NCBI GenBank assembly: GCA_030613785.1
Contig: JAUWLF010000001.1
Location: forward strand, 1-64,000
Length of the DNA stretch: 64,000 nucleotides
Source: Chloroflexota bacterium
GTDB lineage: Bacteria; Chloroflexota; Anaerolineae; UBA7937; B3-Chlor
Reading direction: 5' to 3'
A program made the translations under genes and the position numbers. Below the pieces are notes generated by a model. That model was not told where the DNA came from and did not search any database. It saw only the letters and a list, made by a program, of their open reading frames with translations. This document shows positions 1 to 64,000 of this stretch, in pieces; the first letter of the stretch is position 1, and the number at the start of each line of letters is the position of its first letter.

Positions 1-385
1 CTCCTTCCATCAATGATGCGTCTTTGAGAATCCCGTCGTTTTGTGTGGTGAGTTCCTTGCATTCTATCTTAGCACAGACTTGCGAAATAGTCAAGTCCCA
101 CAAAACCGTAGTAGTCTCAGCCAATTGACCCTCATCGCGACCGCCTCCAGGACCGCTGCTGCCTTTGAGTTCCCCCGAGCCCTACGCGGATACGCACCAG
201 ATCTCACATGCCGATGAGCCAACACATAGGAAAATCGGAGATACGTCTAGCACACGACGCAATTCAACCGAGCCTCTCGTGATCTCCCTTGGACTTCAGA
301 CCGACGACACTCTGCGGGCAGCCCTCGTGATCATAGACGACGTGCAGGCGAGGTCCACCGATCTCGTCTGAGACACAGTCAAGCA
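1..385. other. Intergenic left edge, no gene seen
   Basis: I see no credible coding region here. The only recognisable element is a minus-strand promoter (66..94) pointing off the left edge, so a gene on the minus strand probably begins to the left of the window. Confidence 0.5.
66..94 (-). promoter_or_regulatory. Sigma70-type promoter reading off the left edge
   Basis: On the minus strand TTGACT (89..94) and TAAGAT (66..71) are separated by exactly 17 bases. It would drive a gene lying to the left of the window. Confidence 0.5.
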
Positions 386-1966
386 TCATATCATAGTGAA
401 GAGCAGCCAACCGCCCAGGGCAGCGAAGAGGATAGCCGTCAGCAGCTTGACCACAGCTGCATTCGTCTGGAAGAAGCGGGTCAGCTGTTTGGAGGTGGTG
501 CCGTAGAAGACCAGGACGAAGATGATCACCAGGGGCAGGAGGAACATCAGGTTGTAGAGGACGAGGTAGAAGATGGCGTGCATCCGCAGTTCCGGCACTC
601 CAGTGACGAAGATGATGGTGGGCAGGTATACCTGGCCAGTACAAGCGAGTTCCAGCAGCGACACCAGGAAACCGGTCACGAAAGCCGCCCAGACGTAGTT
701 CCTGGTGTTCCTTCCTTCTCTGATGGCCTTGTGCACCCTTCTCTGCAGCCCCTGGGGCAGTTTCAAGGCGATGTCCTCGATCCTGCCCTGCTTGATCCGG
801 TATAGATCGTAGAGGCTGAGAGCCGCCAGCACGAGGCAGAAGACTCCCGTCGCCAGATATACCAGACGCGAGAAGGTCTGCACGACGCCGAGGGAGTGCA
901 CGAAACCCAGCACTCCGATTCCCACCAGGAGATACGTTGCGAATACCGCCACCGTGAAGGCACCGCCCACGAAAAGGATATCCCGGCCTTTGCGCCCCAT
1001 CACCGCCAGGTAGGATACGAAGAAGATGATAGTGGTGAACGCGCAGGGGTTGACCCCGTCTAGCAGACCTGCCCCTAGCACAGCCACAAAGCTGAACGAC
1101 TTGAAGCGCTGGAGGATCCGGTTTATGGCGTCTGACGATTCCTCCTCCAGACCTTCCCAGGGAGGGATGCAACCGTGCTGACTGTGGCTCTGGATCACCT
1201 CTTCCAGCCGGTCCACAGTTATCTCACCACCAACGAGATACTCATCGCCCACAAAAACGGAAGGAGTCAGAAGCCGCTCCTCAGGGGGAACCCCACTCCG
1301 CTCGGACATGGCCTCGTTCAGAGGGGCGCAGGTGTTGATGTCGAAGGACCTAACCTCCAGGTTGGCGTACTTCTGCTCCAGGTACGACAGGTCATAGGCC
1401 ACACGGTCGCACTGCGAGCAACCGGGGCTGTGGAAGTAGGCGATGTACACCGGGGCAGCCAGTTCGCCGCCCACTACCTCACAGACGCCAGCCTCTCCTG
1501 GGTCACCGGGCTCCTCACAAAACGGGTCGACACCGGCGCCAGACGGCGAAAGCGGAGCCGCAACTGGCAGGTCTTCAGTGGGGAACTCGCACCCGCCAGC
1601 CGCAAGGTATTCGTCCACCAGTCCCCGAAGTTCGTCTCGTATCTGCACCTCCCCCACCAGAACTCGGTCTCCGATGAAGACCTGTGGGATCGCCAGCCCC
1701 GATACTCCGTACTGCCTCTCCAGCCGGATCATCGCCTCGTAGTTTTCCATGGCCCCGATATCGAAGAACCTGATCTCAACGCGATCCCCGTATTCCTCCC
1801 TCAAAGGCGCGAGAACTTCCTCTCGGACGGCGCGACAGTGATCACAGTCCTGAGCCTCGAAAACGAAGAGACGAGCGACCGGCTCCTCCGCCGTCGCCAG
1901 CCCTGGGAGGAACCATAGGCTGGCGATGGTCAGCCATAACAGAACGTGGGCTAACCTCTTGAACAT
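386..1966 (-). CDS. Thioredoxin-thioredoxin-CcdA/DsbD-like transmembrane thiol-redox fusion
   Basis: Predicted membrane disulfide-exchange protein of 526 residues. A signal peptide (about 1-26) is followed by one thioredoxin-like domain with C41-DH-C44 and a second with C183-SQ-C186. From about residue 290 there is a polytopic membrane domain of the CcdA/DsbD type. Its two characteristic membrane cysteines lie in NPCAF (C308) and ACTGQ (C442). In this family electrons pass from cytoplasmic thioredoxin through the membrane cysteine pair to an extracytoplasmic thioredoxin domain. Here two extracytoplasmic domains are built in, so the protein could carry electrons through to its own partners. 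The order of the thioredoxin domains before the membrane part, and their number, are unlike plain CcdA. The start is supported by AAGGGG upstream and a consensus promoter at 2011..2039. It stands alone, with no cytochrome c assembly genes nearby, so the physiological target is unknown. Confidence 0.85.
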   Translation of the reverse strand: MFKRLAHVLLWLTIASLWFLPGLATAEEPVARLFVFEAQDCDHCRAVREEVLAPLREEYGDRVEIRFFDIGAMENYEAMIRLERQYGVSGLAIPQVFIGDRVLVGEVQIRDELRGLVDEYLAAGGCEFPTEDLPVAAPLSPSGAGVDPFCEEPGDPGEAGVCEVVGGELAAPVYIAYFHSPGCSQCDRVAYDLSYLEQKYANLEVRSFDINTCAPLNEAMSERSGVPPEERLLTPSVFVGDEYLVGGEITVDRLEEVIQSHSQHGCIPPWEGLEEESSDAINRILQRFKSFSFVAVLGAGLLDGVNPCAFTTIIFFVSYLAVMGRKGRDILFVGGAFTVAVFATYLLVGIGVLGFVHSLGVVQTFSRLVYLATGVFCLVLAALSLYDLYRIKQGRIEDIALKLPQGLQRRVHKAIREGRNTRNYVWAAFVTGFLVSLLELACTGQVYLPTIIFVTGVPELRMHAIFYLVLYNLMFLLPLVIIFVLVFYGTTSKQLTRFFQTNAAVVKLLTAILFAALGGWLLFTMI

Positions 1967-2010
1967 GTACCCCTTCCACGCAACAGATGTAGAGACATAC
2001 CCATCGCATT

Positions 2011-2039
2011 AGTATACGCATCCTTCAGCCTCCTGTCAA
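2011..2039 (-). promoter_or_regulatory. Promoter of the thioredoxin-CcdA fusion
   Basis: Minus strand: perfect -35 TTGACA (2034..2039), 17-base spacer, -10 TATACT (2011..2016). It lies 45-75 bases before the start codon at 1966. Confidence 0.75.
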
Positions 2040-2351
2040 ATTCCACGCCCCCGCACGGACTCCACTTCTAGCCAAACAGACTCCCTTGCCGATGTGCCTG
2101 TTATGTAAAGGTGCCGAGATTCTTATGCGCAGCGAAGATCCATGAGACCGGCCACACCCCATCGCTTGTCCGCTCCCACGCAGCCGCACAACATGCCATG
2201 CCGCCTACAGACTGATTCGAAGCCATCCCAGAAGACCACCAGGAGGCGATGGTTCCTGGCTAGGCAGATCCGCCCGCATGTCTGCCAGATGCACCCCCTA
2301 CTTCAGTCTCATGGGCCCAGCAGCTCGCTCAACAGCGTCCTCAAGCCATCT

Positions 2352-2380
2352 TTGCTGAGCACGCAAGGCAGTGATATAAT
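2352..2380 (+). promoter_or_regulatory. Promoter of the GlcD-type oxidase
   Basis: TTGCTG (2352..2357), 17-base spacer, perfect TATAAT (2375..2380). Transcription would begin close to 2387, just before the GTG at 2392. This favours the ATG at 2413 as the true start. Confidence 0.7.
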
Positions 2381-2412
2381 GGCAAGCGTAGGTGCGAAAT
2401 AGGAGCTACTGT

Positions 2413-3795
2413 ATGGTCGAACCAAGACTGATCGAGGAACTGAAAGGCATCGTCGGAGAAAAGAACGTGCTCACCTCCCCCGAGGAATTGCTTTGCTACT
2501 CCTACGACAGCACGGTGTTGCAGCATCTGCCAGAGGTAGTGGTGTTGCCCAAGACCACCGACGAGGTGGCCGCCTCCGTAGAGCTGGCCAACAGAGAGAA
2601 GATACCGATTGTGCCCCGGGGCGCGGGCACAAACCTCGCGGGAGGCACCATCCCCATACAGGGGGGTATTGTACTCAGTCTGACGCGAATGACCCAGATA
2701 CTGGAGATAGACACCGTCAACGTGGTGGCCGTGGTACAGCCAGGCGTGGTCACGGCCAAGCTGCAAGCTGAGGTAGCAAAGAAGGGTCTCTACTACCCCC
2801 CTGACCCGGCTAGCCTGAAGGTCACCACCATTGGCGGGAACGTGGGTATGAACGCCGGTGGTCCCCACGCCCTCAAGTACGGCGTCACCAGCGACTACGT
2901 CATGGGCCTGGAGGTGGTGCTGCCCAGTGGTGCAGTGATCCGCACTGGCGGCAAAGCGATCAAGAACGTCACTGGATACAACCTGACGCAACTCTTTGTT
3001 GGCTCCGAAGGGACCCTTGGAGTCGTCACCGAAATCATCCTGCGCCTGATACCTCAACCACGGGCTTCGGGGAGCGTACTGGCCGCCTTCTCCGATCTCG
3101 ACGATGCGGCAACCTTGGTGAACAGGATCCTCCAGGCGGGGGTCACGCCCGCCGTGATCGAGATCATGGACCACCTGACCATCCAGACCGTGGACGACTA
3201 TCTTCAGACAGGGCTCCCTCGCGACGCGGCAGCGCTACTGCTGATCCAGGTGGACGGCGTGCGAGAGGCGGTGGAACAGGAGCTGAAAATCGTGGCTGAG
3301 ATGTGTCAAGATGCCAAGGCCACGCCGATCGAAGTTGCCACGACACAGGACGAGGAGGAAGCTCTATGGAAAGCCAGGCGCTCCATCTCTCCATCGCTGA
3401 CCCGTGTGCGGCCCAACAAGCTGGGAGAGGACATCTCCGTGCCCCGCGAGGCCATACCTGAGGTGATTCGGCGCATCCAGGAAATATCCCGCCAGCGGGA
3501 TCTACCCATCGTCATCTTTGGCCACATCAGCGATGGCAACCTGCATCCCAACATCTTGTTCGATCAGCAAGACCCGGAGGAAGTGGACAGGGTGGAGGCC
3601 GCCGCTGCGGACATCTTCGCGGCGTCGGCAGCCGTAGGAGGCACGCTGTCGGGGGAGCACGGGATCGGCCTGCTGAAGAAAAAGTACCTCAGTTTGGACC
3701 TGCCCGCTGAGACCATCGAGGTCATGCGCAGTATCAAGCGCGCCTTGGATCCCAACAACATCATGAACCCGGGGAAGATATTCCCTCAGAAGTGA
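2413..3795 (+). CDS. glcD: FAD-linked 2-hydroxyacid oxidase/dehydrogenase, GlcD family
   Basis: About 460 residues with the full GlcD/D-lactate dehydrogenase architecture. The N-terminal PCMH-type FAD-binding domain shows the pyrophosphate loop PRGAGTNLAGG and the NVGMNAGG and GSEGTLGVVTE motifs. The C-terminal FAD-oxidase domain ends with the conserved SGEHGIGLLK and DPNNIMNPGKIF segments. Family members oxidise glycolate, D-lactate or other D-2-hydroxyacids in the cytoplasm or at the membrane. The exact substrate cannot be read from sequence. GlcD normally works with GlcE and the iron-sulfur subunit GlcF, but neither is adjacent, so this may be a stand-alone D-lactate/2-hydroxyacid dehydrogenase. 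I chose ATG 2413, which has AGGAG (2401..2405) seven bases upstream, rather than the in-frame GTG at 2392. Confidence 0.85.
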   Translation: MVEPRLIEELKGIVGEKNVLTSPEELLCYSYDSTVLQHLPEVVVLPKTTDEVAASVELANREKIPIVPRGAGTNLAGGTIPIQGGIVLSLTRMTQILEIDTVNVVAVVQPGVVTAKLQAEVAKKGLYYPPDPASLKVTTIGGNVGMNAGGPHALKYGVTSDYVMGLEVVLPSGAVIRTGGKAIKNVTGYNLTQLFVGSEGTLGVVTEIILRLIPQPRASGSVLAAFSDLDDAATLVNRILQAGVTPAVIEIMDHLTIQTVDDYLQTGLPRDAAALLLIQVDGVREAVEQELKIVAEMCQDAKATPIEVATTQDEEEALWKARRSISPSLTRVRPNKLGEDISVPREAIPEVIRRIQEISRQRDLPIVIFGHISDGNLHPNILFDQQDPEEVDRVEAAAADIFAASAAVGGTLSGEHGIGLLKKKYLSLDLPAETIEVMRSIKRALDPNNIMNPGKIFPQK

Positions 3796-4155
3796 ATCTC
3801 GGCTGCCTTAGCGCAGTCGGCTCTACGGGAAGCGTTCCCGGCACCCGTTCACGATGATTCAGCGGCTCAAGCAGTTGCGTTTCCGAGCTCTCGAAGCCCG
3901 GGCGGTTCCCTTCCGCGCACCACACACTGTTGCCAGACGCGGCCTCATCAAAGCCCACGCCTAATGAGGTGCGGTTTCCAAGCCGTCCCTCAGTCGCGAA
4001 TCTGCGCTTCAAAGTGGGTCGCGCAGGAAGGATGGGAACGATCCAATAACCACGGCACGGATTTGACAGTCCCTGCAGACTAGCGTGTGACGGGCCCAAC
4101 AGGCCAGGTTTTCCAGCCAGACAGGCAGATACCACAATTGGGCTCCGCAGTAGAG
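3796..4155. other. Intergenic region, nothing recognised
   Basis: No coding region, RNA or clear promoter was identified. A TTGACA at 4064 has no acceptable -10 box at the right distance. Confidence 0.45.
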
Positions 4156-6027
4156 ATGACCATGAACTACAATGGCTTAGACAGCGTCTTGCCTGGAGTG
4201 GCCAAGCCAGGCCGCTACACCGGCGGGGAATGGAATAGCGTCGTCAAGGACTGGGACGAGACCGAACTCAAGATTGCCCTGGCCTACCCCGACGTCTACG
4301 AAGTCGGCATGTCCAACATGGCGCTGATGATCCTGTACGACATTCTCAACAAGGAGGAAGATGTCCTCGCCGAGCGGGTCTACGCACCGTGGCTGGACAT
4401 GGAGCAGGCCATGCGGGCCGCGGACATTCACCTCTACACCCTGGAGACCAGACATCCTCTCGCCGAGTTTGACATCGTCGGATTCACCCTGCCTTACGAA
4501 CTCAATTACACCAACGTGCTGAACATGTTGGACCTGGCCCAGATCCCCCTGCTGGCCAGTGAGCGCGACGGCACACACCCTTTGATCATAGGCGGAGGCA
4601 GCGGCACCTACAATCCAGAACCCCTCAGCGACTTCTTCGACCTCTTCGTCATCGGCGAGGGAGAGGAAGTGATTCTGGACGTGCTGCACCTCTATCGAGA
4701 GTTCGGAGGGGACAAGCAGGAGTTCCTCAGCGGCGCGGCCGAGATAGAAGGTATCTACGTGCCCAGCCTGTATGAGGTGCATTACAACGGCGATGGCACT
4801 GTACGCGAGGTCAGACCAACCCATCCCAAGGCCGGACCAATGGTCACCAAGCGGATTGTGGATATGCTGCCCCCCACGCCGACCAAGGTCGTGGTGCCTT
4901 ACGTGGAAGCGATCCACGACCGCGCCATGATCGAGATCCAGCGAGGCTGCACCCAGGGCTGCCGCTTCTGCCAGGCTGGGATGATCTACCGCCCCCTGCG
5001 AGAACGCCCTCTCGACGAGATAGTCACCACGGCCGATGAACTCCTCGCGGTGACAGGCTATGAGGAACTGGCGCTGCTCTCCCTCAGCAGTTGCAACTAT
5101 GGCCGCATTGAGGAGTTGGTCGAAACTCTACTCGCTCGCCATGGTCCCGAACACACCTCTATCTCACTGCCCAGTCTGCGCATGGACTCCTTCTCCGTGA
5201 AACTGGCCGAGATGTTCCAGGGGCGTCGCAAGACGGGGTTGACCTTCGCCCCTGAGGCGGGCAGCGAGCGATTGAGGCGCGTGATCAACAAGCTCATCAG
5301 CCACGAGGACATTCTGAGTACGGCACAGGCAGCATATAGCAGAGGCTGGCAGCGGATCAAGCTGTACTTCATGATCGGGCTGCCCACGGAGACCATGGAG
5401 GACGTGGAGGCCATCGCCGCGTTGGTGAAGACGGTGCGAGACATCGGTCGCCGACAGCGAGGGAAGAAAGCGCAGGTGAACGTGAGTGTGGCCACTTTCA
5501 TCCCCAAGCCCCATACGCCTTTCCAGTGGCTGCCCCTGGAAGAGAGAAGCCGATTGGAGGAGAAGCAGGCCCTGTTGCGTCGCCTGATCCGGGGCCGAGG
5601 ACTGAAGCTGAGCTGGAACGATCCGGACACAAGCCTGTTGGAAGCAGCCCTCTCCCGCGGGGATCGCCGCCTGGGGAGGGTGATCCAAGATGCCTGGCGA
5701 CGAGGTGCCAGATTCGACGCGTGGACTGAGGCGTTCGAGCCCCAGCGATGGTGGGCCGCCTTCTCAGCCCAAGGATTGGACCCATCATTCTATGCTCATA
5801 GGGAGCGACCGCTGGAGGAAACGTTGCCGTGGGGTCACATCAACTCAGGGGTGAGCAGAGAGTTCCTGATCTCCGAGTACGAGCGTAGCCTCCGGGAGGA
5901 AACCACCATCGACTGCCGTGAAGGTCCATGTCGCGCTTGTGGCATCCTGGCGACTTTCTCCTCCGACGCGCAGACGGCCCAGAAGGCTCTGTGGGGCTGC
6001 ACGCCAGTCAAAGAGACACCGGGGTAG
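4156..6027 (+). CDS. Radical SAM protein with B12-binding-like N-terminus (TIGR03960 type)
   Basis: About 623 residues. The N-terminus (PGRYTGGEWNSVVKDW, then a Rossmann-like B12-binding-type region) and the radical SAM motif C-TQG-C-RF-C are those of the TIGR03960 family. The C-terminus has the family's Cys cluster, CREGPCRACG. The biochemical role of this family is unsettled; it is almost always paired with a DUF2344 protein, as here, and often sits near ribonuclease G and ribosomal genes, which are absent in this window. I preferred ATG 4156 (or ATG 4162) over the upstream GTG at 4087 because homology-type sequence begins there, although no strong ribosome site is visible. The partner gene follows 28 bases after the stop. 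Confidence 0.85.
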   Translation: MTMNYNGLDSVLPGVAKPGRYTGGEWNSVVKDWDETELKIALAYPDVYEVGMSNMALMILYDILNKEEDVLAERVYAPWLDMEQAMRAADIHLYTLETRHPLAEFDIVGFTLPYELNYTNVLNMLDLAQIPLLASERDGTHPLIIGGGSGTYNPEPLSDFFDLFVIGEGEEVILDVLHLYREFGGDKQEFLSGAAEIEGIYVPSLYEVHYNGDGTVREVRPTHPKAGPMVTKRIVDMLPPTPTKVVVPYVEAIHDRAMIEIQRGCTQGCRFCQAGMIYRPLRERPLDEIVTTADELLAVTGYEELALLSLSSCNYGRIEELVETLLARHGPEHTSISLPSLRMDSFSVKLAEMFQGRRKTGLTFAPEAGSERLRRVINKLISHEDILSTAQAAYSRGWQRIKLYFMIGLPTETMEDVEAIAALVKTVRDIGRRQRGKKAQVNVSVATFIPKPHTPFQWLPLEERSRLEEKQALLRRLIRGRGLKLSWNDPDTSLLEAALSRGDRRLGRVIQDAWRRGARFDAWTEAFEPQRWWAAFSAQGLDPSFYAHRERPLEETLPWGHINSGVSREFLISEYERSLREETTIDCREGPCRACGILATFSSDAQTAQKALWGCTPVKETPG

Positions 6028-6055
6028 CCCACACCCACCGAAGAGAGGACTCTCC

Positions 6056-6724
6056 TTGAGACAAGAGCAATGGCGGCAACAGCGCCTGAGGATCACCTTC
6101 GCCAAAGGCGAAGAGGTGAAGTACATCTCTCATCTAGACGTGATGCGCCTCTGGGAACGAGCCCTGCGCAGAGCCAGCATACCACTGCTCTACTCGAAAG
6201 GCTACAACCCCCGACCCAAGATCTCCATCGCCGCACCCCTGGCGGTGGGGTTCACCGGCAAGCGCGAGCTGATGGACCTGTTGCTGGAGAGGACCATCGC
6301 CCCGCTTGATTTCGCCGCGAGCGTAAGAAAGCAACTCCCGACCGGTGTGACCCTGGCGGAGGTGGAGGAGGTATATCCAGCTTTGCCCTCGCTACAGTCT
6401 CAAGTGCGTTCTGCCGAGTATCGGATCATCGTGGAGACCCAGGAGACGCCAGCGGAGATACAGGGGCGGCTGGGTGGCCTACTGAGGAGCGAGCACCTGC
6501 CTCGTCAGCGCCGGGGCAAGGAGTACGATCTGCGCCCTTTGATAGAGGATCTGTGGCTCGCGGAGAAGACGGAAGAAGGCTGCGTCCTGCGAATGCGCCT
6601 GCACGCAGGTGAGCAGGGGACGGGTCGTCCTGACGAGGTTCTCGCAGAACTCCGCCTGAAAGACTCGGTCAGGGCGGTCCAGCGCACTCAACTGTACTTC
6701 ACTTCCCCAAAGGACACCGCATAG
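6056..6724 (+). CDS. DUF2344 / TIGR03936 protein, partner of the radical SAM protein
   Basis: About 222 residues. The sequence RLRITFAKGEEVKYISHLD followed by SKGYNPRPKISIA is the family signature. It resembles the C-terminal part that is fused to TIGR03960 radical SAM proteins in many genomes; here it is a separate gene directly downstream, so the two products probably act as one complex. The best start is TTG 6056: it has AGAGGA 7-9 bases upstream and begins right before the conserved region. An open reading frame continues further upstream, but that stretch overlaps the radical SAM gene and has no homology-like content. Function is unknown beyond the pairing. Confidence 0.8.
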   Translation: MRQEQWRQQRLRITFAKGEEVKYISHLDVMRLWERALRRASIPLLYSKGYNPRPKISIAAPLAVGFTGKRELMDLLLERTIAPLDFAASVRKQLPTGVTLAEVEEVYPALPSLQSQVRSAEYRIIVETQETPAEIQGRLGGLLRSEHLPRQRRGKEYDLRPLIEDLWLAEKTEEGCVLRMRLHAGEQGTGRPDEVLAELRLKDSVRAVQRTQLYFTSPKDTA

Positions 6725-7107
6725 CGTCCTCGGTTCCCATCAGACCTCCTGCCTCACTTTGAAGCGAGATTCCAGCCTCCTCCCCTACTTTCAGTCCAAG
6801 GCGCATGGCGTTCAGCCCCGCAATAGTCGCATAGCCCAGTCGGACTCTCACGGTGGGCTTGAGGGGGAATGTTGAATGCGTCCAGGGCACTCACGACGCT
6901 TCACTGCAGGATGGCACCGAGCCCCCCGGTCTTGATGTTTGCGCCAGGAGATTCCATTTCCTGGCGATCTTCAGGGATTGCATCGCATAGCGAGAGGATC
7001 AATTGCCGCGCTGAAGCTGCCAAGCCCCTGCGGGACTCTGGCGGTCTGTCGCTCTGCCCTCGACGGTTGCAGGCCCTCAGGGGCGGGGCCGAGGCGGGAG
7101 TGATGGC
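6725..7107. other. Intergenic region between convergent genes
   Basis: The region separates the plus-strand DUF2344 gene from the minus-strand ArsA gene. I see no supported gene or RNA in it. A short minus-strand reading frame near 6700-6890 was considered and left out. Confidence 0.45.
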
Positions 7108-8034
7108 TCAGCCAGCGAAGAGAACCGCTTCCAGCTCTCTCAGGCTCTCCACTCCCTTGATCTCATGAGGGAAGAGAGGCACCTCAATGAGCTTCATCCG
7201 GTCTCCGTGGTCGTTAGAGAGCATGTCGATGTACTTCCTCTGCATCTCCATTCGCTGGCTGTAGAAGTCGCTGTCGGGGTTCTTGATCACATTGTTCACC
7301 AGTAAGTAGCGAATCTGCAACCCGAACCCTTCGAACTCCTTCACCAGCCTTCTGGCCTGGTAGACTCCCAGGCCCTCAGGGATAGTCACCAGGATGAACT
7401 CCGTGTTCTGGGGATCCCTCATGAAACTGCTGACTTCCTCAGCCAGGGCCTTCCAGCCCTCTATGATGTTGAGGAAGGGCACCTTCTTCAACTTGAAAGC
7501 ATCTTTGACCTGTAAGTACACCTTGGGAGCTATCCGCAGGTGGGCGATGAACTTATGCGGCAATTCCAGCAGGCGAAGAGTATCGCCCGCTGGCGCGGTG
7601 TCCCAGACAATCAGGTCGTAGGACCCATCCTTGATGCGCTCCAGCACGTAGTCCAGCATGAACTCCTCCTGTATGCCAGGAGCCATCCCTACGTAGTCTA
7701 TGACCTCATCGTATTCCATGTCTATCAGGGAGCAGGCGGCCTCGTAGATCTCCGGGCCGAACTTCTCCTTCCATCTCTTCATCACCTCGTCCGGCCCGAT
7801 CTCCAGGGCATACAGATTGTCCACCCCTTTCACGGGCTTCTCCGTGGGTCCCACCTCCATCTCGAACATGTCCGAGAGAGAAGGCGTTAGGTCGCTGGAA
7901 ATGATCAGAGTCCTGCGTCCAAGGGAAGCATAGTGCAGGGCAGTAGTCGCGGAGCACGTCGTCTTGCCCACGCCTCCCTTGCCCCCGAACATGAGAACCC
8001 GTTTCTTGCCGTCATCCAATTGCGAAAGGGACAT
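7108..8034 (-). CDS. arsA: ArsA/GET3-family ATPase
   Basis: 308-residue single-domain P-loop ATPase of the SIMIBI class. The deviant Walker A GGKGGVGKTT lies near residue 18, a switch-type motif WDTAPAGDTLRLL in the middle and the adenine-binding-type LVTIPEGL and LLVNNVI segments further on. ArsA proteins energise arsenite efflux with ArsB, while bacterial single-domain relatives occur without any arsenic genes and may act like GET3 in membrane-protein handling. No arsB, arsD or arsR is nearby, so an arsenic role is not supported by context. The start ATG at 8034 has GGGAGG just upstream. It is monocistronic in this window. Confidence 0.85.
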   Translation of the reverse strand: MSLSQLDDGKKRVLMFGGKGGVGKTTCSATTALHYASLGRRTLIISSDLTPSLSDMFEMEVGPTEKPVKGVDNLYALEIGPDEVMKRWKEKFGPEIYEAACSLIDMEYDEVIDYVGMAPGIQEEFMLDYVLERIKDGSYDLIVWDTAPAGDTLRLLELPHKFIAHLRIAPKVYLQVKDAFKLKKVPFLNIIEGWKALAEEVSSFMRDPQNTEFILVTIPEGLGVYQARRLVKEFEGFGLQIRYLLVNNVIKNPDSDFYSQRMEMQRKYIDMLSNDHGDRMKLIEVPLFPHEIKGVESLRELEAVLFAG

Positions 8035-8472
8035 ACACAGCCTCCCATATGCGATTGATCAGCCACACGCCTCACAGTATTGTAGCACAAGTGCGGCCAT
8101 TCCACACTGCCTTCGCGCTCTGGCACGGCCTCTGGAGAAAAGCTCGTCGGGTGTGAGTCCGCAGCCATCGGAGTGGCGGCGTCTGCGAACGGTCTCGCTG
8201 CTTCGCTTCTCAACGGCGCCTGGTTCGCCAAGCGCGCTCCTTACCGCTTGCACGCCAATGTGCTGTCGTGGCCCTTCCAGAGGCATCACAGCAGAGAGCC
8301 AATGGCTTACATACCGTATTGTCACTGACAAGTCCCTGGGCGCTCGAACTATCCGGGTTTCGCGTCCTGTGGAGATGATGCAGAAGGAGACCCGTTTCAC
8401 GGCATCGATTCAATTGCCGTGTCATCGAAGTCGTTGGGTGCCGCGAGGGGATCTCGTCCGACTGAATCGTGC
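8035..8472. other. Intergenic region with no supported gene
   Basis: Lies between the ArsA gene and the malK-like remnant. A TACAAT-like -10 occurs upstream of arsA on the minus strand, but without a good -35. Possibly eroded coding DNA of the old sugar-transport locus; I could not recognise any motif. Confidence 0.4.
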
Positions 8473-8550
8473 CTAGAGTATCGCCTCGTCCGACTTGGTG
8501 TCGAAGAGATGCGTGTGGTCCACATTCAAGGCCATCTCTATGATTCCGCC
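8473..8550 (-). pseudogene. Remnant: C-terminal tail of a MalK/UgpC-type ABC ATPase
   Basis: On the minus strand, in a frame different from the glycosyltransferase, the DNA reads IIEMALNVDHTHLFD and then TKSDEAIL before a TAG stop. This is the recognisable end of MalK/UgpC/MsmX-type ATPases, where a short strand is followed by a HLFD motif and the C-terminus. It overlaps the last codons of the trehalose glycosyltransferase gene and has no body, no Walker motifs and no start. The simplest reading is that a deletion removed nearly all of an ATPase gene that once followed treT. Confidence 0.65.
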
Positions 8551-9791
8551 TCATGGATTGAGAGCTTCTTGAACAACTCCAGATAATCTCGTAGGTGGCG
8601 CGGCGTGAGGAAATTCTTCCGTACGTGTTCCTTGGCGCTGGCACCCATCGCCTTCGCCTCGTCCCGATTCCGTAAGAGAAAGAGGACCTTCTCCGCGCAC
8701 TGTTCGACGCTCCGCACCAAGAAGCCGGTCTGGCCATCGATGACCTGTAGCGGTATGCCGCCCACCGCACCGCCGACCACGGCTTGGCCCTTCCACATCG
8801 CCTCCGTCACCACAAGCCCGAACCCCTCCCTCACCGACTTCTGAATGACCACATCGCTATAGGTCTGTAGGGCATTCACCTCCAGATCGTTGTTACTCTC
8901 GAAGGAGAGTAGATGAATGTCGGGATCATCACCCGCGTGCTCCTGGGTCCGGCTGAGGTACTCCCATCCCTCTGGATCGTCATTGGCCATGGAAGCCATC
9001 AGCACCAACTGGACTTCGGGCAGGCTCCCTTTCACGATGCGATAGACATCTATCACTCCCAGTGGATCCTTCCAGGGATCGTACCTCGAGATCTGTGCGA
9101 TCACGGGACGGTCCGTATCCACACCCAGACCACGGCACATCGTCCTGGCCCGGCGCTGATCCATGGGCCGATTCTTGGATGACAAGGGATCAATCGAAGG
9201 ATGGATAATGGCCAACTCTGGAAAAACCAGACCGTCGCCCGCGTAGGCGCTCAAGCTGAAGACACCGGCCTGGTAGGGCCTGAGAAACGGCGTAATGAAC
9301 TCCCAATAGGCTGGATTGGGGTGAGATGTGTCTATGTGCGAACGCCAAAGCCAGTGCCTTCCCGCACCATGGCCGTCGAAATACAGGAGTCCAGCGGGCT
9401 GAGGGTCGTGCACAACGACGAAATCATACCGTCCCTCGAAGGCCTCAGCGTTCCTCCTGTTGTAGCGTTGCCAGATCTCCTTCATTTGAGGGCTCAAAGG
9501 CATTTCCATGCCCTGTAGGCCATTGTGAAAGGCTTTGGTGACTGTGAAGAACTCGTCATCGCCGGCTATCACCTGCCACTCCGCCTCCAGCCCCACGTCA
9601 CGCATCAGCGGTACCAGGCTCTCTAGCATCTCGGCAACACCCCCGCCAAAGGCAGTGGCGTTGACGTGGACAACCCTTGCCCCTTTCAGCGATTCGGCTA
9701 GATCGCGAATCTCCGTGAGCAGTCTGTCAGTCGCTACGCCGCGATAGTCGTCAAGGGACCGCCTTCTTTGAACTTCGACTTTCTCAAGCAT
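8538..9791 (-). CDS. treT: Trehalose glycosyltransferring synthase (TreT), GT4 family
   Basis: 417 residues of full length. Features include the N-terminal HVNATAFGGGVAEML loop, the SHIDTSHPNP segment and the GT4 donor-site region KSVREGFGLVVTEAM-KG with VGGIPLQV. TreT makes trehalose from an NDP-glucose and glucose, or runs the reverse reaction when trehalose is imported. In several thermophiles treT lies within a trehalose/maltose ABC transporter operon. Here the same context is visible only as ruins: a malG-like fragment lies just upstream and a malK-like tail directly downstream. The gene itself looks intact and its reading frame is clean. Its first methionine at 9791 follows a GGAGGTGG-like ribosome site. 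Confidence 0.85.
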   Translation of the reverse strand: MLEKVEVQRRRSLDDYRGVATDRLLTEIRDLAESLKGARVVHVNATAFGGGVAEMLESLVPLMRDVGLEAEWQVIAGDDEFFTVTKAFHNGLQGMEMPLSPQMKEIWQRYNRRNAEAFEGRYDFVVVHDPQPAGLLYFDGHGAGRHWLWRSHIDTSHPNPAYWEFITPFLRPYQAGVFSLSAYAGDGLVFPELAIIHPSIDPLSSKNRPMDQRRARTMCRGLGVDTDRPVIAQISRYDPWKDPLGVIDVYRIVKGSLPEVQLVLMASMANDDPEGWEYLSRTQEHAGDDPDIHLLSFESNNDLEVNALQTYSDVVIQKSVREGFGLVVTEAMWKGQAVVGGAVGGIPLQVIDGQTGFLVRSVEQCAEKVLFLLRNRDEAKAMGASAKEHVRKNFLTPRHLRDYLELFKKLSIHEAES

Positions 9792-9824
9792 TCTTCTTGA
9801 ACGTAACCACCTCCTTCTCTTGCT

Positions 9825-10207
9825 TCAGCCCTTCACAGCCCCAGCAAGGTAGTCCGCCCTGAGCCATCTCTGCACCAGATAACTAACGATGACCACAGGA
9901 ATGGTCACGATAGTTGCCCAGGTGGCCACCACTGTGGGACCGGAGCGGCCGATGATCTCCAGAATCTGGATAGGCAGCGTGGGATGTGGCAGGGTCAAGA
10001 AACGGGCATAGGTGACCTCGTCCCACGACAAAAGCCAGGTCAATATGGCAGCAACGGAGATGCCGGAGCCGCCAATGGAATCACCCCCTGCCACAGTGTG
10101 CCTAGTGTACTTGCCCCGTCCACGCTGGTCTTTTCCTCCAGATCACGGGTTATGGTCTCTAAGGCGACAAACAGAATCCAGGCTTGGAAACTTCGTAAGA
10201 CGAACGG
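9825..10207 (-). pseudogene. Frameshifted, 5'-truncated MalG-type sugar ABC permease
   Basis: Minus strand. The last 85 or so codons (from about 10065 down to 9825) read ISVAAILTWLLSWDEVTYA and end in LAGAVKG, a typical MalG C-terminus. Directly upstream, in another frame (about 10207 to 10065), the DNA reads FQAWILFVALETI and then LEEKTSVDGAS, which is the EAA loop that docks on the ATPase. The two pieces join naturally (VIPLAAP then GISVAAI) if one G is restored near 10063-10066. A TGA lies at about 10208-10210, and nothing permease-like was found beyond it. The first half, including three to four membrane spans, is gone. Confidence 0.75.
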
Positions 10208-10651
10208 TCAAATCGGGAACGTCTTGCGACGTCGGTGAGCTATTATCCCACGGCTCATCAATGAGGGGCAATGGGCCTGCCTCAGGCCAAGCCCTCTCAA
10301 CCGGTGATCCCTTTGGCCAAACGTCGATATTAAATCGCAAAGCTCCGCATGTGTCAAGCAGACCCAGCCGCACCACAAGCCTGTAGGGCTTCCTCAGTTT
10401 CATGCCGACCAAAGTCGTGTGCGACAGTCAGCCACGTCGCAGTGGGAATCCTCATCCAACCTGGGGTGGTCGTGCAATTTGCCATCTGAACTCTCTCCTG
10501 CGAGGAGGCTGGCTGACGCGCCATCACGACGACGCAGACCTTGACAAGACCCCCACGTGCGAGTAAAATGCACAAGAACAAGCCTTTCTCCATCCCCCAG
10601 CGAGAAGAAGCAACCCTTGCACGAGGCTTGGAAGGTCCAGCATTACTGAGC
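10208..10651. other. Region between the permease remnant and the glucokinase gene
   Basis: It contains the glucokinase promoter (10541..10569). The rest may be eroded transporter DNA, but I cannot identify a motif in it. Confidence 0.4.
10541..10569 (+). promoter_or_regulatory. Promoter of the sugar/glycolysis operon
   Basis: Perfect TTGACA (10541..10546), 17-base spacer, TAAAAT (10564..10569), about 80 bases before the ROK kinase start at 10652. Confidence 0.7.
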
Positions 10652-11668
10652 ATGGCCAAACAGCGCCCAGACGAGAACAAGATCTCTCTCGGGATTGACC
10701 TCGGTGGCACAAAGATCATCGCCGCCCTCGTGGACCGACAAGGGCGCATCCTCGCCAGGGACTATCGAGAGACCATGCCGGCTGATGGGCAAGCAGCTGT
10801 AATCGCTGGTATGATAGACGCCGCCTGCACCGTGATGGAAGCTGGAGGAGTCAACGCCAGCCAGGTCGCTGCTGTCGGCGTCGCTGCCCCGGGACCGATC
10901 GATGCGGAGTCTGGAGTGGTGACCGCACCACCCAATCTGCCAGGTTGGAAGGACGTGCCCCTCAGACGGTTGATGGAGGAAGACCTCAGTATACCCACAT
11001 GGTTGGAGAACGACGCCAATGCCGCCGCGCTGGGCGAGCATCGTTTTGGCGCCGGCAAGGGCACCAGGCACATGATCTACGTCACGGCCAGCACCGGCAT
11101 AGGAGGCGGGTTGATCCTCGACGGACAACTCTACAGGGGAGCCACCGGTGCGGCGGGAGAGATCGGTCACATAACTCTTCTGCCGAAGGGTCCCTATTGT
11201 GGCTGCGGCAACCGTGGCTGTCTGGAGGCGCTGGCCTCTGGTAAGGCAATCGCTCGCGAGGCGCGCGAGCGTGTGAGACACGGTGTCCCCACGCTAATCG
11301 GCGAGTTGGCTGAGGGTGACCTCGACCAGATCTCAGCCAAGTTGGTCGCTCAGGCGGCCGCGCAGGGAGATGTCCAAGCCAGGGAGATCATTGAAGAAGC
11401 CATGAGCTACCTGGGACTGGGCTTGGCGAGCCTGGTCAACCTCTTCAACCCGGAACTCATCGTCATCGGTGGAGGATTGACCAAGATGGACGAACTCCTC
11501 TTCGACCCCGTGCGTCGCATCATTGCCCGGACGGCCTTCCGTTCTAGTGCAGAGGCTGTGGAAGTCGTCCCTGCCCAGCTGGGTGATGATGTGGGCGTAT
11601 TGGGGGCGGCAGCAGTGGCCATGGGTGCCAAGAAACAGGTTTGGAACGTCCAAGAAAGGAGAGAATAG
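10652..11668 (+). CDS. glk: ROK-family glucokinase
   Basis: 338 residues. The N-terminal phosphate-binding loop [10 protein letters not shown], the catalytic/sugar segment [11 protein letters not shown] and the ROK zinc-binding cluster [14 protein letters not shown] are all present. ROK kinases of this layout phosphorylate glucose (ATP-dependent glucokinase) in the cytoplasm. The position at the head of an operon with GAPDH, PGK, phosphoglycerate mutase and a phosphohexomutase supports glucose entry into glycolysis. ATG 10652 ([10 protein letters not shown]) is preferred because the conserved domain begins nearby; the frame continues upstream to 10541 but would overlap the promoter. The stop is five bases before the GAPDH start. 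Confidence 0.85.
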
Positions 11669-11673
11669 TCGAC

Positions 11674-12684
<1,011 letters not shown>

Positions 12685-12788
12685 ACAATCAATCGGAGGG
12701 ATCGGCCCTGGAGCCGACCCTCTTGCGCGCCTGTTTGACACCGTGAAACTCTTCAGCTAGGCCCGCGAGCCTTCCAGGGGAGAGAGTT

Positions 12789-13982
12789 GTGAACAAGAAG
12801 ACGGTGCGGGATGTTCACGTCGAGGGCAAGCGCGTCTTGGTGAGGGTGGACTTCAACGTACCCCTGACTGATGGTCAAGTAGCCGACGACACGCGCATTC
12901 GTGCTGCCCTGCCCACTATTCGGTACCTGCTGGAGCACGGGGCCGCCGTCATTCTCATGTCTCATCTAGGGCGCCCGAAAGGAGAGGTCTGCGAGGAACT
13001 GAGGATGGACCCCGTCGCCCGCCGGCTCTCCGAGCTCCTCGGCCGTGACGTGATCAACGTGGATGACTGCATCGGGTCCGAGGTGGAAAGTAGTGCCGCT
13101 GCTCTGGAGCCCGGCCAGGTCCTCTTGCTAGAGAATCTCCGCTTCCACCCCGAGGAGAGCCGCAACGATCCAGCCTTTGCCCAACAATTGGCCTCTCTTG
13201 CAGACGTCTACGTGAACGACGCGTTTGGCACAGCCCATCGCGCCCACGCCTCCACTAGCGGCGTGGCTCAGTACCTGCCGGCAGTGGCAGGTCTTCTCAT
13301 GGAGAGGGAACTCGTGGTCCTGGGCAACGCCTTGACTAGCCCGGCACGCCCCTTCGTGGCGATCCTGGGAGGAGCGAAGGTCTCCGGCAAGATCGGCGTG
13401 ATCCGCAACCTCTTGAGCAAGGTAGATTTCCTGCTTGTAGGCGGTGCGATGGCGAGCACGTTTCTGAAAGCCAAGGGCCATGAGGTAGGGCGATCGCTCG
13501 TGGACGACGAGAGCCTTCCCGTGGCGCGACAGATGCTAGAGCAAGCAGGCGGTAGGCTGGTGCTGCCGGTGGATGTCATCGTAGCCGACGCTTTCGCCGC
13601 CGGAGCCGACGCCAAGACCGTGAACGTCGAGGAGGTGCCGGCCACTTGGCGCATTCTGGACATCGGTCCCAGAACCCTCAGCCTCTTCCAAGAGAAACTG
13701 GCCTCGGCCAAGACCGTGGTCTGGAATGGTCCGATGGGCGTGTTCGAGTTTCCCAGATTCGCGACCGGCACCGTCACCCTAGCCAAGAGCCTGGCCGAAA
13801 CGCAAGCCACAACCATCGTCGGCGGGGGTGATTCCATTGCTGCCCTTCAGCGGGCTGGGTTGATGGATAAGATGAGCCATGTCTCCACCGGGGGCGGGGC
13901 GTCTCTCCGGTTCCTGGAGGGAAAAACCCTGCCTGCGGTGGCAGCGCTGGAAGACAGGGAAGAGGACTCCGCACATGACTAG
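12789..13982 (+). CDS. pgk: Phosphoglycerate kinase
   Basis: 397 residues, the usual length. The substrate-binding RVDFNVPL and SHLGRPKG motifs, the nucleotide-binding GPMGVFEF and the terminal [10 protein letters not shown] / [13 protein letters not shown] segments are all there. It transfers phosphate from 1,3-bisphosphoglycerate to ADP. The GTG start is preceded by GGGGAGAG. A GC-rich imperfect hairpin (about 12698-12722) lies in the 104-base gap after gap and might adjust relative expression. The end of the gene overlaps the next gene by eight bases (ATGACTAG), indicating translational coupling. Confidence 0.95.
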
Positions 13983-15183
13983 CCAGAAGATCATCTCCCA
14001 ACTGGTAGTCTCCAACACGACCAAGATAGTACTGCTGATCCTGGACGGCCTGGGCGGGGCACCAATGCATCCCGGAGGTCCAACGGAGCTGGAGACCGCA
14101 CATACACCCAATCTAGACGCCCTGGCAGCGGATGGCATATGCGGCCTGCACGATCCCATCGCCCCAGGCATCACCCCGGGAAGCGGGCCGTCCCACCTTG
14201 CACTTTTCGGGTACGATCCCCTGCAACACCAGATAGGGCGCGGCGTCCTGGAATCGTTGGGAATCGGCTTCGACCTACATTCAGATGACATGGCGGCGCG
14301 AGGTAACTTCTGCACGGTCGATGAGAACGGTTTGATCATCGACAGAAGGGCAGGACGTATTCCCACCGAGAAGGCCACAGAACTCATACAGTTGCTACGC
14401 CCCATCACCTTGCCAGATGTGAAAGTGTTCGTCGAACCGGTCAAGGATTACCGATTCATTCTGGTGCTGCGTGGAGAAGGGCTGTCGGGGCCGCTGACAG
14501 AAACCGATCCCCAGAGACTGGGCGCAGCGCCCCTGCCTGTAGAAGCCCTCAGCCCGGAGGCCGAGCGAGCCGCTGCCCTCTTCAACCAGTGGGTCTCCCA
14601 TGCACGGCAGATCCTCGCTGATCAACGGCCAGCCAACATGGTTACGCTCCGAGGCCTCGACAAGAACCCCGGCCTACCCAGCATGGAAGCGATGTACGGG
14701 CTTCGAGCAGCTGCCGTCGCCGGTTACCCCATGTATCGCGGTGTCGCGAAGCTAGTGGGCATGGAAGTGCTGCCCACGGGAGAGACCATTGAGGAAGAAG
14801 CCAACACCTTGGAGGCTTATTGGCCCGATTACGACTTCTTCTTTGTCCACGTGAAGAAGACGGATAGCGCTGGCGAGGACGGCGACTTTGAGGAGAAGGT
14901 CACCATCATCGAGCACGTGGACAGGACCCTGGTGCCGGCCATCGTTCAACTGAAACCCGATGTGCTCGTCGTCACCGGCGATCACTCAACCCCGGCCCTG
15001 CTCCGCTCTCACAGTTGGCACCCCGTGCCCATCCTCCTCCACTCCCCGTACTGTAGAGCAGATCCGGTGAAGGAGTTCTCCGAGCGAGGGTGCGTCAGCG
15101 GTGCACTGGGACGCTTTCCCGCCACTGACATCATGCCCCTGGCAATGGCCAACGCGTTGCGCCTCGCGAAGTTTGGCGCTTAG
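13975..15183 (+). CDS. apgM: 2,3-bisphosphoglycerate-independent phosphoglycerate mutase, archaeal type
   Basis: 402 residues, typical of the ApgM branch of the alkaline phosphatase superfamily rather than the 510-residue GpmI branch. It carries the metal-binding start LILDGLGG, the catalytic serine region [16 protein letters not shown], the second metal cluster around [14 protein letters not shown] and the VTGDHSTP site. It interconverts 3- and 2-phosphoglycerate. The start ATG 13975 lies inside the final codons of pgk, so the two are translationally coupled. An open frame upstream to 13879 is only the pgk gene read in another frame. Confidence 0.92.
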
Positions 15184-15239
15184 TCGCGCTCTCCTCGAAT
15201 AGCCGCAGCACGAGTACATCCGCGGAAAGGATCGAGCAG

Positions 15240-16616
15240 ATGACTGACAGAGTGAACCCCCGAATCTTTCGCCAGTACGACGTGAGAGGGGTCGTAGGTG
15301 AGGACCTGACCGAGGACGTGGTGGAGGAACTGGGTAAGGGGTACGGTGCCTACGTGAGCGGCCTGGGCAAGAAAAGGGTCAGTGTAGGATATGATGCCCG
15401 ACCCAGTTCACCACCGTTCCGTGACGCACTGATCAAGGGCATTCTTTCCACTGGAGTTGACGTCGTAGATCTGGGTATGGTGCCCACCCCGACCTTTTAC
15501 TTCTCACTCTTCCATCTCGATGTGGAAGGTGGGGTGATGATCACCGGCAGTCATAACCCGCCAGAGTTCAACGGTTTCAAGCTCGCTGTAGGGCACAGCA
15601 CCATCTACGGCGATGACATCCAGGCAATCCGGCAGATCATCGAGGCGGCTGACTACCCCCCGGGGCAGGGAACGCTGACTCAACGGGATGTGAAGCCCGC
15701 CTACCTGGACACCCTGAAAGAGCGCATCGGAGCCTTCGAGAGGAAACTGAAGGTCGTCGTAGACGCTGGGAACGGCATGGCAGCCATGTTCTGCCCACAA
15801 CTCCTCCAGGACCTGGGCGCTGAAGCGCACGGGCTATACTGTGAAGTTGATGGCACGTTCCCGAATCACCACCCCGACCCCACCGTGCCCGCTTACCTGA
15901 CGGACCTGATCGCCATGGTGCTGGAAGAAAAGGCTGATTTGGGGATAGCCTACGATGGCGATGCTGATCGCTTGGGGGTCATTGACGAGCAAGGCAACAT
16001 CATCTGGGGCGACCAACTTCTGATTCTCTTCTCCCGTGAGATCCTGGCCCACCAGCCAGGAGCCACCATCATCTTCGAGGTCAAATGCTCCCAGGCTTTG
16101 CCCGAAGAGATCGAAAAGGCGGGCGGTGTTCCCCTCATGTGGCGGACGGGGCACTCGCTGATCAAGGAGAAGATGAAAGAGGAGAATTCACCTCTAGCAG
16201 GCGAGATGAGCGGTCATCTGTTCTTCGCCGACGAGTACTACGGATATGATGATGCCATCTATGCCTCCTTGCGATTGGTGCGGCTATTGTCTCGATCCGA
16301 CAAGACCATAGGTCAGATGTTAGCCGATGTCCCCAAGTACTACTCAACGCCAGAGATCCGGGTGGACTGCCCCGACGAGGAGAAGTTCCAGGTGGTGTCA
16401 GCTCTCACAGAGCATTTCAAGAAGACATACGAAGTCATCGACGTAGACGGAGCCCGCATACTCTTCGGAGATGGATGGGGATTGGTGCGAGCCTCCAACA
16501 CTCAGCCGGCGCTGGTCTTGCGCTTCGAGGCGCAGACCCCCGAGCGGCTTGTCGAGATCAAACAGATAGTCCTGACCAAGCTCAGCGGATTGGCATCGGT
16601 GGAGTTACCGACTTGA
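15240..16616 (+). CDS. manB: Phosphomannomutase/phosphoglucomutase, alpha-D-phosphohexomutase family
   Basis: 458 residues, full length. N-terminal FRQYDVRGVVGEDL, phosphoserine loop ITGSHNPPEFNG, metal loop AYDGDADRLGVID, sugar-binding GEMSGHLFF and phosphate-binding RASNTQPALVLRFE are all present. Family members interconvert the 1- and 6-phosphates of mannose, glucose or glucosamine. Specificity is not certain; the run of glycolytic genes suggests glucose/mannose phosphates. The ATG follows an AAAGGA site. It is the first of three members of this family in the window (see 23041..25704 and 25705..27099). Confidence 0.9.
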   Translation: MTDRVNPRIFRQYDVRGVVGEDLTEDVVEELGKGYGAYVSGLGKKRVSVGYDARPSSPPFRDALIKGILSTGVDVVDLGMVPTPTFYFSLFHLDVEGGVMITGSHNPPEFNGFKLAVGHSTIYGDDIQAIRQIIEAADYPPGQGTLTQRDVKPAYLDTLKERIGAFERKLKVVVDAGNGMAAMFCPQLLQDLGAEAHGLYCEVDGTFPNHHPDPTVPAYLTDLIAMVLEEKADLGIAYDGDADRLGVIDEQGNIIWGDQLLILFSREILAHQPGATIIFEVKCSQALPEEIEKAGGVPLMWRTGHSLIKEKMKEENSPLAGEMSGHLFFADEYYGYDDAIYASLRLVRLLSRSDKTIGQMLADVPKYYSTPEIRVDCPDEEKFQVVSALTEHFKKTYEVIDVDGARILFGDGWGLVRASNTQPALVLRFEAQTPERLVEIKQIVLTKLSGLASVELPT

Positions 16617-16665
16617 CTATGGGCTCCAGACGTATCCATCGGAGATCAAGAGAGGAGTAGGTGTC

Positions 16666-17169
16666 GTGAGCGACGAGAAGACAAGGAAAGAGGATTGGGA
16701 AGAGATTGGACGAGATATCGAGGCGAAGATCAGGAAGGAGCTCGCTAGCTGGGCGGGCGCCGAGGAGACTGATGATTGGCAGACCATCGGTCAGAGAATG
16801 GAGAGCAAGATAAGAGGCGAGATTGCGACCACGGTAGGCGCTGAGCCAGAGGAGGACTGGGAGCAGATTGGCCGGCAGGTTGAGAAGCGGGTGAAGTCCG
16901 GAAGCGGCAAATGGGCTGGCGCCGAGCCTGACGACGATTGGGACACCATAGGCCGAAAGGCGCACACCAAGATCAGAGCTGACGTGTCCACGAGTCTCGG
17001 CGGCGAGCCTGATGAAAGCTGGGATCAGGTAGGCAAGCGGATAGAGCAGCGAGTCAGATCGGGGCTGGGCGAATGGGCTGGCGCCGAACCTGACGATGAT
17101 TGGAACACCGTCGGGCATAAGATGGAGGACAAGGTCAAGACTGCTATCAGAGAATGGCTTAAGGAATAG
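16666..17169 (+). CDS. Protein of 27-residue tandem repeats, function unknown
   Basis: 167 residues made almost wholly of six tandem units. After nine leading residues, five units of exactly 27 residues follow, then a final 23-residue unit. Each begins with D/S-W, then two variable residues, I/V-G, and a basic amphipathic stretch ending K-I/V-R; most end in a WAGAEPDD-type turn. The pattern suggests short amphipathic helices separated by acidic turns, perhaps a solenoid or a membrane/nucleic-acid-associated helical array. There are no cysteines, signal peptide or membrane span. The GTG start has GAGGAG upstream. It ends the sugar operon. A diverged second copy of its last unit occurs at 19229..19300. 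Confidence 0.75.
   Translation: MSDEKTRKEDWEEIGRDIEAKIRKELASWAGAEETDDWQTIGQRMESKIRGEIATTVGAEPEEDWEQIGRQVEKRVKSGSGKWAGAEPDDDWDTIGRKAHTKIRADVSTSLGGEPDESWDQVGKRIEQRVRSGLGEWAGAEPDDDWNTVGHKMEDKVKTAIREWLKE
16693..17166 (+). repeat. Tandem 81-bp coding repeats (27 residues per unit)
   Basis: Units begin at 16693, 16774, 16855, 16936, 17017 and 17098, with no length variation until the last, shortened unit. Units alternate in similarity (first, third and fifth keep WAGAE; second and fourth have VGAE or LGGE), which suggests growth by duplication of a two-unit block. Confidence 0.8.
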
Positions 17170-17222
17170 GGCGAGTTCAGTCGAGCAGACTGTTCACACC
17201 CATCATCATTGGGCTGGTGAGG
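17121..17222 (+). repeat. Flanking duplication, left copy (repeat-gene tail plus decayed enoate-reductase head)
   Basis: Aligned without gaps to 19252..19353 (offset 2131). In the 90 bases after a shared GATGGAGGAC, I count 66 identical positions by hand. After the repeat-gene stop, one frame reads SRLFTPIIIG, matching TSLFRPINIG at the start of the enoate reductase; the following sequence then decays. Confidence 0.75.
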
Positions 17223-17311
17223 TTTTCCGCCGCTGTGGATCGTATCGTCCAGGAGCGCCTGCGCGTGGTAGCTGAGGAAGCCGAAGATTATGACGGAGAG
17301 GAGAAGCCAAG

Positions 17312-18655
17312 GTGAAGCCACCGAGCGAGCTACCGGAGCCAATTCAGTCGCAGGCCAACACTCTTGCCATCGAACTCTGCCCTCTATGCAAATCGAACAA
17401 TCTAGTGGCTGTCGAGGAAAAGATGCTCTTGGGACTTATTACAGCCCAGACTCTTGAATGTGGCTGCGGCGCGGTCTTTCTCGCCTCCGGAGATGGATAC
17501 AAACTATTTGATGCTTCAGATAGGTCTCATCCCATTTGGCGCGAATACGGCGGTCAGAGCCTCACTGGGAAGGAATGGAATAACATCGCACATGGCGGCT
17601 TATCGGATCCGGGGCAAAGAGAGATTGATCTATCAAGATGCCATAGGCTCATTGAAATCGGAACGACAAAGCTCGATGATCGTGCGTTGAGCACTCAAGT
17701 CGATCGCAATCTGCTTGGCCAGAAACTTGAGAAGCTGGGTCGTGAAGACGAAGCCATTCAACTGTATGAACAGAATCTGCTTGAGAACGACGAAGGCAGT
17801 CATCCATACGATAGGTTGGCAGTCATCTATCGTCGGAGAAAGCTCTACGTAGATGAGATCAGGGTCCTCGCTCATGCTATATGGGTCTACGAGAATCTTG
17901 CATCCAAGTCCAGGATGGATAGGATCCCGAAATTGGCTAGATTCAAGAAGAGGCTGGAGAAGGCCAAGTTGCTCGCTGGGAGAATTGAAACAACCGATGA
18001 TAGCAGATTCACTGCCATGTGTCCCTACTGCAATAGTCAATTGGATAAACTGCCCAAGCGAAAGAAGAAATGTCCCACTTGCGGCAATCACATTCACATT
18101 CGCACCGGGCAGCGGATCTTTCCATCCATACTTCTAACCGAAGGGCAGGCCGATGTTGCAGATCATTTCGACGACATGAGGTATTATGGCGTGACAGATA
18201 TGCACTTCATTCAGGAAGAAGAGAAGCTGCGGCGCGAGTTTGGTAAGGATCCGCGGCCTCGGGACACTCTTTGGTCATTCTACAATAGTCTTATGACCCG
18301 CTTGGCTGAAGAGAAGTACATATCGCTAGCTCCACTGTACCATAAGATGGCCTTGTTCCTGTATCAAGAGGGCAAGCCTTTCTTCCACTTTGTTTATCAG
18401 GCTATAGAGAGCCGCCTGCTCGATTACCAGCAATCCAGTCTACAGGACCTCTTCCCATTCTATTATGAGAAGGTGCAGATACTGACACGCCCAGATAGCT
18501 GTAGCTTCTGCCGCCAGCAGAACGCGAGAATTCTAACGATCGATGATGCATTGAGTGAAATGCCCATTCCGAAAAAGAACTGCATTTATCAACTAGAGCA
18601 CGACAAGAGCGGCTGGTGCAGATGCACTTACCGCCCTCTCATTGAAGAAAGGTGA
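17312..18655 (+). CDS. Uncharacterised multi-zinc-knuckle protein with helical middle
   Basis: 447 residues, not recognised. Visible pieces are an N-terminal CPLC knuckle with a later CGCG, a helical TPR-like stretch around residues 125-220 (LGQKLEKLGREDEAIQLYEQ and onwards), a zinc ribbon CPYC...CPTCGNH at about 233-255, and a C-terminal CSFC plus CRC cluster. The layout suggests a cytoplasmic scaffold, perhaps nucleic-acid- or protein-binding. The GTG start has GGAGAGGAG about 13-20 bases upstream. Base composition looks visibly poorer in GC than the neighbours. It lies inside the block flanked by the 17121/19252 duplication, so it is probably acquired. Confidence 0.65.
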   Translation: MKPPSELPEPIQSQANTLAIELCPLCKSNNLVAVEEKMLLGLITAQTLECGCGAVFLASGDGYKLFDASDRSHPIWREYGGQSLTGKEWNNIAHGGLSDPGQREIDLSRCHRLIEIGTTKLDDRALSTQVDRNLLGQKLEKLGREDEAIQLYEQNLLENDEGSHPYDRLAVIYRRRKLYVDEIRVLAHAIWVYENLASKSRMDRIPKLARFKKRLEKAKLLAGRIETTDDSRFTAMCPYCNSQLDKLPKRKKKCPTCGNHIHIRTGQRIFPSILLTEGQADVADHFDDMRYYGVTDMHFIQEEEKLRREFGKDPRPRDTLWSFYNSLMTRLAEEKYISLAPLYHKMALFLYQEGKPFFHFVYQAIESRLLDYQQSSLQDLFPFYYEKVQILTRPDSCSFCRQQNARILTIDDALSEMPIPKKNCIYQLEHDKSGWCRCTYRPLIEER

Positions 18656-18702
18656 TCTTTCTACCGAGCGCGCGTTAGGGTTCATCCTGAGGAGGACGAC
18701 GC

Positions 18703-19161
18703 ATGAGACACAAGAAACTGATTGCGGCAGTCTTGATTCTTGTGGGCCTCTGCTTGCTTGTACCGCTATTGGGTGGGGCATTATACTCGTGGAACAGTGC
18801 CAAGATTGAAAGAATTGAGAAGTCAAATGAAGCCTTCAGGATAACTCGTACGGCCCTCGCCATCTATGGGCCGCCAACCAGAGCGCCTGAGGTTTGGAGT
18901 ATCGATTGTCCTTATCATCGCAGCCACGGTCTCTGGTCGGACAAGTGTCTCACTGACGAGTTCGATGCGGAATTGATCGCTGAATTGAGCGGCGGCACCG
19001 GAGTCGCTCCGGCCGGCCAAGGTTGCCATCGTGCGCAATGGGATACCGGCAATCCCGACATCCATCCCGGAGGACCTTATATCTATTGTCACGTGCGTGT
19101 CCTTGATGGCCCATCTGAAGGAAAGATCGGCTGGGTTAAAGAAGACTTCATCGAGAAATGA
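18703..19161 (+). CDS. Small exported or membrane-anchored protein with SH3-like end
   Basis: 152 residues. A basic N-terminus (MRHKK) and one hydrophobic span (about 7-28) indicate an uncleaved anchor or signal peptide. The outer part contains four cysteines that could pair (near CPYH, KCLTD, GCHRA and YCHV). The last 20 residues, ending GKIGWVKEDFIEK, resemble the closing strand pattern of bacterial SH3-like domains. The ATG has GAGGAGGACG upstream. It belongs to the same inserted block as the preceding gene, 47 bases after it, and may act with it. No further function can be inferred. Confidence 0.6.
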   Translation: MRHKKLIAAVLILVGLCLLVPLLGGALYSWNSAKIERIEKSNEAFRITRTALAIYGPPTRAPEVWSIDCPYHRSHGLWSDKCLTDEFDAELIAELSGGTGVAPAGQGCHRAQWDTGNPDIHPGGPYIYCHVRVLDGPSEGKIGWVKEDFIEK

Positions 19162-19228
19162 GCTTTGCCCCGCGCCCGGTAAAGGATCCTGAGTAGCCCG
19201 GAGGGCATATCGAAGGATGAGATGCGTG

Positions 19229-19300
19229 ATCTGGGCCGCTGTAGGACGCAAGATGGAGGACAAAATCAAAGCGTCTATCAGGGAATGGCTCAAGGAGTAG
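19229..19300 (+). pseudogene. Second copy of the repeat-protein C-terminal unit
   Basis: Reads IWAAVGRKMEDKIKASIREW then LKE and a stop, matching the last unit of the 16666 gene. It has no start or upstream repeats. It overlaps the start of the enoate reductase gene by 16 bases, presumably the original gene arrangement before the insertion. Confidence 0.7.
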
Positions 19301-19353
19301 AACGAAATCAGTGCACCAGCCTCTTCAGACCCATCAACATTGGGTCCCTGAGG
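19252..19353 (+). repeat. Flanking duplication, right copy
   Basis: Partner of 17121..17222 at an offset of 2131 bases. Here the enoate-reductase part is the functional one and the repeat-gene part is the remnant. Confidence 0.75.
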
Positions 19354-21306
19354 CTGGCCAACCGCATAGTCATGCCGGCCATCCATCTGGGCTACACGCC
19401 TGACGGGTTCGTCACCGACACTCTGATCGAGTTCTACGTCGAAAGAGCCGCCGGGGGCGTTGGGTTCATCATCGTCGGTGGTTGTCCCGTTGACGAGTAC
19501 GGCGGAGGCCGGTTCATGATGGGCCTGAGCGACGATGAATTCGTCCCCGGGCTGAAGAGGCTCACACAGGCCATTCACGAACACGGGGTCCCTGTGGCCG
19601 CCCAGATGTACCACGCCGGTCGATACTCCCTCTCAGAGCACATCGGTCGCCAAGCGGTGGCTCCTTCGGCGGTGAAGTCCGCATTCACTCGCGAAATTCC
19701 TCGAGAGATGACTCTGGAGGATATCCAGTCCACGATAGCTAGCTTCGCCGACGCAGCGGACAGGGCCCAAGAAGCGGGTTTCGATGCCGTCGAGATCAGC
19801 GCCTCCGCAGGCTATCTTCTCTCCCAGTTCCTCTCACCGCTGACCAACTTGCGCGAGGATGATTATGGCGGGGATCTCGAAAGCCGCGTGCGATTCCCCT
19901 TGGAGGTAGTGCAGGCCGTACGTGCTGCCGTTGGGCCAGACTACCCTATCATTGTCCGCGTAGCCGGCAACGACTTCGTCGAGGGAGGAAACACCAATCG
20001 AGAAGCTCGGCGCCATTCCCAAGAACTGGAAAAGGCCGGGGTGGATGCCATCAACGTCACCGGGGGCTGGCACGAAACGCGCGTGCCACAGATCATCATG
20101 GCCGTTCCCCGTGGCGCCTTCTCATACCTGGCCCGGGGTGTGAAGGAGGTGGTCGGCATACCGGTCATCTCCAGCAACCGGCACAGTGACCCATTGCTGG
20201 CCGAGAGGGTATTGCGTCACGGTTCAGCCGACTTGATAGCCATGGGGCGCCCGCTCATAGCCGATCCAGAACTTCCACGCAAGGCCAAGGAGGGCCGCTT
20301 TGATGAGATCATCCCGTGCGTGGCCTGCAACCAAGGCTGCTTTGACCACATCTTCGCCCTCCAGCCGGTGGCCTGCATGGTCAACCCACGAGCAGGCCAA
20401 GAGGGCAAGTACAGGTTGGAGCCAGCGGGGAAACCGAAGAGGGTGACGGTCGTCGGCGGCGGACCAGGCGGTATGGAGGCAGCAGTGACGGCCGCCAGCA
20501 GGGGACACAGGGTGACCCTCTTCGAGAGAGGTGATTATCTGGGCGGGCAGTTGAACCTTGCAGCAGCAGCACCGGGCAGAGAGGAACTGCATGACTTGGT
20601 GCTATCACTCCGCTTTCAGCTGACAGAGTGCGGCGTGGATATTAGACTGGGTCAAGAGGCCACGGCGGAGCTCGTCCTGAGCAGTGAGCCCGAGGCGGTG
20701 GTGGTGGCTACCGGAGGCGATCCCATAGTACCCGACATCCCTGGGGCGGACAGTGAGCAAGTCGTTCAAGCCTGGGACGTGCTGGCACATCAGGCTGATA
20801 CGGGAAGAAGGATCGTGGTCCTGGGCGGTGGAGCCACCGGCTGTCTGGTCGCCTTGTACCTGGCGCAAATGGGTACCTTGGAAGCTCAAACCTTGCGGTT
20901 CTTGGTGCAGAACAGAGCCGAAACCTGGGAAACGCTACAAGAGCTGGTCACCAAAGGAATCAAGCATGTGACCCTGGTGGAGATGCAATCGAGGTTGGGG
21001 CAAGACATCGGCTACACCACCCGATGGACAGTTCTCCAAGACCTTCGCCGCTATAGCGTGGAGACTCTGATTGGCGCGAAGGCACTGCGGATTATCCCCG
21101 AAGGAGTGCTGATAGCTGTCGATCACGAGGAGAGGCTCATCGAAGCCGACACAGTTGTCTTGGCCGCGGGCGTCTCCCCCCGGAGCGCCCTCTACGAGAG
21201 TCTGAAAGACCGCACCAGTGAACTGCACCTGATCGGTGATGCCAAATCTCCTCGAAGAGCCTACGACGCCATACGTGAGGGTTTCGAGGTGGGAATGGCG
21301 ATCTAG
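19285..21306 (+). CDS. FAD/FMN/4Fe-4S enoate reductase (2,4-dienoyl-CoA reductase / OYE-like)
   Basis: About 673 residues. An N-terminal OYE-type TIM barrel (LFRPINIGSLRLANRIVMP; YHAGRYS; SAGYLLSQFLSPLTN) is followed by the iron-sulfur cluster cysteines CVACNQGC...ACMVNP. A C-terminal pair of Rossmann domains shows VVGGGPGGMEAA for FAD and VVLGGGATGC for NAD(P)H. Family members reduce activated C=C bonds, such as dienoyl-CoA or other enoates. The exact substrate is unknown. ATG 19285 is the most likely start and lies within the remnant of the repeat gene, overlapping its stop; an earlier in-frame ATG at 19222 is a weaker choice. The ribosome site is poor, in keeping with former coupling to an upstream gene. 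Confidence 0.85.
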   Translation: MAQGVERNQCTSLFRPINIGSLRLANRIVMPAIHLGYTPDGFVTDTLIEFYVERAAGGVGFIIVGGCPVDEYGGGRFMMGLSDDEFVPGLKRLTQAIHEHGVPVAAQMYHAGRYSLSEHIGRQAVAPSAVKSAFTREIPREMTLEDIQSTIASFADAADRAQEAGFDAVEISASAGYLLSQFLSPLTNLREDDYGGDLESRVRFPLEVVQAVRAAVGPDYPIIVRVAGNDFVEGGNTNREARRHSQELEKAGVDAINVTGGWHETRVPQIIMAVPRGAFSYLARGVKEVVGIPVISSNRHSDPLLAERVLRHGSADLIAMGRPLIADPELPRKAKEGRFDEIIPCVACNQGCFDHIFALQPVACMVNPRAGQEGKYRLEPAGKPKRVTVVGGGPGGMEAAVTAASRGHRVTLFERGDYLGGQLNLAAAAPGREELHDLVLSLRFQLTECGVDIRLGQEATAELVLSSEPEAVVVATGGDPIVPDIPGADSEQVVQAWDVLAHQADTGRRIVVLGGGATGCLVALYLAQMGTLEAQTLRFLVQNRAETWETLQELVTKGIKHVTLVEMQSRLGQDIGYTTRWTVLQDLRRYSVETLIGAKALRIIPEGVLIAVDHEERLIEADTVVLAAGVSPRSALYESLKDRTSELHLIGDAKSPRRAYDAIREGFEVGMAI

Positions 21307-21316
21307 ACATGTCGGT

Positions 21317-21345
21317 TTGCCGAAGCGTGACACCCACGGTAGAAT
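21317..21345 (+). promoter_or_regulatory. Promoter of the small membrane protein gene
   Basis: TTGCCG (21317..21322), 17-base spacer, TAGAAT (21340..21345), 45 bases before the ATG at 21390. Confidence 0.55.
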
Positions 21346-21389
21346 GGTGACACTGAGAGCAGCGAAGCATCTGGAAAGGAGAGGACACT

Positions 21390-21824
21390 ATGAGCGAAGA
21401 GGAGCATCGAAGAAGAAACGAGAAAGAGGAGAAGGACGAGAAGGACGGAGACGAAAGGGAATGGGACAAAGGTGAACAGTGGACTGGCGGCGATGCTCTG
21501 GGCCCACTTGTCTGGGGGTTGATCATCATCTGGGCAGGGCTTACGCTAGTCGCCGCCAACTTGGGCACATTCCCGTGGTTGGCCTCGGACAACGTCTGGA
21601 GTATCGTCTTCATCGGAGCAGGCCTGCTGTTTCTGTTGGAGGTGGTGATCCGCGTACTGATGCCCGCCTATCGCCGTCCCGTACGAGGCCGCCTGATTCT
21701 GGCTTTCGTTGCTCTGGGCATCGGCCTGGGCGGATACATCGGCTGGGAACTGACTTGGCCGCTGATCCTCGTGGGAGTCGGCTTGGCGATCATCCTCGGC
21801 GTCTTTCTCAGGCCTAGATTCTAG
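21390..21824 (+). CDS. Small four-helix membrane protein with charged N-terminus
   Basis: 144 residues. A strongly charged N-terminus of about 35 residues rich in E, K, R and D is followed by four hydrophobic spans (about 40-60, 68-88, 103-118 and 122-140). The span pattern and the repeated GLxLI-type glycines resemble the LiaF/DUF5668-like transmembrane domain seen in cell-envelope stress proteins, but no sensory tail is present. The start has AAAGGAGAGG and its own promoter, so it is separate from the enoate reductase. Function unknown. Confidence 0.7.
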   Translation: MSEEEHRRRNEKEEKDEKDGDEREWDKGEQWTGGDALGPLVWGLIIIWAGLTLVAANLGTFPWLASDNVWSIVFIGAGLLFLLEVVIRVLMPAYRRPVRGRLILAFVALGIGLGGYIGWELTWPLILVGVGLAIILGVFLRPRF

Positions 21825-21836
21825 CCAGCGTCTGAG

Positions 21837-23006
21837 CTACAGACGACCCAGATCCATGGTCACGAGTTGGTCCCACCAATAGCGCACTCGAGTGAGAGGC
21901 CTATCGCGCCCAATGCACCTGAAGTATGGAGGTTGAAAGGCCTTTATGAGGTCGCCGATCTCGTAGCGAGGCAGGATCGGCGTAGACACGACGAGGCTGC
22001 CTGTCTCCCCCGGATGCATCTCGTGCATCATCTTGATGCCTCGCGGGGTTTGAATCTCGAAGAAAAAGAGGTCGTAGTTGGGCACCCATGCCCGCTTCTC
22101 ATCCCTCTGCTGGCCGAAGATGCCTTCCGTTGTGCCATAGATCTCGGCGATGTCCGCCGGGCCGAATAGGGCCCTCAGGATAGATCGGTGTTTGGTGTTG
22201 ATACCCGGCACACTGCCCAGGGTCATGATCCGTATGTGCCACAGGTCCTTCGGGTACACATTGTGTGCCTGATGTAGATACCGGCCAAAGTCCACGGCCG
22301 TCGGCGCCACGCCGCCCACAATGGTGATATCCTCATCCTTGCATCGCTCGTAGGCCAGTTCGAAGCGCCGCTTCCAGTCCTCTATCGTCTTTCCGCCTCC
22401 CAGTGCGTCCACGTCTTCTTGGGTAGGAAGGGTACGGAGAGGCGTGGCCGCTGTCGTACGCTTCGAATAGATGCCGGAGCTATAGCCGTACTCCACTTCT
22501 CGCTCCCCAACTCGGAGGGTGCCCACGACGGAGGGGAAATTCAGATTGAGGTTCACACCCTGAAGCACATCAAACTGGCCGGTGCGCGCAATGTGGTTCA
22601 TTAGCGCCCGGCCAGCACAGGCCCGCCCCTCGAGGTCCATGGGGGTCATGGGAATGAACTTGGACTCACCCTTCGTCGTCCCGCGGGTGATGGCCCAGCC
22701 GACTGGCGGCTCGTGGAGCAGAACGTCCTCCTCTCCGGCCATCACTCGGTCAATCAAGGGCTTCAAGTCATCGTAGGTAGCGATGGGAAAAGCGTCCCTG
22801 TACTGCTCTACCGTCTTGACACCAACCGCTCCGTGCTGCACCCCGTACTTCGTCTGAGCATAACCCCGCAGCACCCTCTCCAACACGGCCTCCTGTGCGG
22901 CCGCGGGGTCTGCCACGGCCTCGTGCCACGGACTGAGAAAGGCTTCCAGCATCTGAACTCCGGCTTCCCTCTCTTGTGCCAACGCCTCTTCTAGCTTCTC
23001 AGCCAT
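21837..23006 (-). CDS. GH3-like acyl-adenylating enzyme, short form
   Basis: 389 residues. The sequence KYGVQHG, ITRGTTKGESKFIPMT (the phosphate-binding loop), YGYSSG and YGTTEG are GH3-family motifs. GH3 proteins activate carboxylic acids with ATP and join them to amino acids; bacterial members are poorly studied. Typical GH3 proteins are 500-600 residues. This one stops soon after the GRDRPLTRVRYWWDQL segment and lacks the C-terminal lid domain that closes on the active site. The end shows no frameshift, so it may be a natural short form. GGGGGTGAG precedes the ATG. It follows the YvcK-mutase fusion with a 34-base gap, so they probably share a transcript. Confidence 0.7.
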   Translation of the reverse strand: MAEKLEEALAQEREAGVQMLEAFLSPWHEAVADPAAAQEAVLERVLRGYAQTKYGVQHGAVGVKTVEQYRDAFPIATYDDLKPLIDRVMAGEEDVLLHEPPVGWAITRGTTKGESKFIPMTPMDLEGRACAGRALMNHIARTGQFDVLQGVNLNLNFPSVVGTLRVGEREVEYGYSSGIYSKRTTAATPLRTLPTQEDVDALGGGKTIEDWKRRFELAYERCKDEDITIVGGVAPTAVDFGRYLHQAHNVYPKDLWHIRIMTLGSVPGINTKHRSILRALFGPADIAEIYGTTEGIFGQQRDEKRAWVPNYDLFFFEIQTPRGIKMMHEMHPGETGSLVVSTPILPRYEIGDLIKAFQPPYFRCIGRDRPLTRVRYWWDQLVTMDLGRL

Positions 23007-23040
23007 GTCGTCTCACCCCCAACAGCGAATGCGTCGTCCG

Positions 23041-25704
23041 CTAGGCGATCACCGATGGCAGGAACTGAGATATGCGCCTTGTGACAGTCTCCTGTATTTC
23101 CCGCAAGTCCTCCTCGGTCCTGCCCTCGACTCTGACGGACAGTACCGGCTGCGTGTTCGAGGCCCTCACCAAAGCCCAACCACCCTCGAACTTAATGCGC
23201 GCCCCATCTATGTCTATGACCTCGTGGCTCTCCATGAACGACTCCTTGATCATCTCCACTATGCCGAACTTCTGCGTATCCGCACAGGGTATTCGCATTT
23301 CCGGCGAGCTGTAGTACCTCGGCAGTTCCTGCACTAGTTCTGACAGGGGCTTGTCCATCTTGGAGAGATACTCGGCAAGCTTCCCCGCTGCGAAGAGGGC
23401 ATCGTCAAAGTTGAGAGGGGGATCATTGAAGAAGACGTGCCCGCTCAACTCCACGCCCAAAGCTGCGTTCTCCTGCCTCATCTTCTGGAGTATGTATGCG
23501 TTGCCACACCTGGTCATGAACGGTATTCCACCGTGACCCACGATATCGTCTATCAGGGCCTGAGAGCAGCGAACGTCCAAGACGACCTTAGCAGGCCCAC
23601 CGACCAGGAACTCCCTGGCTAGAAGGGCCACGTACTTGTCTGGCAGCACAGTCGCCCCACGTTCATCGACTACGCCTAGCCTGTCTCCATCGCCATCGAA
23701 GCCGATTCCGAAGTCCGCGGACTCCTTGAGAACCGTGGCCTTCAGATCACGGATGTTCTCCTCCACCAGTGGGTCAGGCTCATGGTTCGGAAAGCGACCA
23801 TCGGGTTCGCAATACAGCGACACGACCTCGCATCCCAGGTCCTCCATCAACCGACTGCCAAGAAGGCCCGCCGTGCCGTTCCCTCCATCCACCACCACCT
23901 TCAGCCGACGATTCAGTAGGATTCTCTCTCGAATATGGTCCATATACGCGGGAATCACGTTCATCTCCTCCATAGAGCCTTTCCCGCTTTCGAACTGATT
24001 CTTGGCTATCAAGCGCTCCACATGCTGCAACGCCTCCCCGGCGAGTGGATAGGGACCGACCTGGAGCTTGAGGCCGTTGAACTCCGGAGGGTTGTGACTG
24101 GCCGTCACCATCACTGCCCCATCAGCGAATGCCCTGTCGAGGGCAAAAGAGAGGGCGGGCGTGGGGACGACGCCCACGTCAACGACCTGACAACCTGTGG
24201 AAAGCAACCCCTTAGTGACGGCAGAGAAGAAGCGCTCAGAAGAGAGCCGCACATCCCGCCCCACGACAACCTTGTTCCGGCCGGTACTCCGCTGGATGTA
24301 GGTTCCAAATGCTTTCCCTATCGTCTCTATCACGCCTGTGGTCAAATCAGCGTCCGCAACTCCCCGGATGTCATACTCTTTGAACACGGCTCGGCTTGCC
24401 GAAAGCTTGGCCTGGAAAGCGTAGTCCCGCAAGATCCCTGTCACCGCCTCAGACAGCTTCATGGGGTCGTGGCGGAGAACGATCTTCTCGGTGCCATTGG
24501 CGCCTTCCTCCACGACCTCTTGCACCAGGTCCCTCTCGATCAGCAGTGCCCCTTCGACCAGAACCAACTCCTCTGGCGTATCCTCGAACAAGATAATCTG
24601 GGTATCATCCTTCATGACTGGGACAGATCCCACGGGCTCAGCAGATACGCTTCGATATCTGGCCAGAACAGAATCTGTGATCTCTTCCGTCCTGCTGACG
24701 AGCACGTAGTCCAGGCGGAATCCGCAGTTGTTCTGTATAGCCCTCACATGATCGCCTACCGAGTAGCCATCCGTTAGACCCGGCTGTGTCATGATATTGC
24801 AGACGAATATCCTCCTGGCTGAGCTTCTCCTCAATAAGTCGTTGATCTCTGGAACCAGCAGCGTCGGAATGATGTTGGTCAACAGCGAGCCGGGTCCGAT
24901 GACCACGGCATCGGCCATCTCCAACGCTTCTACCACCTCGGGAGATGCCGCCACAGGCACCTCAGGTCCCTCATCAACCCTGGACTCGAGCCACACTTTC
25001 TTGATGGTGGCAGCCCCCTTCCGGGAAAGGATCTCCGCTTCGCCTGAAAGCGTCCGCCCATCTTCAAGCTGAGCACACAGCCCCACTTTCTCTGTCGAGG
25101 GGAACAGTACCTCCTCCCCCGATGTGCCAAGCCCCCGCCGTAACTTCGCGAAAGCGGTCCCGCTGCCCACGGGGGGAACGACACCGGTTATCTGCCACGG
25201 AACCTCCTTGGCGATTCGCAGCAGCATGGACAGTCCCGCAGTCCCAGCAAACACAACAACCTTGGGCTTCTCCGTTGGGCCGTGATAATAGTCGTAGGCC
25301 ACGTCAACGAGGCTCTCATTCGTGGCCCTCCGGGCCACGAAAGGAGCGACGAGGGTGTGACTCAGTTTGACGAACGACACCACCAGCAAAGTCACGCCTA
25401 TGGTACCCACGAGAATACCCCGCTGCACGTGAGGGATGAACTGAAGAGTGAGGTAATAGACATAGGATGGAAATGGCGCCGTACGGTACATGTGTACCAG
25501 AACGTAGGCGAAGCCCAAGCTCAGAAGCAGGATTCCAAAGAACAGGGCCAGTAACCAGCGCTTGATGTGCCAGCCCGGCAGGAGCAGCCTCAATACTCTG
25601 CTGCTCCTCAGCTTTTCCCTCACTCTACCTGTCTCCATCTGACCATGCCCAAAGGTACCCGGGCGAGCCGTGCTGCCACGATTGCTGTGCCCGCAGAGAC
25701 CCAC
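23041..25704 (-). CDS. Fusion: membrane-anchored YvcK/CofD-like domain plus phosphohexomutase
   Basis: Up to 887 residues. Two membrane spans (about 46-66 and 84-108) are followed by a YvcK (GlmR)/CofD-like region (about 147-440) with GLSMLLR, ELEDGR-type CAQLEDGRTL, IGPGSLLTNIIPTLLV and CNIMTQPGLTDGY. The C-terminal half (about 445-887) is a complete phosphohexomutase: KEYDIRGVAD, TASHNPPEFNG, DGDGDRLGV, SGHVFF and RASNTQPVLSVR. Canonical YvcK has GGGTGLS and DDGGSSGRLR; here these read AGTAGLS and VPPVGSGTAFAKLR, and the central stretch is clearly shorter. The regulatory domain may therefore be altered. YvcK proteins bind UDP-GlcNAc and control glucosamine-phosphate supply, so fusion to a hexosamine/hexose mutase makes pathway sense. 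GTG 25704 abuts the previous stop; ATG 25638 and GTG 25623 are alternative starts. Confidence 0.8.
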   Translation of the reverse strand: MGLCGHSNRGSTARPGTFGHGQMETGRVREKLRSSRVLRLLLPGWHIKRWLLALFFGILLLSLGFAYVLVHMYRTAPFPSYVYYLTLQFIPHVQRGILVGTIGVTLLVVSFVKLSHTLVAPFVARRATNESLVDVAYDYYHGPTEKPKVVVFAGTAGLSMLLRIAKEVPWQITGVVPPVGSGTAFAKLRRGLGTSGEEVLFPSTEKVGLCAQLEDGRTLSGEAEILSRKGAATIKKVWLESRVDEGPEVPVAASPEVVEALEMADAVVIGPGSLLTNIIPTLLVPEINDLLRRSSARRIFVCNIMTQPGLTDGYSVGDHVRAIQNNCGFRLDYVLVSRTEEITDSVLARYRSVSAEPVGSVPVMKDDTQIILFEDTPEELVLVEGALLIERDLVQEVVEEGANGTEKIVLRHDPMKLSEAVTGILRDYAFQAKLSASRAVFKEYDIRGVADADLTTGVIETIGKAFGTYIQRSTGRNKVVVGRDVRLSSERFFSAVTKGLLSTGCQVVDVGVVPTPALSFALDRAFADGAVMVTASHNPPEFNGLKLQVGPYPLAGEALQHVERLIAKNQFESGKGSMEEMNVIPAYMDHIRERILLNRRLKVVVDGGNGTAGLLGSRLMEDLGCEVVSLYCEPDGRFPNHEPDPLVEENIRDLKATVLKESADFGIGFDGDGDRLGVVDERGATVLPDKYVALLAREFLVGGPAKVVLDVRCSQALIDDIVGHGGIPFMTRCGNAYILQKMRQENAALGVELSGHVFFNDPPLNFDDALFAAGKLAEYLSKMDKPLSELVQELPRYYSSPEMRIPCADTQKFGIVEMIKESFMESHEVIDIDGARIKFEGGWALVRASNTQPVLSVRVEGRTEEDLREIQETVTRRISQFLPSVIA

Positions 25705-27099
25705 TCATGCCAAGCCCTCGAACCCCAAAACACCTGACGATATCTCGTCAGCGCAGCAGTTGGCCAGCTCCGCCACGATCAGGCACTTGATCTCCTCCAA
25801 CCGCTCGGGCGTCCGTGCTTCGAACACCAGGGCGATGTTAGGAGTGGTATGCGAGGCTCGCACGGACGCCCACCCATGCTCGAAGTCGATGCGCAGGCCG
25901 TCGAGGTCCTTGAGCGGGAAGCGCTTATCGAAACACGTCCTTATGCGATCCATGACCGCAAACTTGTCCTCGTCGGCACATGGGAGCTTGACCTCAGGGG
26001 CGGAACAGTAGCGGGGGATTTTCGCCACGAGGTCTGATAGCGCGCACCCTGCGCTTGACAACGCTTCCAGGACTTTCGCCGAAGCGAAGATCCCGTCGTC
26101 AAAGTCAAAGAGGTCATCCCGGAAGAAGATATGTCCGCTGGCCTCGCCACCGATCAAAGCCTCACTTCGCCTGACCTCCTCCATCACCCGCGTATAGCCC
26201 GTGGGAGCCATGCGAGGCACCCCGCCATTCGCCTCGATCACATCGATCAAGGCGCGCGACGAAAGCAGGTCAAAGACAACCGTGCCTCGCTCACGCTTCA
26301 ACATCTCCGCTGCGATGAGCGCCACTATCAGATCTCCAGATAGTATCTCTCCCTTATCCGTCACCAAGCCCACCCGGTCCCCGTCGCCATCGTAGGCAAT
26401 GCCCACATCAGCTTGGTGTTCCAGCACCGCCGTAGCCAGGTCCTGCATGTTCTCTTCTTCACTCGGGTCTGGGAGATGATGAGGAAAGCGACCATCCAGC
26501 TCGCAGTACAACTCCTTCACGTCGCATCCCAGTTGTCGGAACAGCTCCGGCGCCACCAAACCGGTAGTGCCGTTCCCAGCATCAACGACCACTTCGAAGC
26601 CTCTGTCTATCTCTACTCTCTGCTGTACGGCCGAGAGGTACTCTTCGAGGATGGTGGAGTCCTTGACAAGATGCCCTTCCCCCTGAGCGAAAGGGCCACC
26701 TTCTGCCAGTCGCCGCAAGGCCTGGATCTCCTCACCACTGAAAGGGAGCGCACTCTTGCGTAGCTTCAGGCCGTTGTACTGTGAAGGGTTGTGGCTCGCG
26801 GTCACAACGACCCCTCCCGCCGCCTGTAAGCGTTTGACCGCGAAGTAGACCATGGGCGTCGTGACGACACCGATGTCAATTACCTCGCACCCCGTGCCCA
26901 TGAGGCCAGCGATCAGGGCCCGAGCGAGATCGGGCGAGCTCAACCGGGCATCTCGACCCACGACCACCTTCCGATTGCTCTCTTTCTGAACAGTGGTCCC
27001 ATAGGCTGCACCCAGCACCGTGCAGACTTGCGGATCGAGGTTCTCCCCGACGACACCTCTAATGTCGTACTCGCGGAAAATGGTGGGATCCAAGAGCAA
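25705..27099 (-). CDS. manB: Phosphomannomutase/phosphoglucomutase, stand-alone paralogue
   Basis: 464 residues. All four family landmarks are present: IFREYDIRGVVGENL, TASHNPSQYNG (phosphoserine), AYDGDGDRVGLV (metal) and GGEASGHIFF (sugar), with RASHTTPNIALVFE binding phosphate near the end. It lies directly upstream of the YvcK-mutase fusion and its stop touches the next start, so the two are translated from one mRNA. The two mutases are tandem paralogues and differ in sugar-loop sequence (GGEASGH against GVELSGH), so they may differ in substrate or form a heteromer. It has a promoter at 27140..27168. Confidence 0.88.
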   Translation of the reverse strand: MLLDPTIFREYDIRGVVGENLDPQVCTVLGAAYGTTVQKESNRKVVVGRDARLSSPDLARALIAGLMGTGCEVIDIGVVTTPMVYFAVKRLQAAGGVVVTASHNPSQYNGLKLRKSALPFSGEEIQALRRLAEGGPFAQGEGHLVKDSTILEEYLSAVQQRVEIDRGFEVVVDAGNGTTGLVAPELFRQLGCDVKELYCELDGRFPHHLPDPSEEENMQDLATAVLEHQADVGIAYDGDGDRVGLVTDKGEILSGDLIVALIAAEMLKRERGTVVFDLLSSRALIDVIEANGGVPRMAPTGYTRVMEEVRRSEALIGGEASGHIFFRDDLFDFDDGIFASAKVLEALSSAGCALSDLVAKIPRYCSAPEVKLPCADEDKFAVMDRIRTCFDKRFPLKDLDGLRIDFEHGWASVRASHTTPNIALVFEARTPERLEEIKCLIVAELANCCADEISSGVLGFEGLA

Positions 27100-27139
27100 C
27101 GCGTTTCTCCTCGGAGATGGCAGTGGGTTCGTTCAGGGT

Positions 27140-27168
27140 ATTCTATAGCAAAGGCCAGGTCGTGGCAA
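27140..27168 (-). promoter_or_regulatory. Promoter of the mutase / YvcK-mutase / GH3 operon
   Basis: Minus strand TTGCCA (27163..27168), 17-base spacer, TAGAAT (27140..27145), about 40 bases before the start at 27099. Confidence 0.6.
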
Positions 27169-27319
27169 GCTCCCCATATCCCATTCCGTGCAACATCTCA
27201 CTGCTTCTGATAGAATTGAGCATGTCTGACAGTCGATCTGAGACGATGGCAACGGGCCGGTTCCCCTGCAGGGAGTGTTCTCGCGAGATCGGACGGATCC
27301 AGTCAAGGAGGTTACCACA

Positions 27320-27577
27320 TTGACGAAGGTGAAACTGTACGCGTTGAGTACGTGTGGCTGGTGCAGAAAGACCAAGCGGTTCCTGGACGACAACGACGTT
27401 GATTATGAGTACGAGTACCTTGATCTGCTAACGGGCAACGAGAGGGTTCGCGCTCTGGCGGAAGTGGAGCAGTACAACCGCCGTAAGAGCTTTCCGACCC
27501 TTGTCGTGCAGAACGACGACACCCACGTAGTCATCGGCTACAGGGAGAGCCGCTTGCGGGAGGTGCTAGGCGTATGA
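27320..27577 (+). CDS. Glutaredoxin-like protein
   Basis: 85 residues. The redox motif C-GW-C follows the first strand (KLYALSTCGWCRKTKRFL), and the cis-proline region SFPTLVV and the C-terminal GYRESRLREVL match the glutaredoxin fold. The start is TTG 27320, with a perfect AAGGAGGT (27305..27312) seven bases upstream. An in-frame ATG further upstream (27275) would add an unrelated tail. Its stop overlaps the next start by four bases (ATGA), so the product is made together with the FTR-like protein, which is probably its reductant. Confidence 0.85.
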   Translation: MTKVKLYALSTCGWCRKTKRFLDDNDVDYEYEYLDLLTGNERVRALAEVEQYNRRKSFPTLVVQNDDTHVVIGYRESRLREVLGV

Positions 27578-28068
27578 GTTCACAACAGGCTCGCGCTCTA
27601 TACGAGCGTCTGAAACGCGAGGCAGAGGCAGCCGGATACTTCCTCAATCCAGACGACGACTTCGTCTTGGATTTGATGGAAGGTCTGCTGACCAATGAAG
27701 AGAGATACGGCTATCAGGCTTGCCCCTGCCGGCTGGCCGAAGGGCTCAGAGCGAACGATCTGGACATCATCTGCCCTTGCGACTACCGCGACCCCGACTT
27801 GGACGAATACGGCGCCTGCTACTGCGCGCTATACGTCTCTGAAGAGATTGCTCTCGGCCACAGGCAAGTCGAGCCCGTGCCCGAGCGCCGCGGTGCGGAG
27901 CGCGAAACAGCGGCTGACGAACACGCGGAGGAGTTGGTTGGCTTCACGCGGGGCGCCATTCCCATTTGGCGCTGCAAGGTCTGCGGCTACCTCTGTGCGC
28001 GACCGCAGCCTCCCCTCAAGTGCCCTGTCTGCAAGGCAGATAAGGACCGCTTTGAACGCTTTGCCTGA
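27574..28068 (+). CDS. Ferredoxin-thioredoxin reductase catalytic subunit fused to rubredoxin-like domain
   Basis: 164 residues. Residues 1-90 are the FTR catalytic chain: CPC (50-52), CPC (67-69) and CYC (82-84), the six cysteines that hold the 4Fe-4S cluster and the active disulfide. A charged linker leads to a rubredoxin-like domain with CKVCG and CPVC (about 133-155). FTR passes electrons from ferredoxin to thioredoxin-type proteins. Here the built-in rubredoxin may replace or assist ferredoxin, and the partner disulfide protein is the coupled glutaredoxin. No FTR variable chain is seen, as usual outside oxygenic phototrophs. Confidence in both domains is high; the electron route is inferred. 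Confidence 0.88.
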   Translation: MSSQQARALYERLKREAEAAGYFLNPDDDFVLDLMEGLLTNEERYGYQACPCRLAEGLRANDLDIICPCDYRDPDLDEYGACYCALYVSEEIALGHRQVEPVPERRGAERETAADEHAEELVGFTRGAIPIWRCKVCGYLCARPQPPLKCPVCKADKDRFERFA

Positions 28069-28071
28069 CCC

Positions 28072-28407
28072 TCAGTGGGGATCGCGTGCGCTCGAGCTGT
28101 GAAGAGGGACGGAGCCGCACGCTGCACGCCGGAACCCGGGAGGCGTGCTGAGCCCACCAAACCACTCACTGGGAAAGCGATCCAGACTACCAGATATCCC
28201 AGCGGCGTAGAAATCGAATGTCGCTCCTCGCTCGAGATTGGGGATGACATATAAGATGCCGCTCTCTGGCTCGATGCTTCCGGCCAACGCCTCAACCCGA
28301 CCGCTGCCCTGGGCCTGAACCGGTCCAAGACCCACCACTAGACCGACAACTAGGACAAGCGCGACAAGGAACCACTTTGACTTAGCGGCTACACAATCCC
28401 CCAACAT
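28072..28407 (-). pseudogene. Truncated secreted protein, probable remnant
   Basis: About 111 codons from ATG 28407. Signal peptide KSKWFLVALVLVVGLVVGLG with cleavage near VQA-QG, then about 45 residues ending in LYVIPNLERGATFDFYAAG-type sequence. This resembles a recurrent extracellular module of Chloroflexota (LPGLxxGxTLYVYxxGTSGNLDP). After that the reading changes to arginine/serine-rich, low-structure sequence that looks like non-coding frame. I read it as a secreted protein broken soon after its first module. It could also be a genuine short protein. Confidence 0.4.
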
Positions 28408-28532
28408 GTTCGTCTCGAACCATCGCCTCCTCCTGCTCCAAGGAAATGAAGCGGTTGCTAGCATGGCTTGGAAAGGCACACTACAAGGTGCGACGGCGGC
28501 ATCCGCTGACAGAAAGATGTCGCCACTCGCAC

Positions 28533-29348
28533 CTAGTTCACCGCAGAGCTGTTGCGCCGCCCCGCCACCAATCCCCAGCCCACATACAATGGAGTGACCT
28601 GACTCAATCCGACCCAGATCAGTATGAAGCCGATGCCCGCCTTGACCGCTACCGTCCAGCGACCGACGGTGGCCTGTGTCTGACGAACAGCGCTGTTAGC
28701 ATCCCTGACTATCGCGATTTGCTCATCCAGCAGGGCAACAAACCCTCCCAGATCTTCGTTGAGGACCGCCAAGTCCTCTGCAATATGCTGAGCGTCCTCG
28801 CCGCTTGTCTCCAGGTGTCCAGCGGTTGTGTCGAGATCATCTTCCAGGCTGGTGATGTCGTCCGACAGATCATCCAGAACTGAGCCAATTTCCCTCACAG
28901 GTTCTTCGAGTGGCGCAGTAGCATCCACGTTGATACCCAAGAAGCTACTGATCCTACCCAGTGCGCCCAACGTAGTGTCAACGGCTCTGGCCGCCGCAGC
29001 CACTTGGGAGATGGTTGATTGCACGGAATCAATAGCTTTGGGTACGTCTTCGCCAACGGTCTGGGAAACCCCATCCAGTAAGGACCCTATGGACTCGAGT
29101 ACCTGGCCAGCATCAGTGGCCGTTGTCACTACCGTATCGAGTCCCTGGTTAACACCCTCCAGCATCGTCTTTGCTTGCACCAAGTTGGCTTCCACGGCGT
29201 CCAGGCTCCTTGATACGAGAAGCAGCGTTTCTTCCAGGCCCGCGGCCGTCTGGTCCACGACACGCCATCCGATGGCTATCCCAGCCACGCTGAAAACAAT
29301 CCCCACGATTCCGACCACCAGCATCAGAACACCAATAGTACGTTGCAT
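28533..29348 (-). CDS. Membrane protein with long coiled-coil ectodomain
   Basis: 271 residues. An N-terminal span (about 5-28) and a C-terminal span (about 235-258) bracket some 200 residues of heptad-like sequence with almost no aromatic residues or cysteines. This region is rich in L, V, D, E, T and S (for example LDDLSDDITSLEDDLDTTAGH). It looks like a two-anchor coiled-coil protein, similar in build to methyl-accepting or phage-shock-type spacers but without signalling motifs. AGGAAGGGGTAATC precedes the ATG. Not recognised as a named family; probable envelope-structure role is an inference only. Confidence 0.7.
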   Translation of the reverse strand: MQRTIGVLMLVVGIVGIVFSVAGIAIGWRVVDQTAAGLEETLLLVSRSLDAVEANLVQAKTMLEGVNQGLDTVVTTATDAGQVLESIGSLLDGVSQTVGEDVPKAIDSVQSTISQVAAAARAVDTTLGALGRISSFLGINVDATAPLEEPVREIGSVLDDLSDDITSLEDDLDTTAGHLETSGEDAQHIAEDLAVLNEDLGGFVALLDEQIAIVRDANSAVRQTQATVGRWTVAVKAGIGFILIWVGLSQVTPLYVGWGLVAGRRNSSAVN

Positions 29349-29844
29349 GATTACCCCTTCCTAGCGCTTCCAGGGCATTTCCCAACCGTGAGCGTGATTC
29401 TTCGAGTTGATCTTCTCACAACTTGCCCCGATTTCCCAATTTCGTCGCGGTTGAGATGGCAATCGGGACACCACCTTACCCGATCCCGGTCACAACGATC
29501 CAACAACAACGGATTGCAGCGCCCACCCAGGAGCAGACGACCACAGACCCATATAGCCCCCACCCTTCCACGGCGTCGCCCTACGACAGAGACCTCGACG
29601 TCCACCTTGCCGTCCACAAGAACGGCCGGCTAGTCGCAGAGCTTTTCGTACGTGGCCGGGTGTGTCCGTGGTTTAGCTCAACTCCTCTCGAGGAACAAGG
29701 GCAAGCGAACAGCGGTGTGGGTTTTGCTTCTTGGGACTCCGCAGAACCTCTTGTAGAGAAGCAAGGCGCTCTCCGCGGCTGGAGGCCCCCGCGATACCTG
29801 GCCCAGTGCAGATTGAGCACTTCACTACAATGTGCCAAGCCTTG
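29349..29844. other. Region between coiled-coil gene and tRNA cluster
   Basis: About 500 bases with no supported gene. Reading frames here have no family features. It would be transcribed from the tRNA promoter if that transcript ran on. Confidence 0.45.
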
Positions 29845-29929
29845 TAGGGCGGGTGGGATTCGAACCCACACGGAGAATTACCTCCAACGGATTTTAAGTC
29901 CGTAGCGTCTACCGTTCCGCCACCGCCCC
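29845..29929 (-). tRNA. tRNA-Leu (UAA)
   Basis: 85-base cloverleaf: acceptor GGGGCGG pairs with CCGCCCT, T-loop TTCGAAT, long variable arm, anticodon TAA within CTTAAAA. Last of four tRNAs in a minus-strand cluster. Confidence 0.93.
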
Positions 29930-29989
29930 CCTTGACAAACAGAAATGGCCGATAGCCCTCGATCTGACTATCAGCCACGGAACACCCAG

Positions 29990-30060
<71 letters not shown>

Positions 30061-30071
30061 GCAACCTGTGA

Positions 30072-30143
30072 AGCGGAAGACGAGATTCGAACTCGTGACC
30101 CTCTCCTTGGCAAGGAGATGCTCTACCGCTGAGCCACTTCCGC
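30072..30143 (-). tRNA. tRNA-Gly (GCC)
   Basis: 72 bases, acceptor GCGGAAG/CTTCCGC, anticodon GCC in TTGCCAA, T-loop TTCGAAT. Confidence 0.93.
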
Positions 30144-30155
30144 ATCGATCACAGA

Positions 30156-30228
30156 TGCCGAGGAGCAGAATCGAACTGCTGACACCATGATTTTCAGTCA
30201 TGTGCTCTACCAACTGAGCTACCTCGGC
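30156..30228 (-). tRNA. tRNA-Phe (GAA)
   Basis: 73 bases, acceptor GCCGAGG/CCTCGGC, anticodon GAA in CTGAAAA, T-loop TTCGATT. First gene of the tRNA cluster, just after its promoter. Confidence 0.93.
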
Positions 30229-30241
30229 TCCTCCAAATCCA

Positions 30242-30270
30242 ATTCTACGTTATCTCCCCCCTCTTGTCAA
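30242..30270 (-). promoter_or_regulatory. Promoter of the tRNA-Phe-Gly-Cys-Leu cluster
   Basis: Minus strand perfect TTGACA (30265..30270), 17-base spacer, TAGAAT (30242..30247), 13 bases before tRNA-Phe. Confidence 0.75.
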
Positions 30271-30291
30271 GCAAAGCCACCCCCAGATAGC

Positions 30292-30320
30292 AAAAAGCGG
30301 GGAGCCGCTGGCTCCCCGCC
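30292..30320 (-). terminator. Rho-independent terminator after hsp20
   Basis: Minus strand: 10-bp GC-rich hairpin (GCGGGGAGCC paired around a short loop) followed by TTTTT. It lies 13 bases past the hsp20 stop. Confidence 0.85.
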
Positions 30321-30332
30321 ACAGGCACTAGC

Positions 30333-30788
30333 CTAACTTCCCTTCACTTCGACCTTGACGGTCTCTGGCTGCAGTTCCGCGGCGACCGGGATGGTCACCG
30401 TGAGAACACCATCCTCGAAGGCAGCGTCGGCCTTGTCGCCCTCCGCCTCAGCGGGCAAAGCCACCGAACGGCAGAAGGACCCATACCGGCGCTCGCGATG
30501 GACGTAGTTCTCCTCCTTGACCTCCTCCTCAGCACTGGTCTCGCCGGAGATCGTCAAGACGTTGTCCTTCACGGTGACGTCCAATTCCTCAGGCGTCACG
30601 CCAGGCACCTCCACCTTGATCACCAGACTACCGTTATCCCTGTAGACGTCCATGGCCACCCCTGCCCTCCAGGCAGGCGCCAGCCACGCACGGCTCGATC
30701 TCGGCGACGCCTCATCAAAGAAGCGATCTATCGCATCGCTCACGGAAAGCCAGTCTCTCCTCGGTCTCCATAGTGTGATGGCGTTCAT
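30333..30788 (-). CDS. hsp20: HSP20 small heat-shock protein
   Basis: 151 residues. The alpha-crystallin domain covers about 45-145, with VPGVTPEELDV, the RYGSFCRSVALP turn and the A-x-x-x-DGVLTVTIP motif. It is an ATP-independent chaperone that binds unfolding proteins. AAGGGGGTT precedes the ATG, a perfect consensus promoter lies at 30827..30855, and a clean terminator closes the gene, so it is a single-gene unit. I see no CIRCE inverted repeat in the upstream region; a housekeeping-type promoter is all that is visible. Confidence 0.93.
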   Translation of the reverse strand: MNAITLWRPRRDWLSVSDAIDRFFDEASPRSSRAWLAPAWRAGVAMDVYRDNGSLVIKVEVPGVTPEELDVTVKDNVLTISGETSAEEEVKEENYVHRERRYGSFCRSVALPAEAEGDKADAAFEDGVLTVTIPVAAELQPETVKVEVKGS

Positions 30789-30826
30789 TATCTGAACCCC
30801 CTTTCTTCATCATGTTTCTCTTCTAT

Positions 30827-30855
30827 ATTATACTGGATTTCAGAAGTATTGTCAA
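30827..30855 (-). promoter_or_regulatory. Perfect consensus promoter of hsp20
   Basis: Minus strand TTGACA (30850..30855), exactly 17 bases, TATAAT (30827..30832). Both boxes match the sigma70 consensus fully. Confidence 0.9.
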
Positions 30856-31240
30856 GCGTAGCTATAAGGAATCCTGATAGCTTGGCTATCAGTTTCCTAC
30901 CTGCAGTCGAACCATCAAATGGCGAAAGTCCAGACAAAGCGAGGGTTGCCACGACCGCGCTGTTGATGAACCAGGGCAAACGAGCTGTCAATCGGAGAGT
31001 CCAGCCGTCTGCCCAGCGGACTCCGTTGCTTAGGTAGAACCTGATATGATAGAATACCCACAGCCACTATGCTAGTCGCTGTGCTGAACATCCCGGTGCC
31101 GATTGCCCCCAGGTCGCCCAAGGGTCAGCCGAACGACCTTGGAGAGGCGACCCCACGAGCAGAAGCGCCCCACCCGCACGATCAGACTGATCAGGTGGAG
31201 GCTGCATCTCAGTCCGGCGAAGTTTGGGAGGGAGAGAACC
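30856..31240. other. Divergent intergenic region between hsp20 and aldolase
   Basis: It holds the aldolase promoter (31026..31055) and a long leader of roughly 180 bases before the ATG at 31241. I did not recognise a riboswitch or RNA in the leader. Confidence 0.45.
31026..31055 (+). promoter_or_regulatory. Promoter of the aldolase operon
   Basis: TTGCTT (31026..31031), 18-base spacer, TAGAAT (31050..31055). Confidence 0.5.
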
Positions 31241-32176
31241 ATGAACACTAAGGCGGAGGACGTGATGATCCCTCTGGATGCCCGGGAAGCGGCAAAGCAG
31301 AGTTACGTTGACAACTACCTCACCATCACAAGGAACAGCGGAAACCTCATGCTTTTCGCCGGGGACCAGAAGGTCGAGCACCTCAACGACGACTTCTTCG
31401 GCGAAGGCATCCACGAAGATGACGGCGATCCCGAGCACCTGTTCAGAATCGCCTCTCAGGCAGAGATCGGAGTCTTCGCCACGCAACTGGGGCTCATCGC
31501 CCGCTATGGTCGGGACTATCCAGCAGTTCCGTACATGGTCAAGTTGAACTCCAAAACCAACCTGGTCAAGGCCACGCAGATGGACCCTTTCAGTCAGCAG
31601 TGGTATGGGGTGGATCAGGTGGTGGATTTCGCCGCGCATTCCGGGCTGGAGATCCGAGGTGTGGGGTACACGATCTACCTGGGCAGCGAATTCGAGCACC
31701 AGATGCTTCATAAAGCCGCCCAGATCATCTATCGGGCCCACCTGAACGGCCTGGTAACAGTGCTGTGGATCTATCCGAGGGGCAAAGCAGTTCAGGATGA
31801 GAGAGACCCGCACCTCATCGCCGGGGCCACCGGCGTAGCGGCCTGCCTCGGCAGCGACTTCGTCAAAGTGAACTACCCCAGGAAAGAGGATGCCGAGTCG
31901 AAGGAGATCTTCAAAGAAGCGATCAGAGCCGCCGGGGGCACCAAGGTCGTCTGCGCAGGGGGATCGACCACAGACGTGCGAGCTTTTCTCCAGCAACTGC
32001 ACGATCAGATCTTCGTCAGCGGCGCCGCGGGAAACGCTACGGGGAGGAACGTCCACCAGAAGCCCTTGGCCGAGGCAGTGAGGATGTGCAACGCCATCTC
32101 CGCCATCACCATCAAAGGGTGGAGCGTCGAGGAGGCCCTCGCCGTCTATGAGGGCACCAAGGACCTGGTAATATAG
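31241..32176 (+). CDS. Class I fructose-bisphosphate aldolase, archaeal/DhnA type
   Basis: 311 residues of the DhnA/FbaB (DeoC-like TIM barrel) family. LMLFAGDQKVEHLNDDF near the N-terminus, the probable Schiff-base lysine K209 in SDFVKVNYP, and the phosphate loop CAGGS followed by SGAAGNATGRN are all seen. The family cleaves fructose-1,6-bisphosphate (some members act on other ketose phosphates). ATG 31241 has a strong GGGAGGGAGA site. It heads an operon with an MBL hydrolase, MazG, a small ORF and a glycosyltransferase, away from the other glycolysis genes at 10.6-16.6 kb. It complements them by supplying the aldolase step. Confidence 0.85.
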   Translation: MNTKAEDVMIPLDAREAAKQSYVDNYLTITRNSGNLMLFAGDQKVEHLNDDFFGEGIHEDDGDPEHLFRIASQAEIGVFATQLGLIARYGRDYPAVPYMVKLNSKTNLVKATQMDPFSQQWYGVDQVVDFAAHSGLEIRGVGYTIYLGSEFEHQMLHKAAQIIYRAHLNGLVTVLWIYPRGKAVQDERDPHLIAGATGVAACLGSDFVKVNYPRKEDAESKEIFKEAIRAAGGTKVVCAGGSTTDVRAFLQQLHDQIFVSGAAGNATGRNVHQKPLAEAVRMCNAISAITIKGWSVEEALAVYEGTKDLVI

Positions 32177-32183
32177 ACAGCCA

Positions 32184-33161
32184 ATGCGGCAAGTCGAGCC
32201 TCGAATTCACGTTCTGCCCATCCCCACCCCCTTCCCTGTAGGCCCGGTCAACGTCTACCTCCTGGAGGGTGAACCCCTCACCCTCGTAGACGCAGGGCCT
32301 CTGACTGACGAGGCCCTTGAAGCCCTCAACAAGGGTGTGAGGGAACTGGGATACTCTCTGGCCGATATCGAGCAACTGCTCATCACCCACGCTCATCATG
32401 ACCATTTCGGCCTCGCTCGAGAGGTGGTCGAGCGGTCCGGTGCCACCGTGCTCTCTTTTCGCGAGAACAAGCCGCCTTTGGAGGATTTCGATACCTGGTG
32501 GGAACAGAGAGTAGCCTACGTGGCTGAGTTCGTCGTCCGAGCAGGCGCCCCCGAGGAAGCCCTGAGAGAGCTGGAGGTCATGCGAGGTTATCGCAAGTAC
32601 GCGACGTCGGTACCTGAAGTTACTCCCCTCGACGACAACGACGAGGTGCAAATGGGCGACACAACCTGGCGAGCGATACATACCCCTGGACACGCCCTGG
32701 GGCACCTCTGCTTCTACCAGCCAGACTGCGAACTCCTTCTTTCCGGCGACCACCTCTTGAGGGATATCACGTCCAACCCAGTCCTGGAAGCTCCAAGGTT
32801 GGGAATGACACAGCGTCCCCGCAGCCTGGTAGACTACAAGCGCTCTCTACTTGGCATTCGGGAGCTTGAGGCCCGCAAGGTCTTCCCCGGTCACGGCGAA
32901 CCGGTGTACGACCACCGCGCCCTCGTTGACGAAATCCTGGCCCACCACGAGGAGCGCGGCCGGTTAATCCTGCACCTGCTGCGGGAGAAGCAGAGAACCG
33001 TGTACGAACTGGGGCTGGCCCTCTTCGGAGGGAACCTGCCCGGAGTTGAGCTATTCCTGGTCATGTCTGAGATCATCGGCCACCTGGATGTGCTCGAACT
33101 TGAATGCAAAGCAAGGCGGCTGGAGAGGGACGGAAGATCCATCTGGACAGCCATTCTCTGA
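32184..33161 (+). CDS. Metallo-beta-lactamase-fold hydrolase with C-terminal helical domain
   Basis: 325 residues. The zinc motif THAHHDHFG is complete, with further ligands in HTPGHALGH, LLSGDHLL and FPGHGEP. A C-terminal helical/winged-helix-like part (about 255-325, HLLREKQRTVYELGLALF) is typical of LACTB2/glyoxalase-II-like MBL proteins. The reaction is not determinable; thioester or phosphoester hydrolysis is usual. The start lies seven bases after the aldolase stop, so the two are co-transcribed. The ribosome site is weak, fitting coupled translation. Confidence 0.85.
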   Translation: MRQVEPRIHVLPIPTPFPVGPVNVYLLEGEPLTLVDAGPLTDEALEALNKGVRELGYSLADIEQLLITHAHHDHFGLAREVVERSGATVLSFRENKPPLEDFDTWWEQRVAYVAEFVVRAGAPEEALRELEVMRGYRKYATSVPEVTPLDDNDEVQMGDTTWRAIHTPGHALGHLCFYQPDCELLLSGDHLLRDITSNPVLEAPRLGMTQRPRSLVDYKRSLLGIRELEARKVFPGHGEPVYDHRALVDEILAHHEERGRLILHLLREKQRTVYELGLALFGGNLPGVELFLVMSEIIGHLDVLELECKARRLERDGRSIWTAIL

Positions 33162-33197
33162 TGGTGGAGCAATAGGGTCCGGGCAAGGGAAGGTGGC

Positions 33198-34592
33198 ATG
33201 ACGAACATCACCATCGTAGGATTAGGTCCAGGCGACGCCTCACTGCTTACCGTCGAAGCCAGAGAAACCCTTGAAGGCGCTCAGGAGGTGTACCTGCGCA
33301 CCACGCGTCACCCCACTGTCGACTCCCTGCCACCCCATCTCACCCGCCACTCCTTCGACCACCTCTACGAAGCTGAGGATGAGTTCTCCGCCGTCTACCA
33401 TGAGATAGCAAGGCAAATCGTGAAGCTGGGCCAGCGGCCTGAAGGTGTCATCTATGCCGTGCCCGGGCATCCCCTGGTGGGCGAGGAATCGGTACGCTGC
33501 ATACTGGCTCTGGCCAAAGACAAGGGTCTGAAGGTGAGGATGGTCACAGGCCTGAGCTTCATCGAGGCGGCTCTGGAAGCGTTGCGGATCGATCCTCTCG
33601 ATGGGCTCCAGATCGTTGACGCCACCGTTCTGGCGGAGCGCCTTCATCCAAACCTGGATCCCGACCTGCCAGCACTCATCGGCCAACTATACAGTCGTCG
33701 GGTGGCGGCCGAGGTCAAGCTGACTCTGATGAATCTCTACCCCGCTGACCATCCAGTGACCCTTGTCCGCAAGGTCGGCTCGCCGCAGTTGGAGACGGAG
33801 ATCTCACCCCTTCACGAGTTGGATCACTTCAAGGAGATAGACCATCTCACCTGCCTTTACGTCCCTCCCCTACCCACCCCCAGCTCCGTGTCCACCTTCC
33901 AGGACATCGGGGCGCGGCTCCGCGCGCCGGGAGGCTGCCCCTGGGATCGGGAACAGGACCACCAGACCCTCAGGCGCCATCTCTTGGAGGAGACCTACGA
34001 GGTTCTGCAAGCCCTCGACGAGGAGGACGACGTGGCTCTGCGGGAGGAGCTAGGGGATCTCCTGCTCCAGATCATCCTCCATACCCAGATCGCGACGGAG
34101 AGCGGCGAGTTCACCCTGGCCCAGGTGCTGGAGACCATCATCGCCAAGATAGTCCGTCGCCATCCTCACGTCTTCGCGGGCCTGGAAGTGGCCGATGCCG
34201 ACGAGGTTCTGCGCAACTGGCAAGCGATCAAGCGAGCGGAGAAACCGGAGGAAGACAAGCCCTTTGGGGGCATGCCCCTGAGCATGCCTGCTCTGACATT
34301 GGCCCAGAGAGCTCAGGAACGAGCGAAGAGGGAAGGCCTGGCCTCGCCCTCCCAGGAGTCCCTCCTGGCCGAGATTGAGCGCAGGCTGGACACGCTTCGA
34401 GAAATCGAGGGCGAAGAGGACGCCGCCGCTGTGCTGGGCCAACTGCTCTTCGCGCTGGCCGATCTGGCCCGCCAGTTGGGGGTGGATGCCGAAAGCGCCT
34501 TGAGGATCGCCACGATACGCTTCGGCGACGCCCTGGCCTCACCGGGATCTGAGGTCCTTTGGACCAACGAGGTGGATCCAGGCAGCCATTGA
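33198..34592 (+). CDS. mazG: MazG nucleoside triphosphate pyrophosphohydrolase with tetrapyrrole-methylase-like N-terminus
   Basis: 464 residues, the YabN-type fusion. Residues 1-215 form a tetrapyrrole methylase-like domain (ITIVGLGPGDASLLTVEA; YAVPGHPLVGEESV). From about 235 comes MazG: CPWDREQDHQTLRRHLLEETYEVLQAL with the metal-binding EELGDLLLQ motif, then a second helical half ending near residue 450. MazG hydrolyses NTPs, including damaged or alarmone-related ones, to NMP and pyrophosphate; the N-terminal domain's role in such fusions is unclear. GGAAGG precedes the ATG. The stop overlaps the ATG of the following small ORF (TGATG). Confidence 0.92.
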   Translation: MTNITIVGLGPGDASLLTVEARETLEGAQEVYLRTTRHPTVDSLPPHLTRHSFDHLYEAEDEFSAVYHEIARQIVKLGQRPEGVIYAVPGHPLVGEESVRCILALAKDKGLKVRMVTGLSFIEAALEALRIDPLDGLQIVDATVLAERLHPNLDPDLPALIGQLYSRRVAAEVKLTLMNLYPADHPVTLVRKVGSPQLETEISPLHELDHFKEIDHLTCLYVPPLPTPSSVSTFQDIGARLRAPGGCPWDREQDHQTLRRHLLEETYEVLQALDEEDDVALREELGDLLLQIILHTQIATESGEFTLAQVLETIIAKIVRRHPHVFAGLEVADADEVLRNWQAIKRAEKPEEDKPFGGMPLSMPALTLAQRAQERAKREGLASPSQESLLAEIERRLDTLREIEGEEDAAAVLGQLLFALADLARQLGVDAESALRIATIRFGDALASPGSEVLWTNEVDPGSH

Positions 34593-34711
34593 TGTCCCCA
34601 GTTGCGCTCGTCGGCTTGGCTGTGCTGATGTTGGCCAGTCCCTTCGTCTTTCAGGGGTTCCTGTTACATTCCGAAGACCTGCTCCTTTCGTCCGTCAGGC
34701 AGACCGGATAG
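34592..34711 (+). CDS. Small hydrophobic ORF between mazG and a GT-C glycosyltransferase
   Basis: 39 residues, MSPVALVGLAVLMLASPFVF then a polar tail (about 20 residues). The first 25 residues could form one membrane span. The start overlaps the mazG stop (TGATG) and the stop is one base before the GTG of the glycosyltransferase gene, so all three would be coupled. That tight spacing is the main support. It may be a small membrane partner or just a translational bridge; no homology can be claimed. Confidence 0.4.
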   Translation: MSPVALVGLAVLMLASPFVFQGFLLHSEDLLLSSVRQTG

Positions 34712-34712
34712 G

Positions 34713-36305
34713 GTGAGCCTAGTGGATCTCTCGCGGTTTGGGTTGGTGTCCGCCAGTCTAGCGCTTGGCAGCGCCGTTGTGTGCTATGCCCTCGTTTGGC
34801 TCTATCTCTCCCCACGTCTACCTCACAGGTCCTCCATGCCGGGTGCGGCTTCCACTTCGCCCGTTTCGACTGTCGAAGTAGCCCTGCTACTGACGGCGGT
34901 AGCCATTGCAATCGCATTGCGGATTCCGCCGATGACGAGAGGCTTCATCGCTGACGAGATCACGACCGCGATGCATTTCGTGGAAGTTGATTCGCTGTGG
35001 ACCACCATCTCCACCGATGTCGCCTTCAACAACCACATCGCCTATTCGATCCTCGCGAGGTTTTCGCAGGCGACATTTGGGCGGCATGAGTGGTCTCTCA
35101 GACTGCCAGCCTTGCTACTCGGGGTGGCGTGCCTCCCTGCTCTTTGGGTTTTCGGCAGGAGGCTGCTGGGCCCAAGGGTGGCGATCGCCGCTACATTTTT
35201 CCTGGCGTTGTCTCCATACCATATCGCCCTGAGTGTCACAGGTCGCGGGTATGCAGGCATGATTCTATTCACGCTCATCTCGAGCCATCTGTACTTCAAG
35301 TTGCTTGATCGCCCCACTCATCGGGATGGCCTCAAGTTTGTCCTCTGCGGCGTGGCCGCCATATACTTCCACTTATACGCCGCCGCTGTAGTCGTGGTTC
35401 AGGTCTTGTTGCTTCTGTGCCTTGCCGCCAGGCAAGTCCTTGGACGTGGTTCTGGGCGCTTCATGTGGCTCGAATCCTTTCGCATCCTCTGGCTTTCCTT
35501 TGGAGCCACAGTTGGACTTTCGTTGCTCTGTTACGCGCCGGTCTCTTCCCAACTCTCAGGCGACATCGCACAACAGGGCGTAGCACGCTTTCAGCCCCTT
35601 TTCCCATTGGGCGTGCTGGAGTCTCTGTCTGGCAGCACTTGGGCACCGGTGGGGATATGGGCCTTGTTCGCTGTTGGTGTGGGGCTGATTTCACTGCGGA
35701 GGTCTCACCCGAGGCAGGTAGCCTACTGGATTCTGCTGTTTCTCGTGCCAGTCTCGACCGCATGGCTGGTTCGGCAGATCCCTCTTGCCGACAGATTCTT
35801 CATCTATCTCCTCCCGCACTATCTTCTCCTCGTGGTCTCAGGCTTGTGGGCTGTGTGGAGGTTGGCAGCCAATCGCTCTCGCGGGCCCACAAGGTACGCC
35901 CTCTACGCACTCTGTGCCATTCTCGCAGCGTCAGTTCTTTGCACCTGGTGCGTCGATCCGTGGCGCAAGGTACGCCACAGGAGTTACCGGGAGGTCATGC
36001 AGGCCATGCAAGCCCAAGCGACAGAATCCACCGCTTTCTGCGGAGTTGGCGGGGGCGTTGGCAAGTTGGAATACTATTCTGACAGGCAGATGTTCTTTCC
36101 CCGCTCTATGGAGCAATTCCAGCAGATTGCCGAGCAGTATTCTGAGATCAAATGTGCGTACCACGGGACACCATGGACACTTGCGACTCGTGAGGGAAAG
36201 AAGGATCAGGGGCTGGACGTGCAGGCAGAGATCATCCTGTTTCTCTCGCAAAATGCCGAGTGGGAGGAGTTCAGCGACTTCACCGTTTTCACGTATCGCC
36301 AATGA
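34713..36305 (+). CDS. GT-C type membrane glycosyltransferase (PMT/ArnT-like)
   Basis: 530 residues with about ten to twelve membrane spans. The first external loop carries the acidic pair in FIADEITTAMHF, as in the catalytic loop of lipid-linked sugar transferases of the GT-C fold, followed by HEWSLRLPALLLG, the usual R-x-P-A segment after the first loop. The C-terminal 120 residues are a soluble domain. Substrates are not identifiable; the fold uses polyprenyl-phosphate sugars. The GTG start follows one base after the small ORF. It ends the aldolase-MBL-mazG operon. Confidence 0.8.
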   Translation: MSLVDLSRFGLVSASLALGSAVVCYALVWLYLSPRLPHRSSMPGAASTSPVSTVEVALLLTAVAIAIALRIPPMTRGFIADEITTAMHFVEVDSLWTTISTDVAFNNHIAYSILARFSQATFGRHEWSLRLPALLLGVACLPALWVFGRRLLGPRVAIAATFFLALSPYHIALSVTGRGYAGMILFTLISSHLYFKLLDRPTHRDGLKFVLCGVAAIYFHLYAAAVVVVQVLLLLCLAARQVLGRGSGRFMWLESFRILWLSFGATVGLSLLCYAPVSSQLSGDIAQQGVARFQPLFPLGVLESLSGSTWAPVGIWALFAVGVGLISLRRSHPRQVAYWILLFLVPVSTAWLVRQIPLADRFFIYLLPHYLLLVVSGLWAVWRLAANRSRGPTRYALYALCAILAASVLCTWCVDPWRKVRHRSYREVMQAMQAQATESTAFCGVGGGVGKLEYYSDRQMFFPRSMEQFQQIAEQYSEIKCAYHGTPWTLATREGKKDQGLDVQAEIILFLSQNAEWEEFSDFTVFTYRQ

Positions 36306-36535
36306 GAGTCAGCGTCGGCTGGTATGTCTCCTCGAGATGCGAATCCTGGCTCAGGGACAATTGGCGTGAGCTCCAACCGGCGCAAAGCAGCGACGCTCTC
36401 GCGATGGCCGCACTTCTCGTTCGATGGTGCCGCACCATGACAGTTCAGCTCCTAGCCCTCCTGTCCGAGGCCCTGCCTCCCATTCCATCTCACAGGCACC
36501 GGGCTCTCTGGAGTCGGGGGAAGGTAGCAGTGAGT

Positions 36536-37015
36536 CTATCGAATGATGGTCTCATCTGGGATCTCGCCATCGGCGAAGTGCTGGTCCAGCCAGCCGGATT
36601 TGACGTCATCCCTGCTGTCGAAGTGCTCGACGTAGGGCTTGATGTCAAGCAGCGGCGTTCCATCAAGCATATCCACCTCGGTGAAGTACACCCTATTCCC
36701 TTCGATCCTCCGAAGCTTCACGACTGAGAGCCCGAGGTGATTCGGCCGGTGGGGACTTCTGATGGCAAAGATGCCCCGGCTTTCGTCTCCGAGATACGGA
36801 CGGCCTTGCAGGCGTTCAGCCTCAGAGCGATGGAAGTAGTAGATCAAGATGATGTGACTGAACCCGTCGAGGTCTTTCAGGCCAGGGACGTATTCATCTT
36901 TCAGCTCGACCCAGCCCTCGACGTCGTCTCTGAACCTCCCCTGGATGGGTATGTCCTTCGGCTGCGTGTACGGAGTATGGATGACGCCGATGGGGGTGAG
37001 TTCGATCTTGTCCAT
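36536..37015 (-). CDS. TrmO/TsaA-like SAM-dependent methyltransferase
   Basis: 159 residues. Starts LTPIGVIHTPYTQPKDIPIQ and carries DGFSHIILIYYFHRS and FAIRSPHRPNHLGLSVV, the signature of the TsaA (VirR/YaeB) fold. The E. coli relative TrmO methylates t6A37 in tRNA-Thr; many bacterial relatives lack the C-terminal extension and are only assigned to the fold. GAGG lies nine bases before the ATG. It directly follows the truncated tRNA-Pro copy on the same strand, so before the island inserted it was probably downstream of the intact tRNA-Pro. Confidence 0.88.
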   Translation of the reverse strand: MDKIELTPIGVIHTPYTQPKDIPIQGRFRDDVEGWVELKDEYVPGLKDLDGFSHIILIYYFHRSEAERLQGRPYLGDESRGIFAIRSPHRPNHLGLSVVKLRRIEGNRVYFTEVDMLDGTPLLDIKPYVEHFDSRDDVKSGWLDQHFADGEIPDETIIR

Positions 37016-37047
37016 GCTGTATCAACCTCGCACAGAGGACGGGAACA

Positions 37048-37120
<73 letters not shown>

Positions 37121-37436
37121 GACCTCACAGTATGACCTCTGAGGCTTCTGTGAGGTCTCCCCTTTTTCGACCTGTGTGGTCTAGGGTTAACGTTTCTTGG
37201 AGTCCTGCACCCTCCAGCAGGAGTCTACCACCGTTCCTCTCAGACAGCAAGCCGACTACCGCTCATGGGTCACAGTTCCCTGGCTGTCTTGCAGAGATAC
37301 CTAGCTCTGGCAGGTGAGGACATAGAGAGAGCGCACAAGCTACACTCACCCGTTGACAACCTCCTATGAGTTGACAGGATGTGCCGGATGATGGTACAAT
37401 ACCGGATCAGGCCGCCTTCTCGGTCAGACAGGGAGA
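37121..37436. other. Island end, gene-free
   Basis: Contains only the promoter at 37371..37400 and a second isolated TTGACA near 37353. No integrase fragment was recognised. Confidence 0.45.
37371..37400 (+). promoter_or_regulatory. Promoter of the first island gene
   Basis: Perfect TTGACA (37371..37376), 18-base spacer, TACAAT (37395..37400), 37 bases before the ATG. Confidence 0.65.
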
Positions 37437-37880
37437 ATGAAGATGGATTTCCACTTTTCGGACTGGATGGCTCTGCTAACAGCAGTTGGCATTCTAGGTT
37501 CTTTCGGTCTCTCTATGTACATATGGCTCTGCCACAGCCGACCGAGGCGGATCGTGAAAGTCGGTCTAGGCGGGGGAGGAGAACTAGTCAAGGTTACATT
37601 CATCAACGAGCGAGGCCCCGTCGTGTCAATAGAAGAGGTGGGTTTTGAGGACGCTCACGGAACGCCCTTGGGGATTCATCCTGTGCGGTCAGGGGAGGAC
37701 TCCCCCGATTGGGTCCACCCTGGGCTTACAGCGGACTATTCCTTCAGGCTGCTAGACCTACGTCAGCGTGTGCAACAAGGAAAACGCGTTCCAGTCAGGG
37801 CCTACTGTAGGGATGCGACAGGCAAGTACCACAGAAGCCCAAACCTGAGTTGGAGTATCACCTCCACGCTCATCGAATAG
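37437..37880 (+). CDS. Island protein: membrane anchor plus beta-rich domain
   Basis: 147 residues, unrecognised. One membrane span (about 11-32, LLTAVGILGSFGLSMYIWLC) is followed by a domain predicted to be mostly beta strands (RIVKVGLGGGGELVKVTFIN and later strands), with the character of an immunoglobulin- or C2-like sandwich facing the cytoplasm. ATG 37437 and ATG 37443 are both possible; GGGAGA (37431..37436) fits the second better. Own promoter upstream. Confidence 0.6.
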   Translation: MKMDFHFSDWMALLTAVGILGSFGLSMYIWLCHSRPRRIVKVGLGGGGELVKVTFINERGPVVSIEEVGFEDAHGTPLGIHPVRSGEDSPDWVHPGLTADYSFRLLDLRQRVQQGKRVPVRAYCRDATGKYHRSPNLSWSITSTLIE

Positions 37881-38032
37881 TCTGTGCCTGTTCCGATCCT
37901 ATGCTTGTGATCATGCCCGCGAGTGCTACAATCCCCTATGAGGCCCCGTTGAGATGATTGTCAAGGGCTAGGTAATACCCTGGTACATTCTCCTCCAAAC
38001 AGCGGGGCCTCTTGATGTATGTGGAACTGAGG

Positions 38033-38061
38033 TTGCGCTGCCTTCACGTTGGTGGTACAAT
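38033..38061 (+). promoter_or_regulatory. Promoter of the zinc-ribbon membrane protein gene
   Basis: TTGCGC (38033..38038), 17-base spacer, TACAAT (38056..38061). Confidence 0.5.
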
Positions 38062-38156
38062 AGCCTGACATCGATTCCCCTACTCCATCGACCCACTGAC
38101 ACACGTTATCTGGTCTTCGCTTGGGGTGTTGCCGCGACAATCGAGAGGAGTAGCCA

Positions 38157-38849
38157 GTGGCTGAATTGGTAGAGCTAACGTGTCCTAACTGCGGTGCCAA
38201 GCTGGAAAAAGTCGGGGGCGCGGCACAGGCCCAGTGCCCCCACTGCGGTACTCAACTTCTGATAGAACGCAAAGCCATGGCTGTCACACCACCGGAGCCT
38301 GGGAGGTGTCCCAAGTGCGGCAAAGGCGATGCGCTCCGTAAGGTGAGTGCTGTGCATCGCGCAGGGCTCTCATCCGGATCCTATTCGGGCCATGTATGGA
38401 CAGACGACGGTCTCGACTCCGTGTCTCTCTCTGGACACACACAGACGGCACTGAGCAGGCTCTTCAATCCCCCGAAAGAGCCTCGCTCCAGAACCTGGGG
38501 AGGGATTGCGCTCGTGGCGTTCGGCCTCTGGTGCCTTGCAGCTCTCAGCCCTTTGTTCTGTTATGGGCTTTTCTCGCTCTTTGTCAGATTCGAGCTTGCT
38601 GGCGTCGCATTAGTGGCATTCGCCGTTCTGACCGGCCTCCTCTACGTGTTTCTTCCCCTGTGGTTTGGACTTCGAAAAGTCAACTCGAAGCGGCTGCGAT
38701 TTCCGGTTGAGAAGGCACGCTGGGAAACAGCCATGCAGCGCTGGGAGTGGCTGTACTACTGTGCAAGGGACGACGGCGTTTTCATACCAGGCGAGACTTC
38801 TTTCATCCCGACAACGAAGATGCGCGAGTTTCTGTATGCCGCTAGATAG
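38157..38849 (+). CDS. Island protein: double zinc ribbon plus two membrane spans
   Basis: 230 residues. Residues 9-35 form a zinc ribbon (CPNCG...CPHCG), and a CPKCG knuckle follows at about 51-55, leading into KVSAVHRAGLSSG, a pattern seen in small zinc-ribbon proteins of Actinobacteria and Chloroflexota. Two membrane spans lie at about 121-144 and 149-172. The last 60 residues (WEWLYYCARDDGVFIPGE) resemble the short domain found at the end of such proteins. GTG start with GAGGAG upstream. Function unknown. Confidence 0.7.
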   Translation: MAELVELTCPNCGAKLEKVGGAAQAQCPHCGTQLLIERKAMAVTPPEPGRCPKCGKGDALRKVSAVHRAGLSSGSYSGHVWTDDGLDSVSLSGHTQTALSRLFNPPKEPRSRTWGGIALVAFGLWCLAALSPLFCYGLFSLFVRFELAGVALVAFAVLTGLLYVFLPLWFGLRKVNSKRLRFPVEKARWETAMQRWEWLYYCARDDGVFIPGETSFIPTTKMREFLYAAR

Positions 38850-38875
38850 CCCCCTAGATACAGAAGGTAGAAGGC

Positions 38876-39274
38876 ATGATCATCAGAGACAACGCTGAAG
38901 AACTAACCCTCATAGCTTAAGAGATTGGCGCTGAGGTCATCAGAGGGCCTGTGCGCTATCCTAGTGAGTCGGGAGGCATTGAGCTTGGTGGTGTAGACAT
39001 TGGAGAGTACCTGTATGAGTTGAAAGACCAAGAGGTAATGCTAATCATAGCACCCATTGGCCCTGTGGAGGAACTGCCTATCATCTGTGGTCTATGTCGA
39101 ACACCGTACAAGGATGATGAGTGCCCAACTTGCAAGACAGAGCGGGAAGATGGAAAGAGGGTGATTGAGCAGAGACTGCGCCACGATAGGGAGCAGAAGG
39201 ACAGGCTGATTAGGGATGTGGAGGAGTGGCTGGAGGAGGAGAGACCTAATCGAGGAAGAAGGGCTGATCGGTGA
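38876..39274 (+). pseudogene. Island gene interrupted by an early in-frame stop
   Basis: ATG 38876, with GAAGG upstream, reads MIIRDNAEELTLIA, then TAA (codon 15), and continues in the same frame as EIGAEVIRGPVRYPSESGG and on to 39274. The continuation carries one zinc knuckle pair (CGLC...CPTC) and a charged coiled tail. A single change from CAA to TAA would explain it. Translation could restart at GTG 38951 to give a 107-residue product, which overlaps the next gene by four bases. It is called a pseudogene because the intact frame is so clear. Confidence 0.6.
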
Positions 39275-39885
39275 AGCAGGAGGACCTTGAGCGAAAGCAG
39301 CACAGACAGACCGTGACCTGCGCCGTCTGCGGGAAGAGGACCGACAGCTACGAGCAGTGCCGAACATGCCGTGAGTATTTCTGCATAAGTGCCGATACGG
39401 AAAGGGAAAGTTGCCTTAGTTCGTTGGTCTTGTGGCCTTGGCGAGTTGTCCAGGGTTGCGCCGGGTGTTTTGGCGGCTACTTCATCGCCCTATACCTGGC
39501 AGGGCTTGTAGTATCTCCTGCGCTATGGTGCACACTGATTGTGCTTGTCGGCGGACCCTTGGTGGCGGACGCTTACCTAGACCTTCCCAGTCAAGTATTC
39601 TGCATCGCATTTCCCCTGGCCCTCGTCATCCTGGTGGCACTCGGAGTCTTGACATGGGTCTTGTTTGTCGTCATCAGCAAGGACTCACAAGCGCATTTTG
39701 ACCGTGAGCGAAATGGCTGCGGTTGGCAGGTGCCGGAAACCATAATCGTAGACCAACAACCAGTTGACGTTGACGGGACCCTACGGTTGGTAGACGTGTT
39801 TGAGACCTACACGGGCTATTACTGCGGCAAACATGCGCCAGGGTTGAGCAACCTGTGGCGTCGCTCCGGGGATGTCACCCCCTAG
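39271..39885 (+). CDS. Island protein: zinc knuckle plus membrane spans
   Basis: 204 residues. An N-terminal CAVCG...CRTC...C knuckle (about 17-37, similar in build to B-box or LIM-type fingers) is followed by two or three membrane spans (about 64-85, 88-105, 110-135) and a C-terminal soluble part. The start GTG 39271 overlaps the previous stop (GTGA), so the two genes are coupled. Similar in plan to the 38157 protein, as if the island carries a set of related zinc/membrane proteins. Function unknown. Confidence 0.65.
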   Translation: MKQEDLERKQHRQTVTCAVCGKRTDSYEQCRTCREYFCISADTERESCLSSLVLWPWRVVQGCAGCFGGYFIALYLAGLVVSPALWCTLIVLVGGPLVADAYLDLPSQVFCIAFPLALVILVALGVLTWVLFVVISKDSQAHFDRERNGCGWQVPETIIVDQQPVDVDGTLRLVDVFETYTGYYCGKHAPGLSNLWRRSGDVTP

Positions 39886-40043
39886 CCCCCCATGCCTGTT
39901 AGTGTCATGAGGACTATCATAGCTAGTCGCATTTGTATTGAGAAGGGCGGAAGCTCCACCACCGCTGGTGAGTGATGAGCTGTCGCCAAGGCAACTCGTA
40001 CCGCATAGTTGGTCGGTGACTATTCCGTGAAAGGAGGAAGGAG

Positions 40044-41156
40044 ATGACCACCGTTATCTCTTGCATTGAGAGGCTTCGAGTCGAGTTGGACAGACACCGA
40101 AAGCGTGACTTGAAGGAGTATCCAACAAGAGTGATATTCATAGACCCGATGTTGGAAGCCCTTGGCTGGGATGTGAGAGACCCGGACGAAGCCGAACTTG
40201 AGTATGCGACTATTGACGGGAGGTCTGTTGACTACGCACTCAAGCTCAACAGAAAGCCCGTCCTCTTCATAGAGGCCAAGCCGCTACGTGACCCCCTGGG
40301 AGACATCAAGTCGATAACGCAGGTAGTCAGCTACGCTGCAAACGCTGGCGTTGACTGGTGCATTCTCACTAATGGTGCAACGTACAAGGTCTATCGCACT
40401 ACAGAGAAGGCCGAGGCTCCTGATAAGCTGTTGTTTGAAGTATCTATCGACCCAAAGGAAACCGCGGGCATGTCCATCCAGCAAGTCGCAGCCCTTTTTG
40501 GACGTTTCTCAAGCGATGCCATGGCGGAGAGAGTTCTTGATGGGATTGGGGAGCAAATCTTCACAACGGCAAAGGTACGAAAAGCTCTGGACAAGCTCTT
40601 CATGGCCCCCCCAAATACGCTAGTCAGGCTCATACGCTCGACAATTGGAGATGATACCGTCAAACCGCAGCAAGTGAGAGATGCCCTCCAGAGGCTCTGG
40701 GCTCAGCCACCTCAGGTGCCGATTACTCCCCCCCACCCACCTACAGTCAAGCCACCCAAGGTGGGGCGCAAAGAGTACACCGAGGAGCGTCATACGGAGG
40801 GCAAGCCTCAGGAAGTCATTGAGCTACTCCGAACCATCGACAAGTGGTGCTTGGAGCTGGAGCCAGGTCGGGTTCAAAGGAGGTATCTTTCCAAGTACGT
40901 CAGATACAGCCACGGCAAGAACATCTTCTGTTGTGTTCACGTTCAGAAGAGCGGGCTTCGTGTTTGGCTCAAACTGGACTTCTCAGACCTCGAAAGCCCG
41001 CCTGAGTATGCACGTGATGTTTCCAGGATTGGGCATTGGGGCGTTGGAGATGTGGAGCTTGCAATTGACAACCTGGACAAGCTACAAGACGCCAAGGGCT
41101 TAATGCGACAATCCTTTGACGAAAACAGGCAGTCGTTCATGCAAGCGGGCACGTAG
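40044..41156 (+). CDS. Restriction-type nuclease-like protein (HSDR_N-like) with C-terminal DUF5655-like domain
   Basis: 370 residues. The N-terminal 150 residues resemble the N-terminal domain of type I/IV restriction enzymes: FIDPMLEALGWDV, then D in SVDYALKLN and E-x-K in VLFIEAKPL, the PD-(D/E)xK core, followed by QVVSYAANAGVDWCILTNG. A proline-rich hinge (about 225-250) leads to a C-terminal DUF5655-like domain with RYLSKYVRY, VWLKLDFSD and SRIGHWGVGDVELAI. A defence-type DNA cleavage role is plausible, but unproven. GGAGGAAGGAG precedes the ATG. It is the last gene of the island, next to the intact tRNA-Pro. Confidence 0.75.
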   Translation: MTTVISCIERLRVELDRHRKRDLKEYPTRVIFIDPMLEALGWDVRDPDEAELEYATIDGRSVDYALKLNRKPVLFIEAKPLRDPLGDIKSITQVVSYAANAGVDWCILTNGATYKVYRTTEKAEAPDKLLFEVSIDPKETAGMSIQQVAALFGRFSSDAMAERVLDGIGEQIFTTAKVRKALDKLFMAPPNTLVRLIRSTIGDDTVKPQQVRDALQRLWAQPPQVPITPPHPPTVKPPKVGRKEYTEERHTEGKPQEVIELLRTIDKWCLELEPGRVQRRYLSKYVRYSHGKNIFCCVHVQKSGLRVWLKLDFSDLESPPEYARDVSRIGHWGVGDVELAIDNLDKLQDAKGLMRQSFDENRQSFMQAGT

Positions 41157-41280
41157 CCTACGCGCGTGCAGCCACAACATGCGCTGAAGGTACTGGTGAG
41201 TGGTTGCCCGGTGCATGCAAAGTCCAGTTCTGACGAGACACGTGTACCCTGCGGGGAACTGTGCAGGCTACACTCGAAGA

Positions 41281-41360
<80 letters not shown>

Positions 41361-41369
41361 TACGAAGAC

Positions 41370-41398
41370 ATTATACTCTACCCATCCACGCTTTACAA
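41370..41398 (-). promoter_or_regulatory. Promoter of tRNA-Pro
   Basis: Minus strand TTGTAA (41393..41398), 17 bases, perfect TATAAT (41370..41375), ten bases before the tRNA. Confidence 0.7.
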
Positions 41399-41420
41399 GG
41401 GATGGCAAATCGGCTACAAT
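41392..41420 (+). promoter_or_regulatory. Promoter of tRNA-Arg, sharing its -35 with the tRNA-Pro promoter
   Basis: TTTACA (41392..41397), 17 bases, TACAAT (41415..41420), 14 bases before the tRNA. The two -35 boxes are read from the same seven bases on opposite strands. Confidence 0.65.
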
Positions 41421-41434
41421 CAAATGAGACTCGT

Positions 41435-41509
41435 GCCCCTATAGCTCAGCCCGGATAGAGCAGTGGTTTCCTAAACCATGTGTCGCAGGTTCAAATCCTG
41501 CTAGGGGTA
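41435..41509 (+). tRNA. tRNA-Arg (CCU)
   Basis: 75 bases, acceptor GCCCCTA/TAGGGGT, anticodon CCT in TTCCTAA, T-loop TTCAAAT. Confidence 0.92.
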
Positions 41510-41521
41510 CTGAACTCAACC

Positions 41522-41547
41522 AAAAGAGCCCGACCAAGGTCGGGCTC
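41522..41547 (-). terminator. Hairpin terminator after tatA
   Basis: Perfect 10-bp stem GAGCCCGACC with a two-base loop; on the minus strand it is followed by TTTTG. It faces tatA, though it also lies downstream of tRNA-Arg on the other strand and might serve both. Confidence 0.6.
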
Positions 41548-41640
41548 AACTGATTCGCAGTCACTGCAATCTCGCCCCCGAGAACCGAAACCACTCGGGC
41601 CAACCCGGGTGCCTGCACCAACCGGGAGCGAGGGTCTGGA

Positions 41641-41847
41641 TTACTCCTCTTTCTCTTCTTCCTTCTTCTCGTTCTCCTCGGCGCTCTTCTCCTCCGTGCC
41701 CGAACCCTCCGAGGCGCTGCGGAACTCCCTGATGCCCTTGCCCAGAGCTCCACCGATCTCAGGCAACTTGCCTACGCCAAAGATGATGATGATGATCACC
41801 AATAGGATCAGCAACTCGGGCAACCCTATCGAACCCAAACCAGGCAT
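41641..41847 (-). CDS. tatA: Sec-independent translocase subunit TatA
   Basis: 68 residues. Short N-terminal span ([16 protein letters not shown]), the conserved hinge FGxGKLPEIG, an amphipathic helix ([13 protein letters not shown]) and an acidic/lysine-rich tail: the standard TatA/E architecture. It forms the pore-like assembly that exports folded proteins with a twin-arginine signal. AAGGAGGAAG precedes the ATG. No tatC lies in the window. Confidence 0.92.
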
Positions 41848-42234
41848 ACTTCCTCCTTGTTCTACCCGCTATCACCCCCATTATAGCACAAAGGAACACA
41901 CAAGACAAGAGCGAATCATGGAGGGGGCACAAAAACGCCTTCCGAGGCTGCCGCTGGATTTGCCATACAGCGGACGGCGGGATTCCAAATCCCCCCACAG
42001 CATAGGGGTACTGGTGCTTTCAGCTCCCTCAATCATGAAGGAGGTGGAAGAAACCCCTCTGAAGACTCGACGTATCTCAAACCCCGTCCCACGTCAGATG
42101 GTTGGAGTCCCGGAGGGACTTGTTGACCCTGGCGCGGGGATTCATTCCGGCGCGGTTCTTCGCCCAATCCCAGAGGGAAGCGAACCCCGCACCCGCACGG
42201 CATGCCGTGTGGCTACGCCAATCTAACCGCTCGG
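41848..42234. other. Intergenic region between tatA and galT-like gene
   Basis: Contains the tatA promoter and part of a degenerate tRNA-Ser-like stretch running from 42155 to 42244. No protein gene is supported. Confidence 0.45.
41880..41908 (-). promoter_or_regulatory. Promoter of tatA
   Basis: Minus strand TTGTCT (41903..41908), 17 bases, TATAAT (41880..41885). Confidence 0.7.
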
Positions 42235-42244
42235 TCACTCCTCC
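42155..42244 (-). pseudogene. Degenerate tRNA-Ser-like sequence overlapping the galT-like gene end
   Basis: On the minus strand the stretch begins GGAGGAGTGACCGAGCGG, like the 5' end of a class II tRNA-Ser, and further on reads GGGGTTCGCTTCCC, like a T-arm. The middle forms a long hairpin around GGCATGCC instead of a normal anticodon arm, and no 3' acceptor pairs with GGAGGAG. The first ten bases are also the last codons and stop of the galT-like gene. It is either a tRNA relic or a coincidence. Confidence 0.3.
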
Positions 42245-43371
42245 ATCCAGTTTCTCAGAGCCTCGATGACGCGGAAGGGGTCGCTGGAGACAACGCTCGA
42301 GGCGTAAAGCTCCATAGCAGCCATGTCCACCGTCCTGTTCATCGGATCACCCCGATCCAGGACCCGCGCGACAACGGGAAACCCACTCCAATCTTCCTCA
42401 ACGGGGCCAATCGGCGGCATACAAATGGCAACATTGAAGCTGCTCACGCTCATGCCCCGCACGTAGCAGTCAAGCACGCGGTAGATCGCGCTCTTGAGGC
42501 CGTCATCCACTGCCTCAGCGACCAGCAATGCTTCCTTCTCCTTGACCGGCGCAAGATATGCCATGATCCGCGTGCCATCCATCTCCAGGGCGAGGCCGAC
42601 GCTGGCGTGCACTCGATACAGGTCATCGAAGTAGCTCCTGCCCGTGGCTTCTCTGTATCCCAAAGCCGCCCTCCTCAAGTGCTCCACCTTGGCGTAATGC
42701 ATGTCACGCCCCAGGATCACCTGAGCGTGGCCATGCACAATGGACGCGCCGGCTCTCCACAGACAGTTCCACAAGAAGAATGGGTACTTCGCCTCTTCAT
42801 CAAGCTCGTGGGCCCGCCGCGCCCACGCAAGGCCGGTCTCGATGTAGTCTGCTATACGGTCCCGAGTGAAGTTCAGGGGATCATGTTCATCGAACACGAC
42901 CACTCCGCTCCAAGCGTCAAACTTGGCGACATTGCTGGCGGTGATCGAATGCCTGCCCGTTATCCTGCCAAAGATGTCCTCCGGAGTTCCCTCCAAAGGC
43001 CGGCAGAACGGGCCACCAAGGCTTTCGGCGATCAGTTCCTCCAACTCCTCTGGCTTCTCAGTGACCACGGGACGTTTGGAACGAAGTTCATTGAAGAACG
43101 CGCCCTCCATGGTAATCAGATTCGTGATCCGCACGATCCGCTGCTCGGACACCGCTTCTATGGACCCGAAGTAGCCCTCGATCCAGTCGTGCATCGCCGC
43201 CGGAGGATTCAGCCTCCCTGTCGAGGTACTGATCTGAAAGATCCCTTCGAACAGTTCCCTCTCCGCCGTCGGCAGGGCCGCCACCAGTTCATCGAGATCA
43301 GTGATGTGTCGCGGTTCTCCCATGATGTCGGTTGCTCTCACCTCTCCTTCGGCCCACAACGTCGTGGCCAT
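42235..43371 (-). CDS. GalT-like HIT-superfamily nucleotidyltransferase
   Basis: 378 residues. The catalytic-type motif ASIVHGHAQVILG corresponds to the H-x-H-x-Q site of galactose-1-phosphate uridylyltransferases, though it is HGHAQ rather than HPHGQ. The N-terminal half with VVFDEHDPLNF and a later SFNVAICMPP segment fits the duplicated GalT fold. It could transfer UMP between UDP-glucose and galactose-1-phosphate, or act as a related phosphorylase; the zinc site common in GalT is not obvious. The ribosome site is weak. It sits alone between tatA and the UPF0173 gene. Confidence 0.7.
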   Translation of the reverse strand: MATTLWAEGEVRATDIMGEPRHITDLDELVAALPTAERELFEGIFQISTSTGRLNPPAAMHDWIEGYFGSIEAVSEQRIVRITNLITMEGAFFNELRSKRPVVTEKPEELEELIAESLGGPFCRPLEGTPEDIFGRITGRHSITASNVAKFDAWSGVVVFDEHDPLNFTRDRIADYIETGLAWARRAHELDEEAKYPFFLWNCLWRAGASIVHGHAQVILGRDMHYAKVEHLRRAALGYREATGRSYFDDLYRVHASVGLALEMDGTRIMAYLAPVKEKEALLVAEAVDDGLKSAIYRVLDCYVRGMSVSSFNVAICMPPIGPVEEDWSGFPVVARVLDRGDPMNRTVDMAAMELYASSVVSSDPFRVIEALRNWMEE

Positions 43372-43676
43372 TCAATCCCAAGCCATAAGGGGTTCCGCTT
43401 CCACCCGCAACCGTCGTCGACCACGCTTGCGCGTGGCGCACTCACCCTCTTTGGCATCGGCAATGTAGCATAGCCATAGCCAAAAGGCAAGGGTGGGCAG
43501 CATCCCGCCCCTTCACGGGCCCCGAACCTGGCTATGTCAAGAGGATGCTGTTCGTGCAGCCAGAGAGTAGGTGAGGCCCGTCAGAGGCGAGGTAGCATAA
43601 TGGCGCGTCGCCCTGGTCAACCGGCATTTTGTGCCACCAAGGAGGTTGTGGTATAATGCGCGGCTGGAGGGACGTT
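43372..43676. other. Divergent intergenic region
   Basis: Holds the promoter at 43629..43657 for the UPF0173 gene. No gene was recognised. Confidence 0.45.
43629..43657 (+). promoter_or_regulatory. Promoter of the UPF0173 gene
   Basis: TTGTGC (43629..43634), 17 bases, perfect TATAAT (43652..43657). The start site near 43664 rules out upstream starts and supports GTG 43677. Confidence 0.7.
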
Positions 43677-44368
43677 GTGACAGTGAGATTGGTCTATCAC
43701 GGACACTCCTGCTTCTGCGTGGAAGGCGCAGCGAAGATCATCTCGGTCGACCCTTTCCTCACTGACAACCCGCAGGCCGACGTTCGCCCCGAGGACATCA
43801 GAGAAGCCGATTACATCCTCATCTCACACGGTCGTGGCGATCACCTGGGAGACGCCATAGCCGTAGGGCAACGCACCAAAGCCACCATCATCTCCAATCA
43901 CGAGATCGCGACCTACTGTCAGGGAAAAGGGGTAGAGGCTCACGGCCTGAATATTGGAGGCGGCTACCAGTTGCCTTTCGGTCGCGTGAAGATGACCATC
44001 GCCCATCACGGATCCAGCTTCACTGACGGCGCCTACGCGGGCAATCCGGGCGGATTCCTCTTCAATGTCGAGAACAAGAGGATCTACTTCGCCGGCGACA
44101 CCGCCCTCTTCTACGACATGAAGCTCTTAAGGGAGGAAAAGCCCTTTGACGTGACCCTCCCCTCGTACCCATCGGCGACAACTACACCATGGGACCGGAC
44201 GACGCTTTGCGGGCGGTTGAGCTCCTGGCACCGCGGCTGGTCGTACCCATACATTACAATACGTTTAAGGTGATTCAGCAAGATCCCCATGCTTTCGCTG
44301 ATAGAGTCAAAGAGAGCAGGGATGCCAATTGTGTGGTATTGAGCCAGGGGCAGAGCCTGCAGATCTAA
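43677..44368 (+). pseudogene. UPF0173 metal-dependent hydrolase, frameshifted
   Basis: The first 160 codons are typical: VRLVYHGHSCF, the metal motif SHGRGDHLG, IAHHGSSF and YFAGDTALFYDM. Then the reading frame drifts near 44155-44165. In the next frame the family's remaining part continues cleanly as [20 protein letters not shown], through VVPIHYNTF, to LSQGQSLQI and a stop at 44368. Restoring one C in the CTCCCCTCG run joins the two. This is either a real inactivating deletion or a sequencing/assembly error in a short C run. The GTG start has GGAGGG five bases upstream. Confidence 0.85.
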
Positions 44369-44570
44369 AATGAAAGGAGGGCCCAGGTCATCAAGACCCC
44401 GACCCCCCTTCTCGAAAGGAGGAGGAAGATTTCTTCCACTCTTATTATACCACCCACTCGCCATTCATTCAGTAATCTTGCTTACATTTCTCGGTCCACG
44501 GGCCAGGGTTCTAGCCAGGAGCAGAAGTCTGGGCTATAATCCACAAGCGAGCTTGAGTGAAGGCTAGCAC

Positions 44571-45395
44571 ATGCAAAAGATCGCACTGCTCTACCATCCC
44601 AAGTTAGGTGAATCACTGCAACTGGCTCGAAACCTGGAGCGCGTTCTGAAATCCAAGGGCGTTGCTACTTGGATGGGTTCCGCCTGGGACGATGTAGAGG
44701 CCAAGAAGTACATCTCCAACCTCGATTTGATCGTGACCTTCGGAGGGGACGGAACGATACTGAGAGCAGCCAGAATGGCGGTCCCTCAAGGCACACCCAT
44801 CTTGAGCGTGAACATGGGACGATTTGGTTTTCTGGCCGAGACCCAGCCGGACGAAGTAGAGGACCTGCTACCCACCATATTATCTGGCGAATACTGGCTC
44901 GAAGAACGCATCATGCTCCATGCTGAACTCCATCGGGGCGACGAGCAGCGAGCTTCGTACGAGGCTCTGAACGACGTGGTTGTCGGCCACGTCGTTATGT
45001 CAAGAGTAGTGCGGCTCGAGGCTTTCGTGGACGGAGAGCATCTGGCCCATTATGTGGCTGACGGCCTGATCATCGCCACCCCGACCGGCTCTACTGCCTA
45101 TTCGCTGGCGGCCGGCGGCCCCATCCTGCACCCCCAGCTAACGGATCTCCTGCTCACACCGATCGCCGCTCACCGGGCCCTCGAGCGCTCCATCGTCCTG
45201 CCGGCATGGTCGGTCATAGAGATCCGTCTTTCCACCGAATATCCGGCCGTGCTCACTATCGACGGTCAGATCGACACTCAACTCGAGGATGGGGATAGGA
45301 TATTGGTCACGGTCAGCCCTCACCACTGCAATCTCGTGAGGACGCAGCCCAGGAACTACTTCGGGCGTGGCTTGCTGGAGAGGCTGAAGCAGTAG
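44571..45395 (+). CDS. nadK: NAD kinase
   Basis: 274 residues. The diagnostic FGGDGTILRAAR (GGDG motif), the NMGRFGFLAE segment and the second domain with DGLIIATPTGSTAYSLAAGGPI are all present. It phosphorylates NAD to NADP. GAAGG precedes the ATG. It starts a three-gene run nadK, B-box membrane protein, recN; nadK and recN are frequent neighbours in bacteria, which supports both calls. Confidence 0.95.
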   Translation: MQKIALLYHPKLGESLQLARNLERVLKSKGVATWMGSAWDDVEAKKYISNLDLIVTFGGDGTILRAARMAVPQGTPILSVNMGRFGFLAETQPDEVEDLLPTILSGEYWLEERIMLHAELHRGDEQRASYEALNDVVVGHVVMSRVVRLEAFVDGEHLAHYVADGLIIATPTGSTAYSLAAGGPILHPQLTDLLLTPIAAHRALERSIVLPAWSVIEIRLSTEYPAVLTIDGQIDTQLEDGDRILVTVSPHHCNLVRTQPRNYFGRGLLERLKQ

Positions 45396-45397
45396 AG

Positions 45398-45922
45398 ATG
45401 TCAACGCCGATGTACTGCGTCAACCATCCTGATCGTGAGACGCTACTACGCTGCGGCAAGTGCGGCCAGCCGATCTGCACTGAGTGCGCCATACGACACC
45501 CGGTTGGGCTACGCTGTCCTCAATGTGCCAGACTGAAGAGAGTGCCGACCTACGACGTGCCAGCTCAATACTATCTCCGGGGTTTTCTCGTTGGCCTGGG
45601 GGTCTCCCTCGCGTGTGCTGTGGCGGTTGACATCGTCCGCCTGCTCGTCCCTGTTTTCTTCCTCTCGTTTTTCGCGGGACTGATCGCAGGCGGCATTATC
45701 GCTGACGCTATCAGCAGAGTGACTGCGCACAAAAGGGGCAGAGGCCTTCAGGTCGTGGCCGCGGTCTGCGTTGTCCTGGGATACCTCGTCGGCAGCTCCC
45801 TGGTGATGATCTTCAGGTTTGGGATGGGAGCCTGGCTGCTGATACCCGCTTCGTTCCTCAATCTCTACTACTGGATATACCCTGTCATCGCCGTGGCAAC
45901 AGCGGTTACGCGTCTTCGATAA
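45398..45922 (+). CDS. B-box zinc finger membrane protein
   Basis: 174 residues. An N-terminal B-box-like zinc finger (CVNHPDRETLLRCGKCGQPIC, then C-AIRHPVGLRCPQC) is followed by four hydrophobic spans (about 59-80, 82-105, 117-138, 145-170). The finger is the kind that precedes rhomboid-type or other membrane domains in Chloroflexota, but no rhomboid active site is present. Its start lies two bases after the nadK stop. Function unknown; probably a membrane-bound adaptor. Confidence 0.75.
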   Translation: MSTPMYCVNHPDRETLLRCGKCGQPICTECAIRHPVGLRCPQCARLKRVPTYDVPAQYYLRGFLVGLGVSLACAVAVDIVRLLVPVFFLSFFAGLIAGGIIADAISRVTAHKRGRGLQVVAAVCVVLGYLVGSSLVMIFRFGMGAWLLIPASFLNLYYWIYPVIAVATAVTRLR

Positions 45923-45950
45923 GCGTCCACCACCAGCCTAGGAGAGATCT

Positions 45951-47690
45951 TTGCTCAACTACCTGACCATACGAAGCTTCGCCATTATTGACCAACTGGA
46001 CATCCACCCCTCGGCGGGCTTCAACGCCTTGACCGGAGAAACGGGCGCTGGCAAGTCGATTATCATCGACGCCGTCAGTACTCTCCTCGGTGGAAGAGCC
46101 GACACGAGCTACATTCGTGAGGGCGCAGACCAAGCTGTGATCGAAGGAGTCTTCTCCCCCCCGGAAGAGCTCTACCAGCAACTGATTCTTCCCCTGCTGC
46201 GAGAACACGGGCTCGACGAAGAGGGAGAGCACACCCTGATTCTGACGAGAGAGATCAACCGCAAGGGACGAAACCTTGGGCGAGTCAACGGACGGCTAGT
46301 CACACTGCGCGTACTGCGTCACATCGGCCAGGCTCTGGTAGACATCCATAACCAAGGCGAGCATCTCTCGCTGCTGCGGGTCAGGCAACACATAGACTTC
46401 CTGGACCGCTACGCTGGGCTGCATGCCGCGCGACGGCGAGTCACCGCAAAGGTGCAGGCCTTGGCGGGTGTCCGGGCCGAGCTGAACAGGCTTCTGAAGG
46501 ACGAGCGTGAATTGGCACGCAGGATCGACTTGCTCCGTTATCAAGTTGAGGAGATCGGCGCCGCCAAGCTACAACCAGGAGAAGAAGCAGATTTGACCCG
46601 TGAGCAGATCCTGCTGAGCAATGCGGAAAAGCTGGTCAGCCAGACGGACACCCTCTACCGAACCCTTCAGGACGGCGAGGGCGCGCAGATCTCAGTCTTG
46701 GACTTGCTGGGCGAGGCAACTAGTGAGCTGGCCAAACTCGTGGAACTGGACGGCAGCTTGCAACGCCCTCAAAAGGCGATGGAGGAGATTGTCTACCAGC
46801 TCCAGGAATTGGCGGGCGAGTTGCGCTCCTACGGTGAGAGCATAGAGTACAGTCCCGGGCGGCTGAGGCAAGTGGAGGAACGCCTCGACGTGATCCACGA
46901 CCTGAAGCGCAAGTACGGCGATTCAGTAGATGAGATTCTGGCCTTCAGGGAATCGGCGGCAGAGGAGCTAGAGAGTCTGGCACACAGTGAGGAGCGTGTC
47001 GAGGCTCTCCAGAGCCAGGAGCAAGGACTACTGGTCCAAGTCGGCGAGCTGGCCGGCCAACTCTCAAAGGAGCGCCAGCAGACCTCAGTTAGGTTGGGCG
47101 AGGCCATCGAAGAGCAGTTGAAAGACCTGGGCATGGAAAAGGCCCGCTTCGCTGTCTCCCTCGAGCAGACGCCGTCCGACGAAGGTGTGCAGGTGGACGG
47201 CGGACGGTACGCCTTTGACTCCACCGGCATCGACCACGTGGAATTCATGATCTCGCCCAACGTTGGGGAGCCTCTGAAGCCACTATCGAAAATCGCGTCT
47301 GGAGGAGAAACAGCTCGCCTGATGCTAGCCTTGAAGACCGTGCTCTCCACCGTGGATGAGGTACCAGTTCTCATCTTCGACGAGATAGACGCGGGTCTGG
47401 GAGGCCGCGCCGGAGCGGTCGTGGGCCGGAAGCTGTGGACCCTGGCCCAGGGCCATCAAGTCATGGTTGTCACTCACCTGCCTCAGATCGCTGCCTTCGG
47501 CGACGTTCACTATCGGGTCGCGAAAAGAGTGACCGGAGACCGCACCGTGGCCTCGGTGCAAAGACTGTCCTCCGAAGACAGCACACAGGAATTGGCCCAG
47601 ATGTTGGGGACGATGAGCGAGGCCACGCATCTCAGCGCTGTGGAGATGCGCGAAGAGGTGCAGAAGTGGAAGGATGAACAGAGCGCCTGA
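45951..47690 (+). CDS. recN: DNA repair ATPase RecN
   Basis: 579 residues, full SMC-like length. Walker A GETGAGKSIIIDA (about 25-38), long coiled-coil arms in the middle, the ABC signature around LSKIASGGETARLMLALK, and Walker B VPVLIFDEIDAGLGG near the C-terminus. RecN acts at DNA double-strand breaks early in homologous repair. TTG start with AGGAGAG upstream, 28 bases after the B-box gene. No LexA-type site was recognised before it; it probably shares the nadK transcript. Confidence 0.95.
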   Translation: MLNYLTIRSFAIIDQLDIHPSAGFNALTGETGAGKSIIIDAVSTLLGGRADTSYIREGADQAVIEGVFSPPEELYQQLILPLLREHGLDEEGEHTLILTREINRKGRNLGRVNGRLVTLRVLRHIGQALVDIHNQGEHLSLLRVRQHIDFLDRYAGLHAARRRVTAKVQALAGVRAELNRLLKDERELARRIDLLRYQVEEIGAAKLQPGEEADLTREQILLSNAEKLVSQTDTLYRTLQDGEGAQISVLDLLGEATSELAKLVELDGSLQRPQKAMEEIVYQLQELAGELRSYGESIEYSPGRLRQVEERLDVIHDLKRKYGDSVDEILAFRESAAEELESLAHSEERVEALQSQEQGLLVQVGELAGQLSKERQQTSVRLGEAIEEQLKDLGMEKARFAVSLEQTPSDEGVQVDGGRYAFDSTGIDHVEFMISPNVGEPLKPLSKIASGGETARLMLALKTVLSTVDEVPVLIFDEIDAGLGGRAGAVVGRKLWTLAQGHQVMVVTHLPQIAAFGDVHYRVAKRVTGDRTVASVQRLSSEDSTQELAQMLGTMSEATHLSAVEMREEVQKWKDEQSA

Positions 47691-47911
47691 TCCGCGGTGC
47701 TGTATCTGTCCACTCTGCTCCCCAATGATCCGTTGCAACTCGCCCACCGAGGGACGGCCGGCGTCCAAGTCCAAACCGAAGACGACTTCCTGGCCGTGTG
47801 CACTCCCATCCCGAGTTGGAACTCCACCGCCTCAACAGGACTGCGCACGACGTGAGGGCACGCCCAACGAACGCCTGCCCTCGACTTTCCAACGATGAAG
47901 CCGATGGAGGT

Positions 47912-48316
47912 CTAGTACGTGACCTTAGGAGGCAGCGCCTTCGCCTGCGCGACCCAGTCAGCGACCATTCCCAGGGTCGGCAGCCGTCGGACAAGTTCCT
48001 TCTGCTCATTGACCCTGACCACGGCCTCGTAGAGGTTCTGTGGCACTCTGTTGCGCAGCTCCTTCACCGTGTCTACGCCGGCTTCTTCCAGCAGATCGGA
48101 ATACTCCTCTCCCACCCCTTTGATCCGCATCAGATCAGCCAGGTTCACCCATTCCAAGATCAAGGCGTGGTAGATCTCAGTCTGCTCCTCCAGCCGCTGC
48201 CGCCCTGCTGGCGTCGCACCAGCCTCCAACAGCGCCTCTATGGTCCCGATGCCGTTCTCCCTCAGCTTCTCCGCATATACGGGGCCGATTCCCTCTACAG
48301 TTTCCAACTTGGCCAT
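47912..48316 (-). CDS. DUF4332-like helix-hairpin-helix protein
   Basis: 134 residues. Two helix-hairpin-helix-like halves: VEGIGPVYAEKLRENGIGT at the start and RIKGVGEEYSDLLEEAGVDT in the middle, each followed by TIEALLEAG / TVKELRNRV. This is the pattern of DUF4332 proteins, which are thought to bind DNA or act as small scaffolds. GAAAGGAGAAAAG precedes the ATG. It is followed upstream by another small minus-strand gene (48345..48677), possibly on the same transcript. Confidence 0.8.
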   Translation of the reverse strand: MAKLETVEGIGPVYAEKLRENGIGTIEALLEAGATPAGRQRLEEQTEIYHALILEWVNLADLMRIKGVGEEYSDLLEEAGVDTVKELRNRVPQNLYEAVVRVNEQKELVRRLPTLGMVADWVAQAKALPPKVTY

Positions 48317-48344
48317 TCTTTTCTCCTTTCCCTGATCGAGCTAG

Positions 48345-48677
48345 TCAGCTCTTTTTCTGTCCCTCCATGGCTACCGACAAGAGATGAGTCAGCCTCTCGA
48401 CCATGTCCGTAGGGCTCAAGTAGTCGTACTCCTCGACCAGGTCGTTCACCAGACTCATCATGCCGCGAACCTTCCCCACGCCCTGGGCGATGTACCTGTC
48501 AGCGTCCTCGTCTCCTAGATCCTCGCTGGAGAGAGCGTACGCCTCAGCCTGCGCAAGCGCCCAGTTCAGCACAACCTCAGCCGCATCCTCCTCCAAGGCC
48601 GAGGTCACACTGTCACTCTCCAGGATCATCTGCGCAGCTCTCTGCCTGCGCGCGTGCAGATCCACCTTTCCGGCCAT
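48345..48677 (-). CDS. Small helical protein of unknown function
   Basis: 110 residues from ATG 48677 (MAGKVDLHARRQ). Almost wholly helical, rich in A, E, L and V, with no cysteine, span or recognised motif. An upstream extension to 48704 is possible but looks unlike protein. It precedes the DUF4332-like gene by 28 bases on the same strand, so the two may form an operon. Confidence 0.6.
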   Translation of the reverse strand: MAGKVDLHARRQRAAQMILESDSVTSALEEDAAEVVLNWALAQAEAYALSSEDLGDEDADRYIAQGVGKVRGMMSLVNDLVEEYDYLSPTDMVERLTHLLSVAMEGQKKS

Positions 48678-48738
48678 ACCCTTGCACCCCCGCCGTACGC
48701 CCACATTCTACCAGACACTCGGAGACAAAGTCAAGGAG

Positions 48739-48767
48739 TTGAGAGTTCGGTCTAGCAGTGGTATGAT
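48739..48767 (+). promoter_or_regulatory. Promoter of the SbcC-like gene
   Basis: TTGAGA (48739..48744), 17 bases, TATGAT (48762..48767), about 55 bases before the ATG. Confidence 0.6.
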
Positions 48768-48821
48768 ATCGAGAGGACAACATGAAACGATAGCGCCCGA
48801 GTTGGACAGGAGCAACTAGCC

Positions 48822-51377
48822 ATGATTCCTCTCAAGCTGGAGATGCGCAACTTCATGTGCTACGGCGAAGACGTATCGTCCCTGGATTTCGAGGGCATCC
48901 ACCTGGCATGCCTGGCGGGCGACAATGGCCATGGCAAGTCAGCGATCATCGATGCCATGACCTGGGCCCTCTGGGGTAAGGCGCGAACTCAGCGGGACGA
49001 CGACTTGATCCGCATGGGCCAGGCGGACATGGCGGTGGAATTCGAATTCCTCCTGGCCGACAACCACTACCGAGTGGTCCGTCAGCGACGCAAGAACGGG
49101 AGCCATGGTCGCACTGCTTTGGAGTTTCAGATCAGTGACAACGGTCGCTTCCGCTCGCTGACCGGCAACACGATGCGGCAGACGCAGGCCAGAATCACCG
49201 AGACCCTGCGCATGGACTACGAGACCTTCATAAACTCCGCCTTTCTCCTTCAGGGTCGCGCCGATGAATTCACCACCAAGACCCCAGCGGAGCGCAAGCG
49301 CATACTGGGCGAGATACTGGATCTGTCCCTCTACGATCAGTTGGAGGAAAAGGCCAAGGTACGAGCCAGGGACAGAGACATTCAGTCGCGTGAGATAGCA
49401 GCCGCCCTCAACGAGATAGAGAAGGAACTGCATCACAAACCGGAATATGAGTCGGAGTTGCAGCAGGCCGAGAGAGCCGTCTCACGCTTGAGCGGAAGAC
49501 TGCATGCGGAGGAGAAGAAGCTCCGTGAGCTACGCGAGGAGAGGAAGGAACTCGATCTGAAACGGGAGCAACTCCATGAACTCCTGGCCGAGCTCGACAG
49601 GCAAGAAAGAGAACTGAGCGACACAGAGCAGCAGATCCATGATACAGAGAAGCAGATCGCAGTTTACGAGGATGTGTTGGCTGGCGCTGTCAGCATTGAA
49701 GAGGGCCATGCGGCTCTGCTCGCCGCGCGACAAACCGATGAGGAGCTGTCTCGGAAATTGTCGGAATACGCGAGACTCAGCCAGGATCGGGCCGAGGTGG
49801 AACGGCGCATAGCTGAGGCCAGGAACCAGCTGTCGCTCGAAAGAGAACTCTCCGCCAGCAAAGCACGCGACTTGGAGATCAAGAGCCAGCAAGAGCAAGA
49901 CCTGGAGAACAAGCTGGAAGAGGTGCTCGTCAGACTACTGGAGTTGGCCCAGGCACAAGAGCAAAGAGAAGAGATGCTGCGAGAGGAGCAAGATCTCCTG
50001 GACCAGATCGCCAGATTGAGGACACTCAATGAGCAATTGAAGACCGAGATGGGTGTCCTCAGAGAGAAACTGGATCTCTTGGAAGAAGCCGAGGTCACCT
50101 GTCCCCTGTGTGGCTCCGAACTGGCAGAGGAAGAGAGGGATCACATCAAAGAGAGCTACGAGTCGGAGGGGAAAGAGAAGGGAGGCCTTCACCGAGAGAA
50201 CGCCGCTACCATTGTACGCTTGAAGGAATCCCTTAAGGAGGCACGTAAAGCCAAGGTAGCCAATGAGAGGCAGTTGGCGGCGTTGCCCTCAGTCCAAGCG
50301 GAGCAGGCTACTCTGTCCACAGCCCTCGACGAAGCGCGGACAGCGAAACGAGAGCTTGAGGACGCGAAGGCCAAGCTCAGCGCGCTTGATGGCCGTCTCC
50401 AGAAAGGCGATTTCTCCCACGAAGAGAAAGCTCGCCTGGGCCAACTGGATGATAGGCTGGAGAGCTTAGGGTATGATCCGCAGGCACACGAGCACGTACG
50501 GCGCGAACTGGCGGACAGAGCCGCCTTCGAGCAAGCCAAGACCGAACTGGAGGCGGCACGTCAGGGCGTGAAGGCCCAGCACGAGAGGCTGGAGGAGCGC
50601 AACAAGCATCGCGAACGCCTCCAAGAGGCGCTGGCGCGGCGCTTGGACAAGAAGGAAACCCTTGCCCAACGCATTGGGGATCTGGAGACCAACACGAAGG
50701 GTCTGGATGATCAAAGCCGACTGGTGGACGAACTACAAGTGAGGGAGTCCCACGCCCGGGTTCGACTGGGCGCTGCCGAGCAGAAGCTGGCCTACTGCCA
50801 GCAACTGGAAACGAATCAAGAGCAGAAGATCCTTGAGCAGCAGGGCGTACTGGAAGAGAAGGCCATCTATGACGAGCTGCGCCTGGCCTTCGGGAAGAAG
50901 GGTATCCAGGCCATGATCATCGAGGGGATCATACCTGAGATCGAGGAAGAGGCCAACCGGCTCCTGAGTCGCATGACCGATGGCCGAATGCACGTCCGCT
51001 TCAAGAGCCAGCGAGAAACCCTCAAGGGCAAGCCGATAGAGACCTTGGACATCGAGGTGGCGGATGAACTCGGTCCCAGGGACTACGCCCTCTTCTCAGG
51101 TGGCGAGGCCTTTCGCATCAACTTCGCGATCCGCATCGCGCTGTCCAAACTCCTGGCTCGACGAGCTGGGGCCAGACTACAGACTCTGATCATAGACGAA
51201 GGCTTTGGCACTCAGGACTCCCAGGGCAAGGAGCGCCTGGTGGAGGCCATCAACTCCGTGTCGGAGGACTTCGCGCGCATCCTGGTCATCACCCACATCG
51301 AAGAGCTGAAGGACTCGTTCCCGGTGCGCATTGACGTCTTCAAGACGCCAAGAGGATCCCAGATCGCCGTCAGGTGA
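48822..51377 (+). CDS. sbcC: SbcC/Rad50-type ATPase
   Basis: 851 residues. N-terminal half-site NFMCYGEDVSSLDF with Walker A AGDNGHGKSAIIDA and FLLQGRADEF, two long coiled-coil arms, the zinc hook C-PL-C at about residue 430, and the C-terminal ABC half with signature LFSGGEAFRINFAIR and Walker B LIIDEGFGTQD. SbcC with SbcD trims DNA ends and cuts hairpins. The protein is shorter than the common 1,000-plus-residue SbcC. The nuclease partner SbcD is not next to it and was not seen in the window. GGACAGGAGC precedes the ATG. Confidence 0.92.
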   Translation: MIPLKLEMRNFMCYGEDVSSLDFEGIHLACLAGDNGHGKSAIIDAMTWALWGKARTQRDDDLIRMGQADMAVEFEFLLADNHYRVVRQRRKNGSHGRTALEFQISDNGRFRSLTGNTMRQTQARITETLRMDYETFINSAFLLQGRADEFTTKTPAERKRILGEILDLSLYDQLEEKAKVRARDRDIQSREIAAALNEIEKELHHKPEYESELQQAERAVSRLSGRLHAEEKKLRELREERKELDLKREQLHELLAELDRQERELSDTEQQIHDTEKQIAVYEDVLAGAVSIEEGHAALLAARQTDEELSRKLSEYARLSQDRAEVERRIAEARNQLSLERELSASKARDLEIKSQQEQDLENKLEEVLVRLLELAQAQEQREEMLREEQDLLDQIARLRTLNEQLKTEMGVLREKLDLLEEAEVTCPLCGSELAEEERDHIKESYESEGKEKGGLHRENAATIVRLKESLKEARKAKVANERQLAALPSVQAEQATLSTALDEARTAKRELEDAKAKLSALDGRLQKGDFSHEEKARLGQLDDRLESLGYDPQAHEHVRRELADRAAFEQAKTELEAARQGVKAQHERLEERNKHRERLQEALARRLDKKETLAQRIGDLETNTKGLDDQSRLVDELQVRESHARVRLGAAEQKLAYCQQLETNQEQKILEQQGVLEEKAIYDELRLAFGKKGIQAMIIEGIIPEIEEEANRLLSRMTDGRMHVRFKSQRETLKGKPIETLDIEVADELGPRDYALFSGGEAFRINFAIRIALSKLLARRAGARLQTLIIDEGFGTQDSQGKERLVEAINSVSEDFARILVITHIEELKDSFPVRIDVFKTPRGSQIAVR

Positions 51378-51538
51378 AGGCGTCTCCCCAATCCCGCCTG
51401 GCCGCGCCCCATGAATCTCCGCGTCATCTATCTGCCAACGGAAGCCGCTGTGGTCGTGCACCAACAAACACCAGGCCATCCTGGACGACCACTGCCGCGA
51501 GGTTCCACCCTCTCTCTTCCCACGCTCGCGCTCTCTTC

Positions 51539-52201
51539 TCACCTTCCCTGATGCAGATAGTTGCACTGTGGAACCAAGGCACACTCCTCGCACCGTGGTC
51601 GCCGCGCATCACACACCTTCCGTCCGTGAGCCACCGTGTTAACGTGGAAATCGTAGATAGCGTCGTCCGGCAACATCTCCCCCAGAAGCTGATGGGCTTT
51701 CTCGGCTGATGTGCCGGGTTCGATCAGACCCAGACGTCGACCTACGCGGTGAACGTGAGTATCCACCGGCAAAACCGGCAGACCCAGGGAGAAGAGCAGG
51801 ACGCACGCGGCCGTCTTGGGTCCCACGCCCACCAGCGATTCCAGCCACGCCTTGGCGTCGCTCAATTCCATCTTCTTGAGGAACTCGAGATCGAGCTCAC
51901 CCCGTTCATCCATTATGGCCTGGAGTGCGCCCTTGATGCGAGGGGCCTTGATTTGCGCCAGGCCGCCAGGCCTTATGGCATCGACTATCGCATCCAGGTC
52001 GCCATCCAGGAGCTGCTCCCACGAGGGAAACCTCTCACGCAGACGGGCGAAGGCTCTATTGCTGTTCACATCCGAGGTATTCTGAGAGAGGATAGTGCGC
52101 AGAAGTTCGCTGACAGGATCTCGATGAGCCCTCCATCGGTGATGGCCGTATTCCTCGAGGAGGAGAGAGTGCACGGCCTTGGCTTTCTCTCGCGCCTTCA
52201 T
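51539..52201 (-). CDS. nth: Endonuclease III-like DNA glycosylase
   Basis: 220 residues. Helix-hairpin-helix LVGVGPKTAACVL with the catalytic lysine, the conserved aspartate in LPVDTHVHRVGRRLGL, and the C-terminal 4Fe-4S cluster C-x6-C-x2-C-x5-C (CDARRPRCEECALVPQC). Removes oxidised pyrimidines from DNA and nicks the strand. ATG 52201 (MKAREKAK) is chosen because the family begins there; the frame extends upstream to 52303 through unrelated sequence. AAGGG lies just upstream. Confidence 0.92.
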   Translation of the reverse strand: MKAREKAKAVHSLLLEEYGHHRWRAHRDPVSELLRTILSQNTSDVNSNRAFARLRERFPSWEQLLDGDLDAIVDAIRPGGLAQIKAPRIKGALQAIMDERGELDLEFLKKMELSDAKAWLESLVGVGPKTAACVLLFSLGLPVLPVDTHVHRVGRRLGLIEPGTSAEKAHQLLGEMLPDDAIYDFHVNTVAHGRKVCDARRPRCEECALVPQCNYLHQGR

Positions 52202-52230
52202 CCCTTGCCCTTTCGCCGGTAACCAACAAC

Positions 52231-52261
52231 AAAGAGGCGGGATTTCTCTTCCCCCGCCTCT
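52231..52261 (-). terminator. Terminator after the dppC-like permease
   Basis: Hairpin GAGGCGGG/CCCGCCTC with an 11-base loop; on the minus strand followed by TTTGTTGTT. It closes the dpp operon and lies before the endonuclease III gene. Confidence 0.65.
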
Positions 52262-52331
52262 CACCATATTACTGAATATCGGAGTGTCAGGCAAGTACAG
52301 CAAGCTTCCGAGCCATCACCAAGGTTCGGGT

Positions 52332-53312
52332 CTATCTCCGACCCCGAGCCAGCTTGGGATCCAGAATATCCCGGAAGGCATCGCCGATCAGGTTCCAACC
52401 CAACACAAACAACAAGATGAACGCCCCTGGGTACACCAGAATGTACCAGTACTTGGCCAGACTCGGCATCCAGTTCCTGGCAAAACTGATCAACTGCCCC
52501 CAATCCGCATACCCCGGCTCTGCCCCCAAACCCAGGAAACTGAGCGCTGCAAACATCAATACATAAGAGCCGATGTCCATCGAGGCCACCACCAACGTCG
52601 GGAAAATGGAGTTGGGTATCACGTGCCTGGTCATGATCCGGAAGTGACTCGCCCCCAGCGTCCTCGCCGCCATGACAAAGTCCCTCTCCTTCACCGACAA
52701 GATGTCCCCCCTCAGCAGCCTGGCATACGTGGTCCACCCAAAGGCGATCAAGGCGATCATCCCCGTCGTCAGTCTGTCAAACCGTGGACTCGTGCCCAAT
52801 ACCGCTGCCAGAGTCATAGCTGCCAGCAGAAAGGGAAAGCCCATGAAGATCTCCACCACCCTCATCAACGTCTCGTCGACCCAACCACCGAAATACCCCG
52901 AACCAGTCCCTACTACGAGACCAATGAAAATCGTCGCTACCGTGATCAGCACTCCCACCCTGAAGGCCGTACGGGTCCCCCAAATCACGCCGTAGTAGAT
53001 GTCATACTGGCCTTCCGTCGTCCCGAAGGGGTGCTCTGGACTCGGCGGCTTCGGCTCCGCCAGATACCCGTCCCGCGGTATCCGATACGGCTCATCCGGC
53101 CTCTCCGGCGGCGCTAGCACCGGCGCCAGTATAGCGATCAGCACAAACACCGCCACCAGTATGATCCCCGTCAACGACACCGGGTTCTTGAGCATCCGCT
53201 GCACCACCTTGGGAGGGTGCCGTAGGTTGTGGGCCAGGTTTCGCACCTTCTGCCCGACTCCTCCCGCCAGCTCCTCCTCGAAAGCCTGGTCCGCCTCATC
53301 AAAGGTCGTCAC
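52332..53312 (-). CDS. dppC: Oligopeptide ABC transporter permease, DppC type
   Basis: 326 residues. An N-terminal cytoplasmic stretch, one span, then the standard five-span permease core. The EAA loop reads RTLGASHFRIMTRHVIPNSIFPTLVV and docks with the ATPases. A long first outer loop with PFGTTEGQYDIYYGVIWGTRTAF is typical of Chloroflexota/Thermotogota-like DppC. It works with the DppB permease and the DppA binding protein encoded upstream; the ATPase genes are not in this cluster and must be elsewhere. Confidence 0.93.
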   Translation of the reverse strand: MTTFDEADQAFEEELAGGVGQKVRNLAHNLRHPPKVVQRMLKNPVSLTGIILVAVFVLIAILAPVLAPPERPDEPYRIPRDGYLAEPKPPSPEHPFGTTEGQYDIYYGVIWGTRTAFRVGVLITVATIFIGLVVGTGSGYFGGWVDETLMRVVEIFMGFPFLLAAMTLAAVLGTSPRFDRLTTGMIALIAFGWTTYARLLRGDILSVKERDFVMAARTLGASHFRIMTRHVIPNSIFPTLVVASMDIGSYVLMFAALSFLGLGAEPGYADWGQLISFARNWMPSLAKYWYILVYPGAFILLFVLGWNLIGDAFRDILDPKLARGRR

Positions 53313-53332
53313 GGCTACTGCCCCTTTCTCTC

Positions 53333-54361
53333 CTATTCCAGCCTCACCCTGGGGTCGAGATAGGCATACATCACGTCTACCACCAGGTTACCGCACACCA
53401 CCAGTACGCCGTAGAACAGCGAGAACCCCAGCACCGAGATCACATCCAGGTTTGCCGCCGAGTGCGCGATCCACCATCCCAACCCACGATAGTTGAACAC
53501 CGTCTCCGTGATCACCACCCCGCTCATCAGCCCGATTATCACTATGCCGCTCACCGTCGCCACTGGGATCAGTGCGTTGGGCTTGGCATGCTTGTCTATC
53601 ACCGCGCCCTCCCTCAAACCCTTGGCCCTGGCAGTCGTCACGTAGTCCGCCCTCAACACCTCCAGCATGGAGGACCTGGTCACTCTCAAGATCAAGGCCC
53701 AGCTCACATACGACAGGGTGATCACAGGCAGCACCAGATGTCGTGCCGCGTCCCAGAAGATGTCCAGCCTTAGATTAAGAAGCGAGTCCAGCGTGTTCAT
53801 CCCCGTGTAGCGCGTGAATTCCGCCGACAGCACCGCCTGGTTCGCCCACTCCGACAGTCGTCCTGCCGGGAACCAGTCCAGCTTGGCATAGAATATCATC
53901 AGCACCAGCAGGCCAAACACAAAGGTCGGAAATGACCAACCAATAATGGCAAACACCCGCAGAAACTGGTCGATGGGCTTGTTGTGATGCAACGCCGACT
54001 TCACTCCCAACCAAATCCCAATCCAGATCAACGGCACGGCGGCCCAGATGGCCAACTCAAATGACGCGGGGATGTACCGCTTGATGGTGTCCAGCACGGG
54101 CGCCTTCCCCGTCTTGGAAAACCCCAGGTCTCCATGCACTACCCCGTTCAACCAGCGAAAGTACTGCACATACATCGGGTCGTCCAGACCATACTTCTCT
54201 ATGATCTCATCCAGCTCTCCTGCCCCCTTCGGTATGGCCTGCACGTACAGACTGGCTCGCTGCCCTGGATCCAGGAACGACATCATGCCGAAGATCAATA
54301 GCGTCACCCCGAAAATGATGATCGGCAAGACCATCAGCCTGCGTATGATGTATGCCAGCAT
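53333..54361 (-). CDS. dppB: Oligopeptide ABC transporter permease, DppB type
   Basis: 342 residues, six-span DppB. N-terminal YIIRRLMVLPIIIFGVTLLIF and the EAA loop TARAKGLREGAVIDKHAKPN-ALIPV are diagnostic. Twenty bases separate it from dppC. It forms the membrane channel together with DppC. Confidence 0.93.
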   Translation of the reverse strand: MLAYIIRRLMVLPIIIFGVTLLIFGMMSFLDPGQRASLYVQAIPKGAGELDEIIEKYGLDDPMYVQYFRWLNGVVHGDLGFSKTGKAPVLDTIKRYIPASFELAIWAAVPLIWIGIWLGVKSALHHNKPIDQFLRVFAIIGWSFPTFVFGLLVLMIFYAKLDWFPAGRLSEWANQAVLSAEFTRYTGMNTLDSLLNLRLDIFWDAARHLVLPVITLSYVSWALILRVTRSSMLEVLRADYVTTARAKGLREGAVIDKHAKPNALIPVATVSGIVIIGLMSGVVITETVFNYRGLGWWIAHSAANLDVISVLGFSLFYGVLVVCGNLVVDVMYAYLDPRVRLE

Positions 54362-54692
54362 ATCCCCTCAACTCCCTCCCTGACTCCGGCCTCGACTGGA
54401 ACGCGCCTCATGCCCGGTCCACGTGAGTACACCGGAGTTCAACCAGGACACAGGATCGTCGCTCAAGCGGAGACCGAGGAACCACAACGACTCACCCACA
54501 GTGTCCGTCACCTCTCACGCCGGAGGGCAACACCGCCTCCAGCCCTACCTCACTCCCGTGCGCACAGCATTGCGGCACCCGCCTCGGAGCGGGAAGCTTG
54601 GGGCACCGCTCTGCCAGTGCTCACAGAATGAAAATGTGGGCAAGGATCGGGTGGCCCGACCCTTGCCCTGATGCTCACTCAGCAGCCGTCCT
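54362..54692. other. Long spacer between dppA and dppB
   Basis: 330 bases within one operon. It carries the strong hairpin at 54638..54668, and no gene. Confidence 0.5.
54638..54668 (-). terminator. Strong hairpin after dppA (attenuator or mRNA stabiliser)
   Basis: Minus strand: 14-bp stem with one mismatch (GGGCAAGG...CCTTGCCC) and a three-base loop, followed by ACATTTTC. The weak T-tail suggests partial termination, so that the binding protein is made in excess over the permeases. Confidence 0.65.
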
Positions 54693-56663
54693 CTAGTAGC
54701 CCTTCGAGAACCGATAGGCCCACATAGCTGACGGATAGGCCGGGTTGTAGTAGTAACCCTGCACCCAATCCTGCTCGTAGTGGCGGCCCGCGGGCTGCAC
54801 CATGAAGATGTCGATAGCATCCTCCATCGCCATCGCTTGCACACCCTGGTAGCAGGCCTCAGCCTCCGCTAGAGGTATCGCCAGGCACGCCGCGATCGCC
54901 TCATCGTACCGATCATACACCTCCTGCGGGAAGTACTGCCACGCCGAGAAGGTGCCGTAACTGGCCATGTAGGGGACCACCCAGTTGTGCGGGTGGTGGT
55001 AGTCCTCGTGCCAGCCGATGATGAACAGCGGCAGCCGCCCACCAACCATGATGTCCAGATAGGTCGGCCAAGGCACGTCTAGCACTGAGATGTTGAAGAG
55101 GGGATTGACGCTCTCGACGCCGGCCTCGATGATCTCGGCCGCGGTTCTCCTCTGGTCATTGCCACTGTTGTAGCTGATGATGAAGAAGAACCCGGTGTCC
55201 CACACCTCACCGTCCATCGCGAGCTTGAACTCCTCCTCGCACTTGGCCAGGTCATATGGATACATCCCGACCAGACTCGGATCGTACCCCAGCATGCCTT
55301 CGATGATGGGGCCACTACGCCGGAGACCCTCGCCCAGGTACGCTTCCTCGATGAAGGTGTCGATGTCGAAGCAGTAGTTGAAGGCCTTCCGGTTGTGCTC
55401 GTCGGCGAAGAAGTCGGGCGGAATCCCGCTGCCGTCCAGCTCACCGCTGCCGATGTAGTCGTTGCCGCCCTCTATCTGCACCCCTTGGTTAAAGAAGACG
55501 TCGGCCGTACCCACAGTCCCCAAGTTGACGAAGGAGCGGGCGATGCCACCCTCATTGAGGACGGTCATCTTGCTGGGGTCCGACATGTCGAAGGCGTCCC
55601 ACTGGTCATATACCAGCTCATCAGCCTGGGTCGAATACTGGCGCGGTACGAACACGATGTCCGCGTCACCAGCCTCGAACATGGCGTACCTGGTGCCCCA
55701 CTCGTCCATGTACTTCCACACGGCGCGCTCGATAACGGCAGGGCCGGAAGGTCCGCCCTCCCACAGCGGCTCGGTCAGCCAGTAGTCGTCGTTGCGCACC
55801 AGGACCAGTTCCTCAGCCGGCGTCCAGTGGTCGAACATGTAGGGGCCGGTGCCGTTCATGACGTTGTACAGCACGCTCTCCACGTCCTCGGGGTCGTTGT
55901 AGTCCCGCCAGGTGGCGCAGTCGCCATCCCAGCCGCCCAACTCTGCCACCCACGACATGTCCATGGCCACACCCCAGCCGCTGGCCAGGATGTCCATCAT
56001 GGGGGCGAAGGCCACCGGCAGATGGAAGGTGATCGTCATGGCATCGTTGTCGAAGGTGACTGAGCTCTTCACGAACTCACAGGCCGCCTCGTCACCCATC
56101 TCCTCGGCGATATCCTCCATGGCCTGGTAGCCGGTCAAGGGCTCCAAGACCACCCATGACGGACCACCAGCGCGGTCCTGGATCATCGTCCGCCAGTAGG
56201 AATACGCAATATCCTCGGGCGTCAGATCCCCGCCCTCATGGAACTTGATCCCCTCGCGGACTTTGAAGTTCCAGGTCGTCCCGTCGTCTGAGATCTCTGG
56301 CATCTCTTCAGCCAGCAGCGGGACGTACACGTCGTAGTTCTCCCGCTCCCACCACACCAACGTCTCGTAGACGTTGTAGACGACCGCGTAGCTCGCCGTG
56401 TCATACTCGTAGCTGGGGTCCAGCGAGTCCGGCTCGCCGATGGTGGCAATGATCATCGCGTCAGGGTTCTTGATCTCCCTGGCCGTCGGCTCCGGAGGTA
56501 CTGGCGTCGCCTCAGGCGGTGTGGTCGGCGCCGGCGTCTCGCCCGGAGCTGGTGTGTCCGCCGGTGGCGGTGCTGGCGCGGGCGTGCCGCACCCGCCGGC
56601 GATCAGGGCCACCACCATCACAAGACTGGCGATGAGAAACCATCGCTTGTTCCTAATCATCAT
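54693..56663 (-). CDS. dppA: Peptide/oligopeptide-binding lipoprotein (SBP family 5)
   Basis: 656 residues. A lipoprotein signal with the lipobox IAGGC (lipid on C25), then a Pro/Thr-rich linker (about 27-60) typical of Chloroflexota, then the family 5 binding fold (DSLDPSYEYDTASYAVVYNVYETL; WNFKVREGIKFHEG; HWTPAEELVLVRN). It delivers peptides, or sometimes other solutes, to the membrane channel. AGGGAGG precedes the ATG. It is the first gene of the operon, behind a consensus promoter with a palindrome in its spacer. Confidence 0.93.
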   Translation of the reverse strand: MMIRNKRWFLIASLVMVVALIAGGCGTPAPAPPPADTPAPGETPAPTTPPEATPVPPEPTAREIKNPDAMIIATIGEPDSLDPSYEYDTASYAVVYNVYETLVWWERENYDVYVPLLAEEMPEISDDGTTWNFKVREGIKFHEGGDLTPEDIAYSYWRTMIQDRAGGPSWVVLEPLTGYQAMEDIAEEMGDEAACEFVKSSVTFDNDAMTITFHLPVAFAPMMDILASGWGVAMDMSWVAELGGWDGDCATWRDYNDPEDVESVLYNVMNGTGPYMFDHWTPAEELVLVRNDDYWLTEPLWEGGPSGPAVIERAVWKYMDEWGTRYAMFEAGDADIVFVPRQYSTQADELVYDQWDAFDMSDPSKMTVLNEGGIARSFVNLGTVGTADVFFNQGVQIEGGNDYIGSGELDGSGIPPDFFADEHNRKAFNYCFDIDTFIEEAYLGEGLRRSGPIIEGMLGYDPSLVGMYPYDLAKCEEEFKLAMDGEVWDTGFFFIISYNSGNDQRRTAAEIIEAGVESVNPLFNISVLDVPWPTYLDIMVGGRLPLFIIGWHEDYHHPHNWVVPYMASYGTFSAWQYFPQEVYDRYDEAIAACLAIPLAEAEACYQGVQAMAMEDAIDIFMVQPAGRHYEQDWVQGYYYNPAYPSAMWAYRFSKGY

Positions 56664-56783
56664 TTTCCTCCCTCAGAATTGTTAGTGTGTCCAAACGTCG
56701 AGCACCTGGCTACGGTATCAAAGCCTCCTGTCACCCCCTTTCTATCGCAATCTATCAACGCAGAAACACCTTCGTTTCGCCAC

Positions 56784-56812
56784 ATTATACCATGCAGTCT
56801 GCATGATGTCAA
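56784..56812 (-). promoter_or_regulatory. Perfect consensus promoter of dppA
   Basis: Minus strand TTGACA (56807..56812), 17 bases, TATAAT (56784..56789). Confidence 0.9.
56791..56805. promoter_or_regulatory. Perfect 15-bp palindrome in the dppA promoter spacer (operator candidate)
   Basis: CATGCAG-T-CTGCATG fills the space between the -10 and -35 boxes. A regulator bound here would block or twist the promoter, as MerR-type or classical repressors do. Confidence 0.6.
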
Positions 56813-57106
56813 ATCGCGTTTTTTGCCTCCACGCTTCCGTGCAGTCCCGGCTCCTGCAATGGAAGAGGCTAGCCCCGTCTAGAAACGACAGGACGGCTGC
56901 ACACAAGTCCATTGCCCCTATACCGTATACATGCGAGCACCAAGAAAGGTTCACTTGCGCCTTTGAAAACCGAAGCCCACGCAGCCCATCCCAACATCTA
57001 GGAGCCGTGCGGTGGCTATGTGCATCTGCTCTACCCTTGCGCACATATCTCTACCAGGGCTCAAGAAAGCTCGCCGTGGCTTCAAGCAAGGACCACAGGC
57101 GGACTA

Positions 57107-58969
57107 TCACAGAACCACAAGAGCAGGCCCGTAGATGGCCATGGTCAGGAAGGCATCGATCAGGACGAACACCAAACAGGCAGTGAACAGACTACGTGAT
57201 CCTCTCGCCAGCAGCGTGTAAGCCACACCCAGAGCCGCCAGCCCAGCAATGCCCACGGGCACCAGCACCTGCAAAGGCAGGTAGAGGTCCGCCGGTAGAA
57301 AAGGGACCGACACAGAGAAGGGGACGTAGCCCAGCAGAGTCGGAGTGAAGTACAGTTTGCTGGCCTGGTAGATCACGACAGCGATGGCCAACGCCAGGTA
57401 GCCGCTCGCTCTTCGTGCGCTCTCCTCCCCCAGCAGGCGACTAGCAATAAATGTCCAGATCAACGGCGGGATAACCCACAGCACAACGAAAGGGATCATC
57501 GGTACTCCTGTCATTGCGCTGAAGGTAATGTTCAGCGCAGCAAAGAGCAGATCATCAACAGTCAAGCCGTCAATGCGGTCTCTGACCACAGCAGATGTGG
57601 AGGCATAATAGACCTCACTGGGGCCGGGCTGCAGTCCATCGACCCAGCTCAGATGAAGCTGCCCACTCGTATCAGCGGCGATATTGGGCAGTCTGGACCA
57701 GTGAGAGGTGTTGCAGGCCAGTTGGTAGCCCGAAGGCTGCCCGCCAGCGAAGACAACGTTGACTATCTGGCTCTCCCTGCTTGTCCCGTGCATCACGATC
57801 GCGCTGCACGTGACGATGGCCTCCTCCGTGGACATTAGCGCCGAAGGATCCGCAATGCGCTCACTCGCCAACTCCGCGTCACCAGCGAGGGGAACCAGAT
57901 TACCATAGCCATGGGGCGAATCGTACTCAACATAGGTGGGCTTCTCGTCCATGGGCAAGGAGAAGGGCCTGGCATCGACGGCCGAGGGAGAATCGAGCAC
58001 GAAGCTGCCGTACCATCCTTCCTTTGCCCCTGACGCAAGTCTTGAGGCTCGGTATTCCTGCGTCCAGACCACATATCCGTATCTGCTGTCCAGGGCCAGT
58101 ACGGGGCCATCTCGGTCGAAACGGGGACCTGCTGGCAAGTCCAGCAACTTGATTCCAGTCATTGTCCCCACCGAGCTATCGCTGAACGGTGCGTAGTGGA
58201 GCTCCACACTTTCGTCATCGGCACCGGGCCTCTCCCACAGAAGGTGAATCCCATCGCGCCCATCGGTTCTCGCCACCGGTGCTGAGACTCCACTGGCGAT
58301 GAGTCTGGGAGCTTCAGCCGTAGGCAGCCCAGAGGACAGAGCCAAGTGGAACATGTCTCGCTCTCGACCCACGCCCTCAGTCCAAAAGAGATGCATCACC
58401 CCAGCAGAGTTGAATGTGACATCATACTCGTGACAGGGGCTACTCCCCGAGGATACGAGGGTCAGATCTCTGTCAGGCCAGCCGTCGCTGGTCAACCTCA
58501 AGTGAAATAAACTTGGAGGCTCTCCTCTCTCTTCCAGCCCCACGAGAAAAACTTGCAGGAACTGTTCACCGTCGAGGAGCAGGCGCACTCTTCTAGGCTC
58601 ATACAGCTCGATTCCCAAATCGTGTTCCTCTTCCACGACTCCCCGTTCATCCAGACGCAGATACCGAAGGTCGTAGTCGTTAGCGCTGTGGCGCAGCGTC
58701 CACAACAAGTGCACTCGCCCCCGGTCATCCACCACCAGTGGCGCTCCGCTATCCAGGCCATAGAACTCGCTCCCCACGTGCAACCCGCGGCTCCAATCGG
58801 GCGCCGCCTTCAAGCCAAGGTCCCCCACAAGATCGGGAGGGCCGATCAAAGCACAGGCGAACAGCGGACCGAACCCCAGACACGCTAACACGATCCAAGG
58901 TATCCATCCCCTGATCCTCGATCGCAAGTGGCCACTGGCACTGCTACTTGTGTTCCCGCCTGCCATCAT
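57107..58969 (-). CDS. Exported propeller-like protein with C-terminal membrane spans
   Basis: 620 residues. An N-terminal signal/anchor (WIPWIVLACLGFGPLFACALIG) is followed by some 430 extracytoplasmic residues with repeated short motifs (GRVHLLW, GVMHLFW, GIHLLW, GYVVW, GQLHLSW), spaced like blades of a beta-propeller. The end has five or so spans (about 460-620). No sialidase Asp-box set is complete, so an enzymatic role is not claimed; it may bind or sense surface material. It follows the TgpA-like gene by 24 bases, so the two probably act together. Confidence 0.75.
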   Translation of the reverse strand: MMAGGNTSSSASGHLRSRIRGWIPWIVLACLGFGPLFACALIGPPDLVGDLGLKAAPDWSRGLHVGSEFYGLDSGAPLVVDDRGRVHLLWTLRHSANDYDLRYLRLDERGVVEEEHDLGIELYEPRRVRLLLDGEQFLQVFLVGLEERGEPPSLFHLRLTSDGWPDRDLTLVSSGSSPCHEYDVTFNSAGVMHLFWTEGVGRERDMFHLALSSGLPTAEAPRLIASGVSAPVARTDGRDGIHLLWERPGADDESVELHYAPFSDSSVGTMTGIKLLDLPAGPRFDRDGPVLALDSRYGYVVWTQEYRASRLASGAKEGWYGSFVLDSPSAVDARPFSLPMDEKPTYVEYDSPHGYGNLVPLAGDAELASERIADPSALMSTEEAIVTCSAIVMHGTSRESQIVNVVFAGGQPSGYQLACNTSHWSRLPNIAADTSGQLHLSWVDGLQPGPSEVYYASTSAVVRDRIDGLTVDDLLFAALNITFSAMTGVPMIPFVVLWVIPPLIWTFIASRLLGEESARRASGYLALAIAVVIYQASKLYFTPTLLGYVPFSVSVPFLPADLYLPLQVLVPVGIAGLAALGVAYTLLARGSRSLFTACLVFVLIDAFLTMAIYGPALVVL

Positions 58970-58993
58970 CCCCCCTGGTTATGCGCATCCCCG

Positions 58994-61279
58994 CTACTCG
59001 ACTGTCAACCTTCGCGTCCGACGCACAGAGACACGTGATCTCACGAACGCAGGCATCCTGCGCACGAACTCCCGCCACATCAGCGGGCGCAGCGCCCTCC
59101 AGGCCCCTTCGGCTTCCTGCTCCTCCGCAACTCCAGCACCGCTGAGAGTGAATCGATCCCGTACGTAGAGAGCGGCGATCTGTTCCACCTGCTCGGCCCC
59201 ATGTGGAACCTGCGCGGCCAGCACTGTCGCATACTCGTACGGGGTCTGAGACGCTTCTCCTCTCACCCCCAGGACCCGCCCGTGGATACACATCCGCCTG
59301 TAGATGCTGCGCACCACAGAACCACTGTCAATTCCTCTCCGCTTCAGGGCCCAAGAAGCGGCCGCCACCACCGCCACGGTCAGTAGTAGGCCCGCCAACA
59401 CCGCGAAGGCGCGCGAGGATTCCCTCCGGCTTGACGCTATCACCGCTGGATCGCCAACATCCTCCAGATCATCCTTGAGTCGATCCAAGTCGCGCTCCAG
59501 GCGCGAGTCCACATCCCCGCCAGGCCTGTCTATCCCCGCCTCATCACTAGCATCAGGCCTCGAGATCGGCTCTTCACTTGCCGTAGGCTCGAACTCGACC
59601 CACCCATAACGAGGGAAGTAGACCTCGACCCACGCATGGGTGTCCCGCTCCCGGACTGTGTAGCCTCCAGTTTCCTCGTCCAACTCGCCGCCCACATACC
59701 CCACGGCCAGCCGGGACGGGATGCCAAGTGACCGGGCCATGACTACCATGGCCGAGGCGTAGTAGTTGCAGTAACCCGCCCGACTGTCGAACAGGAGATA
59801 GTCGATCGCATCCCGGTCTGCGGGCGGACGGTCGATATGCTCATCGTAGTCTATCGTGCGTCGTAGATACTCCTGAAGAGCAACCGCCTTGCCGTACGCG
59901 TTGTCATAGGGAGCGGCGATCTCCTCCGCCAGCTCCACAACCCTCTCCGGCAGCCTGTCTGGAAGCTGCAAATACCGACTGGCGCCCCAAGCTGGATAGG
60001 TATCCTCCGCTTCTCTGAGGCTTCTCACGTCCGACATCGAGGCCGAAGAGACGACGGTGTACGGCCGGTCACGATTGAGAGGAATGCGGCTCTTGATCAA
60101 GGAGACCGTCGCCGGTGCGGAGAGCGGGTCCCGGCCATCCTCCGCCCCGACGTCCGTGAAGCTGTATTGAATCTCCAGAGGCACGTCAACGCTCGCTGGC
60201 TGACCGATCCCGAATACCTGTCCCACCCCCGACCAGTTGGGCACGACGGTCTGCACAACGGCGTAGCGCAGCTCATACTCCCCATCACGTGGAAGATGCT
60301 TGTCCGCAGCTATCGTGGCATTGAGATCATCGGTGTTCTGCCAACCGGTCCCATCATACAGATCGTACACCGCACCCCGCCAGTACCTGCCCCCTTCGGT
60401 CTCCACCCACATCACTATCTCATCCCCCAGCTCAACCGGCCCACCCAGCGCCAACTGCTGGCCAAAGGGGATGTTCTCGTAGTCCTGTCTGTAACCCTGG
60501 ATCCCAGGGAACAGGCGGTTCCATTCATCTCCCGCTGCCCTCCACGGTCCCCCAATGCGCGTCCATGCGTCGGACAAGAACGAACTCGACGACAGCAGCG
60601 GCACTATCCAGACTGCGATCAGAACGACGGCAACGAGCAAGCCGCCATCCCGCAGGAAATGGAGGCCGATGTCTTGGTCATAGCGTGCGTTGTCGTTCTC
60701 CCATGACACTTCTTGAATGAACACGTGCAGGCGAACAGCGAGTAGCAAGGCGCAGAAGAGATACAGAACGAAGAAAGGAACCACCTTGGGAGGGCTGCCG
60801 TAGACCACCAGCAGCATCGCGCCTCCCGTAAGGCCCAGAGCTTGCCAGACCTTGTGAGCACCGAACACCATCCAGGCAGAGGCATATCCCAGCCACCATC
60901 CAACAGTAGTCATCAACAGCACGAACATCACCGGATCGGTACTCGCCTGCCCCGATACCACTATCCGTAGCCAGACATCGAACTGGTGAGCCAGAAGGCT
61001 CAGGCCATCCGCCCAGCCCAGACCAGGGGCAACGAATCTGGTCATCGCACCCAGCACCAAGAAACCACCAGCCAGAGCGCTGACCAGGTGGCTCAACAGA
61101 CGGGGCCACCGTGCCCTGGTCAGGAGGAAGCCCACGGCTAGCCCTCCCAGGCCGTTCCACTCTACGACGTAGAGTCCCTCGACCCAGCCAGCCAGTTCCA
61201 TGGCCCAGGCGATGCTCAGAAGCATCAACACGAGCAAGAGAAGCGAAAGCTTACCTTCTCTGGCCTGCAACCTACTCAC
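58994..61279 (-). CDS. TgpA-type membrane transglutaminase-like protein
   Basis: About 761 residues. Seven or so N-terminal spans (DUF3488-like), an outer region, then the transglutaminase-like core with catalytic cysteine in RAGYCNYYASAMVVMAR, histidine in THAWVEVYFP and the usual WVEFEPT end. After a further span near residue 650, a C-terminal DUF4129-like domain follows (RRMCIHGRVLGVRG...QTPYEYA). Family members may cross-link or cleave cell-surface protein. The MoxR and DUF58 genes that usually accompany it are absent here. GTG 61279 has GGAGGA just upstream; an upstream frame to 61348 is less likely. Confidence 0.85.
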   Translation of the reverse strand: MSRLQAREGKLSLLLLVLMLLSIAWAMELAGWVEGLYVVEWNGLGGLAVGFLLTRARWPRLLSHLVSALAGGFLVLGAMTRFVAPGLGWADGLSLLAHQFDVWLRIVVSGQASTDPVMFVLLMTTVGWWLGYASAWMVFGAHKVWQALGLTGGAMLLVVYGSPPKVVPFFVLYLFCALLLAVRLHVFIQEVSWENDNARYDQDIGLHFLRDGGLLVAVVLIAVWIVPLLSSSSFLSDAWTRIGGPWRAAGDEWNRLFPGIQGYRQDYENIPFGQQLALGGPVELGDEIVMWVETEGGRYWRGAVYDLYDGTGWQNTDDLNATIAADKHLPRDGEYELRYAVVQTVVPNWSGVGQVFGIGQPASVDVPLEIQYSFTDVGAEDGRDPLSAPATVSLIKSRIPLNRDRPYTVVSSASMSDVRSLREAEDTYPAWGASRYLQLPDRLPERVVELAEEIAAPYDNAYGKAVALQEYLRRTIDYDEHIDRPPADRDAIDYLLFDSRAGYCNYYASAMVVMARSLGIPSRLAVGYVGGELDEETGGYTVRERDTHAWVEVYFPRYGWVEFEPTASEEPISRPDASDEAGIDRPGGDVDSRLERDLDRLKDDLEDVGDPAVIASSRRESSRAFAVLAGLLLTVAVVAAASWALKRRGIDSGSVVRSIYRRMCIHGRVLGVRGEASQTPYEYATVLAAQVPHGAEQVEQIAALYVRDRFTLSGAGVAEEQEAEGAWRALRPLMWREFVRRMPAFVRSRVSVRRTRRLTVE

Positions 61280-61369
61280 TTTCCTCCAACATCTTGACCG
61301 GTGATCAGTAGCCCCCGGGATTCCTCGGCCGGGCCGAGTATCGTACACGCCCGGCTGACTTGGTCACCA

Positions 61370-62800
61370 TCAGCGCCACCGCAGCCGCGGATCCAGCACG
61401 TCACGCAAACCGTCCCCGATCAGATTCCACCCTACTGAGAACAGCACGATGGCTGCTATGGGCGGCAGATACGTATACCAGTACTGGAAGGCGTTGGAAG
61501 GCGTGCCGATGATCCAATTGCGGCCGACGTACAGTAGCCAGCCCCAATCAGCCAGGCCTCGACGACCGGCGAGACCAAGGAATGTGAACACAGCTACCAG
61601 GACAACCATCGCTCCGATATCTGAGGCAACTAGCACGAAAAGACCCTGTGGCACATTCGGCAGCACGTGCCGAAAGATGACATGAGGGGCCCGTGCCCCA
61701 ATGGATACTGCTGCCTCCACGTATTGCTTTGCCCGCTCAGCGAGGACGTTTCCGCGCACGAGCCGGGCATACTGCATCCAGCCAAAAAGGATCAACGATA
61801 GGATGATGATCGAGTCGACTCCGCTTTCTCCCCCCGCCCTCCCCAGACGAGTAGGCCCGAAGAAGGTCAGCATCAGCAAGGTCGCGGGCACGATGGGGAA
61901 CGCCAGGAAAGCATCCGTGATTCGCATCATCAGAGCATCCGGGAATCCGCCATAGTACCCCGAGACCAGCCCCACGATCACCCCGATGAGAGCCCTGCCC
62001 ACTGTGACCGACAGGCCAATCCGAAAGGCAAGGTGAGTGCCCCACACGATTCCATAGAACACATCGAAGCTGCGTTCCGTCGTCCCCAAGGGGTAGCCAG
62101 GGCGAGGTGGCCGGGGCTGCAGTCCGTACCCATCCTCGGGTATGGTGTAGGCATCCTCTCCCTCAGGAGGCGCGATCACTGGAGCGGCGAGGGAGACAAC
62201 CACGAAGGCCACCACGATCAGAATCCCCGCCACCAGCCCCGGACGCAGGAATCGTTGAATCCTCCGGCGACGAGGGCGCCGGAAAGCGGGAAGAGGTATC
62301 GGCTTGAAGGCATCCACTCCGGCCGGCACGACTTCGGCTTGGGCCCGTGCCGGTCTAACTGTCCCAACGGTCGCGTCTCGACCCACGAGAGCGCGTTCTA
62401 GCTCCACCCTCTCAGAGAGCGTCTCATACCCATACTTGCTGGCAATGCCGACCTGAAACTCTGCGACGGCCTCCAGCACACGCCAGATATTGACCATGTA
62501 CGGTGCATGTTCCCTCGCGCGAGACGCCCGATCGACTCCCAGATTGACCCGGTTGAGCGTGGATTCACACAGACCAAGATCCTCTGCGTCCAGATGGACC
62601 CTCAAGAGTCGCAGGGTCGAGGAGCATTCCTTCCCCAACTGCAAACAGCGCTCGTAGAGCACCCCAGAAGAGGCGGCGGTGGACCTGTCGGCCACCGAGA
62701 GCAACTTCTGACCCATGAGCCGGAGGGAATGGTAATACAGATCCAGATGCGCAAGGGATCTGCTGACGGCTTCGCGCTGACTATCGTCTGATCTATCCAC
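61370..62800 (-). CDS. dppC: DppC-type permease with long extra N-terminal domain
   Basis: 476 residues; a normal DppC has about 300. The first 170 residues are an additional all-helical domain without membrane spans (HLDLYYHSLRLMGQKLL and so on; mostly amphipathic helices), followed by a basic stretch FRRPRRRRIQRFLRPG. From about 185 it is a standard DppC with the EAA loop SIGARAPHVIFRHVLPNVPQG. The added domain would lie in the cytoplasm near the ATPases. It follows the DppB-type gene by 20 bases. Confidence 0.85.
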   Translation of the reverse strand: MDRSDDSQREAVSRSLAHLDLYYHSLRLMGQKLLSVADRSTAASSGVLYERCLQLGKECSSTLRLLRVHLDAEDLGLCESTLNRVNLGVDRASRAREHAPYMVNIWRVLEAVAEFQVGIASKYGYETLSERVELERALVGRDATVGTVRPARAQAEVVPAGVDAFKPIPLPAFRRPRRRRIQRFLRPGLVAGILIVVAFVVVSLAAPVIAPPEGEDAYTIPEDGYGLQPRPPRPGYPLGTTERSFDVFYGIVWGTHLAFRIGLSVTVGRALIGVIVGLVSGYYGGFPDALMMRITDAFLAFPIVPATLLMLTFFGPTRLGRAGGESGVDSIIILSLILFGWMQYARLVRGNVLAERAKQYVEAAVSIGARAPHVIFRHVLPNVPQGLFVLVASDIGAMVVLVAVFTFLGLAGRRGLADWGWLLYVGRNWIIGTPSNAFQYWYTYLPPIAAIVLFSVGWNLIGDGLRDVLDPRLRWR

Positions 62801-62820
62801 CCCTTAGCAAGACCACCTCT

Positions 62821-63867
62821 CTAGTACAGTCTGACTCTCGGATCCGCGGCAGCGTACAGAAGGTCGGCGATCAGGCTCGCGATTACGACGACAATGCACG
62901 TGAAGATGGCAAAGCCCACCGCTACCGGGACGTCGGTGAACATCATGGCCTCGGCCGCCGCCCGTCCGATCCCGTTGATGCTGAAGACAGTCTCGATCAC
63001 CACTACCCCGCTCAAGAGCATCGAGACCGCAACGGCGCCTGTCGAGATCACAGGTAGTAGCGCATTGCGTCGAACGTGAAGGCCTATCACCCTCCTCTCT
63101 GGCACGCCCTTGCTTCTGGCCGTGGTGACGTAGTCCTCTCCCAGGATGTCCAACATTGAGGAGCGCATGATTCGAGTCAAGAGAGCCCACTGAGCGAGCG
63201 CCAGGGCGAAGGCGGGCAGCACCAAGTGCTTGACCGCGTCCCAGAATATCCTGAGGTCCAGATTCAGCAAGGCGTCCACCGTGTACATGCCTGTGTACGA
63301 GCGAAACTGCTCCGACTGCACAATCGGTCCCGTCCAGATGCTCAGGCGCTCGGGCGGGAACCAGCCCAGCCAGGCATAGAAGACATTCATCAGCATCAGT
63401 CCGAGAATGAACGAAGGAAAGGCCCATCCGATGAAAGTCGCCCCCCGAATCAAGTGATCGGGGAAGCGATTGCGATGCCGCGAGGCGAAGCTGCCCAGAG
63501 CGAGCGCCAGGACAACAGAGGGCACCGTGGCAAACAGTAGCAACTCCACTGTGGCCGGAGCGCGCTGGAGTAGGCCTTCCAGCACAGGCTGTTGCCAAGA
63601 GGGTGAATACCCCCAGCTTCCCGTGACCAGAAGACCTAGCCAGTTGGCGTACTGGACGGGCCAGGGTTTGTCCAAACCGTGCATACGGATAGCCATCTCC
63701 ACGAGTGCAGCCTGTTCCTCCGGTGTGAGGAACTTGTCGGTCTGCGGCACGTAGACGCTCGCTCGCACCTCGACAGGAAGCTGCCACAGAAGGGAGAAAA
63801 GGATGAGGGTGACGAGGAAGATGATGATCGGTAAGGTGAGCAGTCTTCGGAGCACGTATTGTATCAC
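62821..63867 (-). CDS. dppB: DppB-type peptide permease, second set
   Basis: 348 residues, typical DppB: MIQYVLRRLLTLPIIIFLVTLILF and EAA loop TARSKGVPERRVIGLHVRRNALLPV. With the following DppC-type gene it forms a second peptide permease. No binding protein lies in the remaining window to the right, so it is probably further upstream beyond the edge, or the pair uses another one. The ATG has GGTTCCCGATG-type context without a clear ribosome site. Confidence 0.92.
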   Translation of the reverse strand: MIQYVLRRLLTLPIIIFLVTLILFSLLWQLPVEVRASVYVPQTDKFLTPEEQAALVEMAIRMHGLDKPWPVQYANWLGLLVTGSWGYSPSWQQPVLEGLLQRAPATVELLLFATVPSVVLALALGSFASRHRNRFPDHLIRGATFIGWAFPSFILGLMLMNVFYAWLGWFPPERLSIWTGPIVQSEQFRSYTGMYTVDALLNLDLRIFWDAVKHLVLPAFALALAQWALLTRIMRSSMLDILGEDYVTTARSKGVPERRVIGLHVRRNALLPVISTGAVAVSMLLSGVVVIETVFSINGIGRAAAEAMMFTDVPVAVGFAIFTCIVVVIASLIADLLYAAADPRVRLY

Positions 63868-64000
63868 ATCGGGAACCTTTCGGTGACGCCACCAGCCTGC
63901 CCCACCTCAGGCTGGGCAGGGTGGTGTTCGATCCCTCAATTGAGATACCGTTCTCGTGCCCCGTAGGTTCACACCGTTGTCAGTTCACACGCCAGCACGC
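63868..64000. other. Right edge, no gene seen
   Basis: Short remaining stretch upstream of the second DppB-type gene. I see no promoter or reading frame of note. Confidence 0.4.

Follow-up and report, generated by a model that had tools for sequence, protein, structure and literature searches.

A shortened YvcK-like domain without the catalytic aspartates is fused to a phosphohexomutase in Chloroflexota and is a candidate product sensor

Introduction

The closest described relatives of the domain reported here are the GlmR/YvcK proteins of Bacillus subtilis and Listeria monocytogenes. B. subtilis GlmR activates GlmS, an effect that is blocked by UDP-GlcNAc (PMC7525490). Mutagenesis of the B. 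subtilis protein showed that the Y265A and R301A substitutions almost abolish UDP-GlcNAc binding, whereas N218A has a weaker effect and T14A a slight one (PMC5482804). The GlmR uridyltransferase reaction requires D38 and D39 (D40 and D41 in Listeria) (PMC10128056, PMC13046274). The Listeria study placed the catalytic and ligand sites apart in GlmR, and Y265 is reportedly absent from the Listeria protein (PMC10128056), so a missing Tyr265 is not by itself proof of lost binding. A link to the phosphohexomutases is also on record: phosphoglucomutases can have phosphoglucosamine mutase activity, and B. subtilis pgcA and glmR are genetically linked (PMC6797236).

It has been argued that GlmR combines three roles, those of an enzyme, an activator of GlmS and a sensor of UDP-GlcNAc, which a point mutation in one protein hardly separates. 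Here we describe a whole clade of Chloroflexota proteins, designated ΔYvcK, in which catalysis appears to be gone and the sensor residues kept. Gene order, and for some members covalent fusion, links the clade to GlmS, a mutase and GlmU. The clade bears on whether UDP-GlcNAc, as the end product, directly controls the mutase step of its own synthesis. In the open-access literature we found no paper on a YvcK–mutase fusion or on the ΔYvcK clade, and as far as we could find a YvcK–mutase feedback sensor has not been described before.

Results

The window that we analyzed is a 64,000-nucleotide stretch of a Chloroflexota contig, in which the fusion gene occupies positions 23041–25704 of the minus strand as a single open frame of 887 codons with no internal stop. 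Its product comprises a membrane hairpin, a ΔYvcK domain and a phosphohexomutase. Pfam matched the product to CofD (PF01933, 9.4e-43, with the best stretch aligning residues 187–358 to profile positions 106–270) and to four PGM_PMM domains (residues 440–875, E values from 5e-37 to 2.5e-13), which bears out the original prediction that one frame carries both a YvcK/CofD-like span and a full phosphohexomutase. Translation probably begins not at the GTG at 25704 but downstream of it, at codon 23 (ATG, 25638) or codon 28 (GTG, 25623), because the conserved sequence begins at about codons 23–28, where relatives have ATG. The two-helix hairpin (residues ~44–73 and 92–123; 25336–25575, minus strand) is indicated by hydropathy, AF2 helices and homology. 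The regulator in the window's fusion is membrane-tethered, as had been predicted, but the tether is nothing unusual. We dismissed it as a novelty because such a hairpin also occurs in ordinary Chloroflexota YvcK, and several fusions lack it (L055/L167, L166, L160, L161 and L163).

The same genome also encodes a canonical YvcK (C14 in G000; 446 aa), which has the same kind of hairpin and intact GGGTG, DDGG and PPGDFRN...GHSFGN motifs, and which scores 348.8 bits against TIGR01826 (cut-off 196). The fusion scores 134.7 bits against the same model, below the curated cut-off. The presence of the canonical protein together with this low score implies that the YvcK part of the fusion is a divergent second paralogue. 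Against the CofD 2-phospho-L-lactate transferase model (TIGR01819) the fusion reached 19.2 bits, with a cut-off of 257.45.

The ΔYvcK domain (residues 144–437; 24394–25275, minus strand) is delimited by Pfam, alignment, AF2 and Foldseek, and corresponds to the YvcK fold minus a segment of ~66 residues, PPGDxRN...HSFGN. Alignment located both of the motif changes that had been noticed in the sequence. The glycine loop, canonically GGGTGLS, reads AGTAGLS (residues 153–159; 25228–25248, minus strand) and has lost the Thr14 equivalent. VPPVGSGTAFAKLR (residues 176–189; 25138–25179, minus strand) replaces TVADDGGSSGRLR, so that the catalytic Asp pair (D38/D39 of B. subtilis; PMC10128056, PMC13046274) is changed to G/S. 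The middle of the domain is indeed shorter, as predicted: between VPPVGSGTAFAKLR and 'EVLFPS' the fusion has ~66 fewer residues than the canonical YvcK of the same genome, with the deletion junction at GTSGEE (residues 193–198; 25111–25128, minus strand). An AF2 model of the domain (pLDDT 87.6) found 2o2z as its best Foldseek match (TM 0.68), and the top PDB matches were 2o2z, 2hzb, 2ppv and 2q7x, which shows that the modeled domain has the YvcK fold. The full-length model had a pLDDT of 69 and yielded no reliable domain–domain interface.

Residue numbering was fixed by profile alignment to B. halodurans YvcK (2hzb, 2o2z), in which T13, N217, Y264 and R300 correspond to T14, N218, Y265 and R301 of B. 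subtilis. In the fusion, Asn303 (24796–24798), Tyr350 (24655–24657) and Arg411 (24472–24474; all minus strand) align with N217, Y264 and R300, respectively. Across 36 ΔYvcK proteins, the equivalents of Tyr265 and Arg301 were each present in all 36 and that of Asn218 in 34, whereas the catalytic DD pair was present in none. In the fused proteins, neither the Thr14 equivalent nor the GGGTG loop is kept. Listeria N198, which was placed at the PNLL position by counting and is thus less certain, is lost in the fused proteins and kept in the ΔYvcK of families f71 and f107. As judged by alignment, then, ΔYvcK has lost the catalytic site and kept the residues of the mapped UDP-GlcNAc site. The suggestion that part of the ligand site had been lost is in part ruled out once residues are mapped to 2o2z. 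It fails for the mapped UDP-GlcNAc residues (Tyr and Arg in 36/36, Asn in 34/36), the losses being the catalytic Asp pair and a CofD-type active-site segment; it stands for Thr14 in the fused proteins, yet T14A had a slight effect (PMC5482804). The loss pattern is reversed in canonical Chloroflexota YvcK, nearly all of which lack the Tyr265 equivalent, with the Arg301 equivalent missing from many as well; canonical YvcK from other phyla in our set kept the tyrosine.

A profile built from the shortened domain was run against 396 genomes from the class and against 400 from the phylum. The same fusion architecture was found in G001, G002, G003, G010, G074, G119, G182, G214, G234, G244 and L058, and thus in at least ten Chloroflexota other than the window's own; most of the genomes compared are metagenome assemblies. 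Fusions from three genomes of the same family are 80–87% identical, and those from more distant Chloroflexota ~50% identical over the full length. Some of the matches in the phylum scan (for example in G397 and G424) are other YvcK-like proteins. Unfused ΔYvcK proteins are ~424 aa long in the Anaerolineae-level families f35 and f51 and ~400 aa in f71, f107 and others. In an alignment of 36 ΔYvcK proteins (11 fused, 25 unfused) with canonical YvcK, the PPGDxRN...HSFGN stretch comprised 0–3 residues in every ΔYvcK as against 39–42 in canonical YvcK, so both the fusion and its deletion recur, a check that the original prediction had called for. A bootstrap tree of 35 ΔYvcK proteins, built from columns excluding the deletion, supported the ΔYvcK clade at 100/99 and the 11 fused proteins at 100/100. 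On this tree ΔYvcK forms an old and separate clade within Chloroflexota, and the support for both groupings would most simply be explained by one segment loss and one fusion event. The tree ruled out a recent origin of the fusion from the genome's own canonical YvcK.

The recurrence of the fusion also excludes an assembly or frameshift join of two genes, which had been offered as a potential refutation. The other potential refutation, relatives with separate adjacent genes and intact motifs, came out differently: separate adjacent genes exist, and their motifs are changed too. Among same-family genomes, NG86 dN/dS was 0.06–0.11 for the ΔYvcK part and 0.02–0.06 for the mutase (the ratios are rough in wider pairs, in which dS is near saturation), and the replacement motifs FAGTxGL.ML and VPPxxxGxxFAxL are conserved among the fusions. 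The fusion frame is under purifying selection. One copy of the fusion, in G054, carries an in-frame stop.

The gene context of ΔYvcK is the strongest functional evidence, and supports a pathway link better than the mutase family scores do. For unfused ΔyvcK of Anaerolineae, glmS lies directly upstream at all seven loci and a mutase directly downstream at six of the seven (of the Arch_GlmM type in the two scanned), and alt-glmU (TIGR03991, 408–422 bits, cut-off 225) follows the mutase in the four whose contigs reach far enough. These genes lie on one strand within ~6 kb, and the operon order in f35 is glmS–ΔyvcK–glmM–glmU. In G152 the mutase and alt-glmU occur together on another contig, and the f71 and f107 genomes have the order mutase–pseudomutase–ΔyvcK–alt-GlmU. 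As for the fusions, G010 has fusion–mutase–glmU (TIGR01173, 402 bits, cut-off 366.85), G054 has fusion–GlmU-like–mutase, and in three f38 genomes (G074, G182 and G244) glmS lies within ~6 kb of the fusion. Within the window's own family, the fusion is flanked by another mutase and by a GH3-like gene, with glmS and glmU absent from the neighborhood, and D-type ΔYvcK genes (L256–L258, L263 and L268; families f106 and f123) adjoin YvcK-like or other genes outside the pathway operon. The earlier proposal of a regulator joined to a mutase is upheld, and its link to UDP-GlcNAc precursor synthesis is shown by synteny, namely the f35 operon and the G010 arrangement. The partner mutases of ΔYvcK fall in two subfamilies, so either the pairing has several origins or it persisted through a change of mutase.

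The mutase part of the fusion (residues 438–887; 23044–24393, minus strand) was delimited by Pfam, motifs and homology, and has the four PGM_PMM domains with intact phosphoserine, metal, sugar and phosphate loops (TASHNP, DGDGDR, GVELSGH and RASNTQP) that define a phosphohexomutase. Among solved structures, the P. aeruginosa PMM/PGM enzymes are the closest, at ~41% identity, and the GVELSGH and RASNTQP loops look more like those of PMM/PGM. Scores fell below the cut-offs of each family model: 396 of 600 for PgmG (NF046027), 388 of 439 for Arch_GlmM (TIGR03990) and 215 of 447.55 for GlmM (TIGR01455). Family searches found just three phosphohexomutases in the genome, all within the window and none over a GlmM cut-off. 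The second (25705–27099, minus strand; 464 aa) lies adjacent upstream of the fusion and is 46% identical to the fused one by Pfam and homology; the third (15240–16616, plus strand), assigned by family search, is PgmG-like and lies beside PGK, GAPDH and apgM. Downstream of the fusion is the GH3-like gene (21837–23006, minus strand; acyl-adenylate/OlsH-like by Pfam and family models), which also accompanies the fusion in G001 and G002. Assigning the mutase substrate by elimination within genomes proved a weak approach, as other mutases of unclear substrate remain. We also set aside the idea that the fused mutase and the operon mutase of f71/f107 are orthologues: an ELSGH loop is common to the two, and the tree gave no firm branching order among the fused, f71/f107 and PgmG mutases.

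Discussion

The reading that we favor, with a little more confidence than doubt, is that ΔYvcK is a retired GlmR that binds UDP-GlcNAc or a close UDP-sugar and acts as a product sensor in cis on the amino-sugar mutase step (GlcN-6-P to GlcN-1-P). The N-terminal part of the fusion would be membrane-anchored and unable to make UDP-GlcNAc, yet would still bind it or a close UDP-sugar, and at high UDP-GlcNAc the ligand-bound sensor would alter the activity of the attached mutase, most likely downward. The fusion would be the one-chain form of a module that elsewhere in Chloroflexota has ΔYvcK as a separate gene between glmS, mutase and glmU. We infer UDP-GlcNAc binding by the fusion, the existence and sign of mutase control, and the GlcN-6-P substrate; product inhibition as the direction of control is our guess from pathway logic. 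A product sensor would most simply account for the retained UDP-GlcNAc residues, the missing catalytic pair, the UDP-GlcNAc operon and the fusion to a mutase, and the phosphoglucosamine mutase activity of phosphoglucomutases, together with the pgcA–glmR link (PMC6797236), makes a PMM/PGM-like mutase compatible with an amino-sugar role. Counted against it are the PMM/PGM-like loops of the mutase and its scores under the PgmG and Arch_GlmM cut-offs, the missing glmS and glmU neighbors in the window's family, the D-type ΔYvcK outside the operon, the loss of T13 of the ligand pocket and of GGGTG in the fused forms, and the model's lack of a reliable interface.

Some of these same observations would fit a sensor of the same design in which the mutase is a phosphogluco- or phosphomannomutase and the ligand another NDP-sugar (UDP-Glc or GDP-Man). 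In the window's family such a module would control precursors of exopolysaccharides or glycolipids instead of amino sugars. The closest PDB relatives are P. aeruginosa PMM/PGM, the PgmG score slightly exceeds the Arch_GlmM score, UDP-Glc is a further ligand of B. subtilis YvcK, bound about five-fold more weakly (PMC5482804), and glmS and glmU do not adjoin the window's fusion. We nonetheless consider this unlikely, given that GlmS, GlmU or alt-GlmU neighbors recur for ΔYvcK across several families and that phosphoglucomutases can act on glucosamine-phosphate (PMC6797236). Rather unlikely, in our view, is that ΔYvcK serves as a scaffold that places the mutase at the membrane and next to GlmS and GlmU, free of ligand-controlled regulation. 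Such a role would suit the hairpin of the window's fusion, the constancy of the operon partners and the direct action of GlmR on GlmS in B. subtilis (PMC7525490), but several fusions lack the hairpin, and the retention of two ligand residues in 36 of 36 proteins would be left unexplained.

That GlmR is a uridyltransferase (PMC10128056) and that the replacement motif FAGTxGL...VPPxxxGxxFAxL is conserved among fusions could also point to a bifunctional enzyme, in which the mutase and a uridyltransferase whose active site has been remodeled make a UDP-sugar from a sugar-6-phosphate in one chain; with the Asp pair missing from all ΔYvcK and the entire PPGD–HSFGN segment deleted, we consider this very improbable. 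Motif loss alone resembles decay, as does the in-frame stop in the G054 copy, but the presence of the fusion in more than ten genomes, the low dN/dS and the conserved replacement motifs make it scarcely credible that the fusion is a functionless, decaying remnant or a sequencing or assembly join of two genes.

Chloroflexota may have split two roles of GlmR between two proteins, with canonical YvcK keeping catalysis and losing Tyr265, and ΔYvcK keeping the binding residues, losing catalysis, becoming the product sensor of the UDP-GlcNAc operon and finally a mutase-fused feedback domain acting in cis. We put this forward tentatively, as a possibility that we doubt somewhat more than we trust. 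Such a division of labor with canonical YvcK would not be universal, because family searches found no canonical YvcK in G119, G182, G010 or the f35 genomes, which have ΔYvcK; the PF01933 matches that we inspected in f35 and G074 proved to be either F420 CofD or a different CofD-like protein.

Among known systems, GlmR/YvcK (CuvA, UPF0052; TIGR01826; B. subtilis and L. monocytogenes) shares with the fusion its fold, the C-terminal two thirds, the Asn218, Tyr265 and Arg301 equivalents and a tie to UDP-GlcNAc synthesis; the fusion differs in lacking the catalytic DD, the G-loop Thr and the 66-residue segment and in being joined to a mutase, and the GlmR gene order is yvcJ–yvcK–yvcL whereas ΔYvcK occurs with glmS, glmM and glmU. 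Canonical Chloroflexota YvcK has the same hairpin type and fold but the opposite loss pattern, having kept GGGTG, DDGG and the long segment and lost the Tyr265 equivalent. CofD/FbiA of F420 synthesis shares the superfamily fold (Foldseek 3c3d, 6uvx), but the fusion lacks the F420-type active site, and f35 genomes have a separate true CofD. The P. aeruginosa PMM/PGM (AlgC) and PgmG-type enzymes have the same four domains and catalytic loops as the fused mutase, which differs in bearing ΔYvcK N-terminally and for which GlcN-6-P is a putative substrate. GlmM and archaeal-type GlmM (TIGR01455, TIGR03990) belong to the same superfamily, and the neighbor of unfused ΔYvcK is of the Arch_GlmM type, whereas the fused mutase falls under the cut-offs of both models.

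A probably degenerate mutase beside ΔyvcK

In genomes of families f71 and f107, the gene between the active mutase and ΔyvcK encodes a phosphohexomutase paralogue of 376–398 amino acids (extracted loci L266:3836-4984, L267:6824-7951, L262:7186-8361, L275:3821-5014 and L265:6791-7969), from which the TASHNP, DGDGDR, SGH and RxSNTxP loops are all missing. The pair is probably a dead mutase adjoining a dead YvcK. Genomes of family f106 encode a YvcK-like and a ΔYvcK-like protein in tandem (L263:3760-5214, L268:3553-4716 and L258:1355-2563), and in the two YvcK-like proteins that we aligned DDGG was replaced by DSGR.

Interrupted frames and neighboring genes

The fusion of genome G054 contains an in-frame TAG in the metal-binding loop of its mutase (L038:1189-1191), and pieces of this fusion are carried on two contigs; it is either a pseudogene or an assembly fault. 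In the window's own genome, glmS (G000:C18:6471-8314) is broken into two frames at C18:6983, possibly by a frameshift or a sequence error. Within the window, weak NCBIfam hits mark an FtrB-like protein with a rubredoxin-like C terminus (27574-28068), which adjoins a glutaredoxin-like frame (27275-27577).

Membrane hairpin and ligand residues

A stretch resembling the YvcK membrane hairpin was also found in HAD-hydrolase-like proteins, namely L045:3270-4214 and frames of ~320 amino acids in six genomes (G014, G029, G036, G043, G049 and G059; the label comes from a Pfam match obtained for L045), and the YvcK-type membrane anchor seems common to different protein families. In canonical Chloroflexota YvcK, the equivalent of Tyr265 is missing almost throughout (for example, in L040:6970-8307 and most of L061–L112), and that of Arg301 is also frequently missing, a pattern of loss from which canonical YvcK of the other phyla in the aligned set differs.
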